NCBI RefSeq assembly: GCF_004367585.1
Contig: NZ_CP038015.1
Span: 3,835,001 to 3,892,500, forward strand
DNA length: 57,500 nt
Source: Paenisporosarcina antarctica
GTDB lineage: Bacteria > Bacillota > Bacilli > Bacillales_A > Planococcaceae
Direction of reading: 5' to 3'
The number at the start of each line of letters is the position of its first letter. The stretch's first letter is position 1. Shown piece after piece: positions 1 through 57,500 of the stretch. The notes under the pieces were generated by a model, which saw only the letters and a list, made by a program, of their open reading frames with translations, was not told the origin of the DNA and did no database searches. The position numbers and the translations under genes are program-made.

Positions 1-2067
<2,067 letters not shown>

Positions 2068-2130
2068 ATAAAGATTGAATGGCTTTCAATGGCCCGTTTA
2101 TCCAGTTTTGAGTGAACAAGCACTCATTAG

Positions 2131-2246
<116 letters not shown>

Positions 2247-2254
2247 AAATAAGA

Positions 2255-2287
2255 AACCGTTACCTGTAAAAAGGTAACGGTTTTTTT
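2255..2287 (+). terminator. rrn operon terminator
   Basis: An 11-bp perfect stem (AACCGTTACCT with AGGTAACGGTT), a small A-rich loop and a run of seven T immediately after 5S. This is a strong intrinsic terminator that ends the rRNA operon. Confidence 0.9.
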
Positions 2288-2553
2288 GTGTGGTTTTATC
2301 CAAGCTTGAATAGAAGATGTGTGAGAAATAGGTTAAACAAAGAGTTCAGGGAGATAAGGAATGAGACCTGGAGCATACGGAATAACCTACGTTGTGACGA
2401 AAGTCATTAGATGTATTTACTAGTTGTCTCAACTAACAATTCACCTTATTGATGAAAATGACATCACTTTTTGATATTTTCGTTCCCTAATAAGCAGCGT
2501 ACCGAAAATTAAACCAGTTATTCCTCCTCTATTGATGAAGTGAGAAGCTTTTA

Positions 2554-2708
2554 TGTGGATAAAATTGGGTGAAGCGGAATAAAACCTGGTTCTAGCCGAT
2601 TAAACGAGATGCAAAGCCGATTAAATCTCAGGTGAAGCGGAATAAAACCTCTCCGTAGCCGAATAAATCCCTATCCAAGCCGATTAAATCTTTTCAAACC
2701 TAAATAAA
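2554..2708. repeat. 21-bp-period degenerate repeat array
   Basis: The core GCCGATTAAA, with variants GCGGAATAAA and GCCGAATAAA, begins at 2574, 2595, 2616, 2637, 2658 and 2679, exactly 21 bp apart. Decayed units lie at about 2554 and 2699. The intervening 11 bases vary. Twenty-one bp equals seven codons and two helical turns. On the minus strand one frame reads a heptad-like F-N/I-R/P-L repeat for about five units, but it has no start signal and ends in stops. Confidence 0.8.
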
Positions 2709-2715
2709 CAGAGAG

Positions 2716-2782
2716 ACCGGTACCTGTAAAAAGGTATCGTTTTTATTCAAGTATTAATAGAAGGAGAGCGAGAAAGGATCGC
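2716..2782 (+). repeat. Decayed second copy of the rrn terminator region
   Basis: CCGGTACCTGTAAAAAGGTA here repeats CCGTTACCTGTAAAAAGGTA at 2257-2276. The similarity continues downstream (TTTTAT-CAAG, AATAGAAG, GAGAAA at 2741-2778 against 2294-2327). The stem is weakened (GGTACC/GGTATC) but a T-run remains. It looks like a duplicated rrn distal end that has drifted. Confidence 0.65.
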
Positions 2783-3236
2783 CAAGATAACAGGGTATAA
2801 AACGTGATTGAACGATAAACACCTCAATTTGATTGGAAAATATTTTACAATTAAAAAGAGACTCAAAAACTATATCAAGAATCAAACTAGCTATTAAGAT
2901 ATGAATGGCCGATTTTCACTTTCAACACCGAGCTCCTTTGTGAAAAAAGGATTTTCTTCAATGCATAAGAAGGGTTTAGAATCGCTTTATTCCCCGCATG
3001 CTCTACCTTACAAGAGAATGTGCGTCGCATCCTTGTTAACTTAAACATTTCAAATTTGGATGACCATAGAATGGACATCGACTGCCAGAAAGTAAGTATG
3101 TGGTAAAGTTGTCGGCGCACTTTATGGGGAATTGTCTGTCCAGTGGTCCTTTGCGAAATAGGCTAGATAATCACTCAATAGGATCTATTGGCCTAAGGGA
3201 TAGACGACTTATTTGAGAGAATACGTGCTTTTTCGA

Positions 3237-3256
3237 CATATTTCCCGGGAAATATG
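3237..3256. promoter_or_regulatory. Perfect 20-bp palindrome, possible operator
   Basis: CATATTTCCC followed directly by its reverse complement GGGAAATATG, with no spacer. It lies 147 bp upstream of the decarboxylase start. A perfect spacerless palindrome suggests a dimeric DNA-binding protein rather than an RNA hairpin. The regulator is unknown. Confidence 0.45.
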
Positions 3257-3402
3257 ACAAATCTTGATTGTCTTTATGCGACTGGTTAATGTTGATGGAA
3301 TGGCTCAAAGTTAACGAAGAAAGTCTTGTTTTTAATTCTGTGGGTAGATGATATAAGTATTGATGTATAATGAATACATATGAATGTGCGAGGGATTATT
3401 AA

Positions 3403-4830
3403 ATGGATAAACGGCCAATCGTAGAGGCGATGCAACGTTTTTACAAAAAGCAGAATACATCGCTTCATGTACCTGGGCATAAGCATGGGGCATTGTCTGA
3501 ATTGCCACGTGCGTTCAAAGATGTAATGAAGTTTGATTATACAGAGCTCGAAGGTCTGGATGATTATCATCATCCGGAGGGCGTCATAGAAGAAGCGCAA
3601 AAATTATTGGCAATAGCATATGAAGCAACACATAGTTATTTTCTGGTGAATGGTACGACTGTTGGGAACTTAGCGATGGTCTATGCAACATGTCGAGAAG
3701 GGGACCGAGTTTTGGTTCAACGAAATGCGCATAAATCAATTTTTCACGCTCTTGAGTTGGTTGGTGCAGATCCGGTATTTTTAACTCCAGAATGGGATGA
3801 AAAAACTCACACCTCAACTCATGTTAGCTTGGCTACAGTTGCGGCGGCAATTGAACATTATCCACAAGCCCAAGCCATTATTTTAACGCATCCAACATAC
3901 TACGGTGTTACTAATTCTGTAATGGGTGAAGTAATTAGTTTAGCGCATTCTCACGGAATACCGGTTCTGGTTGACGAAGCTCATGGAGCGCATTTTATAG
4001 CAACAGCGGATTTCCCAATGTCTGCGCTTGAGATGGGTGCAGATGTTGTTGTACAATCTGCTCATAAAACACTTCCAGCTATGACGATGGGTTCTTATTT
4101 ACATATCCAATCAAATCGTGTTTCTTATGATAAAGTGAATCGCTATTTGCGAATGCTTCAATCTAGTAGTCCGTCGTATTTGATACTAGCATCACTAGAT
4201 GATGCTAGGCATTATATTGAGACGTATGCACATGAAGATTATCAGTTATTTTCTACTACTCGTAAACTATTTGTGGATAGTTTAAAAACCATACATTCTC
4301 TAGAAGTAGTCGAAGTGGATGACCCAATAAAATTGATTTTGCGGGTTCATCAATATACAGGTTACAGGTTGCAAAAACAATTAGAGCTTCAAGGTATTTA
4401 CGTGGAATTAGCAGATCCAGAGCAAGTCCTTTTGATATTGCCGTTGTTAAAGGCGAGACATCAGTTTCCGTTTGCCGAAATAAGAATGAAGATTAAGACT
4501 GCTGTAGAAAAATGTGCAAAACAACAAAGAGACAAAGTAGATATCGATTATTCACACGATTTATATGCTCTATCAACTTTAGCTGTTTCCTATAAAGAAT
4601 TACAGGAAACAGAAAATGAATGGATATTATATACAAAGGCGACTGGCCGAGTTTGTGCAGGAATGGTAATTCCATATCCGCCAGGCATTCCACTATTCGT
4701 TCGTGGGGAGAGAATTACAACAAGTAAACTGGAAATGCTTGCTGATTATTTAGCGAGTGGCGCTATCATTCAAGGAGAACATGATTTGAGCCGAAAACAG
4801 TTACTGGTTTTGAAGGAGGCAAAAGTATGA
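3403..4830 (+). CDS. PLP-dependent Orn/Lys/Arg decarboxylase family protein (YaaO-like)
   Basis: A 475-residue fold-type I PLP enzyme of the basic amino acid decarboxylase family, the class that makes cadaverine, putrescine or agmatine. Near the N terminus is the family signature HVPGHKHG (about residues 22-29). The cofactor site has VDEAHGAH with the PLP-binding Asp at about 191, and the Schiff-base lysine is in SAHKTLPAM at about K222. The smaller C-terminal domain begins near residue 330. The length matches the short Bacillus YaaO/SpeA type and not the 700-residue inducible enzymes. It is the first gene after the rrn operon, and its stop overlaps the tmk start by 4 bp, so the two are probably co-translated. 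Which amino acid it uses cannot be read from the sequence. Confidence 0.88.
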
Positions 4831-5471
4831 ATAATCAAGGATTTTTTATTACGATCGAAGGACCAGAAGGAGCAGGAAAGACAACGGTTTTAAGTGATGT
4901 GGTTTCACAATTAACTGCCCAAGGATACAATATCGTTTCAACACGTGAACCTGGTGGAATTCGCATTTCAGAACACATCCGTGAAGTAATTTTAAATAAT
5001 GACTACACAGAGATGGATGGGCGAACTGAAGCACTTTTGTATGCAGCAGCGAGACGTCAACACTTAGTTGAAAAGATTACTCCAGCACTAAATGATAATA
5101 AAATTGTTTTATGTGATCGTTTTATTGATGCATCTCTTGCATACCAAGGACATGCACGCGGTCTAGGAATAGATGAAGTTCTTTCGATTAATGAATTTGC
5201 GATAGGGAAATTAATGCCGGACCTGACATTATTGTTTGATTTAGAGCCATCGATTGGTCTAAAAAGGATTGCTAAACATGATGAAAGGGAAAAGAATAGA
5301 ATGGATGCTGAAAGTTTAGCCTTTCATGAACTGGTTAGAGAAGGTTATCAAGAAGTAGTTAAACGCTATCCAAATCGTATTCACGTTATAGATGCCTCAA
5401 AATCGCAAAAAGAAGTAACAAGTGACGTAATGGATGTTATGAAAAAATCTCTTGAATCACGCATGAATTGA
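4827..5471 (+). CDS. tmk: Thymidylate kinase
   Basis: Phosphorylates dTMP to dTDP with ATP, the last specific step of dTTP synthesis. The protein is 214 residues, the family's usual size. It has the P-loop GPEGAGKT at 12-19, the dTMP-binding [12 protein letters not shown] segment at about 95-106, and a lid region after residue 140. The ATG overlaps the preceding stop as ATGA. It has the same neighbours as in B. subtilis (yaaO-tmk-yaaQ). Confidence 0.96.
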
Positions 5472-5475
5472 TTGA

Positions 5476-5856
<381 letters not shown>

Positions 5857-5875
5857 AAAAGCTCTGAAAATAATT

Positions 5876-5900
5876 TTTGCATGAATAAATTTTATGCAAA
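5876..5900 (+). promoter_or_regulatory. Inverted repeat just upstream of the darA terminator
   Basis: TTTGCAT and ATGCAAA are separated by 11 bases in the darA-holB gap, only 8 nt before the terminator stem. It could be an operator or a second RNA hairpin. No further support. Confidence 0.35.
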
Positions 5901-5908
5901 CATACACG

Positions 5909-5950
5909 AAAAACCCGTGTTTGCCGGATGTCCGGAGCACGGGTTTTTTT
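5909..5950 (+). terminator. Terminator between darA and holB
   Basis: Two stacked stems: outer AAAAACCCGTG with CACGGGTTTTT, inner CCGGA with TCCGG, then a T-run. It is strong, yet holB begins only 23 nt later and no promoter is visible between, so holB would depend on read-through. Confidence 0.85.
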
Positions 5951-5972
5951 AAAAGAAGAGGTGAGCAGCAAA

Positions 5973-6977
5973 TTGAGTGAAAACCTATCAGATGTAATAA
6001 AATTACAACCTGTTATTACGAAACAACTTCAAATGGTTTTCCAAAAAAACCGAGTTGCTCACGCATATCTTTTTGAGGGAGCGAGAGGTACTGGCAAATT
6101 AGCAGTGATGCGATCTTTTGTTAAATTACTGCTGTGTGAACAACCTGTTGAAAATGTTTCATGTGAAACATGCCGAGGGTGTAGAAGATTTGAATCTGGT
6201 AATCATCCAAATCTTATTCAAGTTGAGCCAGACGGTCAAGATATAAAAAAAGATCAGATGTTACAACTGATTTTTGAGATGAATAAAACGGCGCTTGAAG
6301 CTGGCCGTAAAATATATGTACTCCATCGGGCAGATCGATTAAACATTTCAGCTGCAAACACTTTACTGAAATTTTTAGAAGAGCCTGAAGGACTGGTCAC
6401 TGCTTTTTTATTAACGGAAAAGCCATATGCGATATTATCGACAATACGATCGCGTTGTCAAATTATTTCTTTTCCATCAATTCCTTATGAAGAACGCGTT
6501 AAAGTGTTGGTAGATGAAGGTCTCACAGCATCTATGGCGGCAACCGTTTCCATGTTAACGAATGATTTAGAAGAATCTTTACGATTGGCAAAGGATGACC
6601 AGTTTGCACAGGTTCGAAAAACAGTGTTAAAATTGGTAGAGGCAGTTGAAACAAATGTACATGAAGCCATGTTAACGGTTCATGAAGATTGGCTACCTTT
6701 GTTAAAAGAAAAAGAAGACACAGAACAGGCATTGGATTTACTTTTATTCGCATACCGCGATTTAGTAGCAGTTAAGGCTAATAGTAATACATTATTTACG
6801 TATCCGGATTTCTTGCCATTTTATCAGCAACATGCACATCATTGTAGTTATGAGCACTTGTCGAATAAAATTGAGGCCATATTAAAAGCGAAGCAACAAT
6901 TGCATCGTAATATGAATCGGACGCTTTTAATGGAACAATTAATGTTAAATATGCAGGAGGGATTTTCGTTTGTATAA
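5973..6977 (+). CDS. holB: DNA polymerase III delta' subunit
   Basis: Clamp-loader subunit (334 residues from the start chosen) that helps load the beta clamp on DNA. It is an AAA+ protein with GARGTGK at about 36-42, a zinc module with Cys at about 55, 64, 67 and 70, the FLEEPEG segment, and the SRCQ sensor near 160, followed by a helical collar domain. I chose TTG at 5973 because GAAGAGGTGAG sits 9 nt before it. An in-frame ATG at 5928 exists but lies inside the preceding terminator hairpin with no ribosome site. The next gene, ricT, overlaps its end by 8 bp. Confidence 0.93.
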   Translation: MSENLSDVIKLQPVITKQLQMVFQKNRVAHAYLFEGARGTGKLAVMRSFVKLLLCEQPVENVSCETCRGCRRFESGNHPNLIQVEPDGQDIKKDQMLQLIFEMNKTALEAGRKIYVLHRADRLNISAANTLLKFLEEPEGLVTAFLLTEKPYAILSTIRSRCQIISFPSIPYEERVKVLVDEGLTASMAATVSMLTNDLEESLRLAKDDQFAQVRKTVLKLVEAVETNVHEAMLTVHEDWLPLLKEKEDTEQALDLLLFAYRDLVAVKANSNTLFTYPDFLPFYQQHAHHCSYEHLSNKIEAILKAKQQLHRNMNRTLLMEQLMLNMQEGFSFV

Positions 6978-7785
6978 TGTTGTAGGTGTCCGCTTCAAGA
7001 AAGCGGGTAAAATATATTATTTTGATCCAGCTGATTTTCCGTTAGAAAAGAATCAGTATGTTATTGTTGAAACAGCAAGAGGGATAGAATACGGGAAAGT
7101 CGTAGTTCCTATCAAGCAAGTTGAAGAACACGATGTGGTGTTGCCCCTTAAACATGTCGTGCGTCTAGCTGATGAACGTGATCGTTATCAAGTAGATGAA
7201 AACCAAGCGGAGTCGCAACATGCGTTTGAGCTTGGAACAGAAAAGATTATTGAACACACATTAGAAATGAAGCTAGTGAATGTAGAGTATACATTTGATC
7301 GGAATAAAATCATCTTTTATTTCACAGCTGAAGGTCGCGTGGATTTCCGTGACTTGGTAAAAGACTTGGCTTCGGTCTTTAGAACACGAATTGAGTTACG
7401 TCAAATTGGAGTTCGAGATGAAGCGAAAATGCTTGGCGGGATCGGACCTTGTGGACGTATGCTATGTTGTTCTACATTTTTAGGCGATTTCGAACCTGTT
7501 TCGATTAAAATGGCGAAAGATCAAAATCTGTCTCTAAATCCATCGAAGATTTCAGGTTTATGTGGACGTTTAATGTGCTGTTTAAAATACGAAAATGACG
7601 AGTATGAAGCTTCTAAATTGTTAATGCCAGACATGGGCGCTCGTATTTCTACACCAGAAGGAAAAGGCAAAGTAATTGGAATTAATTTATTAGAACGCGT
7701 GATGCAAGTTGAAATAGCTGAGCAACAACGTGTGCTAGAATATACATTAGAAGAAATACAACAATTTGAAGAAAACCAAGTGTAA
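6970..7785 (+). CDS. ricT: Y-complex (RicAFT) component RicT / YaaT
   Basis: A 271-residue PSP1-domain protein. In B. subtilis RicT forms a complex with RicA (YmcA) and RicF (YlbF) that carries iron-sulfur clusters and promotes RNase Y-dependent mRNA maturation, biofilm formation and sporulation. Cysteine-rich stretches GPCGRMLCC (about 159-167) and GLCGRLMCC (about 196-204) are the conserved cluster-ligand region. It starts at TTG 6970, 9 nt behind AGGAGGG, inside the end of holB. The holB-ricT-yabA order is the usual one. Confidence 0.94.
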
Positions 7786-7810
7786 CGGACTGAACAATGG
7801 GGTGATTTAC

Positions 7811-8182
7811 GTGAAAGATCGTAATTTTTTGGAAACGGTCATGGAATTTGAACAGCAATTAGAATCATTGCAAGGGCAGTTCCATGCACTTAAAGAGTTC
7901 GTGGCATTTATGATGGAAGAACATCAGTCTTTGCAACAAGAGAATTCCCACCTTAGAAAGCGTTTGGATGAAATTCATGCAGCGGAAGAAGCTGTCTTGA
8001 AGCAGTCCGAACTAAACGCCAAAAAAGTAAAAGTAAGCCGTCTTGATATAGGAGAGGGTTACGATAATTTAGCTCGATTATATCAAGAAGGTTTCCATGT
8101 GTGCCATGTGCATTTTGGAAGTTCACGTAAAGGTGAAGATTGTTTATTTTGTCTTTCCTTTTTAAATAAACAAAACGGGTAA
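7811..8182 (+). CDS. yabA: Replication initiation control protein YabA
   Basis: A 123-residue regulator that binds DnaA and the DnaN clamp and restrains over-initiation. The N-terminal half is a coiled coil (roughly 5-60) for tetramer formation. The C-terminal zinc domain carries H96, C98, C111 and C114 within HVCHVHFG and DCLFC, preceded by [20 protein letters not shown] at 7811 is chosen: GGGGTGA precedes it, and the protein then begins like YabA. A longer in-frame start at 7766 would lie inside ricT. Confidence 0.94.
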
Positions 8183-8183
8183 T

Positions 8184-8227
8184 GAAAGACTGATTCCACT
8201 GTAAGTTAGTGGATGTCGGTCTTTTGT
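8184..8227 (+). terminator. Possible terminator or attenuator after yabA
   Basis: An interrupted stem, AAAGAC with GTCTTT outside and TCCACT with AGTGGA inside, then a short T-rich run. Only 20 bases separate it from trmN6. The T-tract is poor, so it may only reduce read-through. Confidence 0.4.
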
Positions 8228-8247
8228 TATGTTGGAGGATTCAACAA

Positions 8248-8994
8248 ATGGAAATACATTTACAAGAGGATGAACGATTAGATTATTTGCTGGCAGAGGA
8301 GCTTCGCATCATTCAAAGTCCATCTGTTTTTTCTTTTTCGCTAGATGCTGTATTACTGGCTAAATTTACTTATGTTCCCATTAGAAAAGGGGCTATTGTT
8401 GATTTATGTTCAGGAAATGGGGTCATCCCACTATTTTTAAGTGCACGTACACAGGCAAAAATTATCGGTGTTGAATTGCAACATCGACTAGCTGATATGG
8501 CAATACGAAGTGTGGAGTATAATCAATTACAAGACCAAATTACCATTCTTGAAGGCGATGTAAAAACAATTCCAAAACAACTCGGCTTTGAAAAATTTGA
8601 TGTGGTTACGTGCAATCCTCCTTATTTTCTTGCACATGAAGCCAGTGATAAAAACTTGAAAGAGCATTTAGCAATTGCTCGGCATGAACTTTATTTAACA
8701 TTAGATGAAGCAGTTCAATCTGCAAGTCAATTGCTTAAACAAGGCGGAAAAGCGGCATTTGTTCATAGACCGGGACGTTTGTTAGATATAGTGACAGCGA
8801 TGAGAGCGAATCGACTGGAACCGAAACGTATTCGTTTTGTGTATCCGAAAGAAGGAAAAGAAGCGAATACCTTGTTAATAGAAGGCATAAAAGATGGCAA
8901 ACCTGATTTAAAGATTCTTCCGCCGTTATTTGTGTACGATGAACAAGGGGAATACACTGAAGAAGTTAGAGAGATGCTTTATGGAAAAAACTAA
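8248..8994 (+). CDS. yabB: tRNA1(Val) (adenine(37)-N6)-methyltransferase family (YabB/TrmN6)
   Basis: A class I SAM-dependent methyltransferase of 248 residues. The SAM loop is [13 protein letters not shown] (about 51-63) and the N6-adenine catalytic motif is NPPY (about 126-129). E. coli TrmN6 methylates A37 of a valine tRNA; the target in Bacillales is inferred. ATG 8248 is preceded by GGAGG; an in-frame ATG at 8209 has no ribosome site and lies in the hairpin. It overlaps yazA by 14 bp. Confidence 0.88.
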
Positions 8995-9256
8995 TGAACA
9001 TACCTTTTATGTGTTGGAATGTCTGGACGGATCGTATTATGCCGGTTATACGAATGATTTGAGTAAACGTGTGAGTGTCCATAATAGTGGGAAAGGGGCA
9101 AAATATACACGAGCAAGACGTCCAGTGTCTTGTATTTATCAAGAAGTTCATGAAACTAAACAACTTGCTATGAAAGCGGAATATGCATTTAAGCAGTTAA
9201 ATAAGAAGAATAAAATAGAGTATATTTCTAAAGGAATAAGAGGTGAACAATTATGA
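8981..9256 (+). CDS. yazA: GIY-YIG nuclease-like protein YazA
   Basis: A 91-residue single-domain GIY-YIG protein. [19 protein letters not shown] holds the two aligned motif strands (here YVL and YAG), followed by the conserved Arg (KRV) and [12 protein letters not shown]. These small UPF0213 proteins have unknown function. The start at 8981 lies inside the end of trmN6, and its stop overlaps rsmI by 4 bp, so translation is likely coupled. Confidence 0.87.
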
Positions 9257-10134
9257 ACGCACAAAAAAGTTTTTCAGGTCAGTTAACGACTGGTATTTTG
9301 TATTTAGTGGCGACACCTATTGGAAATTTAGAGGATATGACAGTACGCGCGATTAGAATAATGAAAGAAGCTGATTATATTGCTGCTGAAGATACACGCA
9401 ATACGAAGAAGTTGTGTAACTACTTTGAAATTGACACCCATCTCATCAGTTACCATGAACATAACTTAGAGTATGGTGGGGACAAGCTTCTAGAGCTTCT
9501 GCGAAATGGAAAGAATATTGCCCTTGTCAGTGATGCAGGATTACCGTGCATTTCAGATCCAGGAGCTGATATTGTAGCAAAAGCAGTAGCTGAAAATTTA
9601 TCAGTCGTGCCGATACCTGGTGCAAATGCTGCGTTGAGTGCATTGATCGCATCTGGTCTTTCAACGTTGTCATTTACGTTTTATGGCTTTCTGCCAAGAC
9701 AAAAGAAAGATAGAAAAGCTGCACTTGAAGCGATTCAATATCAGAAAGAAACTATGCTCTTTTACGAAGCACCTCATCGTTTAAAAGATACTTTGAAGGA
9801 TGCGCAATTAATACTGGGCTCAACTCGAAAAGTTGTGTTGGCTAGAGAAGTGACCAAGAAGTTTGAGGAATTTGTAAGAGGTACTTTAGAAGAAGCTGTA
9901 TCTTGGGTGGAGAATGAACAAGTAAGAGGAGAATTTGTTTTAGTCATTGACGGGTCTAGTGAAGAAAATCCATTGGTTAGTGAAAAATGGTGGATGGATT
10001 TATCGATTATTGAGCATGTTGAACATGTGATTGAAAATCAATCACTCTCTTCAAAAGAAGCTATTAAAGTTGTAGCTAAAGAACGAGAACTACCAAAGCG
10101 AGATGTATATCAAGAATTTCATATTCAAGAATAA
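9253..10134 (+). CDS. rsmI: 16S rRNA (cytidine(1402)-2'-O)-methyltransferase
   Basis: A 293-residue tetrapyrrole-methylase-fold enzyme that 2'-O-methylates C1402 in the decoding centre of 16S rRNA. It shows GILYLVATPIGNLEDMT (about 15-31), AAEDTRNTKKL, SDAGLPCISDPG (about 95-106) and FYEAPHRL. It is translationally coupled to yazA (ATGA overlap) and ends in a bidirectional terminator shared with abrB. Confidence 0.94.
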   Translation: MNAQKSFSGQLTTGILYLVATPIGNLEDMTVRAIRIMKEADYIAAEDTRNTKKLCNYFEIDTHLISYHEHNLEYGGDKLLELLRNGKNIALVSDAGLPCISDPGADIVAKAVAENLSVVPIPGANAALSALIASGLSTLSFTFYGFLPRQKKDRKAALEAIQYQKETMLFYEAPHRLKDTLKDAQLILGSTRKVVLAREVTKKFEEFVRGTLEEAVSWVENEQVRGEFVLVIDGSSEENPLVSEKWWMDLSIIEHVEHVIENQSLSSKEAIKVVAKERELPKRDVYQEFHIQE

Positions 10135-10168
10135 AAAAATGGAGTGACAATTTGTCACTCCTGTTTTA
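10135..10168. terminator. Bidirectional terminator between rsmI and abrB
   Basis: GGAGTGACA pairs with TGTCACTCC. An A-run lies on one side and TTTT on the other, so it can end transcripts from both convergent genes. Confidence 0.8.
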
Positions 10169-10175
10169 AAATAAT

Positions 10176-10454
10176 TTATTTGTTTTTGTTTGTTTGAATT
10201 TCTTTTACTAGCAAATCTGCGCCTTCTGGGCTTAAGATAAGTTTTCCGCCAACTAAACGGAAGTTATCATCTGATACTTCACCTGTAACAACACAAGTCA
10301 TGTTTGGTAAATATTTTTTTAGGATGATTTTATCTTCATCCACGTAAATTTCTAATGCGTCTTTTTCTGCGATACTTAAAGTACGACGAAGTTCTATTGG
10401 AATAACTACGCGACCTAATTCATCAACTTTACGTACGATACCTGTAGATTTCAT
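10176..10454 (-). CDS. abrB: Transition-state regulator AbrB
   Basis: A 92-residue DNA-binding regulator that represses post-exponential genes during growth. The N-terminal swapped-hairpin beta-barrel (MKSTGIVRKVDELGRVVIPI, Arg and Lys for DNA contact) is nearly identical to the B. subtilis protein; the C-terminal half gives tetramerisation. The ATG at 10454 is preceded by GAGGGG; a 13-codon longer frame starting at 10493 lacks a ribosome site and does not fit the family. Its leader carries two 0A boxes, so repression by Spo0A~P is expected. It is convergent to rsmI and divergent from metG. Confidence 0.96.
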   Translation of the reverse strand: MKSTGIVRKVDELGRVVIPIELRRTLSIAEKDALEIYVDEDKIILKKYLPNMTCVVTGEVSDDNFRLVGGKLILSPEGADLLVKEIQTNKNK

Positions 10455-10485
10455 GGATAGTACCCCTCTCGAATTATAAATGTAA

Positions 10486-10502
10486 TTCGTCAAATTTCGA
10501 CA
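10486..10502 (-). promoter_or_regulatory. Two tandem Spo0A (0A) boxes in the abrB leader
   Basis: On the minus strand TGTCGAA (10502-10496) and TGACGAA (10492-10486) are separated by 3 bp, the spacing and order known from B. subtilis abrB. They lie just downstream of the predicted start point, where Spo0A~P would block transcription. Confidence 0.8.
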
Positions 10503-10523
10503 TCTCTTGCTTGTCTGTAATTA

Positions 10524-10552
10524 ATCATACCAACTACTGCCATATACGTCAA
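10524..10552 (-). promoter_or_regulatory. Sigma-A promoter of abrB
   Basis: TTGACG (10552-10547), 17-bp spacer, TATGAT (10529-10524) on the minus strand. Predicted start near 10517, giving a leader of about 60 nt that contains both 0A boxes. Confidence 0.7.
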
Positions 10553-10724
10553 TAATTAATCTGTCCAATAAAAAGTATTTTTGTTAAAAAAATGATATTT
10601 TATAGTTAATTTATTATGTTTTTGATTCTAATTTTTCTTTATGTCTATAAGTTGGGAATAAAAATATAAATGGGTTTGAATTAACAAAAATTATCATTCG
10701 ACATTTTTCGTGTATTTAATATCA

Positions 10725-10753
10725 TTGTAACCAAAGAAAGACTCAGATAGAAT
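10725..10753 (+). promoter_or_regulatory. Candidate sigma-A promoter of metG
   Basis: TTGTAA, 17-bp spacer, TAGAAT; the predicted start is about 37 nt ahead of the GTG. Confidence 0.45.
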
Positions 10754-10795
10754 AGAACTACTACTTTATTGGTACGAACGAAAGGGCGAATTTAA

Positions 10796-12754
<1,959 letters not shown>

Positions 12755-12766
12755 AGGATTATCCCT

Positions 12767-12801
12767 AGAGTCTGTTCAGCAATTGCTGAGCAGGCTCTTT
12801 A
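12767..12801 (+). terminator. metG terminator
   Basis: CTGTTCAGC with GCTGAGCAG, extended by AGAG/CTCT, loop AATT, then a short T-run (CTCTTTACTTG). Confidence 0.75.
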
Positions 12802-12912
12802 CTTGTTTCAGGGAACCGCAACATGCTATTCTTTTCAAGTCTAAGACAAAAGTATTGATTTAAGGGGAATGTTTTTCCGGAAAAATTCAATAGTAAGGGC
12901 AATATAGTCCGG

Positions 12913-12941
12913 TTGACTTGAAAAAAACATTACTTTGTAAT
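12913..12941 (+). promoter_or_regulatory. Sigma-A promoter of tatD
   Basis: TTGACT, 17-bp spacer, TGTAAT, each one base from consensus, about 75 bp before the tatD ATG. Confidence 0.5.
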
Positions 12942-13014
12942 CAATTTGAAATGTAAGTGAGATGTAAGTAATAGTAAAAAGAATTAAAATAAAGATTATG
13001 TGAGGCGAATATTC

Positions 13015-13785
13015 ATGTTTATAGATACACATGTCCATTTAAATGCAGATCAATATGATGAAGACCTACAAGAAGTAATTAATCGAGCGCTTGAAGCAAA
13101 AGTAAATCACATGGTGGTTATCGGATTTGATCGTAAAACGATTAACCGAGCGATTTACTTGGCTGAAAAATATGATTTTATATATGCAGTAGTAGGATGG
13201 CATCCAGTTGATGCTATTGATTGTACAAATGAAGATTTACAGTGGATTGAAGAGCTAGCTGCACACCCAAAAGTTGTGGCAATCGGTGAAACTGGACTGG
13301 ATTATCATTGGGATAAATCACCTCATGATGTCCAACAAGAATTATTTAGAAAGCAAATTCGTTTAGCGCAAAAAGTTAATTTACCTATTGTCATTCACAA
13401 CCGAGATGCTACTGATGATGTTATTCGTATTCTGCAAGAAGAACATGCAGAGAAAACTGGTGGGGTGATGCATTGCTTTGGCGGAAGTGTTGAAACTGCA
13501 AAAATTTGTATAGATTTAAATTTCATGATTTCACTCGGAGGTCCTGTGACATTTAAAAATGCAAAAAAACCAAAAGAAGTAGCTACCGAAATTCCATTAG
13601 AGTATTTAATGATTGAGACAGACGCACCGTATTTAGCACCACATCCACACCGAGGAAAACGTAATGAACCTGCCCTTGTTACCTTAGTAGCGGAAGAAAT
13701 TGCTCGTTTGAAGAATATTACTATTGAAGATGTTGCAAAAGCAACCACTGAAAATGCTGTAAAATTTTATAAACTCCCATTATAA
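13015..13785 (+). CDS. TatD family metal-dependent DNase (YabD)
   Basis: A 256-residue TIM-barrel hydrolase. It shows metal ligands in FIDTHVHLN (H6, H8), the bridging Glu in AIGETGLDYHW, His in IVIHNRDA, MHCFGG and the final Asp in MIETDAPYLAPHPHRGKRNEP. TatD proteins are 3'-5' exonucleases or DNases linked to repair, but the physiological role in Bacillales is unsettled. ATG 13015 follows GAGGCG by 7 nt; GTG 13000 is in frame but has no ribosome site. Confidence 0.92.
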   Translation: MFIDTHVHLNADQYDEDLQEVINRALEAKVNHMVVIGFDRKTINRAIYLAEKYDFIYAVVGWHPVDAIDCTNEDLQWIEELAAHPKVVAIGETGLDYHWDKSPHDVQQELFRKQIRLAQKVNLPIVIHNRDATDDVIRILQEEHAEKTGGVMHCFGGSVETAKICIDLNFMISLGGPVTFKNAKKPKEVATEIPLEYLMIETDAPYLAPHPHRGKRNEPALVTLVAEEIARLKNITIEDVAKATTENAVKFYKLPL

Positions 13786-13859
13786 AGTAATAGTATAAAT
13801 TCAATAATTAGAAATTATAAGTTTGGCATCATCAGAATAGTTCGACTAATTTTAAGTGA

Positions 13860-13888
13860 TTGACAGACATTTTTCAAGTCTATATAAT
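13860..13888 (+). promoter_or_regulatory. Consensus sigma-A promoter of yabE
   Basis: A perfect TTGACA, 17-bp spacer and a perfect TATAAT. The predicted start near 13895 leaves only a few bases before AAGGAGGTG at 13901, so the leader is very short. Confidence 0.75.
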
Positions 13889-13915
13889 CACACAAGTAAT
13901 AAGGAGGTGTTTTTC

Positions 13916-15307
13916 ATGTCAAATAATTCCATGAAAAACCTGTTTACCAAACCATTGAGGAATAAAAAAATTGGATTAGCTTTAGTTGTCGTTATCTTTT
14001 TCGTATCGGTTATATCAACCGTTCTATTTATAGGAACGAAAAGCACTGTCGCCTTGACTGTAAATGGCAAACAACAAGAAATTCAAACACGTGCAGATAC
14101 AGTTGGAGACTTGTTGAGCGAACAAAACATTCAAGTGTCCGAAGCAGATTTAGTGTCACCCTCAGTGAACACGACGATAGAAGATGGACTTTCGGTCGAG
14201 TGGAAACAGGCAAAAAAAATATCGATTACACTTAATGGTGATAATCAAGAAATATACACAAATGCAGAAACAGTTGGAGACTTGTTGAGTGAACAAAACA
14301 TACAAGTTTATGAGGCTGATAGAGTATCACCTTCATTGAATACGTCTATAGAAGATGGACTTTCAGTAGAGTGGGAGCAAGCGAAAGAAATTACGATTAC
14401 AGTTGATGGGGAAAAACAAACCATCAAAACAACAGATGATCAAGTAAGTGAAGTTTTAGCTAAAGCAAAGATAAAAGTTTCTGAGCATGATAAAGTATTA
14501 CCTGGTTTAGATGACAAGATAGGCTCTGATGCAAAGATTACGCTTGAAAAAGCATTTCACGTAACACTCGTAAATGGTGTTGATAAGAAAAAAGTATGGT
14601 CCACTTCAACTACTGTCGCTGACTTTTTAAAACAACAAGAGATTCATATAAATGAATTTGATCGTGTCGAACAAAGAATGGATAAACTTGTGAATCCAAA
14701 CGATGTTATACAAGTCGTTCGTGTAGAAAAGGTCACCGATGTAGTGGAAGCAGCAACAGATTTTGCTGTGGAAACCCGTAAAGATAAGAACTTGTTAAAA
14801 GGCAAAGAAAAAGTTGTACAAGAAGGTAAAAAAGGTTTAACTAAACAAACGTTTGAAATAATTTCTGAAAATGGCAAACAAGTTTCACGTATCTTAAAAA
14901 ACGAAGAAGTAGTAAAAGACTCTTCCAAGAAAGTTGTAGCTGTTGGAACGAAAGTTGTAACGGCGAGTGTTTCTCGAGGAACAACTTCTCGGGCATCTAA
15001 TACTTCACCATCTGGAGGAAAAGAATTCTACGTGTCATCAACGGCATATACAGCTTTTTGTACTGGGTGTTCAGGAATTACTGCTACAGGTATCGACCTT
15101 CGTTCAAACCCTGGATTAAAGGTAATTGCGGTTGATCCAAATGTTATTCCTCTTGGTTCTAAAGTTTGGGTAGAAGGCTACGGATATGCGATTGCCGGAG
15201 ATACTGGTGGAGCTATTAAAGGAATGAAGATTGACTTGTTTATGGCAGACAAAAATCAAGCGCTTGGATATGGTCGTAAACAAATTAAAATTAAAGTGAT
15301 TAACTAA
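13916..15307 (+). CDS. yabE: YabE-like cell-wall protein: DUF348 repeats, G5 and 3D domain (putative lytic transglycosylase)
   Basis: A 463-residue exported protein related to YabE and actinobacterial resuscitation-promoting factors. A membrane/signal segment lies at about 20-42. Four DUF348-type repeats follow (about 43-275); the first two are near-identical 57-residue copies. Then come a G5-like segment (about 275-350) and a C-terminal 3D domain (about 370-463) with the conserved aspartates in VIAVDP, IAGDTGG and KIDLF, the MltA-like catalytic fold. It probably acts on peptidoglycan at the cell surface. ATG 13916 has a perfect AAGGAGGTG; a longer frame from 13856 would start upstream of the promoter -10. 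Confidence 0.88.
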   Translation: MSNNSMKNLFTKPLRNKKIGLALVVVIFFVSVISTVLFIGTKSTVALTVNGKQQEIQTRADTVGDLLSEQNIQVSEADLVSPSVNTTIEDGLSVEWKQAKKISITLNGDNQEIYTNAETVGDLLSEQNIQVYEADRVSPSLNTSIEDGLSVEWEQAKEITITVDGEKQTIKTTDDQVSEVLAKAKIKVSEHDKVLPGLDDKIGSDAKITLEKAFHVTLVNGVDKKKVWSTSTTVADFLKQQEIHINEFDRVEQRMDKLVNPNDVIQVVRVEKVTDVVEAATDFAVETRKDKNLLKGKEKVVQEGKKGLTKQTFEIISENGKQVSRILKNEEVVKDSSKKVVAVGTKVVTASVSRGTTSRASNTSPSGGKEFYVSSTAYTAFCTGCSGITATGIDLRSNPGLKVIAVDPNVIPLGSKVWVEGYGYAIAGDTGGAIKGMKIDLFMADKNQALGYGRKQIKIKVIN

Positions 15308-15315
15308 TTTACACT

Positions 15316-15347
15316 AAGCTTTCCTGAACGACTAGGGAAAGCTTTTT
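15316..15347 (+). terminator. yabE terminator
   Basis: AAGCTTTCC pairs with GGAAAGCTT, followed by TTTTT. Confidence 0.8.
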
Positions 15348-15496
15348 GTCGTTACATAAGATTCAAGAAAAAATTTTGCAATATCAAAGTTGTTGTAAAT
15401 CGTTGAGCTTGAGTGGGCTTCTCCGCTTTTCGGTATACATATTGACGTGGCGCAAGTAAAATGGTCACAGTACCATATGAAATGAGGCATTGAATC

Positions 15497-16949
<1,453 letters not shown>

Positions 16950-17000
16950 CAAAATCAGTACAATTCAGATAAAATTTGTAGGTTAATTATAATAAATTGA

Positions 17001-17030
17001 TTGACAAGTACTTTTGTTCATTGTTAAAAT
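17001..17030 (+). promoter_or_regulatory. Upstream veg promoter
   Basis: A perfect TTGACA, 18-bp spacer, TAAAAT, in a very AT-rich context. Confidence 0.5.
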
Positions 17031-17040
17031 AAAATATTGG

Positions 17041-17069
17041 TTGACAAATATTTGTTTATATAGTACACT
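17041..17069 (+). promoter_or_regulatory. Downstream veg promoter
   Basis: A perfect TTGACA, 17-bp spacer, TACACT, in tandem with the promoter 40 bp upstream. Strong tandem promoters are a known trait of veg in B. subtilis. Confidence 0.6.
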
Positions 17070-17095
17070 TATAATTAAGTGGGGTGTAAGCGAAA

Positions 17096-17359
17096 ATGCC
17101 AAAAACTTTAGCAGATATTAAAAAGTCTTTAGATTGTCATTTAGGTAAACGTTTGCAATTGAAAGCAAACGGTGGTCGTAAGAAAACGATTGAACGAGCT
17201 GGGATTTTACGTGAAACGTATCATGCTGTGTTCGTAGTAGATCTTGATCAGGACGAGAACGCTTTTGAGCGTGTGTCTTACAGCTACACAGATATATTAA
17301 CTGAAGCAGTAGAAATTACAATTGTTGACGGAATGCAAGAACTTGTAGTCGTCAAATAA
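17096..17359 (+). CDS. veg: Veg protein
   Basis: A small, highly expressed protein of 87 residues ([20 protein letters not shown] at the start, with a basic patch [13 protein letters not shown]). It is conserved in Bacillales; in B. subtilis it stimulates biofilm formation by acting on SinR, through an unknown mechanism. The SH3-like fold is inferred from the family. GGGGTG precedes the ATG by 9 nt. It has its own tandem promoters and terminator. Confidence 0.94.
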
Positions 17360-17387
17360 TATTTTGCACTTATGTACTTATTTTAAT

Positions 17388-17427
17388 AAAGCACTCACGG
17401 ATTTTATTTTCCGTGAGTGCTTTTTTG
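17388..17427 (+). terminator. veg terminator
   Basis: A 13-bp perfect stem AAAGCACTCACGG / CCGTGAGTGCTTT with a T-run. Its 3' arm also carries the -35 of the sspF promoter. Confidence 0.9.
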
Positions 17428-17443
17428 TTTTTAGTACATACTA
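17414..17443 (+). promoter_or_regulatory. Sigma-G-type promoter of sspF
   Basis: TGAGTG (-35), 17-bp spacer, CATACTA (-10, exact sigma-G consensus), about 30 bp before the sspF ribosome site. The -35 lies within the veg terminator stem. Confidence 0.6.
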
Positions 17444-17474
17444 TTTTTGTTGGTCCTTAAGAGGAGGAAAAAAC

Positions 17475-17663
17475 ATGTCACGTAAACGTGTAATGTCAGA
17501 TCGTCTAAAAGAGGAAATTGCGAAAGAACTTGGATTTTACGAAGTCGTTGAGCGTGACGGTTGGGGAGCCATTAAATCTCGTGATGCAGGTAATATGGTT
17601 AAGCGGGCAGTTGAGATGGCACAAACCGGATTAATGAATGGACAAAATCACTACAAGAAGTAG
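17475..17663 (+). CDS. sspF: Small acid-soluble spore protein, SspF type
   Basis: A 62-residue protein of the minor alpha/beta-type SASP family (SspF), found in the spore core and related to the DNA-coating SASPs. It shows [17 protein letters not shown] and [22 protein letters not shown], the two conserved helices. ATG 17475 is preceded by GAGGAGG. A longer reading from 17364 would run through the veg terminator and is not credible. Forespore expression is expected from the sigma-G promoter. Confidence 0.94.
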
Positions 17664-17718
17664 CGAAATTCTTGAACGACGAGTAATCGCAGGAGCACAT
17701 TCTTTTATTTTTGCATAG
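17664..17718 (+). repeat. Dispersed GCAGGAGCA element, copy 1
   Basis: GCGAAATTCTTGAACGACGA is followed by GTAATCGCAGGAGCA and a T-rich end. It matches the reverse complement of 50008-50072 over most of its length, and its core matches copies at about 27633 and 34085. Confidence 0.65.
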
Positions 17719-17746
17719 TAACTGCGTAAATTCTTATAAGGCTGAC

Positions 17747-17772
17747 AAGGCGGAGAAATCCGCCTTTTTTTC
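17747..17772 (+). terminator. sspF terminator
   Basis: AAGGCGGA pairs with TCCGCCTT across a GAAA loop, then seven T. Confidence 0.88.
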
Positions 17773-17982
17773 AAAAGTATTATTTGTAAAAAATCAATTT
17801 CATGACATATTCTTTTCTAAGTCCTTCAAGCTAAGATAGTGGGAATTGCAAATAACATCAGTAAAACACAGTGTTTAGACAATGGTATAACTTGGCCTAT
17901 TGCACTTTTCAAATGTTCTTTCCTTCATCAACAGCTGTGGTAAAATAGGTAACAGCTATAAACTGATAAAGGAGGTGATCTA

Positions 17983-18849
17983 ATGCTTTATGTGAAGGCA
18001 CCCGCAAAAATCAATCTGATATTGGATGTGTTACATAAACGTCCAGATGGTTACCATGAAGTGGAAATGATTATGACGACGGTTGATTTAGCAGATCGTA
18101 TTGGATTAGAACCACGCACTGATGGTCAAATTCGCATTATTTCAGCAGATCGCTATGTGCCAGACGACCACAGAAACCTAGCCTATCAAGCAGCCAAGTT
18201 ATTAAAAGATACATATAGAATTAAACAAGGCGTGTCCATTACATTAGAGAAAAAGATTCCTGTTGCCGCTGGACTTGCTGGTGGAAGTAGTGATGCAGCC
18301 GCCACTTTGCGGGGGTTAAATGATTTGTGGAATTTAAAGTTAACGTCGGATCAATTAGCAGAGCATGGTGCTAAGATCGGCTCAGATGTGTCATTTTGTG
18401 TCTATGGAGGAACTGCTCTTGCCACTGGTAGAGGAGAAATAATTCAAGAATTACCTGCCCCACCAAACTGTTGGATTATTTTAGCGAAACCTTCGATTGG
18501 AGTTTCGACGGCTGATGTATATGGTAGCTTAAAGATAAATGAAGTCATTCATCAGAATTCTAAAGATATGATTCGGGCCATTTACGAGAAAGATTATGAA
18601 TTAATGTGTGAGTCTATTGGGAATGCTTTAGAGGCTGTGACATTGAAGTTGCATCCGGAAGTATCGATGATTAAAGAGCAAATGATGAAATTTGGAGCGG
18701 ATGCGGTATTAATGAGTGGAAGTGGTCCAACCGTATTTGGACTAGTCCAACACGAGTCTAGAGTGAACCGAATCTATAATGGCTTACGCGGATTTTGTGA
18801 CGAGGTGTATGCAGTAAGATTGTTGGGAGATCGGGATTCACTTGCCTAA
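17983..18849 (+). CDS. ispE: 4-diphosphocytidyl-2-C-methyl-D-erythritol kinase
   Basis: A GHMP kinase of 288 residues for the fourth step of the non-mevalonate isoprenoid pathway. It shows the substrate end [15 protein letters not shown] and the ATP loop [20 protein letters not shown] (about 93-112); the third motif is [12 protein letters not shown] near 245. The start has a full AAAGGAGGTGAT ribosome site. It sits upstream of purR as in B. subtilis. Confidence 0.95.
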
Positions 18850-18871
18850 AACCGTATATTTGTTTAAACTT

Positions 18872-18888
18872 ACGAATAAATCATTCGT
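18872..18888 (+). promoter_or_regulatory. Inverted repeat upstream of purR, possible operator
   Basis: ACGAAT and ATTCGT separated by 5 bases, 18 bp before the purR start. The CGAA core resembles half a PurBox, but the spacing is shorter than in known PurR sites, so autoregulation is only a guess. Confidence 0.35.
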
Positions 18889-18905
18889 GTTTAGGAGTGT
18901 GACCC

Positions 18906-19736
18906 ATGAAATGGAAACGCAGTGAGCGTCTTGTTGATATGACGCATTATTTGTTAAACCATCCACAAAAGTTAATTTCATTAACGTTGTTTGCAGATAT
19001 GTACCAATCTGCAAAATCCTCAATAAGTGAAGATTTAACCATTGTAAAAGAAACGTTTGAAGAAAAAGGAATCGGTTTATTAGTAACTGTTCCTGGTGCA
19101 GCGGGCGGGGTTAAATATATGCCAAGAATGAATGATGAAGCCGTTCGTGAAGTGATTCAAGACTTTATTGAAGAGCTCTCTCACTCAGACCGTTTGCTAC
19201 CGGGTGGTTATTTATATATGACAGATCTACTTGGCAACCCTGAAATGATGAACCGTGTAGGGAAAGTTTTTGCATCAGCGTTTGCGAAACAACCGATTGA
19301 TGTCATCATGACGGTGGCGACAAAAGGTATTCCGATTGCGCATGCAATTGCACGTCACTTAAATGTGCCAGTCGTAGTCGTTAGACGCGATAGCAAAGTT
19401 ACAGAAGGATCTACTGTTAGCATTAATTATGTGTCCGGATCATCACGTCGTATTCAAACGATGGTATTGTCTAAACGCAGTATGAAGAGTGGTCAACGAG
19501 TACTTATTACAGATGACTTTATGAAAGTCGGAGGCACGATGAATGGCATGAAAAATTTACTTGAAGAATTTAATTGTCAATTAGCGGGTGTAGCTGTGTT
19601 AGTTGAAACTGAACATCCTGGTGAACAATTAATTGAAAATTATTTGTCCCTTGTTAAGTTGAAGGAAGTAAATGAAAAAAATCGCACGATTGCATTAACT
19701 GAAGGTAATTATTTTTCGAAAGGTGGAAAAGAGTAA
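18906..19736 (+). CDS. purR: Purine operon repressor PurR
   Basis: A 276-residue repressor with an N-terminal winged helix (about 1-72) and a phosphoribosyltransferase-fold domain that binds PRPP or ppGpp instead of catalysing. The PRPP loop is [14 protein letters not shown] at about 200-213. The sequence opens [20 protein letters not shown], typical of Bacillales PurR. GGAGTG precedes the ATG. Its stop overlaps the ridA start as TAATG. It controls purine synthesis and transport genes elsewhere on the chromosome. Confidence 0.96.
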
Positions 19737-20110
19737 TGAAAGCAGTATCAACAACGAAAGCCGCAGCGGCAATTGGTCCATATGTTCAAGGTATGATTGT
19801 AAACGGCATGTTTTATAGTTCAGGTCAAATTCCGTTAACAGCTGAAGGAAACATGGTGGAAGGTTCAATTACAGAACAAACACACCAAGTATTTGCGAAC
19901 TTAAAAGCTGTATTAGAAGAGGCGGGATCTTCACTTCAACAAGTTGTGAAGACAACAGTATTTATTAAAAATATGAATGACTTTGCTGTATTCAATGAAA
20001 TTTATGGTCAACATTTTGGTGAACATAAACCAGCACGATCGACGGTAGAAGTCGCGCGATTACCTAAAGATGCGCAAGTTGAAATAGAAGTCATAGCGAT
20101 TGTAGGATAA
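19736..20110 (+). CDS. ridA: RidA family enamine/imine deaminase (YabJ)
   Basis: A 124-residue YjgF/YER057c/UK114 protein. It hydrolyses reactive 2-aminoacrylate-type intermediates made by PLP enzymes; in B. subtilis it is also linked to PurR function. It shows [23 protein letters not shown] at the start and the conserved Arg in [11 protein letters not shown] (about 102-112). It is co-translated with purR. Confidence 0.94.
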
Positions 20111-20119
20111 ATAGTAATG

Positions 20120-20156
20120 AAAGAAACCATCGAGACCACTTGATGGTTTCTTTTTA
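20120..20156 (+). terminator. purR-ridA terminator
   Basis: AAAGAAACCATC pairs with GATGGTTTCTTT, then T residues. Confidence 0.88.
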
Positions 20157-20325
20157 TGCCTGTGTTTTTATTATTTTGTATGACTAAAGTTCCGAGGAGT
20201 ATGGGCAACAAACTGCACTTCTCTATTTCCTTCAGTCAATCTTGCGTTCGCTCAACCGAAACTTTCACGGGCACAGTTCATTGATTTTGGTTTACTAGAG
20301 AATAGACACTTACTACATAGAAAAC

Positions 20326-20368
20326 AAGCTGCCGAAGATGCAATTTCGGCAGCTTCTTACTTTTTTTA
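20326..20368 (+). terminator. Orphan terminator
   Basis: AAGCTGCCGAA pairs with TTCGGCAGCTT across an 8-nt loop; a T-run follows after a short TCTTAC. No gene lies between it and the ridA terminator 170 bp upstream, so it may end a small RNA or be the scar of a lost gene. Confidence 0.75.
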
Positions 20369-20455
20369 GTATTCTATTCCTTACAAAGCAGGTTTCTACC
20401 CACTGTGACGTGCCTCGAATGTAATTATAAAAGGTGACATTGAAAATATAGACTC

Positions 20456-20485
20456 TCACGTTGTGAAAATCGCACATCACGTTGT
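20456..20485. repeat. Direct repeat TCACGTTGT x2, 21 bp apart
   Basis: TCACGTTGT at 20456-20464 and 20477-20485, followed in both by A-rich sequence. Two-turn spacing would place both on one DNA face, as for paired regulator sites. Confidence 0.5.
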
Positions 20486-20693
20486 AATAGTGATACTTTG
20501 GAAGTTTGTAGACGATTATAATTTGAAATTAATTTTCTGTGAATGCTTATATCATTGAAATATAAATAGAGTTAGTTGGATTTAAGTTCAAAACAGTAAT
20601 AAATAACGGAAGTCTAGTAGACAAAAAAAGTGCTGTGCGTCATTTTTTCTTATTTTTACTATTTAAAATTATTAATAAATTCCAAAAAAAAGG

Positions 20694-20718
20694 AGGAGAA
20701 ATACTAAAAATGTAGAAT
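20694..20718 (+). promoter_or_regulatory. Sigma-H-type promoter of spoVG
   Basis: AGGAGAA, 11-bp spacer, GTAGAAT. This matches the B. subtilis spoVG layout AGGATTT-N11-GTGGAAT in spacing and core. The AGGAGG plus ATG inside it would encode only Met-stop, so it is not a gene start. Confidence 0.55.
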
Positions 20719-20767
20719 ATAGTTGTCAGAGTCTGTAAGACATCTAAGAAGAAAGGTGGTGAGAGGA

Positions 20768-21058
20768 ATGGAAGTAACTGATGTTAGATTACGTCGAGTA
20801 CAAACCGATGGACGTATGCGTGCTATAGCTTCCATTACACTAGACAGCGAGTTTGTCGTGCATGACATTCGTGTTATTGATGGAAATGCAGGACTATTTG
20901 TGGCCATGCCTAGTAAGCGAACACCTGATGGAGAATTTCGTGATATAGCCCATCCGATTAATTCGGGAACACGCACGAAGCTCCAAGAAGCTGTATTACT
21001 CGCCTATCATGAGTCGAGTGAAGAAGATATGATTACTTATGAAGAAGCGAGTGTTTAA
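20768..21058 (+). CDS. spoVG: SpoVG regulator
   Basis: A 96-residue protein conserved in Firmicutes. It is a nucleic-acid-binding regulator in several genera and in B. subtilis it affects septation and cortex formation. It shows [38 protein letters not shown] and the C-terminal helix. The start at 20768 matches the family; a 15-codon longer frame runs back through the ribosome site region AAGGTGGTGAGAGG. It is preceded by a sigma-H-type promoter and followed by a terminator. Confidence 0.96.
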
Positions 21059-21071
21059 TATGAAAACTGTG

Positions 21072-21114
21072 GAAGCTTGTCATGTTACATGATGGGTTTC
21101 TTTTTTTTTTTTTT
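21072..21114 (+). terminator. spoVG terminator
   Basis: GAAGCTTGTCATG pairs, with several G-U pairs, with CATGATGGGTTTC across a TTA loop, followed by a run of 14 T. Confidence 0.75.
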
Positions 21115-21128
21115 GAAAAACACATTGG

Positions 21129-21151
21129 CACTCGCCAATCCGACACGAGTG
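21129..21151. promoter_or_regulatory. Inverted repeat before the RND gene
   Basis: CACTCG and CGAGTG separated by 11 bases, 52 bp before the RND start and overlapping a poor promoter (TTGGCA upstream, TATAAA downstream). Possibly an operator for a local repressor; no adjacent regulator gene is present. Confidence 0.35.
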
Positions 21152-21202
21152 TTGTATAAATTAAGATAGAAACATATCTTACTAAAAAAGAGGGTGTATT
21201 GA

Positions 21203-24200
21203 GTGAATTTTTTAACGAAATTTAGTTTGAAGAATGCAACAGCAGTATTCATTATTTCATTCTTACTCATTGTGCTTGGACTTTATTCCTTTAGTCGATT
21301 AAAAATTGATTTGTTACCAAACATTGAGTTTCCGCAATTATCGGTGCAAGTAGTATATCCAGGAGCGTCACCTGAAGATGTAGACGATCTCGTCATTACT
21401 CCGATTGAAGGACAGTTAAAAGGAATCGAAGGGGCCACTGAAATTCAGAGCGTATCCTATGAAACAATAGGAATCATTAATTTGCAGTTTCCTTTTGATA
21501 CAGATTTAGATCGTGCAGAACAACAGACTGAAACGGCCATTCGTGGACTTGAATTACCAGAAGGCGCGGAAACGGAAATTAGCCGTTTATCATTTGGGTC
21601 GTTTCCCATCTTCAATATTTCTCTTTTTGCCAAAGGCCAAGATAATATAGAAGAACTGTTGAATAAAGAAGTCATCCCTGAGTTAAATAAAATTCCTGGC
21701 ATTAATTCTGTATCGGTGGGTGGTTTAAAAGAAGAGAATTTACAAATTACTGTAAATAATGAAAAAGCAACCGCAGCTGGACTATCTCTAAGCCAAATAA
21801 AACAACAAATTGATCAAAAAATCTTATCATTCCCTGCTGGAACTGTGAATGATAATGATATTAATATACCGGTACGCGTGGAAGAAAAGCTCGAGTCGAT
21901 TGAAAAATTAAAATCACTTAAACTTACATCTTCATTTAATTCACAAGCACCACCGGTTGAACTAAAAGATATTGCAACAATTGAAGAAGTATCTAAACAA
22001 AGTGAAATTACTCGTTATAACCAAGAAAACGCATTGTCGATGGCGGTCACGAAAAAGCAAGATGCCAATACCGTAGAAGTTGCAAACCGCGTAATCAATG
22101 TTTTAAAGAGTTATGATGACCGCTTAGATTACGCAGTTGGTTTCGATTCTGCCGCAGGAATAGAAAAATCAGTGGAAACATTAGTGAAGGAAGGTTTGCT
22201 TGGTGCTCTGTTTGCGTCAATTGCAGTATTAATCTTTTTGCGAAATTTCCGTGCAACGATTATCGCGATTATTTCTATTCCTTTATCATTGTTGATTGCA
22301 GCTATTTTCTTAGCTCAACTCGATATTAGCTTGAACATTATGACGCTCGGTGGGATGGCCGTTGCTGTTGGGCGAGTTGTTGATGATAGTATTGTGGTGA
22401 TTGAAAATATATTCCGACGTTTACGAAAAACAAATGATCCAATGTCAAATGAATTAGTCATATCATCTACAAAAGAAATATTACGTGCAATTACAGCATC
22501 GACCTTAACAACAATTGTGGTATTTTTACCAATTGGTTTTGTAAGTGGGATTACAGGTGAATTCTTCTTGCCGTTTGCATTAACTGTCATTTTCTCGCTA
22601 GCTGCTTCACTAGTGGTTGCGGTAACAATTGTACCGATATTAGCGAGGTTTGCTTTTAAGAAAGTGAAACAAGAAGAAAAAGAAGGTGCGATGCAACGTT
22701 TTTATGAACGTGTCATTTTATGGTCTTTAAATCGCAAAGTAGTCATCTTGGTATTGTCTGTAATTCTTCTTGGGGGCTCGTTTGCGCTTGTTCCTGGGTT
22801 AGGGTTTACCTTTATTCCAGATGAGGAAACAAAACTCGTTCAAGCAAGTGTAGAGCTACCCTCATCTACATCACTAGAACGTACGAACGAAGTATCACTT
22901 GAAGTAGAAAAATTATTTGCTGATATAGAAGATATTAAAGATGTAACAACTGCAGTGGGTTCTCGTGACTTTGCAACAGGAATAAAACTTGAAAATAGAG
23001 CTGGATATATTTTGACATTGAATGAAAATGTAGATGTATCTAATTTTGTGAAGTCGTTATTACAAGATATGGACAATATTGTAGCTGATGTTTCTCCTGA
23101 TGCAACGATTTCGGTATCTGAGCTTTCTACTGGTGGTCCTCCATCAAATAACAATGTTTCCGTCGATTTATTTGCAAGTGACTTAGAAGCATTGTCAAAA
23201 GCCGCTTCGGATGTAGAAGCATATATGAATACTGTTGATTCACTAAAATATGTGTCTAATAATTTTACTGAAAAACAGAAACAAGTGGTTGTGCAAATTG
23301 ATTCAGATAAAGCAGATGACTTTGGCGTGTCTGGTTTTCAGCTACTTGCTACCATTTCTGACCAAACAAAACCTGTTTCTGTTGGCAAGTTAACGCTTGA
23401 TGACATTAATCGTTCCGTTCAATTGTCTTATGACGAAGCGTTAACTAGTATTGATGAAATACGAACACTGACAATTTTTACTGCTAACGGACCTGTTGAA
23501 GTACAAGATATTGCGACAATTGAAGAAATTGATTCCGTTACAACGATTCAAAAACTAGATGGGAAAGTTTTTGCACGTATCCAAGCACAAATTGATGCGG
23601 ACAATATACAAAAAGTATCAGCTGAAGTAAAGGAGGGTGTTATAGCGAACGTAGACTTACCGGATGGGGTAAGTTTAGAAAGTGGTGGGGGTAGTGATGA
23701 TACGGTCGAGATTTTCCAACAACTCGGACTCGCCATTGCTAGTGCAATTGGACTCGTGTACTTAACTATGCTCATTACATTCGGGCAAGCACGTATTCCG
23801 TTCATAATATTGTCATCTCTTATTTTCGTACCGATTGGAGCATTAATCGGTTTAGTAATTGCGCGCGAACCATTATCTGTTAGTGTAATGATTGGATTCT
23901 TAATGTTAATTGGAATTGTAACGACAAATGCCATTGTTTTGGTGGACCGCATTAACCAAAATAGAAATGACAAAGGAATGCTCATTCGAGAATCACTTGT
24001 CGAAGCGGGCAAAACACGATTACGTCCAATCTTAATGACGGCGTTTGCAACGATTGCTGCGCTTATTCCATTGGCCCTAACGACTTCATCAGGAACGTTG
24101 ATTTCAAAAGGATTAGCGGTAACTGTAATTGGTGGTTTAACGTCTTCTACTTTACTAACATTGGTTATCATTCCAGTCATGTACGAAATCTTTTATTCAC

Positions 24201-24232
24201 GTCAAGTAAAACGAGAAAAACAAGCAAATTAA
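21203..24232 (+). CDS. RND-family efflux transporter (SwrC/AcrB-like)
   Basis: A 1009-residue inner-membrane proton-driven exporter of the HAE/AcrB type. Repeated halves: TM1 at about 13-33, a large extracytoplasmic loop, TM2-6 at about 330-480, TM7 near 505-525, a second large loop, and TM8-12 near 840-1000. The proton-relay Asp pair is in GRVVDDSIVVIENIFRR (about 391-407), with IGIVTTNAIVLVDR in the second half. The closest known relative by look is B. subtilis SwrC (surfactin resistance). The start is GTG, 6 nt behind GAGGGTG. No membrane-fusion protein or repressor gene adjoins. This gene is not part of the conserved spoVG-glmU neighbourhood, so it is an insertion. Its substrate is unknown. 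Confidence 0.93.
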   Translation: MNFLTKFSLKNATAVFIISFLLIVLGLYSFSRLKIDLLPNIEFPQLSVQVVYPGASPEDVDDLVITPIEGQLKGIEGATEIQSVSYETIGIINLQFPFDTDLDRAEQQTETAIRGLELPEGAETEISRLSFGSFPIFNISLFAKGQDNIEELLNKEVIPELNKIPGINSVSVGGLKEENLQITVNNEKATAAGLSLSQIKQQIDQKILSFPAGTVNDNDINIPVRVEEKLESIEKLKSLKLTSSFNSQAPPVELKDIATIEEVSKQSEITRYNQENALSMAVTKKQDANTVEVANRVINVLKSYDDRLDYAVGFDSAAGIEKSVETLVKEGLLGALFASIAVLIFLRNFRATIIAIISIPLSLLIAAIFLAQLDISLNIMTLGGMAVAVGRVVDDSIVVIENIFRRLRKTNDPMSNELVISSTKEILRAITASTLTTIVVFLPIGFVSGITGEFFLPFALTVIFSLAASLVVAVTIVPILARFAFKKVKQEEKEGAMQRFYERVILWSLNRKVVILVLSVILLGGSFALVPGLGFTFIPDEETKLVQASVELPSSTSLERTNEVSLEVEKLFADIEDIKDVTTAVGSRDFATGIKLENRAGYILTLNENVDVSNFVKSLLQDMDNIVADVSPDATISVSELSTGGPPSNNNVSVDLFASDLEALSKAASDVEAYMNTVDSLKYVSNNFTEKQKQVVVQIDSDKADDFGVSGFQLLATISDQTKPVSVGKLTLDDINRSVQLSYDEALTSIDEIRTLTIFTANGPVEVQDIATIEEIDSVTTIQKLDGKVFARIQAQIDADNIQKVSAEVKEGVIANVDLPDGVSLESGGGSDDTVEIFQQLGLAIASAIGLVYLTMLITFGQARIPFIILSSLIFVPIGALIGLVIAREPLSVSVMIGFLMLIGIVTTNAIVLVDRINQNRNDKGMLIRESLVEAGKTRLRPILMTAFATIAALIPLALTTSSGTLISKGLAVTVIGGLTSSTLLTLVIIPVMYEIFYSRQVKREKQAN

Positions 24233-24238
24233 TAAATG

Positions 24239-24271
24239 AAGGACTTCCACCATTTGGTGTGAAGTCCTTTT
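24239..24271 (+). terminator. RND gene terminator
   Basis: AAGGACTTC with GAAGTCCTT outside and CACCA with TGGTG inside, then TTTT. Confidence 0.85.
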
Positions 24272-24329
24272 AATATAAAAAATGCATAATGTTAAATGAT
24301 TTGTCACCATTTTGTCAAGCGGGATTTCC

Positions 24330-24358
24330 TTGAATTACGAGTGTATTTGGTCTATAGT
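24330..24358 (+). promoter_or_regulatory. Sigma-A promoter of glmU
   Basis: TTGAAT, 17-bp spacer, TATAGT, about 38 bp before the glmU ATG. Confidence 0.55.
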
Positions 24359-24396
24359 CAAAAGAGGTAGAATGACCATATTGGAGGACTTACTAA

Positions 24397-25767
24397 ATGA
24401 CACATACATACGCAGTGGTTTTAGCTGCAGGTCAAGGTACACGCATGAAGTCCAAATTGTATAAAGTATTGCACCCCGTTTGTGGCAAACCAATGGTTGA
24501 ACATGTTGTAGATCATATTGAAGAAATTGGAGCCGAACGGATTGTGACAATCGTTGGACACGGTGCTGAAAAAGTACAAGATCAACTCGGGAGTCGCAGT
24601 GAATATGCACTTCAAGCACAACAACTCGGAACGGCACACGCTGTATTACAAGCAGATGAAGCGCTAGGGAAGTTAACAGGGACAACCCTTGTTATTTGTG
24701 GTGACACGCCACTAATTCGCCCGGAAACGATGAAAGCATTACTTGCACATCATCAAGAAACTTCGGCTAAGGCGACGATTCTTACTGGAATTCCTGAAGA
24801 CCCTACAGGATACGGTCGCATTCTTCGTGATTCTAAAGGGTATGTTGAACGCATTGTGGAGCAAAAAGATGCATCGACCGATGAACTACAAGTAAGAGAA
24901 ATAAACTCTGGCACATACTGCTTTGATAATAAAGCTTTGTTTGCGGCATTAAAGCTTGTCAAAAATGATAACTCACAAGGTGAGTACTATTTGCCAGATG
25001 TAATTGAAATTTTAAAAAATCAAGGAAACATCGTTTCTGCTTATGCAACAGATGATTTTGAGGAGACGCTTGGTGTTAACGATCGTATAGCACTTTCGCA
25101 AGCTGAAACACTAATGCGCAAGTTAATCGCCAAAAAACATATGAAAAACGGTGTAACAATTATCAATCCAACAAATACTTATATTAGTGCTGACGCTGTT
25201 ATCGGTTCTGATACAGTGTTGCAGCCAGGTGTTATTATTGAAGGCACTTGTGAAATTGGCGAAGATTGTTTGATTGGTCCAAATAGTCATATTAAAGACA
25301 GCAAAATTGGGCATCGTACAACCGTCCATTCTTCAGTTGTTACTCAAAGTGTTATTGGAGAAGATACAGCAGTTGGTCCGTTCGCTCACATTCGCCCACA
25401 TTCTGAAATTGGCAATGAAGCGAAAATAGGGAATTTTGTTGAAATTAAGAAAACGAAATTAGGTCATCATTCGAAAGTATCGCATTTAAGTTACATTGGC
25501 GACGCTGAAGTTGGAGAACGTGTAAATATTGGTTGTGGCGTGATTACCGTAAATTACGATGGCAAGAATAAATTCATCACAACGATTGAGGACGATTCCT
25601 TTGTAGGGTGTAATTCAAACTTAATGGCTCCTGTTACAATTGGCCAAGGTGCATATGTAGCAGCTGGATCAACTATAACAAAAAATGTACCAGCACAAGC
25701 CTTGTCAATTGGTCGTGTGCGTCAAGAGAACAAAGAAGGATACGTTAAAAAACTAAACTTAAAATAA
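24397..25767 (+). CDS. glmU: Bifunctional UDP-N-acetylglucosamine pyrophosphorylase / glucosamine-1-phosphate acetyltransferase
   Basis: A 456-residue two-domain enzyme (GcaD in B. subtilis) that acetylates GlcN-1-P and then joins it to UTP to give UDP-GlcNAc for peptidoglycan and teichoic acids. The N-terminal nucleotidyltransferase domain (about 1-230) opens with [21 protein letters not shown] linker helix leads to the C-terminal left-handed beta helix of hexapeptide repeats (about 252-440) with the acetyltransferase His-containing stretch [16 protein letters not shown] precedes the ATG. prs follows after 12 bp, so the two form an operon. Confidence 0.97.
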
Positions 25768-25779
25768 CAGGAGGACAAC

Positions 25780-26739
25780 ATGCCTAACCAATACGCAAAT
25801 ACCAAATTAAAAATATTTTCATTAAACTCGAATGAATCACTTGCAAGAGAACTAGCGGAAGAAGTTGGAGTCCCACTTGGGAAAATTTCTGTTACCCGTT
25901 TTAGTGATGGTGAAGTACGAATCAACATCGAAGAGAGTATTCGCGGGTGTGACGTGTTCATCATTCAATCAACATCTGCTCCTGTTAACGAAAATTTAAT
26001 GGAATTATTAATTATGGTAGATGCTGTTAAACGTGCGTCTGCTCGTACTGTAAACGTTGTTCTTCCTTACTATGGTTATGCTCGTCAAGACCGTAAAGCA
26101 CGCGCTCGTGAACCAATTACAGCGAAACTAGTGGCTAACTTACTTGAAACTGCTGGTGCAACTCGTGCCATCGTGTTAGATTTACATGCACCTCAAATCC
26201 AAGGTTTCTTTGATATTTTAATTGACCACTTAATTGCGGTGCCAATTTTGTCGGATTATTTCTTGCAGAAAAAAATAGACCCTGCTGACATTGTAATTGT
26301 TTCTCCTGATCACGGTGGAGTTACCCGTGCACGTAAAATGGCGGAACGTTTAAAAGGATCAATTGCGATCATCGATAAACGTCGACCACGTGCTAACGTA
26401 TCAGAGGTTATGAATATTATTGGGAACGTAGAGGGTAAAATAGCCATCATAATTGACGATATTATTGATACTGCAGGTACAATTACAATTGCAGCAAATG
26501 CTCTCTTAGAAAGTGGTGCAAAAGAAGTGTATGCATGCTGTACGCATCCTGTATTATCAGGACCCGCAATTGAACGTATCAACAACTCAGTCATTAAAGA
26601 GTTAGTAATTACGAACTCAATTGAATTGCCTGAAGAAAAAAATTCTCCTAAAATCACACAATTATCAGTTGCACCGCTTTTAGCAGATGCAATTGTACGT
26701 GTATTTGAAGAAAAATCAGTTAGCACTTTATTTGATTGA
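25780..26739 (+). CDS. prs: Ribose-phosphate pyrophosphokinase
   Basis: Makes PRPP from ribose-5-phosphate and ATP for purine, pyrimidine, His and Trp synthesis; PRPP is also the ligand of PurR encoded nearby. It has 319 residues and is nearly collinear with the B. subtilis enzyme. It shows [35 protein letters not shown] (ATP/flexible region, about 95-112), [18 protein letters not shown] and the PRPP loop [11 protein letters not shown] (about 225-235). GGAGGA precedes the ATG. Confidence 0.97.
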
Positions 26740-26748
26740 TGGTATAAT
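26720..26748 (+). promoter_or_regulatory. Candidate sigma-A promoter of rplY
   Basis: TTAGCA, 17-bp spacer, TATAAT. It overlaps the last codons of prs. Confidence 0.4.
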
Positions 26749-26757
26749 GGTATTTAT

Positions 26758-26782
26758 GTTTCATTTGGTGAGAATTGGGTAA
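26758..26782 (+). promoter_or_regulatory. Sigma-B-type promoter of rplY/ctc
   Basis: GTTTCA, 13-bp spacer, GGGTAA against the sigma-B consensus GTTTAA-N13/14-GGGTAT. The same gene (ctc) has a classic sigma-B promoter in B. subtilis. Confidence 0.55.
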
Positions 26783-26820
26783 ACATAAAAACAGAATAAA
26801 TGACATGGAGAGTGAAATAG

Positions 26821-27453
26821 ATGACTACAACAGTAAAAACACATGTACGCGAAAAAGGTCAACATTCTAATTTAACAAAATTACGCAATGAAGGTTTTGT
26901 ACCTGCAGTAGTTTATGGTTTTAAAACAGAGGCTACTTCAATTGCGGTACACGAAGTGGATTTATTAAAAACACTACGTGAAGTTGGTCGCAACGGCGTT
27001 ATGAAATTAGATCTTGCTGGAAAATTAGTTAATGTTGTATTAAGTGACTATCAAATGAACGTATTAAAAGGTAATGTTGTTCATGCTGATTTCTTGGCAA
27101 TTAACATGACTGATGAATTAGAAGTAAGTGTAACAGTTGTTACAACTGGTTCTTCAGTTGGGGAAAGTCAAGGCGGCGTCTTGAACCATCCAAACCATGA
27201 ATTAACAATTAAAGTAAAACCTTCAGCAATTCCAGATTCAATTGAAATAGATGTTACTGATCTTGAAATTGGTGATATCTTAAGAGTTGGCGATATGCGT
27301 GAAAAATGTGAATTCAATATCTTAAACGATGATGATTTTGCACTAGTATCAGTTTCGGCACCACGTACTGATGAAGAACTAGAAACTACAGCTGACGAAC
27401 CAGCAGTAGTGGCAGAAGAAGTTAGCGAAGAAGATACTGAAACAAAAAAATAA
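26821..27453 (+). CDS. rplY: Ribosomal protein bL25, long form (general stress protein Ctc)
   Basis: A 210-residue 5S rRNA-binding ribosomal protein with the N-terminal L25 barrel (about 1-92), the TL5/Ctc beta domain (about 95-180) and an acidic tail rich in Glu and Thr (about 185-210). It binds 5S rRNA in the central protuberance and is stress-induced in Bacillus. It follows prs, as usual, with predicted sigma-A and sigma-B promoters in the gap and a terminator after it. Confidence 0.95.
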   Translation: MTTTVKTHVREKGQHSNLTKLRNEGFVPAVVYGFKTEATSIAVHEVDLLKTLREVGRNGVMKLDLAGKLVNVVLSDYQMNVLKGNVVHADFLAINMTDELEVSVTVVTTGSSVGESQGGVLNHPNHELTIKVKPSAIPDSIEIDVTDLEIGDILRVGDMREKCEFNILNDDDFALVSVSAPRTDEELETTADEPAVVAEEVSEEDTETKK

Positions 27454-27458
27454 TTTTT

Positions 27459-27498
27459 TAAAAAATGGGATTGTCATTTGACAGTCCTATTTTTTTTG
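27459..27498 (+). terminator. rplY terminator
   Basis: AAATGGGATTGTCA pairs, with some G-U pairs, with TGACAGTCCTATTT, followed by a long T-run. Confidence 0.8.
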
Positions 27499-27550
27499 TG
27501 CCAAAAAAGTATAAGATTTTTCGAGCAATACCTCTTCGTACTTGAGTTGT

Positions 27551-27665
27551 TATGTCTAGCGCCAAGCTCACACTTAAGCCTAGGCCCACTAGGATGTGGG
27601 TCATAAGGGTGTTGAAAAGCTCTTAACACTTTATTTTGCGACTAGTAACCACAGGAGTAACACGA
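27551..27665 (+). repeat. Dispersed intergenic elements (GTCTAGCGCC type, then GCAGGAG copy 2)
   Basis: TGTCTAGCGCCAAGCTC with a later inverted GCCCAC/GTGGGT hairpin resembles a common Bacillaceae/Planococcaceae intergenic palindrome. It is directly followed by TTTTGCGACTAGTAACCACA and GGAGTAACACG, a diverged copy of the element also at 17664, 34085 and 50008. Confidence 0.55.
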
Positions 27666-28106
27666 AGTTCCGTATTTATCCTTACAGACCCTCATGATGA
27701 AACAATTTACCGAATCGATTCTTTAAGCGCCGGTGATGAGCTAGAGTGGAGCTTTCTACTTTTCTTAAAACATAAGAAAGCATATAAAATTGTTCTATCA
27801 AGAACTCAACCCGTTGTTCATTGTGTTTTTTGTATATGGAGAGTAACATGCTAAAACAGAATTTCTTTGATGTGACTCTCGTTAATTCGATTAATGTAAA
27901 GTCGTGATTTCCTTAGAAACGCAATTTTCCTCTCAGAGGAAGTGAATTTTGTTCAGTGCTCTATCTTTATTGAGTAATGGATTGTACATATAAATTCGTC
28001 CTTTAAATACGCGTTTGGATACTTTCATTTTATAAGAAAGGACGATTTTTTATCTTTATTTTTAAAACTATATTGTTATCACTTGATTATTTATAAACAG
28101 GTGAGT

Positions 28107-28200
28107 GATTGAAGTGGAAGGTGGCGACTCCGGCGGGAAAAGCGAGACAGACGAGACCCCGCAGGTAGCGAAAGCGTCCGCCTGAAACGGAAATCACCTA
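28107..28200 (+). repeat. GC-rich Bacillales intergenic repeat, main part
   Basis: The sequence GGTGGCGACTCCGGCGGGAA and AGCGAGACAGACGAGACCCC, then GAAAGCGTCCGCCTG and AACGGAAATCACC, is familiar to me as a dispersed repeat in many Bacillaceae genomes. The usual middle block is missing here. Its local base composition is far more GC-rich than its surroundings. Confidence 0.65.
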
Positions 28201-28239
28201 AACTAGTCCATAAGCTAAGAAATTATAAATTAACTTTTT

Positions 28240-28380
28240 CAGTGGCCTTTGCGCTTGCGAAGAGGAGGCTAACGGACCTCCAACGAAAAGCGTCCCCCTG
28301 TTTCTAATTCTTCTGTTTCTATTTATGCATCGCTTTGCTAGCTTCGAAACATGAAAGTGCGTTGTAACGGAAATCACTAG
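28240..28380 (+). repeat. GC-rich Bacillales intergenic repeat, second decayed part
   Basis: GCGAAGAGGAGGCTAACGGA, AAAAGCGTCC and a final GTAACGGAAATCACT correspond to the middle and end of the same element as at 28107, with about 60 bases of AT-rich sequence inside. Confidence 0.5.
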
Positions 28381-28607
28381 ATTTAAATAGAGGGCTGTCT
28401 TATTCTTCAGGTTATAGTGTAGTAGGATTGCCATCCTAAGCGACCTGGCAGCCAAAGTTGATACTGTATGGAATCTCCTTTTAATCTGTTACTTAAATCA
28501 TCTGTACTTTCTTGAATGACAGGGATTACTGTGCTAGCTTTTCTTATTGTAAATTTAAACTTTGTGGTAAAATAAGAACCATTAAGAAAATAAAGGACGT
28601 ATGTTTT

Positions 28608-29171
28608 ATGAAAATGATTATCGGACTCGGCAATCCTGGGAAACCGTATGAGCATACAAGGCATAATATTGGATTTGACGTGGTAGATGAGTTGGCTAAA
28701 AGATTCAATTCACCCTTAACTCAAATGAAATTTAAAGGCATGTACACAATTATTCATCAACCTCAAGGTAAAGTAATACTCGTAAAACCGCTCACTTATA
28801 TGAATTTGTCGGGTGAATGCATCGTACCGCTCATGGGTTATTACGATGTCGCTGAGGAAGATATCGTGGTTATTTATGATGATTTGGATTTAACAGTTGG
28901 AAGGTTAAGACTACGTCAAAAGGGCAGTGCTGGCGGTCATAATGGAATCAAGTCAATCATTCAACATCTTGGAACACAAAACTTCAATCGCATTCGCTTA
29001 GGTGTCGATCGTCCACCAGCAGGAATGAAAGTCCCTGATTATGTGTTATCTCGGTTTAAAACTGATGAAAAACCTTTGATGAATGAGGCATTGAATAAAA
29101 GTGCGGATGCTTGTGAGGATTGGTTATCGTCACCCTTTCTTGAAGTAATGAACCGATTTAATGGTGGGTAA
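28608..29171 (+). CDS. pth: Peptidyl-tRNA hydrolase
   Basis: A 187-residue enzyme that recycles peptidyl-tRNA released from stalled ribosomes (SpoVC in B. subtilis). It shows MIIGLGNPGKPYEHTRHNIG with catalytic His about residue 21, LVKPLTYMNLSG, IYDDLDL with the conserved Asp, and GSAGGHNGIKSI. ATG 28608 follows AAAGGA by 10 nt; the frame can be read 32 codons further back but no start there has a ribosome site, and that N terminus is foreign to the family. Confidence 0.96.
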   Translation: MKMIIGLGNPGKPYEHTRHNIGFDVVDELAKRFNSPLTQMKFKGMYTIIHQPQGKVILVKPLTYMNLSGECIVPLMGYYDVAEEDIVVIYDDLDLTVGRLRLRQKGSAGGHNGIKSIIQHLGTQNFNRIRLGVDRPPAGMKVPDYVLSRFKTDEKPLMNEALNKSADACEDWLSSPFLEVMNRFNGG

Positions 29172-29172
29172 G

Positions 29173-29202
29173 GAATAAATTAAGATCGACCGGTCTATAC
29201 TA
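29173..29202 (+). promoter_or_regulatory. Sigma-F-type promoter of fin
   Basis: GAATA (-35), 15-bp spacer, GTCTATACTA (-10), one base from GGnnAnAmTA. Forespore expression of fin from sigma-F is known in B. subtilis. Confidence 0.45.
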
Positions 29203-29224
29203 AAAAAAAGGAGGCCGGTCCGAT
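29185..29224 (+). promoter_or_regulatory. Inverted repeat bracketing the fin ribosome site
   Basis: ATCGACCGG and CCGGTCCGAT (one bulged C) flank the AGGAGG of fin, ending 1 nt before the ATG. Only transcripts reading in from pth would contain both arms; those starting at the sigma-F promoter would lack the left arm. Confidence 0.4.
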
Positions 29225-29225
29225 T

Positions 29226-29453
29226 ATGGCAATTCAAGTAAAGTGTCGGCACTGCAAAGCGGAGATGGGGAAATTAGCAGGTCAATCCATTCTGCAACAT
29301 GGTCGAGTAAAGCAATTGAAAGAAGAATTCTCTGAAGAGTTTTTTACGCAAGATGAAGAGGGAACTGTAACGGTAAATAGTATTTGTGAGCATTGTGAAA
29401 GGTCTCTACGCGAGAACCCAGACTACTATGCTATGCAAAAGTGGATACAATAA
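29226..29453 (+). CDS. fin: Anti-sigma-F factor Fin (YabK)
   Basis: A 75-residue protein that in B. subtilis inhibits sigma-F and aids the switch to sigma-G in the forespore. Two zinc-binding pairs are visible: CRHC at 7-10 and CEHC at 54-57. The rest matches YabK in length. It sits between pth and mfd as expected, with AGGAGG before the ATG. Confidence 0.92.
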   Translation: MAIQVKCRHCKAEMGKLAGQSILQHGRVKQLKEEFSEEFFTQDEEGTVTVNSICEHCERSLRENPDYYAMQKWIQ

Positions 29454-29459
29454 GAATTA

Positions 29460-29494
29460 GCTTTGGCGCGGGTTTCGCGCGCAAAGCCTTTTTC
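29460..29494 (+). terminator. fin terminator
   Basis: A GC-rich stem GCTTTGGCGCG against CGCGCGCAAAGC, followed by TTTTT. Confidence 0.75.
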
Positions 29495-29534
29495 TGTTTA
29501 AGTATATGAAAGTATAGCTCTACTACTAGTCATG

Positions 29535-29600
29535 TCTAGCTCTGATGGACAGCTTTCAGCTCCGTTACTTTCGTGTACAGCTAGAGTAGGCTTTTATGCT
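29535..29600 (-). repeat. Partial reverse copy of the AAGCCTACTCTAG element before mfd
   Basis: Read on the minus strand, AAGCCTACTCTAGCTGTAC matches the left arm of the second hairpin unit behind spoVT (AAGCCTACTCTAGCTCGAC at 33924-33942). CTAGCT and AGCTAG arms (29536 and 29579) can close a hairpin. Confidence 0.5.
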
Positions 29601-29618
29601 TTTCTTAAGGAGGTTCAT

Positions 29619-32600
29619 ATGGAATCATTACATCGATTATTAATGAAAGATCATCATATAAATACACTACTTACAGATATTCAAAAAGGAATTGATCAAC
29701 AATTAGTGACTGGCCTCGTTGGGGGGTCTCGCCCACTTTTCATCCAATCTATTGCAAAAGAGATGGATAAACCAATTTTAGTAGTTTCACCAAACCTTTT
29801 ACATGCCCAGCGATTATTTGAAGATATGGCGAAACTACTTGGTGAAGATCAAGTCCGTTTATATCCGGCAGATGAGCTGATTGCAGCTGATTTATCTGTA
29901 TCTAGTCCAGAACTTCGTGCAGAACGTATAGAGACGCTCGAATTTATGCACTCACAGAAGCGTGGAGTAGTAATTACACCAATCGCAGGACTTCGTCGCC
30001 AGATGCCAAACTTGAAGCAATGGAGAGCTAGCAGACTTGAAACTGCAATAGGGCAAGAAGTAATTTTAGACGACTGGCTCGACCATTTGGTAGCAATGGG
30101 TTACTCCAGACAACCAATGGTTACAGCACCTGGAGAATTTGCGCTACGTGGAGGGATTTTAGATATTTATCCCATCTACCTGCAACATCCGATTCGAATT
30201 GAATTTTTCGATACAGAAGTCGATTCGATTCGCACATTTTCTGCTGAAGATCAGCGTTCGATTAAAAAGCTCAAAAAGGTATGCATTCTTCCGGCAACAG
30301 AGTTTGTATGGACGCGTTCCCAACTTACGAATCTAGCAGAAAAATTAGAAGAATCATTGACTTCTAGTTTAAAAAAAATGAAAAAGGCAGAAACAAAAGA
30401 ACTGCTTCTTCAACATATTAATCACGATATTGAGTTATTAAGACAAGGTGATGTGCCTGATCAAATGACGAAATATGTATCCATTCTAGAAGATCAACCT
30501 ACTTTCTTAGGAGATTATTTTGCGGAAGATGGTTTGGTGTTATTTGATGAGCTTGGACGAATTCAAGAAACAACGAATGCCTTAGAACGTGAAGAAAAAG
30601 ATTGGTATATTTCTTTACTTGAAGAAGGTAAAACAGTCCATGATGTCAAGCTTTCGTTTAGTTTTAAAGAAATTCTTGGGATGTTGAAACAACGTAAAGT
30701 GTATTTTTCTCTATTTGCACGCACATTCTCAGGAATTCCTCTGAAAAAGACTATTGCTTTTTCATGTAAACCGATGCAACATTTCCACGGTCAAATGAAT
30801 CTCTTGAAAAACGAGATGGAACGTTTTGTAGCTGGAAAATTCTTTGTATTTATCTTGGCTGAAGGAAAAGAGCGTCAGAAAAAAGTCAAAGACGTTCTTG
30901 AAGATTACGACATGACGAGTCATGTGTTAGTTGATCAAAGCATACCTGAACAACCAGGTATTTATATTGTAGAAGGTGAAATATCGAGTGGTTTTGAATT
31001 GCCGCTCCAACGTTTAGCTGTTTTGACAGATAACGAACTTTTTAAACAACGACCGAAAAAGAAAACGCGTCCACAAAAAATGACAAATGCCGAACGCATT
31101 AAAAGTTATTCGGAAATTAAGCCTGGAGATTATATTGTCCATATACACCATGGAATTGGTAAATACATCGGTATTGAAACGCTTGAAATTAGCGGGATTC
31201 ATAAAGATTACTTACACATTCGCTACCGCGCTGATGATAAGTTGTTTGTACCGGTTGATCAAATTGACCAAATACAAAAGTACGTCGCTTCCGAAGAAAG
31301 AGAACCTAAACTACACAAACTAGGCGGGGCTGAGTGGAAGAAAACGAAAACGAAAGTTACAGCTGCAGTACAAGATATTGCAGACGATTTAATTAAACTT
31401 TATGCACAACGCGAGTCTGAAAAAGGGCATGCCTTTGAGCCGGATCAGGATATGCAACAAGCATTTGAAGCGGCATTTGCATATGAAGAAACAGAGGATC
31501 AATTGCGTTCAATTGAAGAAGTTAAACGGGATATGGAAAAAGAACGACCAATGGATCGCTTAGTTTGTGGGGATGTTGGATATGGGAAAACAGAAGTGGC
31601 GATTCGCGCAGCATTTAAAGCAGTGCTAGATAGTAAACAAATAGCCTTTCTTGTTCCAACAACCATCTTAGCGCAACAACACTACGAAACAATGAAAGAA
31701 CGATTTGCTGATTTCCCAGTAGAAGTAGGGCTGCTAAGTCGTTTTCGTTCGAAAAAACAGCAAACTGAGACGATTAAAGGATTAAAATCAGGCACGATTG
31801 ATGTGGTTATTGGCACACATCGTTTATTATCAAAAGATATTGTATATCACGATTTAGGATTACTTATCGTTGATGAAGAACAGCGATTTGGCGTGACGCA
31901 CAAAGAAAAGATTAAACGATTTAAAACCAATGTAGACGTCTTAACGTTAACAGCTACGCCAATTCCAAGAACACTTCATATGTCGATGATTGGAGTCCGT
32001 GATTTATCTATAATTGAAACACCTCCAGCTAATCGTTTTCCAGTTCAGACATATGTGATGGAACAAAACGGAGCCCTCGTTCGAGAGTCCATTGAACGTG
32101 AGATGGCACGGGGCGGACAATCATTTTATTTATACAATCGCGTGGAAGATATGGCACGTAAAGTCGATGAAATTCAAATGCTTGTTCCTGAAGCTCGCGT
32201 TGGTTTTGCGCATGGTCAAATGACAGAAAGAGAGTTAGAATCGGTCATCCTTGCGTTTTTAGAAGGGGACTATGATGTCCTCGTAACGACGACCATTATC
32301 GAAACGGGTATTGATATACCGAATGTTAATACGCTAATCGTGGAAAATGCGGATCGCATGGGACTTTCACAATTGTATCAATTAAGAGGTCGGGTCGGCC
32401 GTTCAAATCGCGTGGCATATGCGTACTTTATGTATCAACGCGATAAGGTTTTAACGGATGTCGCAGAAAAGCGTTTGCAAGCTATAAAAGAATTTACAGA
32501 ACTTGGTTCAGGCTTTAAAATTGCCATGCGCGATTTATCCATTCGCGGTGCAGGGAATTTACTTGGTTCACAGCAACATGGCTTTATCGATTCAGTCGGT

Positions 32601-33161
32601 TTTGATTTATATGCTCAAATGTTACAAGAAGCAATTGAAGAGAAACAAAGCGGCGTGAAAAAAGATGAAATCCCTGATGTCGAGATTTCTTTACCGTTTG
32701 ATGCTTATTTGCCAGATGTCTATATTCCGGACGGATTTCAAAAAATTCAAATGTATAAACGCATTAAAGCGGTGGAAAATGAGAAAGATTATGAAGATTT
32801 AGTTGATGAATTAATTGACCGTTTTGGAAATATGCCTATTGAAGCAGAACGCTTAATGCGAATTGCTCGAATAAAAGTATGGGCAAATCAAGCGAGCGTT
32901 GAATCAATTAAAGAACAGGATCATCATTTGACCATAAAGCTTTCCAAAAATGGCACTCAAACAACGAATGGTGCCATGTTAGTAGAGTCCTCTTTGACCT
33001 ATGGGCGTGCAGTTGGATTTAAAATGAACAATCAACAACAATTGCTTGTAACAATAGATGAAAAGAAAACAGGAAAGCATCATCCGTTTGATGTTTTAGA
33101 AGCCATGATGAAAATTTTGCCTGTATCACGAAAAGAAGTAGCTTCCTCACTTGGTGAGTAA
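29619..33161 (+). CDS. mfd: Transcription-repair coupling factor Mfd
   Basis: An 1180-residue ATP-dependent translocase that removes stalled RNA polymerase and recruits UvrA. It has a UvrB-like N-terminal module (about 1-350), an RNA-polymerase-interaction domain (about 485-560, KPGDYIVHIHHGIGKY), RecG-like motor domains with Walker A GDVGYGKTE at about 651-659, Walker B DEEQRFG at about 752, TATPIPRTLHMS and QLRGRVGRS, and a C-terminal inhibitory domain. Its length equals the B. subtilis protein. ATG 29619 follows AAGGAGG by 7 nt; a reading from 29532 passes through the repeat element and is rejected. Confidence 0.97.
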   Translation: MESLHRLLMKDHHINTLLTDIQKGIDQQLVTGLVGGSRPLFIQSIAKEMDKPILVVSPNLLHAQRLFEDMAKLLGEDQVRLYPADELIAADLSVSSPELRAERIETLEFMHSQKRGVVITPIAGLRRQMPNLKQWRASRLETAIGQEVILDDWLDHLVAMGYSRQPMVTAPGEFALRGGILDIYPIYLQHPIRIEFFDTEVDSIRTFSAEDQRSIKKLKKVCILPATEFVWTRSQLTNLAEKLEESLTSSLKKMKKAETKELLLQHINHDIELLRQGDVPDQMTKYVSILEDQPTFLGDYFAEDGLVLFDELGRIQETTNALEREEKDWYISLLEEGKTVHDVKLSFSFKEILGMLKQRKVYFSLFARTFSGIPLKKTIAFSCKPMQHFHGQMNLLKNEMERFVAGKFFVFILAEGKERQKKVKDVLEDYDMTSHVLVDQSIPEQPGIYIVEGEISSGFELPLQRLAVLTDNELFKQRPKKKTRPQKMTNAERIKSYSEIKPGDYIVHIHHGIGKYIGIETLEISGIHKDYLHIRYRADDKLFVPVDQIDQIQKYVASEEREPKLHKLGGAEWKKTKTKVTAAVQDIADDLIKLYAQRESEKGHAFEPDQDMQQAFEAAFAYEETEDQLRSIEEVKRDMEKERPMDRLVCGDVGYGKTEVAIRAAFKAVLDSKQIAFLVPTTILAQQHYETMKERFADFPVEVGLLSRFRSKKQQTETIKGLKSGTIDVVIGTHRLLSKDIVYHDLGLLIVDEEQRFGVTHKEKIKRFKTNVDVLTLTATPIPRTLHMSMIGVRDLSIIETPPANRFPVQTYVMEQNGALVRESIEREMARGGQSFYLYNRVEDMARKVDEIQMLVPEARVGFAHGQMTERELESVILAFLEGDYDVLVTTTIIETGIDIPNVNTLIVENADRMGLSQLYQLRGRVGRSNRVAYAYFMYQRDKVLTDVAEKRLQAIKEFTELGSGFKIAMRDLSIRGAGNLLGSQQHGFIDSVGFDLYAQMLQEAIEEKQSGVKKDEIPDVEISLPFDAYLPDVYIPDGFQKIQMYKRIKAVENEKDYEDLVDELIDRFGNMPIEAERLMRIARIKVWANQASVESIKEQDHHLTIKLSKNGTQTTNGAMLVESSLTYGRAVGFKMNNQQQLLVTIDEKKTGKHHPFDVLEAMMKILPVSRKEVASSLGE

Positions 33162-33170
33162 TACCGACCT

Positions 33171-33201
33171 TGCATAAATTGTCCAACAATGATGCATACT
33201 A
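33171..33201 (+). promoter_or_regulatory. Sigma-G promoter of spoVT
   Basis: TGCATA, 18-bp spacer, CATACTA, both in agreement with the sigma-G consensus. spoVT is a known sigma-G gene. Confidence 0.65.
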
Positions 33202-33257
33202 TGGGAGAAATTTTGAAATTCTGAAATTTGAATTCTGTCGAAAGTGAGGCAACAAAG

Positions 33258-33794
33258 ATGAAAGCAACAGGTATCGTCAGACGAATTGATGATCTCGGCC
33301 GTATTGTCATTCCAAAAGAAATTAGAAGAACCCTTCGAATTCGTGAAGGAGATCCACTCGAAATTTTTACGGACCGTGATGGAGAAGTTATATTAAAAAA
33401 GTACTCCCCAATTAGTGAACTTGGTGATTTCGCCCAAGAGTATGCAGAAACATTGTATTCAACCTTAGGGACACCCGCTTTTATTAGTGATCGAGATGAG
33501 ATGATCGCGGTGGCGGGTGTGTCAAAAAAAGATTATTTGAATCGTCGTTTATCTTCTCAAGCAGAAGACATTCTACAATTGCGTACAATTGTTTCGGAAA
33601 AAATGGAAAAAACGATAGAATGGATACCCGGGCAAGTTGAACAGGTGAAATCCTATTGTGTAGCACCAATTATTGCCGCCGGTAATCCTATAGGTGCAGT
33701 CTATTTGTTATCAAAAGTCCATTTCATTGGAGATGCAGAACTAAAAGCAGTAGAAACAGCTGCTCACTTCCTAGCCAAACAAATGGAACACTGA
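33258..33794 (+). CDS. spoVT: Stage V sporulation protein T
   Basis: A 178-residue forespore regulator that tunes sigma-G genes. The N-terminal AbrB-like swapped hairpin (MKATGIVRRIDDLGRIVIPK, about 1-50) binds DNA; the C-terminal GAF-like domain (about 58-178) gives the tetramer and possibly ligand binding. It starts at ATG 33258 behind GTGAGGC. The stop codon itself lies in the first copy of the 120-bp repeat (AACACTGA), so the array seems to have grown out of the end of this gene. Confidence 0.95.
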   Translation: MKATGIVRRIDDLGRIVIPKEIRRTLRIREGDPLEIFTDRDGEVILKKYSPISELGDFAQEYAETLYSTLGTPAFISDRDEMIAVAGVSKKDYLNRRLSSQAEDILQLRTIVSEKMEKTIEWIPGQVEQVKSYCVAPIIAAGNPIGAVYLLSKVHFIGDAELKAVETAAHFLAKQMEH

Positions 33795-34200
33795 AAAGTG
33801 GAGAAGCCCACTTTAGACCGACACCGGCGCTGGAAGAAACGACTCGAAAACTTGTTTTCGAATGAGTTTCTGAAGCTTAGGCGCGGTCTGGGCTTAGCAA
33901 CTGGCCAACACTGAAATGTGGAGAAGCCTACTCTAGCTCGACTCCTCTGGTGGAAGAAACGAATCGAAAACCCATTTTCGAATGAGTTTCTGAAGCAGAG
34001 GTGCGAGCTGGGCTTAGCAACTGGCCAACACTGAAAAGCGTAGAAGGCCATGGTAGACCGACTCCGACGTTGGAACAAGGTTTCCTCTGCGACGAGTAAC
34101 CGCAGGAGCAAATCGAATCATAAACTTGTTTTCGAATGAGGTTGTGAAACGGAGGTGCGGTCTGGCCTTCGGAGCTAGCCAACACTGAAATGTGGAACGT
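33787..34200 (+). repeat. 120-bp tandem array of long hairpins behind spoVT
   Basis: Units begin with AACACTGAAA at 33787, 33907, 34027 and 34181 (last one partial). Units 1 and 2 are exactly 120 bp; unit 3 is 154 bp because about 34 bp of another dispersed element is inserted at about 34073-34106. Each unit folds into one long hairpin. Unit 1: AAGCCC/GGGCTT, AGACCG/CGGTCT, GAAAC/GTTTC, TCGAAAA/TTTTCGA. Unit 2 has AGCTCG/CGAGCT and CCTCTG/CAGAGG in the same places; unit 3 has AAGGCC/GGCCTT, AGACCG/CGGTCT and CTCCG/CGGAG. The arms change together, so the structure is kept. A terminator follows, so the array would be the 3' part of the spoVT transcript. Confidence 0.88.
34073..34106 (+). repeat. 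Dispersed GCAGGAGCA element, copy 3, inside repeat unit 3
   Basis: CTCTGCGACGAGTAACCGCA followed by GGAGCAAA interrupts the unit relative to units 1 and 2. The core GCGACGAGTAACCGCAGGAG is shared with copies at about 17674, 27635 and (reversed) 50035. Confidence 0.65.
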
Positions 34201-34208
34201 GCCGAATG

Positions 34209-34246
34209 AAAAACGTCTTCTTAAACACTCAAGAAGACGTTTTTTT
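34209..34246 (+). terminator. Terminator after the spoVT repeat array
   Basis: AAAACGTCTTCTT pairs with AAGAAGACGTTTT across an 8-nt loop, then T residues. TATAAT at 34252-34257 just behind it could belong to a yabM promoter, but its -35 is poor. Confidence 0.88.
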
Positions 34247-34318
34247 CGTGTTATAATTAAGCCATTAATAGTACAGAAGCCCACTCTAGCCATGGCTTTA
34301 GTGGAATGAGGAAAAAGT

Positions 34319-35941
34319 ATGAACAATGAATGGACGATGCAAAAATTTATGAAAGGCGCGGTGTTGTTAACGATTGCAGCCTTAATCGTCAAAGCTCTAA
34401 GTGCAGTTTACCGAATTCCTTTTCAAAACATTGTAGGGGACCAAGGATTTTACATATACCAACAAGTGTATCCATTTATCGGGGTGCTTACGGTTTGGAC
34501 ATCTTATGGTTTTGCAGTCGCCATTTCAAAACTTTTGGCAGATGCACATGACCAACAGGAAGACGATAACTATAGAGCGACTATCTTACGAATTGCATTT
34601 ATTTATTTAAGTGTTATATCAATCATCAGTTTTACAGTGTTATTTTCAGGAGCGGATGTATTAGCTAGATGGATGGGTGATGATGATCTGGCACAATTAC
34701 TACGCACAGGCTCGTTTGTCGTGTTATTAATGCCTGTTCTTGCTGTGCTAAAGGGTTCGTTTCAATCTCAAGGTCGAATGGAACCGGTTGCCTATGGACA
34801 AGTTGTAGAACAAACGGTGCGAGTAACGGTTATTTTAATTGGTACATTCATCGTTGTAAAGACGGGGGCATCTTTATATACGGCCGGGAGCACAGCTCTA
34901 TTAGGTGCCATTGTAGGTGAAATTGCGGGTATTGTACTTCTTTTGCTATTTGTGCGAAAAAAATCTTCTCATGAATTCTTGAAAAGGGTCCCTAATACTA
35001 TAAAAATTGTTCCAATTGTCAAGAATTTGACTGTCATTAGCTTAAGTGTCAGCATGAGTTCACTCATTTTGTTATTTTTTCAACTGGTAGACTCTTTTAC
35101 GGTTTTTAGTAGCTTACTAGAAACTGGAATGGATCGATTAACAGCGATGGAAACAAAAGGCATGTATGACCGAGGGTTACCTCTTGTTCAAATGGGAATA
35201 TTAATCGCTTCTACGTTGTCACTTTCTATTGTTCCATTAATTGCCCATACAACTCAAAAGAAGACTGGTAGAACTGCTATTCCATTTGCACAACTGACGT
35301 TTAAAATCGCACTTTTATTTGGGACAGCTGCAACACTCGGTCTTATATTAGTGTTATCGCCAGTTAACGAGATGTTGTTTGAAACGAGAGATTTATCGAC
35401 AACGATATCAGTGTTTTGTATCCAAATCTTTTGGCTGTCGTTAATATTAACGATGACATCTATGCTGCAAGGATTAGGAAAAGTAATTTTCCCTGCAATC
35501 TTACTGATTATTGGACTCATCATAAAATTACTTTGCAATGCATGGTTATTACCTAAGTATGGAATAATGGGAGCAGCTGTTGCTAGTAATATTGGATTTA
35601 TTTTTATTGCGATAAGCTTATATCTGTATTTATATTCAATTTGGAAGATTCGTTTTGCACCAGCTAGATTTTATGGACATTTAGCAGTAGCTTGTCTATG
35701 TATGATAGTCACTGTAATGACATGGATATTTGTAGCCGATAGTTGGTTATTTGATGGGCTTTCCAGTCGTATAGGCGCTACGTTTACTGCACTAACAAGT
35801 GTGGGGTTAGGCGCGGTCGTCTTTTTACTTTACATAGCAAAGAGCCGTATTATTGCGGAAAAAGAATGGTTTTTATTGCCGCTTGGAAGAAGAATGGCTA
35901 TGGTTCAATTGTGGCTATATGATAAAAACAGAAAGAGGTGA
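34319..35941 (+). CDS. MOP-superfamily polysaccharide/lipid flippase (YabM/SpoVB-like)
   Basis: A 540-residue membrane protein of the MATE/MVF/polysaccharide transporter superfamily with about 14 hydrophobic segments starting at about residue 10. B. subtilis YabM is a paralogue of SpoVB and of the lipid II flippase Amj/MurJ group. A role in moving an undecaprenyl-linked precursor across the membrane is inferred from family, and its substrate is unknown. Its stop lies 5 bp before the chosen yabN start. It has GAGGAAA before the ATG. Confidence 0.85.
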   Translation: MNNEWTMQKFMKGAVLLTIAALIVKALSAVYRIPFQNIVGDQGFYIYQQVYPFIGVLTVWTSYGFAVAISKLLADAHDQQEDDNYRATILRIAFIYLSVISIISFTVLFSGADVLARWMGDDDLAQLLRTGSFVVLLMPVLAVLKGSFQSQGRMEPVAYGQVVEQTVRVTVILIGTFIVVKTGASLYTAGSTALLGAIVGEIAGIVLLLLFVRKKSSHEFLKRVPNTIKIVPIVKNLTVISLSVSMSSLILLFFQLVDSFTVFSSLLETGMDRLTAMETKGMYDRGLPLVQMGILIASTLSLSIVPLIAHTTQKKTGRTAIPFAQLTFKIALLFGTAATLGLILVLSPVNEMLFETRDLSTTISVFCIQIFWLSLILTMTSMLQGLGKVIFPAILLIIGLIIKLLCNAWLLPKYGIMGAAVASNIGFIFIAISLYLYLYSIWKIRFAPARFYGHLAVACLCMIVTVMTWIFVADSWLFDGLSSRIGATFTALTSVGLGAVVFLLYIAKSRIIAEKEWFLLPLGRRMAMVQLWLYDKNRKR

Positions 35942-35946
35942 TGCAT

Positions 35947-37410
35947 GTGAATACAATTACAGTGCTCGGCTTAGGAGCAGGAGATTTAGATCAGTTACCA
36001 CTTGGTGTGTATAAAACGTTGGTAAAAGCACAACGACTTTATGTGCGAACTGCTGAACATCCGGTCTTACAAGAATTGGGGAATGAAGGCATTACATATA
36101 AAAGTTTTGATGAGATCTATGAAAAACACGATGGCTTCGAAGCTGTTTATCAAGAGATTGTTGAAACATTAATTACATTAGCACAATCAGGTCCTTTGTT
36201 TTATGCGGTTCCAGGTCATCCGTTAGTTGCTGAGCAAACCGTTCAGTGGTTAGTAGATGCTGAAAAAGAGGGGCGCATTCAACTTGAAATTGTCGGAGGG
36301 CAAAGTTTTTTAGATCCAATTTTTAATGCATTGCGTATTGATCCGATTGAAGGCTTTCAATTACTGGATGGGACGATGTTTAAGCGCGATGATGTGCACA
36401 TGTCACAACATGTATTAATTGCTCAAGTATATGATGCTTACAGTGCTTCTGATGTGAAGTTAACGTTAATGGAGAAGTATCCAGAAGACTATCTAGTTAC
36501 AATTGTTACAGCTGCTGGTACTAGCGAAGAAGTACTGAGAGTTGTACCTTTATTCGAACTTGATCGTGCAACAGAATTAAATAATTTAACGACAATCTAT
36601 GTTCCTCCGGTTAGTAGCCGTGAAGAGCGAATTAAAGAATGGTCAACATTCAGAGAAATTATTACGAAGCTCCGTGCGCCTGATGGTTGTCCATGGGATC
36701 GTGAACAAACACATGAGACATTAAAAAAATATTTAATAGAAGAAGTGCATGAATTTTTACAAGCTGTAAATGATCAAGATGATGATGGAATGATAGAAGA
36801 ACTAGGAGACGTTTTGCTTCAAGTTTTTTTACATGCTCAAATTGGGGAAGATAATGGATACTTTAGTTTAGAAGATGTGCTTGAAAGTGTTTCTTCTAAA
36901 ATGATTCATAGACATCCGCATGTCTTTAGTGATGTGGAAGTTGAAGGTACAGAGGATGTATTACGTAATTGGCAACAATTAAAATCTGTTGAAAAAGGCA
37001 ATCATAAGAAACGAATTCTAGAAGGACAAGAACGGTCAGAATCGTCACTTTTGACCTCGTATAATTTTCAAAAATCTGCCGCTAAAGTGGGCTTTGATTG
37101 GCCAAATGCAGAAGGCGCTTGGTTAAAGTTTGACGAAGAATGGCAAGAATTTAAACATGAAATTACGGGTGGTACAGCAACTTCACAACTCGATGAATTA
37201 GGAGATGTGTTATTTACAATTGTCAATGTCGCTCGTTTTTACGGTCTTTCTCCTGAAGAAGCCATGATGCATGCGAATCGAAAATTCAAAACTCGTTTTC
37301 ATTGCGTTGAAGACAGTGTGGCTCAAGGTAAAGGTGAATTTAGTGCCTATACATTGAATGAACTCGAGAAATTTTGGCAACAGGCCAAACAAATAAAAGG
37401 GGATGTATGA
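35947..37410 (+). CDS. yabN: MazG nucleoside triphosphate pyrophosphohydrolase with N-terminal methylase-like domain (YabN)
   Basis: A 487-residue fusion typical of Bacillales. An N-terminal tetrapyrrole-methylase-like domain (about 1-220: ITVLGLGAGDLDQLPLG, YAVPGHPLVAE) is followed by two MazG modules (about 235-330 and 370-480) with EExxE metal sites such as EEVHEFLQAV and EELGDVL. It probably hydrolyses aberrant NTPs. I chose GTG 35947 because GAGGTG lies 6 nt ahead; GTG 35938 and ATG 35941 overlap the ribosome site. Confidence 0.92.
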   Translation: MNTITVLGLGAGDLDQLPLGVYKTLVKAQRLYVRTAEHPVLQELGNEGITYKSFDEIYEKHDGFEAVYQEIVETLITLAQSGPLFYAVPGHPLVAEQTVQWLVDAEKEGRIQLEIVGGQSFLDPIFNALRIDPIEGFQLLDGTMFKRDDVHMSQHVLIAQVYDAYSASDVKLTLMEKYPEDYLVTIVTAAGTSEEVLRVVPLFELDRATELNNLTTIYVPPVSSREERIKEWSTFREIITKLRAPDGCPWDREQTHETLKKYLIEEVHEFLQAVNDQDDDGMIEELGDVLLQVFLHAQIGEDNGYFSLEDVLESVSSKMIHRHPHVFSDVEVEGTEDVLRNWQQLKSVEKGNHKKRILEGQERSESSLLTSYNFQKSAAKVGFDWPNAEGAWLKFDEEWQEFKHEITGGTATSQLDELGDVLFTIVNVARFYGLSPEEAMMHANRKFKTRFHCVEDSVAQGKGEFSAYTLNELEKFWQQAKQIKGDV

Positions 37411-37411
37411 T

Positions 37412-37702
37412 ATGAGATTAGATAAATTTTTAAAAGTATCTCGTTTGATTAAACGACGTACACTTGCTAAAGAAGTAGCAGATCAAGGACGTATCACGGT
37501 CAACGGAAAAGTGAGTAAAGCAAGTTCAGTCATTAAAGTGGGAGATGAATTGGGCATTCGCTTCGGCCAAAAAGTCGTAACTACCCGTATTGAGATGCTC
37601 AAAGAGACCGTGAAAAAAGAAGAGTCAATTATGATGTATACCATATTAAAAGAAGAAAGGCTTGAAAAAGTCGAACCTGAATTTATTGATGATGAAGATT
37701 AA
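37412..37702 (+). CDS. rqcP: Ribosome quality control factor RqcP (YabO)
   Basis: A 96-residue S4-domain RNA-binding protein. In B. subtilis RqcP works with RqcH to add alanine tails to nascent chains on split 50S subunits. MRLDKFLKVSRLIKRRTLAK, then GRITVNGKVSKASSVIKVGD, is the S4 fold. The tail is about ten residues longer than in B. subtilis. Start ATG 37412 (not ATG 37403) has AAGGGG 9 nt ahead. Confidence 0.93.
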   Translation: MRLDKFLKVSRLIKRRTLAKEVADQGRITVNGKVSKASSVIKVGDELGIRFGQKVVTTRIEMLKETVKKEESIMMYTILKEERLEKVEPEFIDDED

Positions 37703-37707
37703 ATGGT

Positions 37708-37737
37708 AAGCATGGCCAAAAGTGGTCATGCTTTTTT
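37708..37737 (+). terminator. rqcP terminator
   Basis: AAGCATGGCCA pairs with TGGTCATGCTT across an AAAG loop (one G-U pair), then T residues. Confidence 0.85.
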
Positions 37738-37754
37738 GTTTGCTTGCATATAGT
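37725..37754 (+). promoter_or_regulatory. Sigma-E-type promoter of yabP
   Basis: GTCATGCTT (-35) and CATATAGT (-10) resemble the mother-cell sigma-E consensus with suitable spacing. The -35 is formed by the 3' arm of the rqcP terminator. yabP is a sigma-E gene in B. subtilis. Confidence 0.4.
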
Positions 37755-37785
37755 TAATGGACTGGACAAGTAAAGGAGGAATTTT

Positions 37786-38085
37786 ATGCAATATCAAGCC
37801 GAACATGCATCCATGGCAATTCCATCAGGAGATCATGTCATTAGTTTACGAAATCGCAAGCGTATGGACTTAACATCTGTCAAATCTATTGAACGTTTTG
37901 ATCAAGAAGAGTTTGCCGTTCTAACATCTCAAGGGCATTTAAGTATTAAAGGTGACGAGTTACGCATTGTTCATTTAGATGTAGATAAAGGGTTGCTGAC
38001 ACTTGAAGGAAATGTGCGCACGTTCCAATATGATGAAGAAGAACGTGAACCTAACCGTAATTTCTTGCATAAATTGTTTGGATGA
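37786..38085 (+). CDS. yabP: Spore cortex/coat assembly protein YabP
   Basis: A 99-residue protein of the YabP/YqfC family (SpoIVA-era mother-cell proteins). It shows HVISLRNRKRMDLTSVKSIERFDQEEF and a beta-rich remainder. In B. subtilis yabP and yabQ are needed for cortex formation. AAAGGAGGAA precedes the ATG; its stop overlaps the yabQ start by 4 bp. Confidence 0.93.
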   Translation: MQYQAEHASMAIPSGDHVISLRNRKRMDLTSVKSIERFDQEEFAVLTSQGHLSIKGDELRIVHLDVDKGLLTLEGNVRTFQYDEEEREPNRNFLHKLFG

Positions 38086-38543
38086 CAATTTCTTATCAAT
38101 TTCTAAGTCTGTTGGCCATGATTGCAAGTGGCGTGGCCGCAGGTTTTTTAGTTGAAAGTTTTCGAGACAGTTGTCAAGCTCTCCGTCCAGGCGCTTTACT
38201 TAGACGTTACCAAGGGTTATTTGAAATCTTGTTATGGTTGGTGCTTGGAATCGCGAGTTTCTACTTATTATTTTATTTAAGAGATGGGGCATGGCGAATA
38301 TACGACCCGCTTGCTCAAATTGTCGGCATCATCACGTATGAATTATGGTTTAGACAGCCGATGCTTATAGGTAGACGTGTGTTTATAAGATTAGTCGTTC
38401 AGCCAATTTGGTGGATACTCCACTTAGTTGTAACCATCATTCGTCATATAGTTCGCATCCTTGTAAAAATTTTAATGGTTATTATTTGGCCTTTTTTAAA
38501 AATAATTAAAAAAATACCCCGAAGGTCCCTTCAAAAAAAATAA
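38082..38543 (+). CDS. yabQ: Spore cortex biosynthesis protein YabQ
   Basis: A 153-residue membrane protein with about four to five hydrophobic segments (about 5-25, 44-63, 68-90, 108-145) and a basic C terminus. Family YabQ is found only in spore formers and localises to the forespore membranes. It is co-translated with yabP (ATGA overlap). Confidence 0.9.
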   Translation: MTISYQFLSLLAMIASGVAAGFLVESFRDSCQALRPGALLRRYQGLFEILLWLVLGIASFYLLFYLRDGAWRIYDPLAQIVGIITYELWFRQPMLIGRRVFIRLVVQPIWWILHLVVTIIRHIVRILVKILMVIIWPFLKIIKKIPRRSLQKK

Positions 38544-38558
38544 TAAATCAGTTATAAT
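38530..38558 (+). promoter_or_regulatory. Candidate sigma-A promoter of divIC
   Basis: TTCAAA, 17-bp spacer, a perfect TATAAT. Predicted start near 38565. Confidence 0.4.
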
Positions 38559-38603
38559 TGCAACTACTAAATGGTTGACAAATTATGGCTGGGAGTGAAT
38601 GAC

Positions 38604-39017
38604 TTGGGTGTGAATAATAATGAAAATGAAGAAAATCGCAAAATCTCATCCATTAATAAAGAGTATGTCCACTCGGTTGAACGTCAAGAAAAGCGCCAAA
38701 AAGCACATAAAATGCGTTTATTTAGACGATTAGCTGCTTTTTCTGTCATTGTAGTTTTTGTAATGGGTTGGTTAACCTTTACAATGTTTACCCAATCACA
38801 AGCGTTAGCTGCAAAAGAAGAGAAGAAAGAAGAAGCTATACAAGCATTGGAACAAGTTAAATACGAACAAGATATGTTGAAAACTCAAATTCTAAAGTTA
38901 AATGATGATGATTATATTGTGAAACTCGCAAGAAAAGAATATTTCCTTTCTAATGAGGGTGAAATTATTTTTGCAATTCCTGAAAAAGATGACAAAAATA
39001 ACGATTCAAAAGAGTAG
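38604..39017 (+). CDS. divIC: Septum formation protein DivIC
   Basis: A 137-residue bitopic membrane protein of the divisome (FtsB-like). It has a basic cytoplasmic N terminus (about 1-46), one TM helix at about 47-66 and an extracellular coiled coil (about 68-112). It ends with ARKEYFLSNEGEIIFAIP, a DivIC hallmark, and pairs with FtsL and DivIB. I chose TTG 38604 because GGGAGTG lies 6 nt ahead. ATG 38571 is in frame but would sit almost on the predicted transcription start with no ribosome site; GTG 38610 is possible. Confidence 0.9.
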   Translation: MGVNNNENEENRKISSINKEYVHSVERQEKRQKAHKMRLFRRLAAFSVIVVFVMGWLTFTMFTQSQALAAKEEKKEEAIQALEQVKYEQDMLKTQILKLNDDDYIVKLARKEYFLSNEGEIIFAIPEKDDKNNDSKE

Positions 39018-39042
39018 TCTTATTGACACTCTTTTTTTTTTT
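39008..39042 (+). terminator. divIC terminator
   Basis: AGAGT plus GTC pair with GAC plus ACTCT, with one unpaired A, followed by a run of more than ten T. Confidence 0.75.
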
Positions 39043-39143
39043 GGATATAATTAAAAGGGGAGACTTGATTTTCTGAGTCCGTTATTACGATTACAAGGTT
39101 TCTAAAGGAGCCGGCTTAATTTTTAAGGAGGAGCATTTTTTTT

Positions 39144-39566
39144 ATGTCAATTGAAGTAGGCAGCAAGGTACAAGGTAAAGTAACAGGAATCACAAATTTC
39201 GGAGCATTCGTCGAACTACCAGGTGGCTCAACAGGTCTTGTTCATATCAGTGAAGTTGCTGATAATTATGTGAAAGATATCAACGAGCATTTGAAAGTCG
39301 GGGACATGGTTGAAGTAAAAGTGATGAATGTCGAGGCTGACGGTAAAATCGGCTTATCTATTCGTAAAGCCAAGCCACAAGCTGAGCGACCAGAACGTCC
39401 TCAACGACCACGTCCAAATAATCGTCCAAACGATCGAGACCGTCCATTCAAAGAGAATTTCGAACAAAAAATGGCACGTTTCTTAAAAGATAGTGAAGAA
39501 CGTTTAACCACTTTGAAACGCGCAACTGAAACTAAACGTGGCGGTCGTGGCGCAAAACGAGGATAA
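39144..39566 (+). CDS. yabR: S1-domain RNA-binding protein (YabR)
   Basis: A 140-residue protein with one N-terminal S1/OB domain (about 1-75: GSKVQGKVTGITNFGAFVEL, GLVHISEVA, VKVMNVEADGKIGLSIRKA), then a Pro/Arg-rich linker (RPERPQRPRPNNRP) and a basic Gly/Arg tail (GGRGAKRG). It is a general stress protein 13-like RNA binder of unknown target, located between divIC and the tRNAs as in B. subtilis. AAGGAGG precedes the ATG. Confidence 0.92.
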   Translation: MSIEVGSKVQGKVTGITNFGAFVELPGGSTGLVHISEVADNYVKDINEHLKVGDMVEVKVMNVEADGKIGLSIRKAKPQAERPERPQRPRPNNRPNDRDRPFKENFEQKMARFLKDSEERLTTLKRATETKRGGRGAKRG

Positions 39567-39607
39567 TTTGCTGGCTGTTTTAATCGTAGAAAAAGTGTTT
39601 ATTATAG

Positions 39608-39638
39608 CATCTCCGCTCGTTGCGGAGATGTTTTTTTG
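39608..39638 (+). terminator. yabR terminator
   Basis: CATCTCCGC pairs with GCGGAGATG across TCGTT, then seven T. Confidence 0.88.
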
Positions 39639-39698
39639 TATTTTAAATATAGAATGCATGGAATAAGTACATAAACATAACAGAAAGGAGTGTTAGCT

Positions 39699-40157
39699 AT
39701 GATCAAACAACAAATTTTAGAGATTCACAAAAATTATCAGGTATGGTTGAATTCATTGAAAGAGTTATCAAACGAAGAAGCAATGAGCCCGTATGCTCCT
39801 GGAAAGTGGTCACCAAATATAATTATCATGCATTTAGCACAATGGGATCGCTTTACCTTAGAAGATCGGCTACCCTTCATGAAAGAAGGTGCTAAACTTG
39901 AAAAATTTCCTGCCTTCGAAGAGTTTAATGCAAAAGCTGAAGCACTTGCTTCACAACAAACATTTGAAGAAACCATTGCTTATGCAAAAAGACAACGTCA
40001 ATGCATTACGAAAAAACTTGAAGAAATAAATGACAGTGAATGGCACAAAGAATTTAACATTGGTAATCATTCTTTGTCGATTATGAGTTATTTTACTGAT
40101 TTTTCTGAACACGATGAACATCATAAACGACAAATTGAGCGTGTTAGAAGTAGATAG
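39699..40157 (+). CDS. DinB-family metalloprotein of unknown function
   Basis: A 152-residue four-helix-bundle protein of the DinB/YfiT type. The expected three metal-binding histidines fit MHLAQWD (about 47) and HDEHHKRQ near the C terminus (about 138-143). PGKWSPNIIIMHLAQWD is characteristic of the group. Some relatives are thiol-dependent S-transferases, but this one cannot be assigned. ATG 39699 follows AAAGGAGTG. It is not part of the usual yabR-tRNA-spoIIE neighbourhood and so is probably an insertion. Confidence 0.82.
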   Translation: MIKQQILEIHKNYQVWLNSLKELSNEEAMSPYAPGKWSPNIIIMHLAQWDRFTLEDRLPFMKEGAKLEKFPAFEEFNAKAEALASQQTFEETIAYAKRQRQCITKKLEEINDSEWHKEFNIGNHSLSIMSYFTDFSEHDEHHKRQIERVRSR

Positions 40158-40193
40158 ATAGTTTTTGAAAATAATGGATATAATTACGAAAAT

Positions 40194-40233
40194 AAAAAAA
40201 CCCACAAGAGATATCTTCTCTTGTGGGTTTTTT
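40194..40233. terminator. Bidirectional terminator between dinB-like gene and tRNA-Glu
   Basis: AAAAAACCCACAAGAGA pairs with TCTCTTGTGGGTTTTTT across a 5-nt loop. It has A and T runs on both sides, serving both convergent units. It ends only 3 bases from the 3' end of tRNA-Glu. Confidence 0.9.
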
Positions 40234-40236
40234 GGA

Positions 40237-40308
40237 TGACCCCTACGGGAATCGAACCCGTGTTACCGCCGTGAAAGGGCGGTGTCTTAACCGCTTGACC
40301 AAGGGGCC
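40237..40308 (-). tRNA. tRNA-Glu (anticodon TTC)
   Basis: A 72-nt cloverleaf starting GGCCCCTTGGTCAAGCGGTT, with anticodon arm CCGCC-CTTTCAC-GGCGG and T arm GGGTTCGATTCCC. It is almost identical to Bacillus tRNA-Glu. The 3' CCA is not encoded (TCC follows the discriminator A). Confidence 0.97.
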
Positions 40309-40425
40309 GTAATAGTAGGAAACATGTGATAAAAACAACTTTTCGAAAAGCTGATGTCGAGCTCGAATGACGCTTATGGCTGGGCCTGTCATGCATCCGA
40401 TTTTGCAGGATACTTCAATAAAATA

Positions 40426-40499
40426 TGGCGGCCGAGGGGATCGAACCCCCGACCTCACGGGTATGAACCGTACGCTCTAGCCAGCTGAGCTAGGCCGCC
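40426..40499 (-). tRNA. tRNA-Met, elongator (anticodon CAT)
   Basis: A 74-nt cloverleaf starting GGCGGCCTAGCTCAGCTGGC, with anticodon loop TTCATAC and a perfect 7-bp acceptor stem GGCGGCC/GGCCGCC. It resembles the elongator tRNA-Met of B. subtilis and not the initiator (which starts CGCGGGG) or the CAU-Ile tRNA. CCA is not encoded. Met then Glu in one transcript is the B. subtilis trnSL arrangement. Confidence 0.95.
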
Positions 40500-40519
40500 G
40501 TTTTTAAAGAACATTTACA

Positions 40520-40548
40520 ATAATACTAGCGTAACCAAAGAGTGTCAA
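40520..40548 (-). promoter_or_regulatory. Promoter of the tRNA-Met/tRNA-Glu unit
   Basis: On the minus strand: a perfect TTGACA (40548-40543), 17-bp spacer, TATTAT (40525-40520), about 20 bp ahead of tRNA-Met. Confidence 0.72.
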
Positions 40549-40586
40549 GCTGTCTTTTGAATGTTTATCTCGTTTTCTCTGATATT

Positions 40587-40594
40587 ACGTCGAA
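40587..40594 (+). promoter_or_regulatory. Possible 0A box upstream of spoIIE
   Basis: ACGTCGAA keeps the GTCGAA core of the Spo0A site; TTGACAAA at the -35 (40621-40628) is a second weaker match. Confidence 0.4.
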
Positions 40595-40620
40595 ATGTTT
40601 TTTGATCAAGTTGTCATGAA

Positions 40621-40653
40621 TTGACAAACTTTACACGAATCTTCTCCTATAAT
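40621..40653 (+). promoter_or_regulatory. Spo0A-dependent-type promoter of spoIIE (21-bp spacer)
   Basis: A perfect TTGACA and a perfect TATAAT, but 21 bp apart. In B. subtilis spoIIE and spoIIG have such over-long spacers and need Spo0A~P to bring sigma-A polymerase to the -10. Confidence 0.65.
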
Positions 40654-40684
40654 AAAAATCATCGTAAGGGAAGGGATTGATTTC

Positions 40685-43102
40685 ATGAAATCTATGACAA
40701 CTGATAGTGTGAAGAAAATGCCTATTTGGAGCCGTTGGATGATTTGGATAAAGAAAAAAAAATTAAAAATCACGTTATCCTTACTCATTATATTTTTTGC
40801 CTTCTTCTTATCAAGAGTCGTGTTATTTGAAGCAGCTGTTCCATTTTTCTTACCCATATGGGCAATTGTGGCAAGGCGGTATCCACGTTATTTACCGTTC
40901 GTTTGGATTGGTGGTCTTAGTGGGAGTTTAACACTTGGAATTGGACAGACAGTCATTCATGTTTTACTAGTAGGTGGCTATCAAGTAGTAAGTCACCTAC
41001 TAAAGCAAAAAAAATTCATCCCATTGCAAGTGGCTATTGTAGTCTTGCTTGTCCAAATGGGATGGCAAGCCGTATCGTATGGCGGAGCCATTCCACTGTC
41101 TGTATCTTTACTAGTATTGTATGAAAGCGTTCTATCTGCGATTATGACAGTCTTTCTATTTCAATTATTTGTCCCAATGCACGTATTAACAATAGCCAAA
41201 TGGACGTTTGAACGAATTGGTGCAGCTGTGATGGTGAGTGCTTTAATGTTAACAGGTATGGGGAGTTTGGTATTTGGGGTCATCTCAATTCCTCTAGTGC
41301 TCGTTCACCTTGTGGTATTTGGAGCAGTAAGCGTTGGTGGGGTTTTTGTTGGAACTGCAGTTGCCACGATTATGGGGACAATTCTTAGTTTATCTCAACT
41401 ATCGTTTAGCGGAATGATTGCGGTTTATGCGTTGTCAGGATTATGTGCAGGGTTATTTCAAAATAAAGGTCGTATATGGATGGCTATCGGATCTCTTGGC
41501 GCAGCACTATTTTTCACTGTATATGACACCACATTACCGCTTGATAAAGTTTATTTTTATTCACTTACTTGTGCGATGTTAATCTTTTTTATATTACCAA
41601 CTTCTTGGTTAAACTATGCTCAGAATCAATTGTTCCCAAAACCTACATCCGTACTTTTTAAAAGGCAACAATGGTTAACAGATAAAGTAAATACACAATT
41701 ATATGATTTTCAACAGTTCGTTGAATTTATTACACAGCTTGTTAATGATCGCTTTCCAACGCAAAAAGAAGTAGCTTCAAGCAGTCGAATGACGGATTAT
41801 TCAGTATGCGGCACTTGCTTTAGACAAGATAAATGTTGGGGGGTGGAAGATCAAGGTATGTATCCAGTCGTAGAAGAGTGGAAAGAGCTAAGAGCTCATA
41901 CCAAATCAGGTGTTCGCTATCGCTTAAATGACCGGATTCAAGAAAAATGTGTACGTTCAAGCGGGCTTATTGATGCACTCGAAGAACAGTTCGCAAACAA
42001 TAAACTAGCTGGACATTACGCTCATGGTAAAAAAATGCTAGCGTTCCAACTACGTGACATGAGTCAACATGTGAGTGATCTTATGGCTGATATTAAGCTA
42101 AATGAAGCAAATCACGAATCTGAAGAAGAGATCATTTCAAGATGCTTAGATAACGCGAAAATCGCGCACTTTCAAATTGATATGCTTTCAGAAGAACCGG
42201 GAGCACGGAAAATTGTATGTTGTTTGCCTTTAAAACAAGCGGAGTGGGAAACGAACCAAATGATAGGTGAGCGTCTTATTAGTCCTATTCTTCATGAATT
42301 ATATGATGAACCGTTCGAGATTAGTCGTACTTCTGAAATTCAAGATCCTTTTGCACACGTTCAAATCACGTTCCAATCTGCTGTGAGATTTAAGTATGAT
42401 TATGGAGTGTTTACAAGGGCCTCCCAGGATACCTTATATTCTGGGGATGCACATAGTGTTATTCCTTTGCATAACGGGCTAGTAGCGTTCGTATTGTCAG
42501 ATGGGATGGGTCAGAACATGGAAGCCTACCATGAGAGTAGAAAAGTTATTCGCTTGTTGCGTGAATGCTTACAACATCAAATGAACCCAGAAACTGCGAT
42601 GCATACGCTACATTACGTCATGTCTCTTAAGCATCATTCGGATTTATATGCTACGTTGGATTTAGCGTTACTTGATTTACAACAAGGGAAGTTATGGTCG
42701 TTTAAAGCTGGAAGCATGTCAACATACTTACTCAGAGGGAAAGACAGTGTGAAAATTGATAGTCAAAGCGTGCCGATAGGTTTCTTGCCAACGCTGTCGG
42801 TAGATGCAGAAGAACGTATTGTAAAAGATGGGGATATTTTAGTGATGCTATCAGACGGAATATTCTCACCAGATGATTCCTTAGAAGAACAAGAAGATGA
42901 ACTCATACGTTTAATGAGAAAGTATGAGACATTACCAACTGAATCACTTGCTGAAATATTGGTGTCAGAATTTAATCGAAAATATCCTGCTGCGGAAGAT
43001 GATCGAACATTAATTGTAGTCAAAGTTAAGCATGCTGTTCCGGAATGGTCACTCTTTTCTCCATCATATCGAAATAATTCGCGTGAAAGAATGGTAAAAT
43101 AG
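40685..43102 (+). CDS. spoIIE: Stage II sporulation protein E (PP2C-type phosphatase)
   Basis: An 805-residue membrane phosphatase that dephosphorylates SpoIIAA to activate sigma-F and also takes part in polar septum formation. The N-terminal part has about ten TM helices (about 28-310), a central cysteine-containing FtsZ-linked region follows (about 320-580), and the C-terminal PPM phosphatase (about 585-795) has metal-binding aspartates in VLSDGMGQN, LVMLSDGIFSPDD and AEDDRTLIVV. It is slightly shorter than the B. subtilis protein (about 827). yabS and yabT, which follow it in B. subtilis, are absent here. Confidence 0.95.
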   Translation: MKSMTTDSVKKMPIWSRWMIWIKKKKLKITLSLLIIFFAFFLSRVVLFEAAVPFFLPIWAIVARRYPRYLPFVWIGGLSGSLTLGIGQTVIHVLLVGGYQVVSHLLKQKKFIPLQVAIVVLLVQMGWQAVSYGGAIPLSVSLLVLYESVLSAIMTVFLFQLFVPMHVLTIAKWTFERIGAAVMVSALMLTGMGSLVFGVISIPLVLVHLVVFGAVSVGGVFVGTAVATIMGTILSLSQLSFSGMIAVYALSGLCAGLFQNKGRIWMAIGSLGAALFFTVYDTTLPLDKVYFYSLTCAMLIFFILPTSWLNYAQNQLFPKPTSVLFKRQQWLTDKVNTQLYDFQQFVEFITQLVNDRFPTQKEVASSSRMTDYSVCGTCFRQDKCWGVEDQGMYPVVEEWKELRAHTKSGVRYRLNDRIQEKCVRSSGLIDALEEQFANNKLAGHYAHGKKMLAFQLRDMSQHVSDLMADIKLNEANHESEEEIISRCLDNAKIAHFQIDMLSEEPGARKIVCCLPLKQAEWETNQMIGERLISPILHELYDEPFEISRTSEIQDPFAHVQITFQSAVRFKYDYGVFTRASQDTLYSGDAHSVIPLHNGLVAFVLSDGMGQNMEAYHESRKVIRLLRECLQHQMNPETAMHTLHYVMSLKHHSDLYATLDLALLDLQQGKLWSFKAGSMSTYLLRGKDSVKIDSQSVPIGFLPTLSVDAEERIVKDGDILVMLSDGIFSPDDSLEEQEDELIRLMRKYETLPTESLAEILVSEFNRKYPAAEDDRTLIVVKVKHAVPEWSLFSPSYRNNSRERMVK

Positions 43103-43132
43103 AATATCTAGAGTCAAGGAGGTGACAAGAAG

Positions 43133-44545
43133 TTGGATTTTCGTAAACAAGTTATAATGTATAGTCAAAAACACCAATTAATAAGTGGTAGGGATCGACT
43201 TCTTGTTGCATGTTCAGGGGGCGCAGATTCAATTACGCTCCTCACCTTTTTAAACCAACAAAAAGATTTTCTTGGTATTGAAATTGGCTGTATTCATGCG
43301 AATCATGGTCTTAGAGGTGAAGAATCAGACGAAGATGAACGTTTTGTTGAAAATCTATGCCATAATCTGAACATCAGTTTTCACAGAAAAAAGCTACCTA
43401 TAAATGACATACTAATTCGTGAAAATGGAAACTTACAGGATATTTGCCGCCGTGAACGTTATCACTTTTTTGAAGAAGTGATGAAAAAAAGCAAATACAA
43501 TAAGCTCGCTGTAGCTCATCATGCGGATGATCAAGTAGAATCGGTATTAATGGGTTTAACAAGAGGAACTCGAACGAATGGCATGTTATCAAAACGTTCC
43601 TTTGGAAAAGCTAAGTTAATTCGTCCATTTTTATCCGTCACGAGAAAACAAATCGAACATTATTTGAACCAACAACACATTACATATCGTGAAGATTCAA
43701 GTAATAAGAAAGATACATACACGCGGAATCGATTTCGCCATCATATCGTACCTCTTGTCCAAGAAGAAAACCCAAATGTTGCAGCTGCTATAAGTCAGTG
43801 GACACATCAACAACAGCAAGATGAGCAATTATTGCAGAAACTTGCTATGAATGAATATGAGAAAATTATCCTATCAACATCCCTTCATTCACTATCTATT
43901 GACATACAACTATTTCGACGCATCGAGATTGCTTTACAAAAAAGGGTCGTTCTACTAATATTAAAGTATCTATATCCAAATGAAAGTTTATGGTTAAGTC
44001 ATGATCTTATTAATCAAATTCATAGCCAGTGTCTCGAACGTGACGGTTCAAGTGAGATTCATCTTCCAAAAGGGAGAAAAGTGTTCCGTCACTACTCGAC
44101 GATGCTTTTTTCTTTTGATGAAGCAAAATCATCGCCACTCCTCACCCCAATTATTCTTGTCACCGGGGAATGGGTAGCTGCCGGCTTTAATTTACGGATA
44201 AAAGTGTGCAATCGAGATGATGCGTTTTGTTTTGATGAGGGATGGTATGTAACACTTGAGCAAAGAGAGCTACCTATCCACATGAGGGGTAGACAATCTG
44301 GAGATCGATTATTGTTAAAAGGAATGAAAGATTCCAAACGTTTGTCCCGCCTAATGATTGATGAAAAAGTACCGCGGCACATACGAAAAGAGGTTCCAGT
44401 GCTCGAGACACAACTAGGCGAAATTATTGGTTTGCCAGGAGTTAGACTAGGTTCACGTTTTACCAAGCATCCACATGATGGTTGGACGCATAAATTTATG
44501 ATTGAAAAAGAAACTACTAATCCCGAGGAGGAATCTATATGTTAG
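43133..44545 (+). CDS. tilS: tRNA(Ile)-lysidine synthetase
   Basis: Attaches lysine to C34 of the CAU-anticodon tRNA-Ile so that it reads AUA. The protein has 470 residues, with a PP-loop ATPase motif SGGADS at 28-33, then [12 protein letters not shown] and [12 protein letters not shown] middle domain is followed by a C-terminal TilS domain ([22 protein letters not shown]). It starts at TTG 43133, 7 nt behind a strong AAGGAGGTGAC. It overlaps hpt by 7 bp. Confidence 0.95.
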
Positions 44546-45081
44546 GGAAAGATATTCAAGAAGTATTGATTTCTGAAGAGCAATTACAAATAAAAATTCG
44601 TGAATTAGGAGAAGTCTTAACTGTTGATTATAAAGACAAGTTTCCATTGGCAGTTGGTGTACTAAAAGGCGCAATGCCATTTATGGCCGATCTTATGAAA
44701 CGAATGGATGTTTACATGGAAGTTGATTTCATGGACGTTTCAAGTTACGGAAATGCGACAATTTCATCTGGTGAAGTTAAAATTGTGAAGGATTTAAACA
44801 CAAGCGTCGAAGGTCGCGACGTATTGATTTTAGAGGATATTATCGATAGTGGTTTGACACTTAGTTATTTAGTTGAACTTTTTAAATATCGTAAAGCAAA
44901 ATCAATTAAAATTGTTACTTTACTCGATAAACCAAGTGGTCGCAAAGTAGATTTACACGTTGACTACATTGGTTTTGAAGTGCCAGATTCATTTGTCGTG
45001 GGTTACGGATTAGATTACATGGAGAAATATCGCAACTTACCTTATGTAGGCGTTTTAAAGAAAGAAGTATACTCGTTTTAA
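44539..45081 (+). CDS. hpt: Hypoxanthine-guanine phosphoribosyltransferase
   Basis: A 180-residue purine salvage enzyme that converts hypoxanthine or guanine plus PRPP to IMP or GMP. The PRPP motif is [14 protein letters not shown] at about 98-111; [13 protein letters not shown] lies at about 40-52. The C-terminal [10 protein letters not shown]-like end is seen as [16 protein letters not shown]. In B. subtilis HprT with TilS also stimulates ftsH transcription. It is translationally coupled to tilS. Confidence 0.95.
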
Positions 45082-45118
45082 AACAGTGAACAAAAATGTC
45101 ACATAAAATCAAGCACTT

Positions 45119-45156
45119 GGGTATAAAAGACAAGGCTTATCGTTGTACCCTTTTTT
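45119..45156 (+). terminator. Weak terminator between hpt and ftsH
   Basis: GGGT and ACAA pair with TTGT and ACCC around a bulge, then six T. The stem is poor; read-through into ftsH is likely. Confidence 0.35.
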
Positions 45157-45210
45157 CTGCTTATGATAAGATTATCTTTAGTTTTTCTGTATATTTTGAG
45201 GAGGTTTGGG

Positions 45211-47226
45211 ATGAATCGAATATTTCGGTACACCATATTTTATTTATTAATTTTCCTTGTGATTATCGGGATCTTTGGTACGTTTAACAGCGAAAAAAAC
45301 CCAACCAAAGAAATCCGTTATGACGAGTTTATGACTTCATTACAAGGTGACGAAGTTACAGAGTTCTCCATGCAACCAGATGCAAGTGTCTATGTAGTGC
45401 GTGGGAAAATGAAGGGTTATAAAGAAGATGAAGAATTCGTCACCAATATTCCGATTGATGACCAAGAACTTTATAACAAAATCAATACTATTGCTGAAGC
45501 CAATGTAAAAATTGACTATTTACAAGCACCTCAAACAAGTGGATGGGTGCAATTCTTTACAGGCATAATACCGTTCATTATCATCTTCATCCTGTTCTTC
45601 TTCTTATTGAACCAATCTCAGGGTGGCGGAAATAAAGTAATGAGTTTCGGCAAGAGTAAAGCGAAATTATTTGATACTGAAAAGAAAAAAGTTAGCTTTG
45701 ATGATGTAGCAGGTGCTGATGAAGAGAAACAAGAACTTGTAGAAGTGGTTGAATTCTTAAAAGACCCTCGCAAATTCGATGCAATTGGCGCTCGTATTCC
45801 TAAAGGGATTCTTTTAGTTGGTCCTCCAGGTACTGGTAAAACATTGCTTGCTCGTGCTGTTGCAGGCGAATCAGGCGTTCCTTTCTTCTCAATTAGTGGT
45901 TCTGACTTTGTGGAAATGTTTGTAGGGGTGGGTGCATCTCGTGTACGTGACCTATTTGAAAACGCAAAGAAAAATGCACCATGTATCATCTTTATTGATG
46001 AAATTGATGCAGTTGGTCGTCAACGTGGAGCTGGTCTTGGTGGTGGACACGATGAGCGTGAACAAACCTTGAATCAATTGCTTGTTGAAATGGATGGTTT
46101 CGGAGCGAATGAAGGAATTATTATCGTCGCTGCAACAAACCGACCAGATATTCTAGATCCAGCACTTCTTCGTCCAGGACGTTTTGATCGTCAAATTACG
46201 GTTGGTCGCCCAGATGTTAAGGGTCGTGAAGCAGTCCTTAAAGTACATGCCCGCAACAAACCTTTAGATGAGCATGTAGATTTAAAAGCAGTCTCACAAC
46301 GTACACCAGGATTTTCTGGTGCGGATTTAGAGAATCTTCTAAACGAAGCAGCTTTAGTTGCTGCCCGTCGTAATAAGAAGAAGATTGATATGACTGATAT
46401 CGATGAAGCAACCGACCGCGTAATTGCAGGTCCTGCGAAAACCGGTAAAGTTATATCAGCAAAAGAACGCAGAATTGTTGCCTATCATGAAGCTGGGCAC
46501 GTAGTAATAGGTTTAACGCTTGATGACGCAGAGGTTGTTCATAAAGTAACTATTGTTCCTCGTGGCCAAGCAGGCGGTTACGCTGTTATGTTACCAAAAG
46601 AGGATCGTTACTTCATGACTAAACCAGAATTACTTGATAAAATTTCTGGTCTACTTGGAGGACGTGTAGCTGAAGATGTTGTCTTCGGTGAAGTGTCAAC
46701 GGGCGCTCACAATGATTTCCAACGTGCGACTAGCATTGCTAGAAGCATGGTTACTGAATATGGTATGAGTGATAAACTTGGACCTATGCAGTTTGGGTCA
46801 GCGCAAGGCGGTAACGTGTTCTTAGGTCGTGACTTTAACTCTGAGCAAAATTATTCGGATGCTATTGCTTACGAAATTGATCAAGAAATGCAACGTATGA
46901 TTAAAGAGCAGTACGTTCGTACAAAAGAGATTTTGACGGAAAAACTAGAGTTACTAGAGTTAATTGCGAATACGCTTCTTGAAGTGGAAACACTAGACGC
47001 TGGTCAAATTATGCACTTGAAAGATCATGGTACTTTACCAGTACGTCTTGTTGCTTCTGTAGATGAAGATGAAGCTTCTGACAAAAAAGTGGATGTGGAA
47101 ACGACAAATGTTGACGCAGTAACACCAGATGTTACGGGCGCAGCAAACGACCCATCAACTGCCGATTTAGTGAAGGAAGAAACGACTGTTGAACCTTCAG
47201 GCGACATTAAGGAAGATCGTAAATAA
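45211..47226 (+). CDS. ftsH: ATP-dependent zinc metalloprotease FtsH
   Basis: A 671-residue membrane AAA protease for quality control and Spo0A-pathway regulation. Two TM helices lie at about 5-25 and 112-132 with a small extracytoplasmic domain between. The AAA module has Walker A GPPGTGKT at 204-211 and Walker [16 protein letters not shown], and the second region of homology is [20 protein letters not shown]. The zinc protease site is HEAGH at 426-430. An acidic tail follows residue 610. ATG 45211 is preceded by GAGGAGGT; a reading from 45163 has no ribosome site. Confidence 0.97.
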
Positions 47227-47240
47227 CGTATAAGACATTT

Positions 47241-47283
47241 AAGCTGATTGACCTCCGTTGTGGAAGTCAATCAGCTTTTTTTT
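47241..47283 (+). terminator. ftsH terminator
   Basis: AAGCTGATTGAC pairs with GTCAATCAGCTT, then a T-run. Confidence 0.9.
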
Positions 47284-47296
47284 GCAAGTGGTAATA

Positions 47297-47305
47297 TGGT
47301 ATGAT
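47297..47305 (+). promoter_or_regulatory. Candidate extended -10 promoter of coaX
   Basis: TGGTATGAT has a TGN extension and a near-consensus -10; no -35 match. The leader behind it contains GCTGGCGCTAACAGCTAGAC, which resembles the dispersed GTCTAGCGCC element in reverse. Confidence 0.35.
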
Positions 47306-47395
47306 GACTAACAGAAAAGTGCTGGCGCTAACAGCTAGACAAGAAAAGTATCACAATGGAGCAATATATTACTAGAATTTGTGAGGTACAAACAA

Positions 47396-48160
47396 ATGAT
47401 ACTCGTTTTAGATACAGGAAATACAAATATTGTGCTGGGTGTTTATCATGAAAACGAACTAATACATCATTGGCGCATGGAAACTGACCGTAATAAAACA
47501 GAAGACGAATATGGCATGCAAGTTAAAGCATTATTTAACCATGCAGGTATCGACTTTAGTCATATTCATAGCATTATCATTTCGTCCGTTGTCCCGCCTA
47601 TTATGTTTTCATTAGAGAGAATGTGTCAAAAATACTTTGGCATTAAACCGCTTGTAGTGGGTCCAGGTGTGAAAACTGGATTAAATATTAAATACGAAAA
47701 CCCTCGTGAAGTCGGAGCAGATCGCATTGTCAACGCGGTCGCGGCGATAGAAGAATACGGTCCCCCACTAATAGTTGTGGATTTTGGGACGGCTACAACC
47801 TATTGTTTTATTAATGAAAAAGGCGAATATATGGGAGGCGCAATTGCACCCGGTATCGGCATTTCCACAGAAGCTCTATTTGAGCGAGCATCAAAATTGC
47901 CTCGAATTGAATTAACGCAACCGGAAAGTGTAGTTGGCAAGAATACGATTTCAGCTATGCAAGCTGGTATTGTTTATGGGTATGTTGGTCAAGTAGAAGG
48001 AATAGTGTCACGTATGAAAGCGCAAAGTAAAGAACACCCTACTGTCATTGCAACGGGTGGGATGGCTAGTTTAATTGCGGCGCAAACAACAGTAATTGAT
48101 ACGGTTGATCCATATTTAACTTTAAAAGGACTGCACTTAATATACGAACGTAACCAATAA
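47396..48160 (+). CDS. coaX: Type III pantothenate kinase
   Basis: First step of coenzyme A synthesis. A 254-residue ASKHA-fold kinase: [17 protein letters not shown] (phosphate-1 motif with Asp6), [11 protein letters not shown] (about 101-111), [14 protein letters not shown] (about 121-134), GGAIAPGIG. It lacks feedback control by CoA in family members studied. ATG 47396 is the family start, behind GTGAGGTA; five extra codons to GTG 47381 would consume that ribosome site. Confidence 0.95.
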
Positions 48161-48176
48161 GAAAAGAGGAGAAAAA

Positions 48177-49055
48177 ATGGTGGATTATTTAGTAAGAGCT
48201 CTAGCATTTGAAGGTAAAGTGCGTGCGTATGCTGTTCGCACAACGGATACAGTAGGAGAAGCACAGAAACGTCATGCAACTTGGCCAACTGCATCGGCAG
48301 CACTCGGTCGCTCGATGACAGCTGGTGTCATGATGGGTGCTATGCTAAAAGGTGAAGATAAAATCACGGTTAAAGTAGAAGGAAATGGTCCTATTGGTGC
48401 CATTATTGTCGATAGTAATTCAAAAGGTGAAGTACGTGGATATGTTTCAAAACCGCAAACTCACTTTGATTTAAATGAACATGGGAAACTCGATGTGTCT
48501 CGAGCAGTTGGAACAGAAGGTATGTTGACAATTGTAAAAGATCTAGGACTCCGTGATTTCTTTACAGGCTCAGTACCGATAGTTTCTGGTGAATTAGGTG
48601 AAGACTTTACGTATTATTTTGCGGTTTCTGAGCAAGTGCCTACTTCTGTTGGATTAGGGGTTTTAGTAAATCCGGATAATACAATTTTGGCATCAGGTGG
48701 ATTTATTATTCAGTTAATGCCAGGAATTGAAGATGAAACGATTTCAATTATTGAAGAAAAACTAAGTTCGATGGAGCCTGTTTCTAAATTAATGGCAAGA
48801 GGACTAACGCCTGAAGAATTATTACAAGAGATTTTAGGTGCTGAAAACGTCAAATTCCTAGATGAAATGCCCGTATCTTTTGATTGTAATTGTTCAAAAG
48901 AGCGATTTGGATCAGCAATTTTAGCGTTAGGTGAAAATGAAATTCAAGAAATGATTGAGGATGACGGTAAAGCTGAAGCTCAATGTCATTTCTGTATGGA
49001 AACATATCAATATTCTCAACAAGAATTGGAATCGTTTATCGATGAAATCAAATAA
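48177..49055 (+). CDS. hslO: Redox-regulated chaperone Hsp33
   Basis: A 292-residue holdase switched on by oxidation. The N-terminal domain (about 1-180) is followed by a linker and a C-terminal zinc switch with C237, C239, C270 and C273 in DCNCS and CHFC, the CxC/CxxC pattern of the family. GAGGAGAAA precedes the ATG. It follows coaX after 16 bp and overlaps yacD by 14 bp; the coaX-hslO-yacD-cysK order is conserved. Confidence 0.96.
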
Positions 49056-49980
49056 TAAAAATGGGCGTCATCTGGTAGAAGATCAACCCAATCAGAAGAG
49101 ATTGAAAACAAAGCCAGTGCTTATTATTCTTTTTCTTTTGTTACTGGGGAATTCTTTGTGGTTTATTGCTTGGCTAATTCCAAATGAATCGTCTGGCAGT
49201 GGTGAAGAAGTAGCTTCTGTTGAGGGACAGGGAATTACTCGTGAAGACTGGATAGTTGCGATGGAAGAACAGTATGGAAAAGATACACTTCTCGAACTCG
49301 TAAATGCAAAAGTAATGGAATCAGCAGCGGGAAAATACAAAATAAAGGTAACAGATAAAGAAATAGATTTGGAACTTGCCTTAATTCGTTCTGCTCAAGA
49401 CAGTACAGTTACACAAAATCATTCGTTGAATAAAGATATGCTCCGTCCAAAAATGCGCGCACAATTAATTTTAGAAAAAGTGCTAACAAAAGACGTAATC
49501 ATTGAAGATGTAGAAATCCAAACATTTTATGATGAAAATAAGTCTCTTTATAACATCCCAACGACATATCAAGCGAGTTTAATAGTCTTGCAGTCTGAAT
49601 CAGAAGCACAAGAGGTCGTTGAGGAACTTGAAAATGGATCTTCATTTGATGTGTTAGCTCGTGAACGTTCAGTAGATATCGCTTCAGCCAGTCTTGGTGG
49701 AAATATTGGATTTATTTCTGAAGGTCAAGAGAACGTAGATTCTTCAGTTGTAACAGCGGTTAGTAAATTAGAGATAGAACAATGGAGTAGTCCAGTTTTA
49801 CTAACTGACGAACGATACGCTGTCGTTTATCTACAAGACATTGCACAAGGGAAGGCTTTTTCATATAAAGATATGAAGGGGCATATTAAACGTGAATTAG
49901 CATTGGAGCAACTCCCACAATCCGTTTCCCCTGAAGCATTTTGGAAAGAATTTGACACCCAATGGTTCTATTCGGAATAA
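49042..49980 (+). CDS. yacD: PrsA-like peptidyl-prolyl isomerase (YacD), membrane anchored
   Basis: A 312-residue exported protein with one N-terminal membrane segment (about 21-42, no lipobox cysteine visible), a SurA/PrsA-type N-domain (about 50-150) and a parvulin-like rotamase region (about 165-260: [28 protein letters not shown]). It is a probable foldase for secreted proteins. The start is the least certain in this block: ATG 49042 is chosen because it matches the YacD N terminus in B. subtilis (MKS-), although its ribosome site is weak. An earlier ATG at 48955 lies deep in hslO. Confidence 0.85.
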
Positions 49981-50007
49981 TAATTTAAGTTCTGAAGGCT
50001 AAATTCC

Positions 50008-50072
50008 CGACATCTTGCTCGCAAAAAGGTATTGCTCCTGCAGTTACTTGTCCTAAAAATTTCGCATGCCTT
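50008..50072 (-). repeat. Dispersed GCAGGAGCA element, copy 4 (minus strand)
   Basis: Read on the minus strand: GCATGCGAAATTTTTAGGAC, then AAGTAACTGCAGGAGCAATA and CCTTTTTGCGAGCAAG. It aligns with copy 1 at 17664 over about 50 bases. Confidence 0.62.
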
Positions 50073-50159
50073 CATGACCCGTGTCCTGTGGCCCGAGCGA
50101 GCTGTCGTTAGGAACTAGACATAGAGTTACATAAAGTTACGTATAATAACTAAATACCT

Positions 50160-50196
50160 AAGCAGTTTTCTGATTTACTCAGGGAGCTGCTTTTTG
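50160..50196 (+). terminator. Terminator before cysK
   Basis: AAGCAG and TCTGA pair with TCAGG and CTGCTT around small internal bulges, then TTTTTG. It ends read-through from yacD. An AGGAATT motif further on (about 50254-50262) resembles sites seen before CymR-regulated cysteine genes, but I cannot support it further. Confidence 0.65.
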
Positions 50197-50273
50197 TTTG
50201 CGAAAAGTCAGAAAAATTGGTAAGATTAAGAAAATAATAACCAATTAAACTACTAGGAATTAGGAGTGATTAA

Positions 50274-51200
50274 ATGGCACGCGTAGGGAATTCGATAGCA
50301 GATTTAGTAGGACATACGCCGATTGTGAAATTGAACCGCTTAACCGGACCTGATGATGCAGAGGTTTATTTAAAGTTAGAATTCTTCAATCCAAGCAGTA
50401 GTGTAAAAGATCGTATTGCTCTTTCAATGATTGAAGCGGGTGAACGAGAAGGTAAGTTAAAACTAGGTGATACGATTATTGAACCAACTAGCGGTAACAC
50501 AGGTATTGGTCTTGCAATGATTGCTGCAGCCAAAGGTTATAAATCGGTACTTGTTATGCCTGAAACAATGAGCATGGAGAGACGCAATTTATTACGTGCA
50601 TACGGTGCGGACTTAGTGTTGACGCCAGGTCCAGACGGGATGAAGGGTGCGATTGCCAAAGCAACTGAACTCGCTGAAGAAAATGGTTGGTTTATGCCAC
50701 AACAATTCAACAACTTAGCAAATCCAGAAGTACACCGTTTAACAACAGGTCCAGAAATTGTAGAAGCGATGGATCAATTAGATGCTTTCATATCAGGAAT
50801 TGGCACAGGGGGAACGATAACTGGCGCGGGCGAAGTATTGAAAAACAACTTCCCGGGTATTGAAATAGTGGCAGTTGAACCAAAAGATTCTGCCATTTTA
50901 TCAGGTGGTCAGCCTGGGCCTCATAAAATTCAAGGAATTGGCGCAGGTTTTGTGCCTGAAGTCTTGAATACCGAAGTTTACGATAGCATCATTCAAGTTT
51001 CAAACGAAGATGCATATGAAGCAGCACGCAAAACAGCACGTGAAGAAGGTATTTTAGGTGGTGTTTCATCGGGTGCAGCTGTGTATGCTGCCTTAGAAGT
51101 AGCGCGCAGACTAGGTAAAGGTAAAAAAGTTTTAGCTATTCTCCCTTCAAATGGAGAACGTTATTTAAGCACACCCTTATACCAATTTGATGAAAAATAA
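50274..51200 (+). CDS. cysK: Cysteine synthase A (O-acetylserine sulfhydrylase)
   Basis: A PLP enzyme of 308 residues that makes cysteine from O-acetylserine and sulfide; in B. subtilis it also partners the CymR repressor. The Schiff-base lysine is K45 in [11 protein letters not shown]; the substrate loop is [10 protein letters not shown] (about 69-78); the PLP-phosphate loop is [10 protein letters not shown] (about 177-186). TTAGGAGTG precedes the ATG. It has its own terminator, separating it from the pab operon. Confidence 0.96.
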
Positions 51201-51212
51201 TAATGAATCCAG

Positions 51213-51241
51213 AAAGAGAGCGGAGACGTTCTCTTTTTTTT
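51213..51241 (+). terminator. cysK terminator
   Basis: AAAGAGAG pairs with TTCTCTTT (one G-U pair), with an 8-nt loop and a T-run. Confidence 0.8.
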
Positions 51242-51306
51242 GTGGCGTTTAACTAGTGATTCGCGATAAGATAAAAGTAATACTGTTTTTCAGGGGGAGA
51301 CCGAAC

Positions 51307-52725
51307 ATGCGTGATGTTCAATTACATACATCAACGACTGCATTTAATAAAGATGAATTTTATTACGCTTATAAAGAGTTAACACAAAATGAAGCACACC
51401 ATATATTGATGGAAAGTGGCCGTGGAGGACAATTTAGTGTAGCAGCTTGGAACCCGTTAGCCGTTATAGAATCAACTGTAAAGGGTTTATGTATTAAATG
51501 GCGTGATGGGAAAGTGGAAGAACGCCAAGGAGAAGCATTACAATTAGTCGAAGAATTAGTAGCGGAGTTTCAATTTGCGCATATTCCTGAATTGCCAGAT
51601 TTTCAAGGGGGAGCTGCCGGCTTCATTACTTACGACTACGCACGCCAAATTGAAGTACTGCCAAATGACACGGAAGATGATTTGCGCATTCCTGACTTGT
51701 TCTTTTATTTGCTCGATCAATGGGCGGTTTTAGATATAGAGAAAGAAGTTGTGCACTTCATGCATATTTCGACAGTTGAAGTTGATTTACAGGCACAGAG
51801 TGAAAAATGGCAACAAGCAGCTAAGAGAGGTTTAGTGTCTCGACTATTTTCTTCAGGTGGTGCAACAGAAATACGTGAAGACCATGCACAAGCACATGTC
51901 TCGATGACTGGACCTGATTTTGAAGAAGCTGTTCGACGTGTTCAAACGTATATTACTCAAGGTGATGTGTTTCAAGTGAACTTATCGGTACGGCAATCCA
52001 AAGAGTTATCGGTTTCACCGGTGACGTATTATGAAGCATTGCGATCGTTTAATCCTTCGCCGTACATGGCATATATCCAATCACCAGAATTTGCAGTTGT
52101 ATCAGGGTCACCAGAATTGTTAGTAAAGAAAAAAGGCGATGAACTGTCGACGCGGCCACTAGCTGGTACACGTCCGCGTGGAAAAGATGAGGCACAAGAT
52201 GCGCTACTTGCGAAAGACTTAATTGACAATGAAAAAGAACGTGCTGAACATGTTATGTTGGTTGATTTAGAGCGCAATGATTTAGGGCGGGTCTCTGCGT
52301 ATGGCTCAGTTGAAGTGAATGAATTCATGGTTATTGAAAAATATTCGCATGTGATGCATATTGTGTCGAACGTACGAGGAATACTTGCTAATAATACGTC
52401 AAACACTGAAGTGATTCGAGCGGTATTTCCTGGAGGGACCATTACAGGAGCACCAAAAATCCGGACAATGGAAATTATTGAAGAACTTGAGCCGGTTAGG
52501 CGTGGTATATACACAGGTTCTATCGGTTGGCTCGGTTACACAGGTGATTTGGAATTAAATATCGTGATTCGTACAGCGTTTGTAAAAGACGGAATCGCAC
52601 ATATTCAAGCAGGAGCGGGTATTGTCATTGACTCCAGTCCGGCAAATGAGTACATCGAATCGTTAAACAAAGCCAAAGCATTGTGGCAAGCAAAATCAAT
52701 GGCGGAGGGAGTGGAAAACAAATGA
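51307..52725 (+). CDS. pabB: Aminodeoxychorismate synthase component I
   Basis: Makes 4-amino-4-deoxychorismate from chorismate with ammonia supplied by PabA, for folate. 472 residues of the chorismate-binding (anthranilate synthase I) family: [14 protein letters not shown] near 115, then the C-terminal catalytic half with [18 protein letters not shown] (about 292-301), [28 protein letters not shown] and [17 protein letters not shown] 51307 follows AGGGGGAGA. It overlaps pabA by 4 bp and heads the folate operon. Confidence 0.94.
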
Positions 52726-53315
52726 TTTTAATGATCGATAACTACGATTCATTTACGTATAACTTAGTTCAATATTTTGGTGAACTTGGAAAAGACTTAG
52801 TCGTTAAGCGCAATGATGAATTGACGATTGCTGATATTGAATCGTTAAAACCTGAAATGATTGTTGTTTCTCCAGGACCTTGTACGCCCAATGATGCAGG
52901 CATCAGCCTAAATGTTATCACTCACTTTGCAGGAAAGATTCCGATTTTCGGTGTGTGTCTGGGTCATCAATCAATTGGACAAGCATTCGGCGGGAACGTC
53001 ATTCGAGCGGAGCGCTTAATGCACGGCAAAACATCGCCTGTTCACCACGATGGAAAAGGTGTAAATACTGGCATGCCAAATCCGTTTCAAGCAACTCGTT
53101 ATCATTCGCTAATAGTTGAAAAAGAATCATTTCCCGATTGTTTAGAAGTAACATCGTGGACGTCAGAAGGTGAGATTATGGGGCTTCGTCATCGTGAGTT
53201 TGCAATTGAAGGCGTTCAGTATCATCCTGAATCAATCATGACTGAAGAGGGCAAACAGTTACTCCGTAATTTTATTCAGACGTATTGCCAGCCGGCGAAG
53301 AAGCAGGAAGCGTAA
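52722..53315 (+). CDS. pabA: Aminodeoxychorismate/anthranilate synthase amidotransferase subunit
   Basis: Class I glutamine amidotransferase of 197 residues. It shows [31 protein letters not shown], the nucleophile Cys in [14 protein letters not shown] (about C79-80) and His/Glu in VQYHPESIM. In Bacilli this subunit often serves both PabB and TrpE. It starts at ATG 52722 (GGAGGGA ahead). The next gene starts in its stop codon (TAATG). Confidence 0.94.
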
Positions 53316-54166
53316 TGTGGGCTTGGATGAACGGGGAGTTTGTGAAAGCAGATGAGCTGCGTATCTCACCTTTTGACCATGGCTTTTTATATGGTTTAGG
53401 TTTCTTTGAAACGTTCCGTACGTATGAAGGACAGCTTTTCTTAATTGAAGAGCACGTAGAACGCTTGCAAAAGGCTCTTGATGAATTTCGAATTGAAGTC
53501 AAATTAGATGTAGAAATGCTGGTAGAGATTATAGATGAATTAAATGTACGAAGTGGTGGAACAGACGGGTACTTTCGTTTAAACGTTTCAGCAGGTGTGC
53601 ATGATATAGGTTTAGCGCCCACCGTTTACGAGAGTCCTACCATTATCTTGTTTCGGAAAGAGTTGCCTCCGTTTATACGGGGGAAAGAAAAAACGGCCAT
53701 ATGGTTGAACACTCGACGCAATACACCTGAAAGCGAAGAGCGCCATAAATCACATCACTATGCAAATAACGTACGTGCTCGATTAGAGCTACCGTCACTC
53801 GCTGTGCAAGAAGGTTTCTTTTTGACAGGAGATGGACATGTTGCGGAAGGCATTACTTCAAATATTTTTTGGGTTCAAGAAGGCGTATTGTATACTCCTT
53901 CACTAGAAACAGGAATATTAGCTGGAATTACCCGTGACTGGGTGTTAAAAAATGCCGATAAACTTGGCATACGTGTAGTAGAGGGATTATTTACTCCCGA
54001 CATGCTACATACAGCCAATGAAGTATTTGTAACAAATGCTGTACAAGAGTTAGTGCCGATTGGCCAGCTAGGATCAATATGTTTTGCTGGCGTAGAGGGA
54101 TTAATCTATTTGAAGTTACACGAACGTTACGTTAAGCAAGTGAAACAGCTAGGCAAGGAGCGATAA
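53315..54166 (+). CDS. pabC: Aminodeoxychorismate lyase
   Basis: A fold-type IV PLP enzyme of 283 residues that cleaves aminodeoxychorismate to p-aminobenzoate and pyruvate. It shows MNGEFVKADELRISPFDHGF with DHGFLYGLGFFET near 23-35, the catalytic lysine in RHKSHHYANNVRAR (about K147), and VAEGITSNIFWV (about 180-191). The start at ATG 53315 is coupled to the pabA stop. It could be confused with D-amino acid or branched-chain aminotransferases, but the operon position decides. Confidence 0.92.
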   Translation: MWAWMNGEFVKADELRISPFDHGFLYGLGFFETFRTYEGQLFLIEEHVERLQKALDEFRIEVKLDVEMLVEIIDELNVRSGGTDGYFRLNVSAGVHDIGLAPTVYESPTIILFRKELPPFIRGKEKTAIWLNTRRNTPESEERHKSHHYANNVRARLELPSLAVQEGFFLTGDGHVAEGITSNIFWVQEGVLYTPSLETGILAGITRDWVLKNADKLGIRVVEGLFTPDMLHTANEVFVTNAVQELVPIGQLGSICFAGVEGLIYLKLHERYVKQVKQLGKER

Positions 54167-54168
54167 AG

Positions 54169-55017
54169 ATGAATTTAATAAACTATACAAAACCGTTCGA
54201 GGTGAATGGAACGGTTTTTGATTTTCATAAAGAAACCATTGTTATGGGAATACTAAATGTGACGCCGGACTCATTCTCCGATGGGGGCCGTTATGACGCT
54301 GTAGAAGCGGCAGTCATTCATGCAAAGAAAATGGTTGCTGACGGTGCGAAAATAATTGATGTCGGGGGAGAATCAACTCGGCCAGGTCACGTTGCTGTTG
54401 GTCTTGAAGAAGAACTATCGCGTGTCATTCCGGTTATAAGGGCTCTATCTAGAGAACTCGACGTTGCCATATCAATTGATACATATAAAGAAAAAGTGGC
54501 GGAAGCTGCCATTTTAGCTGGTGCTCATATCATTAATGATGTGTGGGGAGCCAAGCGGGAACCTGCTATAGCTGAAGTGGCGGCAAGACTCGGTGTGCCC
54601 ATTTTATTGATGCATAATCGTGATAACATGGATTACACTGATTTCTTGCCTGAGGTTAGCAAGGGGTTAGAAGAAAGTGTCCAAATTGCCAAAGACGCAG
54701 GGGTTCCCACCCATCATATTTGGCTAGATCCAGGCATTGGATTTGCTAAAACGACACAACAAAATATTTTGATGATGCAACATGTACAAGATGTTGTGGA
54801 CATGGGTTACCCGGTATTACTAGGAACATCTCGTAAGTCTACGATTGGCAAAGTCTTAAATCTGCCAGTTGAGGAACGTTTAGAAGGAACAGCAGCAACG
54901 GTTTCCTTTGGTATCATGCATGGATGTCACATGATGCGAGTACATGATGTAAAAGAAATTGTTCGTACTGTTCGCATGATGGATGTGTTGGTTGGTAAAC
55001 AACTATATATAGAATGA
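54169..55017 (+). CDS. folP: Dihydropteroate synthase
   Basis: Joins p-aminobenzoate to the pterin pyrophosphate; the target of sulfonamides (sul in B. subtilis). A 282-residue TIM barrel: MGILNVTPDSFSDGGRYD (about 26-43), IIDVGGESTRPGH (about 63-75), SIDTYKEKVA, INDVWGA, LDPGIGFAKT and GTSRKSTIG. A strong AAGGAGCGA precedes the ATG, 2 bp after pabC. Confidence 0.96.
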   Translation: MNLINYTKPFEVNGTVFDFHKETIVMGILNVTPDSFSDGGRYDAVEAAVIHAKKMVADGAKIIDVGGESTRPGHVAVGLEEELSRVIPVIRALSRELDVAISIDTYKEKVAEAAILAGAHIINDVWGAKREPAIAEVAARLGVPILLMHNRDNMDYTDFLPEVSKGLEESVQIAKDAGVPTHHIWLDPGIGFAKTTQQNILMMQHVQDVVDMGYPVLLGTSRKSTIGKVLNLPVEERLEGTAATVSFGIMHGCHMMRVHDVKEIVRTVRMMDVLVGKQLYIE

Positions 55018-55034
55018 TAAGAGGGGTGAATTAA

Positions 55035-55403
55035 ATGGATTATATTCATGTGAACGAAATGGAATTCTGGGGAAATCATGGAGTGTTTGCTGAAGAAACA
55101 AAACTTGGCCAACGATTCCGCGTTACGCTTTCGCTAGCTGTTGATTTGCAAGAAGCCGGTCAAACGGATGATTTAGAGAAAACCGTTAACTATGCAGAGG
55201 CGTTCTTCATTTGCCAAAAGATTGTTGAAACGAACCCTGCGAAATTAGTTGAAACTGTAGCGGAACGTATCGCAACGGAAATTCTAACGAAGTTCAAAGG
55301 TCGTGTTAAGGGCTGTAAAGTGATGGTAATTAAACCAGACCCTCCAATTCCAGGCCATTATCGTTCAATTGCTGTTGAAATTACAAGAGGTGAGTTTGTG
55401 TGA
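55035..55403 (+). CDS. folB: Dihydroneopterin aldolase
   Basis: 122 residues; converts dihydroneopterin to hydroxymethyl-dihydropterin. It shows MDYIHVNEMEFWGNHGVFAE with the substrate loop NHGVFAEE, VNYAEAF and the catalytic lysine in VMVIKPDPPIPGHY (about K101). It overlaps folK by 4 bp. Confidence 0.95.
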   Translation: MDYIHVNEMEFWGNHGVFAEETKLGQRFRVTLSLAVDLQEAGQTDDLEKTVNYAEAFFICQKIVETNPAKLVETVAERIATEILTKFKGRVKGCKVMVIKPDPPIPGHYRSIAVEITRGEFV

Positions 55404-55918
55404 ACACTGCATATCTTTCATTAGGTTCAAATCTAGGGGATCGTTATGAGATGTTGCGGGATGCCATACAACTCTTGCGACAACAGACTGGTTTAGAAGT
55501 ATCACGTCTTTCATCCATTTATGAGACTGACCCTGTTGGATACACTGAACAAGCTATCTTTTTAAATATGGTCGTTGAAATAAAAAGTGAATTGTGCGCA
55601 GAAGAAATACTTTTTATTTGCTTAGAAACTGAGCAGACTTTAGGGCGGATTCGTCAATTCCGCTGGGGTCCAAGGTGTATAGACCTTGACATTTTACTCT
55701 TTAATGACGAAAATATAGAGTTAGAGAAACTTACTGTCCCTCATCCGCGAATGCATGAGCGAGGGTTTGTACTCTTTCCGTTAATTGAATTAGTACCTGA
55801 TGGTGTTCATCCATTAACGGGCGTGCCTTTTGGCAAGTATGCTGAAGGTCAGAAAGAAGGCGTGCACATATGGAAAACATTCGGTGGGGTCGACGCATTC
55901 GGGCGTTCAGAAAACTAA
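55400..55918 (+). CDS. folK: 6-hydroxymethyl-7,8-dihydropterin pyrophosphokinase
   Basis: 172 residues; activates hydroxymethyl-dihydropterin for FolP. It shows YLSLGSNLGDRYEMLRDAI, SSIYETDPVGYT, the catalytic loop RIRQFRWGPRCIDLDILLF (about 80-98, Asp pair DLD) and VPHPRMHERGFVLFPL. It starts at GTG 55400, coupled to folB. Its last 49 bp also encode the beginning of yazB in another frame. Confidence 0.95.
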   Translation: MNTAYLSLGSNLGDRYEMLRDAIQLLRQQTGLEVSRLSSIYETDPVGYTEQAIFLNMVVEIKSELCAEEILFICLETEQTLGRIRQFRWGPRCIDLDILLFNDENIELEKLTVPHPRMHERGFVLFPLIELVPDGVHPLTGVPFGKYAEGQKEGVHIWKTFGGVDAFGRSEN

Positions 55919-56079
55919 AAGCGATCAAGCAAATCGATTTAGCCAAACAAATTGGTATGTCGACATCGGTTTTAGGGCAAATTGAGCGCGGAACTCGAGA
56001 ACCAACAATAAAACAACTAGAAACAATGGCATCCGTGCTTAATATAGAAGTGAAAGAGTTAATGGGTGGAACGAATTAA
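55870..56079 (+). CDS. yazB: Small helix-turn-helix (Cro/CI type) regulator YazB
   Basis: A 69-residue single XRE-type HTH domain (about 8-63: IRAFRKLKAIKQIDLAKQIG, TSVLGQIERGTREPTIKQLE). The same small gene, also overlapping folK out of frame, lies at this place in B. subtilis. Its target is unknown; it could control the folate operon. Confidence 0.9.
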   Translation: MENIRWGRRIRAFRKLKAIKQIDLAKQIGMSTSVLGQIERGTREPTIKQLETMASVLNIEVKELMGGTN

Positions 56080-56098
56080 TAAGGAAAGGAGGTTTACA

Positions 56099-57124
56099 AT
56101 GACAAAGATGAGCGATAAGCCATTTCAAATTGGTAAACATGTGATGGATAACCGTGTTGTTTTAGCGCCTATGGCTGGTATTTGCAACTCGGCATTCCGC
56201 TTGACTGTCAAAGAGTTTGGTTCAGGTCTAGTATACGCTGAGATGATTAGTGATAAAGGAATTGTTCGCAAAAACGAAAGAACAATGAGCATGCTATATA
56301 TAGACGAGCGTGAAAATCCGTTATCATTACAAATCTTTGGTGGCGATAAAGCCACATTAGTTGAAGCTGCAAAATACGTGGACCAAAATACAGAAGCGGA
56401 TATTATTGATATCAATATGGGGTGCCCAGTTTCGAAAATCATTAAATGTGAAGCGGGAGCGAAGTTATTACTCGACCCTGAAAAGATTTATGAAATGGTT
56501 GCGGCTGTAGTCGACAACGTGAAAAAACCAGTAACGGTGAAAATGCGTACAGGTTGGGACTTGGATCATTTATACGCAGTTCAAAATGCGCAAGCAGTTG
56601 AACGTGCCGGTGGATCAGCGGTTGCTGTTCATGGCCGTACACGCGTCCAAATGTATGAAGGTAAAGCTGATTGGGATATCATTCGTCAAGTGAAAGAAAA
56701 TGTCAACATTCCGGTAATCGGTAATGGGGATATCGAGACTCCTCAAGATGCCAAGCGTATGCTAGAGGAAACAGGCGTTGATGGTGTAATGATAGGTCGA
56801 GCGGCGTTAGGCGATCCGTGGATGATTTATCGTACGGTCCAATACTTGGAGACTGGGGAATTAAAGCCACAACCAACTGTTCGAGAGAAAATGGATGTGT
56901 GTTTACTTCACTTCGAACGTTTAGTTGCACTTAAGGGTGAACACGTTGCTGTTAGAGAAATGCGCAAACATGCTTCGTGGTATTTAAAAGGCATCCGTGG
57001 AAACGGCGTAGCACGTAACTTGATTAATCAAACTGAATCCGCAATAGAATTACGCGCATTCATTAATGACTTTGCAGAAGAGCAAATGGCTTTAGATGGT
57101 CAACTTGAAACAAGTGTTATGTAA
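56099..57124 (+). CDS. dusB: tRNA-dihydrouridine synthase (DusB/YacF)
   Basis: An FMN enzyme of 341 residues that reduces uridines in tRNA D loops. The N-terminal TIM barrel (about 1-245) has VLAPMAGICNSAFR, the catalytic Cys in NMGCPVSKI (about C102), KMRTGWD, VHGRTRVQMYEG and GNGDI; the C-terminal helical RNA-binding part follows. ATG 56099 follows AAAGGAGGT; a reading from 56066 starts within yazB without a ribosome site. Confidence 0.95.
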   Translation: MTKMSDKPFQIGKHVMDNRVVLAPMAGICNSAFRLTVKEFGSGLVYAEMISDKGIVRKNERTMSMLYIDERENPLSLQIFGGDKATLVEAAKYVDQNTEADIIDINMGCPVSKIIKCEAGAKLLLDPEKIYEMVAAVVDNVKKPVTVKMRTGWDLDHLYAVQNAQAVERAGGSAVAVHGRTRVQMYEGKADWDIIRQVKENVNIPVIGNGDIETPQDAKRMLEETGVDGVMIGRAALGDPWMIYRTVQYLETGELKPQPTVREKMDVCLLHFERLVALKGEHVAVREMRKHASWYLKGIRGNGVARNLINQTESAIELRAFINDFAEEQMALDGQLETSVM

Positions 57125-57133
57125 TACATGTGG

Positions 57134-57165
57134 AAAGAGCTGTCACTCTTGTGATAGCTCTTTTA
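57134..57165 (+). terminator. dusB / folate operon terminator
   Basis: AAAGAGCTGTCAC pairs, with one mismatch, with GTGATAGCTCTTT across TCTT, then T residues. Confidence 0.85.
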
Positions 57166-57325
57166 TATATAGAAGAAACTTTTCAGAATTATAGAAATTC
57201 GTGTGTAATAATTTTAAATATGCGATAACACGTGAAGACGATTGTGAAATTGTGTACAATAGGTTCAATATGAATGGATAGCTTTGACGAAAAAATATGT
57301 TTTTGATTTTCATTTTCAAAAATAA

Positions 57326-57500
<175 letters not shown>

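What the first reader, a model, noticed from the sequence alone, without database searches (positions are those of the whole stretch)
33787..34200. Tandem 120-bp hairpin array behind spoVT with compensatory arm changes
Three and a part units start at the spoVT stop codon, two of them exactly 120 bp. Every unit folds into one long hairpin, and the arms change together: AAGCCC/GGGCTT in unit 1 against AAGGCC/GGCCTT in unit 3; AGACCG/CGGTCT in units 1 and 3 against AGCTCG/CGAGCT in unit 2; CCTCTG/CAGAGG in unit 2 against CTCCG/CGGAG in unit 3. Paired changes on both sides mean the fold, not the sequence, is kept. It lies between spoVT and a terminator, so it would be a structured 3' tail on a forespore transcript. 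It may be a new RNA or cruciform element family.
Basis: partly seen in the sequence, partly recalled or inferred. Interest (0 to 1): 0.72.

Follow-up and report, generated by a model that had tools for sequence, protein, structure and literature searches.

The report
Mobile hairpin repeats at gene ends
The three tandem hairpins behind spoVT belong to a large family of about 120-letter hairpin repeats scattered through Planococcaceae genomes, often directly behind stop codons, that keep their fold while their sequence changes and that behave like a mobile element without a known enzyme.

Summary
Window 33787-34180 carries three head-to-tail units (120, 120, 154 bp), each folding into one long hairpin. 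The paired arm changes are much stronger in a wider sample: 30 of 34 base pairs change on both sides (98 distinct copies), and the 11 best of 6,786 column pairs by mutual information are helix pairs (69 copies). The array is not specific to spoVT but one site of a dispersed family: 28 own-genome matches at E<=0.002, 9 of 9 genus genomes, 144 of 250 genomes of the order. At spoVT it is complete in 4 of 9 congeners, a relic in 2, absent in 3. Where the upstream gene is co-oriented, the element starts within -6..+8 nt of its stop codon in 27 of 50 sites, against 0 of 52 at the other end. Arrays differ by whole units between nearly identical strains. Bacillaceae-1 RNA (Rfam) often lies in the hairpin tip or directly before it. 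Best reading: a non-autonomous, fold-constrained mobile repeat, REP/BOX/bcr-like, enzyme unknown. Fold, dispersal and placement are shown; insertion and transcription are inferred.

The parts
33787..33906 (+). unit 1 (120 bp); contains the last codons and the stop of spoVT (33792-33794); model match 33791-33910, 131.5 bits
33907..34026 (+). unit 2 (120 bp), 84% identical to unit 1; model match 33911-34030, 114.6 bits
34027..34180 (+). unit 3 (154 bp), of another subtype (0.88 to L066 of another genome, 0.76 and 0.72 to units 1 and 2); model match 34031-34184, 84.3 bits
34077..34113 (+). insert at the tip of unit 3 (approximate limits) with the GCGACGAGTAACCGCAGGAGC block, which alone gives 29 further matches in the genome; in the 16 loci read it lies mostly inside a second, larger repeat family
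34181..34196 (+). start of a further, truncated unit (AACACTGAAATGTGGA)
34209..34244 (+). perfect 14-bp inverted repeat ending in a T run: probable terminator; a similar one follows the site in G002, G004, G005, G006, G007 and G008 by reading; not listed by the simple scan
33258..33794 (+). spoVT (gene in front of the array; name from recall of its sequence)
34275..34304 (+). fragment with an exact AGAAGCCCACTCTAG arm motif in the leader of the next gene
29530..29606 (-). weak relic of the same element (E 0.024), reversed, directly before what reads as the ribosome-binding site of mfd

Best explanation
The array is one site of a family of non-autonomous mobile repeats, each a single hairpin of about 120 nt with conserved ends (GAAAAGCG... 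and ...GCTAGACA). Shown: the hairpin is held by compensatory change; copies are dispersed; where the upstream gene is co-oriented they lie with their 5' end directly behind its stop codon far more often than the other end does; the spoVT site is filled in some congeners and empty in others; and tandem arrays differ by whole units between nearly identical strains. Inferred: an enzyme encoded elsewhere recognises the folded plus strand, as RNA or as single-stranded DNA, and places it 3' of A/T-rich sites, of which stop codons are the commonest tolerated ones. The need to fold for mobility is what selects for paired arms. Arrays then grow and shrink by recombination between units. Behind spoVT the array is probably transcribed up to the terminator at 34209-34244 as a stable 3' tail, but as a by-product, not the reason it exists.
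For: Covariation: 10 own copies, 17 of 34 pairs with double changes; 98 distinct copies, 93.7% of cells paired against 80.7% in shuffles, 450 double-change cells against 117, 0/500; 50 distinct copies from other genera, 90.9% against 67.1%, 451 against 133, 0/500; the top 11 of 6,786 column pairs are helix pairs. Dispersal: 28 own-genome matches at E<=0.002 (39 at E<=1); 9 of 9 same-genus and 8 of 16 other same-family genomes, 0 of 16 outside the family; 144 of 250 in the order. At spoVT complete, absent and relic in 4, 3 and 2 of 9 genomes. Polarity: 27 of 50 against 0 of 52, Fisher 3e-11. Unit gain or loss between G002 and G008 (flanks 97-100% identical): 5 against 3, 4 against 1 and 2 against 3 model matches. 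Plus-strand bias of wobble pairs: G.U 85 against A.C 45 in 69 copies. 3'-end sites other than stops: behind a tRNA (L078; L141 and L068 by reading) and in the 16S-23S spacer (L197, L250).
Against: No enzyme found. The two genomes with most matches of the 41 (G002 and G008, 56 each) have neither a Y1/RAYT-type transposase nor a reverse-transcriptase match, and no copy in 270 loci carries an insert larger than 160 bp between its arms, so no autonomous member was seen. Target-site duplication is weak (5 of 93 sites share a 5-mer, 0.4 expected), largely where a partial second copy follows. The G.U excess fades when copies are thinned to below 80% identity (50 against 40, p 0.53) and is not significant over all helices of A3 (25 against 19), only in its outer helices (12 against 1). 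In A3 the number of further pair types is no higher than in shuffles (72 against 70.4, 180 of 500). No new single insertion was caught: the one apparent swap (L099/L194) is better read as differential loss from a mixed array.
Confidence: 0.68

Rival explanations
1. A domesticated cis-acting RNA element: a hairpin 3' tail that blocks 3'-5' exonucleases or is cut by RNase III, kept because it tunes the stability of the mRNA in front of it.
For: Sense-oriented copies abut stop codons (27 of 50); plus-strand wobble bias; several slots are filled in different species whose flanks are only about 74-95% identical; the array lies before a probable terminator. In print, about half of the bcr copies of B. 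cereus were found in mRNA (84 of 165 and 62 of 155; passage of PMC3446304).
Against: Equal numbers in either orientation (++ 35, -- 36); absent or a relic at spoVT in 5 of 9 congeners; the occupant of a slot often changes subtype (identity 0.54-0.98 within slots, mean 0.79, against 0.71 between slots).
Confidence: 0.17
2. Arm matching is a by-product of hairpin-templated (quasi-palindrome) correction during replication, not of selection on the fold.
For: Most changed pairs are full Watson-Crick swaps. That hairpin arms can be copied from one another is recalled, not looked up here.
Against: Unpaired features are kept as well: the bulge after the second helix, internal loops and the ends. Such correction should erase them and would not favour G.U over A.C on one strand (85 against 45; but see the thinned sets).
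Confidence: 0.08
3. Plain tandem duplication of a local palindrome behind spoVT, with no mobility.
For: Exact 120-bp period; some other arrays are near-identical repeats (L002: three of four neighbour pairs 0.99-1.00).
Against: Relatives at many unrelated loci; unit 3 is closer to a copy in another genome (0.88) than to unit 1 (0.76) or unit 2 (0.72); no element at spoVT in 3 of 9 congeners.
Confidence: 0.03

Closest known systems
bcr1-bcr18 repeats of the Bacillus cereus group
   Same: Dispersed intergenic repeats; bcr1-3 are called MITE-like, bcr10 and bcr18 are said to have conserved secondary structure, and many copies lie in UTRs (passages of PMC3446304)
   Different: No sequence comparison with bcr1-18 was run here; this family has no complementary extreme ends, occurs in Planococcaceae, forms head-to-tail arrays and abuts stop codons
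REP / GTAG palindromes with RAYT transposases
   Same: Hairpin repeats near coding regions whose terminus often supplies a stop codon (passages of PMC3733652)
   Different: REPs are 20-40 bp with a GTAG tag; this unit is about 120 bp, has no GTAG end, and the two richest genomes lack a Y1 transposase match. That paper lists GTAG repeats in Proteobacteria, Cyanobacteria, Chloroflexi and the PVC superphylum
BOX elements of Streptococcus pneumoniae
   Same: Dispersed repeats of variable length; of 58 CDSs overlapping BOX, 36 overlap at the extreme 3' end with BOX encoding the stop codon (passages of PMC3049150)
   Different: BOX sequence, modules and covariation were not compared here
Bacillaceae-1 RNA (Rfam RF01690)
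   Same: Lies in the tip of long members or directly before the hairpin, and at least once in the same slot behind a stop codon
   Different: It is a 67-position model; the 120-nt hairpin of the window matches neither it nor any other Rfam family at gathering score

Membership tests
MITE (TIR type) | complementary terminal inverted repeats at the extreme ends | tested here: not met
   Columns 1-6 and the last 8 are unpaired; the first pairing is AGC/GCT at 7-9 with 110-112
MITE (TIR type) | target-site duplication of fixed length | tested here: inconclusive
   5 of 93 sites with a shared 5-mer against 0.4 expected, 15 with a 3-mer against 6.0; no fixed length at most sites
MITE (TIR type) | short, non-autonomous, multi-copy, dispersed | tested here: met
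   no gene-sized insert in the loci held
REP (GTAG) / RAYT | 20-40 bp palindrome with GTAG at one end | tested here: not met
   Unit about 120 bp, ends GAAAAGCG and GCTAGACA; definition from passages
REP (GTAG) / RAYT | resident Y1 tyrosine transposase | tested here: not met
   PF01797 in 5 of 9 genus genomes, none in G001, G002, G004 and G008. An ancestral enzyme lost since cannot be excluded
Rfam RNA family | match above gathering score | tested here: not met
   No match of 4227 families to 33787-34200; in a laxer scan of six related loci only RF01690 passes its gathering score
Structured element (RNA or ssDNA) | strong covariation in a wider alignment | tested here: met
   R-scape itself was not available
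bcr repeats of B. cereus | sequence similarity to bcr1-18 | not tested
   No bcr sequence was fetched
BOX elements | boxA/boxB/boxC modules | not tested
   No BOX sequence was compared
Transcribed 3' UTR element | present in RNA with the upstream gene | not testable with these tools
   No expression data

The most novel reading that the evidence does not exclude
A new class of mobile element that moves as a folded strand and is targeted to gene 3' ends (stop codons, tRNA and 16S rRNA ends), possibly coupled to transcription or to RNA 3' ends, with the Rfam orphan Bacillaceae-1 as an interchangeable module of the same system, working in genomes that hold no recognisable Y1 transposase or reverse transcriptase.
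Probability: 0.15. Interest if true: 0.82.

Novelty: new variant of a known kind. Interest (0 to 1): 0.58.

Why it matters
It gives a common structured repeat of Planococcaceae a definition (model, ends, site preference), shows what surrounds many copies of the unexplained Bacillaceae-1 RNA, and offers natural strain pairs whose hairpin arrays differ. The sharp one-sided placement at stop codons makes the question of how such repeats choose their sites directly testable.

Tried and rejected
A pseudoknot or alternative pairing of the TCTAG bulge with the 3' CTAGA: rejected, column 23 varies freely while column 114 is nearly constant.

Recent gene conversion as the cause of the L099/L194 difference: apart from itself, the G008 occupant has no match above 82% identity over 99 bp or more in either genome. 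The G002 occupant's best relative is 93%, in an array at G008:2905037-2905455 that mixes short and long units. Differential loss from a mixed array is the simpler reading; I had first read it as a cassette swap.

An autonomous copy with a gene between the arms: none among 238 arm pairs in 270 loci, largest gap 160 bp. The loci overlap in part and were fetched with a compact model, so long copies are under-sampled.

Y1 transposase and reverse transcriptase as current drivers: no match in G002 and G008. Other transposase families were not searched.

Literature: seven searches listed no paper that, by its title and the start of its abstract, describes this repeat; an eighth was aimed at bcr1. The library lacks most subscription papers, so absence in print is not claimed. 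Papers seen only as found passages: PMC3446304, PMC2864571 (one table row), PMC2267715, PMC3733652, PMC3049150.

Corrections to my own notebook: it says 17 shared slots and about 33 of 45 stop-codon sites; the recount is 15 groups, and the de-duplicated count is 27 of 50. The mechanical ORF caller was used for all placement counts.

Full report
What is there. Behind spoVT lie two exact 120-bp units (33787-33906, 33907-34026), a third of 154 bp (34027-34180), and the first 16 bp of a fourth. The spoVT stop codon (33792-33794) lies 5 bp inside unit 1. A perfect 14-bp inverted repeat ending in a T run follows at 34209-34244, though the simple terminator scan did not list it, and then a spoVB-like gene (gene names are from recall of the sequences, no family search was run on them). 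Each unit folds into one long hairpin: units 1 and 2 better than all 200 shuffles, unit 3 better than 195 of 200; the minus strands fold too (z -4.6, -2.7, -1.7). Unit 3 is longer because a block of about 34 bp sits in its tip. That block gives 29 further matches in the genome, and in the 16 loci I read it lies mostly in a second, larger repeat family.

It is a dispersed family. A DNA search of the own genome gave 43 matches; the best 14, the array included, reach into the hairpin itself. A covariance model (R1) built from ten own-genome copies gave 39 matches at E<=1 and 28 at E<=0.002 in the own genome. Among 41 genomes it matched 9 of 9 of the genus, 8 of 16 of other genera of the family and 0 of 16 outside the family; over the order, 144 of 250 genomes and 14 of 19 genera. 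The model is trained on one genome and both wide searches used stricter filters, so negatives elsewhere are weak. A strict DNA pattern found 15 named stretches, all Paenisporosarcina, with contig lengths equal to contigs of G002, G004, G005, G006 and G007; the window's genus is inferred from this.

The fold is under constraint. In alignment A2 (101 matches from 88 loci), 98 distinct rows pair in 93.7% of cells against 80.7% in shuffles and at most 49.1% when partners are slid. 30 of 34 pairs have changes on both sides, and double-change cells number 450 against 117 (0 of 500 shuffles). In A3 (51 matches from 44 loci, all from other genera of the family; three of its loci are also in A2) 90.9% of cells pair against 67.1%, and double-change cells are 451 against 133; pairs with double changes are 30 against 25.8 (2 of 500), and the number of further pair types is not above shuffles (180 of 500). 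Both alignments were fitted to the model. Mutual information with background correction, a measure that does not look at pairing, was run on 69 copies (of 101; 11 dropped for gaps, 21 as 90% or more identical to another). Helix pairs take the first 11 places of 6,786 and 18 of the first 34. The ends, the bulge after the second helix and internal loops are kept as well.

Which strand. If the plus strand is what folds, G.U should be tolerated more than A.C. In 69 copies G.U is 85 and A.C 45, where independent columns would give 234 and 189. In all 101 copies it is 126 against 57; thinned to 79, 101 against 52; thinned to 39, 50 against 40, no longer significant. In A3 the outer helices give 12 against 1 (38 copies), all helices 25 against 19. 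This leans to the plus strand but does not tell RNA from single-stranded DNA, and related copies are not independent.

Where it sits. Of 131 sites, 102 remained after removing orthologous slots; genes were called mechanically. Where the left gene is co-oriented, its stop codon lies within -6..+8 nt of the element's first G in 27 of 50 sites, with none between 8 and 43 nt. At the other end an opposite gene's stop is that close in 0 of 52. The other two arrangements give 2 of 50 and 0 of 49. Neighbour orientation is even: ++ 35, -- 36, +- 14, -+ 14. The left flank is A/T-rich without a strict motif (110 sites). Copies also lie in a tRNA-Bacillaceae-1-hairpin-tRNA row (L078) and in the 16S-23S spacer (L197, L250), and directly behind tRNA ends in L141 and L068 by reading of the flanks. 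Reversed copies at several sites lie just before a ribosome-binding site, by reading of the flanks.

Dynamics. At spoVT the unit is complete in G000, G002, G005 and G008, a relic in G006 and G007, and absent in G001, G003 and G004. G002 and G008 (97-100% identical around the compared sites) differ by whole units: 5 against 3, 4 against 1, 2 against 3 model matches, and by one degenerate unit at spoVT. At L099/L194 they hold different members, while the roughly 50-60 bp shown on either side are alike to the base. As no close donor was found and a mixed array of short and long units is present elsewhere in G008, I read this as differential loss. The window array is mixed too: unit 3 is 0.88 identical to a copy in G003 and 0.76 and 0.72 to units 1 and 2. 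Among the A2 loci, 15 groups share flanks (three of them with links by one flank only; two groups contain pairs of the near-identical strains G002 and G008). Identity of occupants within groups averages 0.79 (0.54-0.98), between groups 0.71.

Link to Bacillaceae-1. Rfam finds RF01690 inside the tip of the last unit of L002 and 20 copies in the own genome. I scanned 18 loci, picked because they had long tips or a CCCAAG-type start or lay near rRNA. Of these 14 gave 15 RF01690 matches and 4 (L007, L008, L197, L250) none. The match is in the tip in L194, L100, L105, L061 (the same locus as L204), L106, L180 and L153, and directly before the hairpin in L143, L123, L144, L156, L145 and L078 (with arm positions). 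In the own genome L166 has Bacillaceae-1 starting at the stop codon of the gene that bears the hairpin in L064, L067 and L138 (same gene judged by its end sequence). Most of the 20 own-genome copies lie, by reading, inside the second repeat family. In the 2010 paper it is listed as an RNA, not cis-regulatory (one table row of PMC2864571).

How it most likely works. I commit to a non-autonomous mobile repeat whose folded plus strand is recognised by an enzyme made elsewhere, placed behind A/T-rich gene ends, with arrays that change by recombination between units. Fold, dispersal, polarity and array differences are shown; recognition, the enzyme, insertion itself and transcription are inferred. 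No Y1 transposase or reverse transcriptase was matched in the two richest genomes, no autonomous copy was seen, and target duplication is weak. As a 3' tail on spoVT mRNA it may well stabilise or mark the transcript, but 5 of 9 congeners lack an intact copy there.

Known kinds. It works like REP, BOX and bcr repeats, of which REP and BOX are also described at gene 3' ends (passages only). It fails the tested marks of TIR MITEs and GTAG REPs; bcr and BOX sequences were not compared. I file it as a new variant of the known kind of dispersed structured repeats.

Noticed in passing
L015-L030, e.g. L018:1400-1800; own genome: A second, larger dispersed repeat family (GGCGGCGACTCCGGCGGGAAAAGCGAGACAG...) that carries the GCGACGAGTAACCGCAGGAGC block and often Bacillaceae-1 RNA; in the three of these loci scanned (L015, L017, L018) only RF01690 passed a gathering score.
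   Followed up: partly
window 27651-27766 and 29530-29606, minus strand: Two weak matches to the hairpin model (E 0.04 and 0.024) in the window; the second lies directly before what reads as the mfd ribosome-binding site and lengthens the mechanical mfd ORF at its start.
   Followed up: partly
L197, L250, L240, L241, L247-L249, L264: In other genera copies of the hairpin lie in rRNA operon spacers; in L250 one is 11 nt from the 16S end (L197 and L250 confirmed by Rfam, the others by reading of the flanks).
   Followed up: partly
window 14092-14409 and 2568-2691: Two other tandem repeats: a 171-bp period (1.9 copies, divisible by three) and a 63-bp period behind the 5S rRNA.
   Followed up: no
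G000:C1:3752493-3752720: A Y1 transposase match with three in-frame TGA codons (a broken gene) in the own genome.
   Followed up: no
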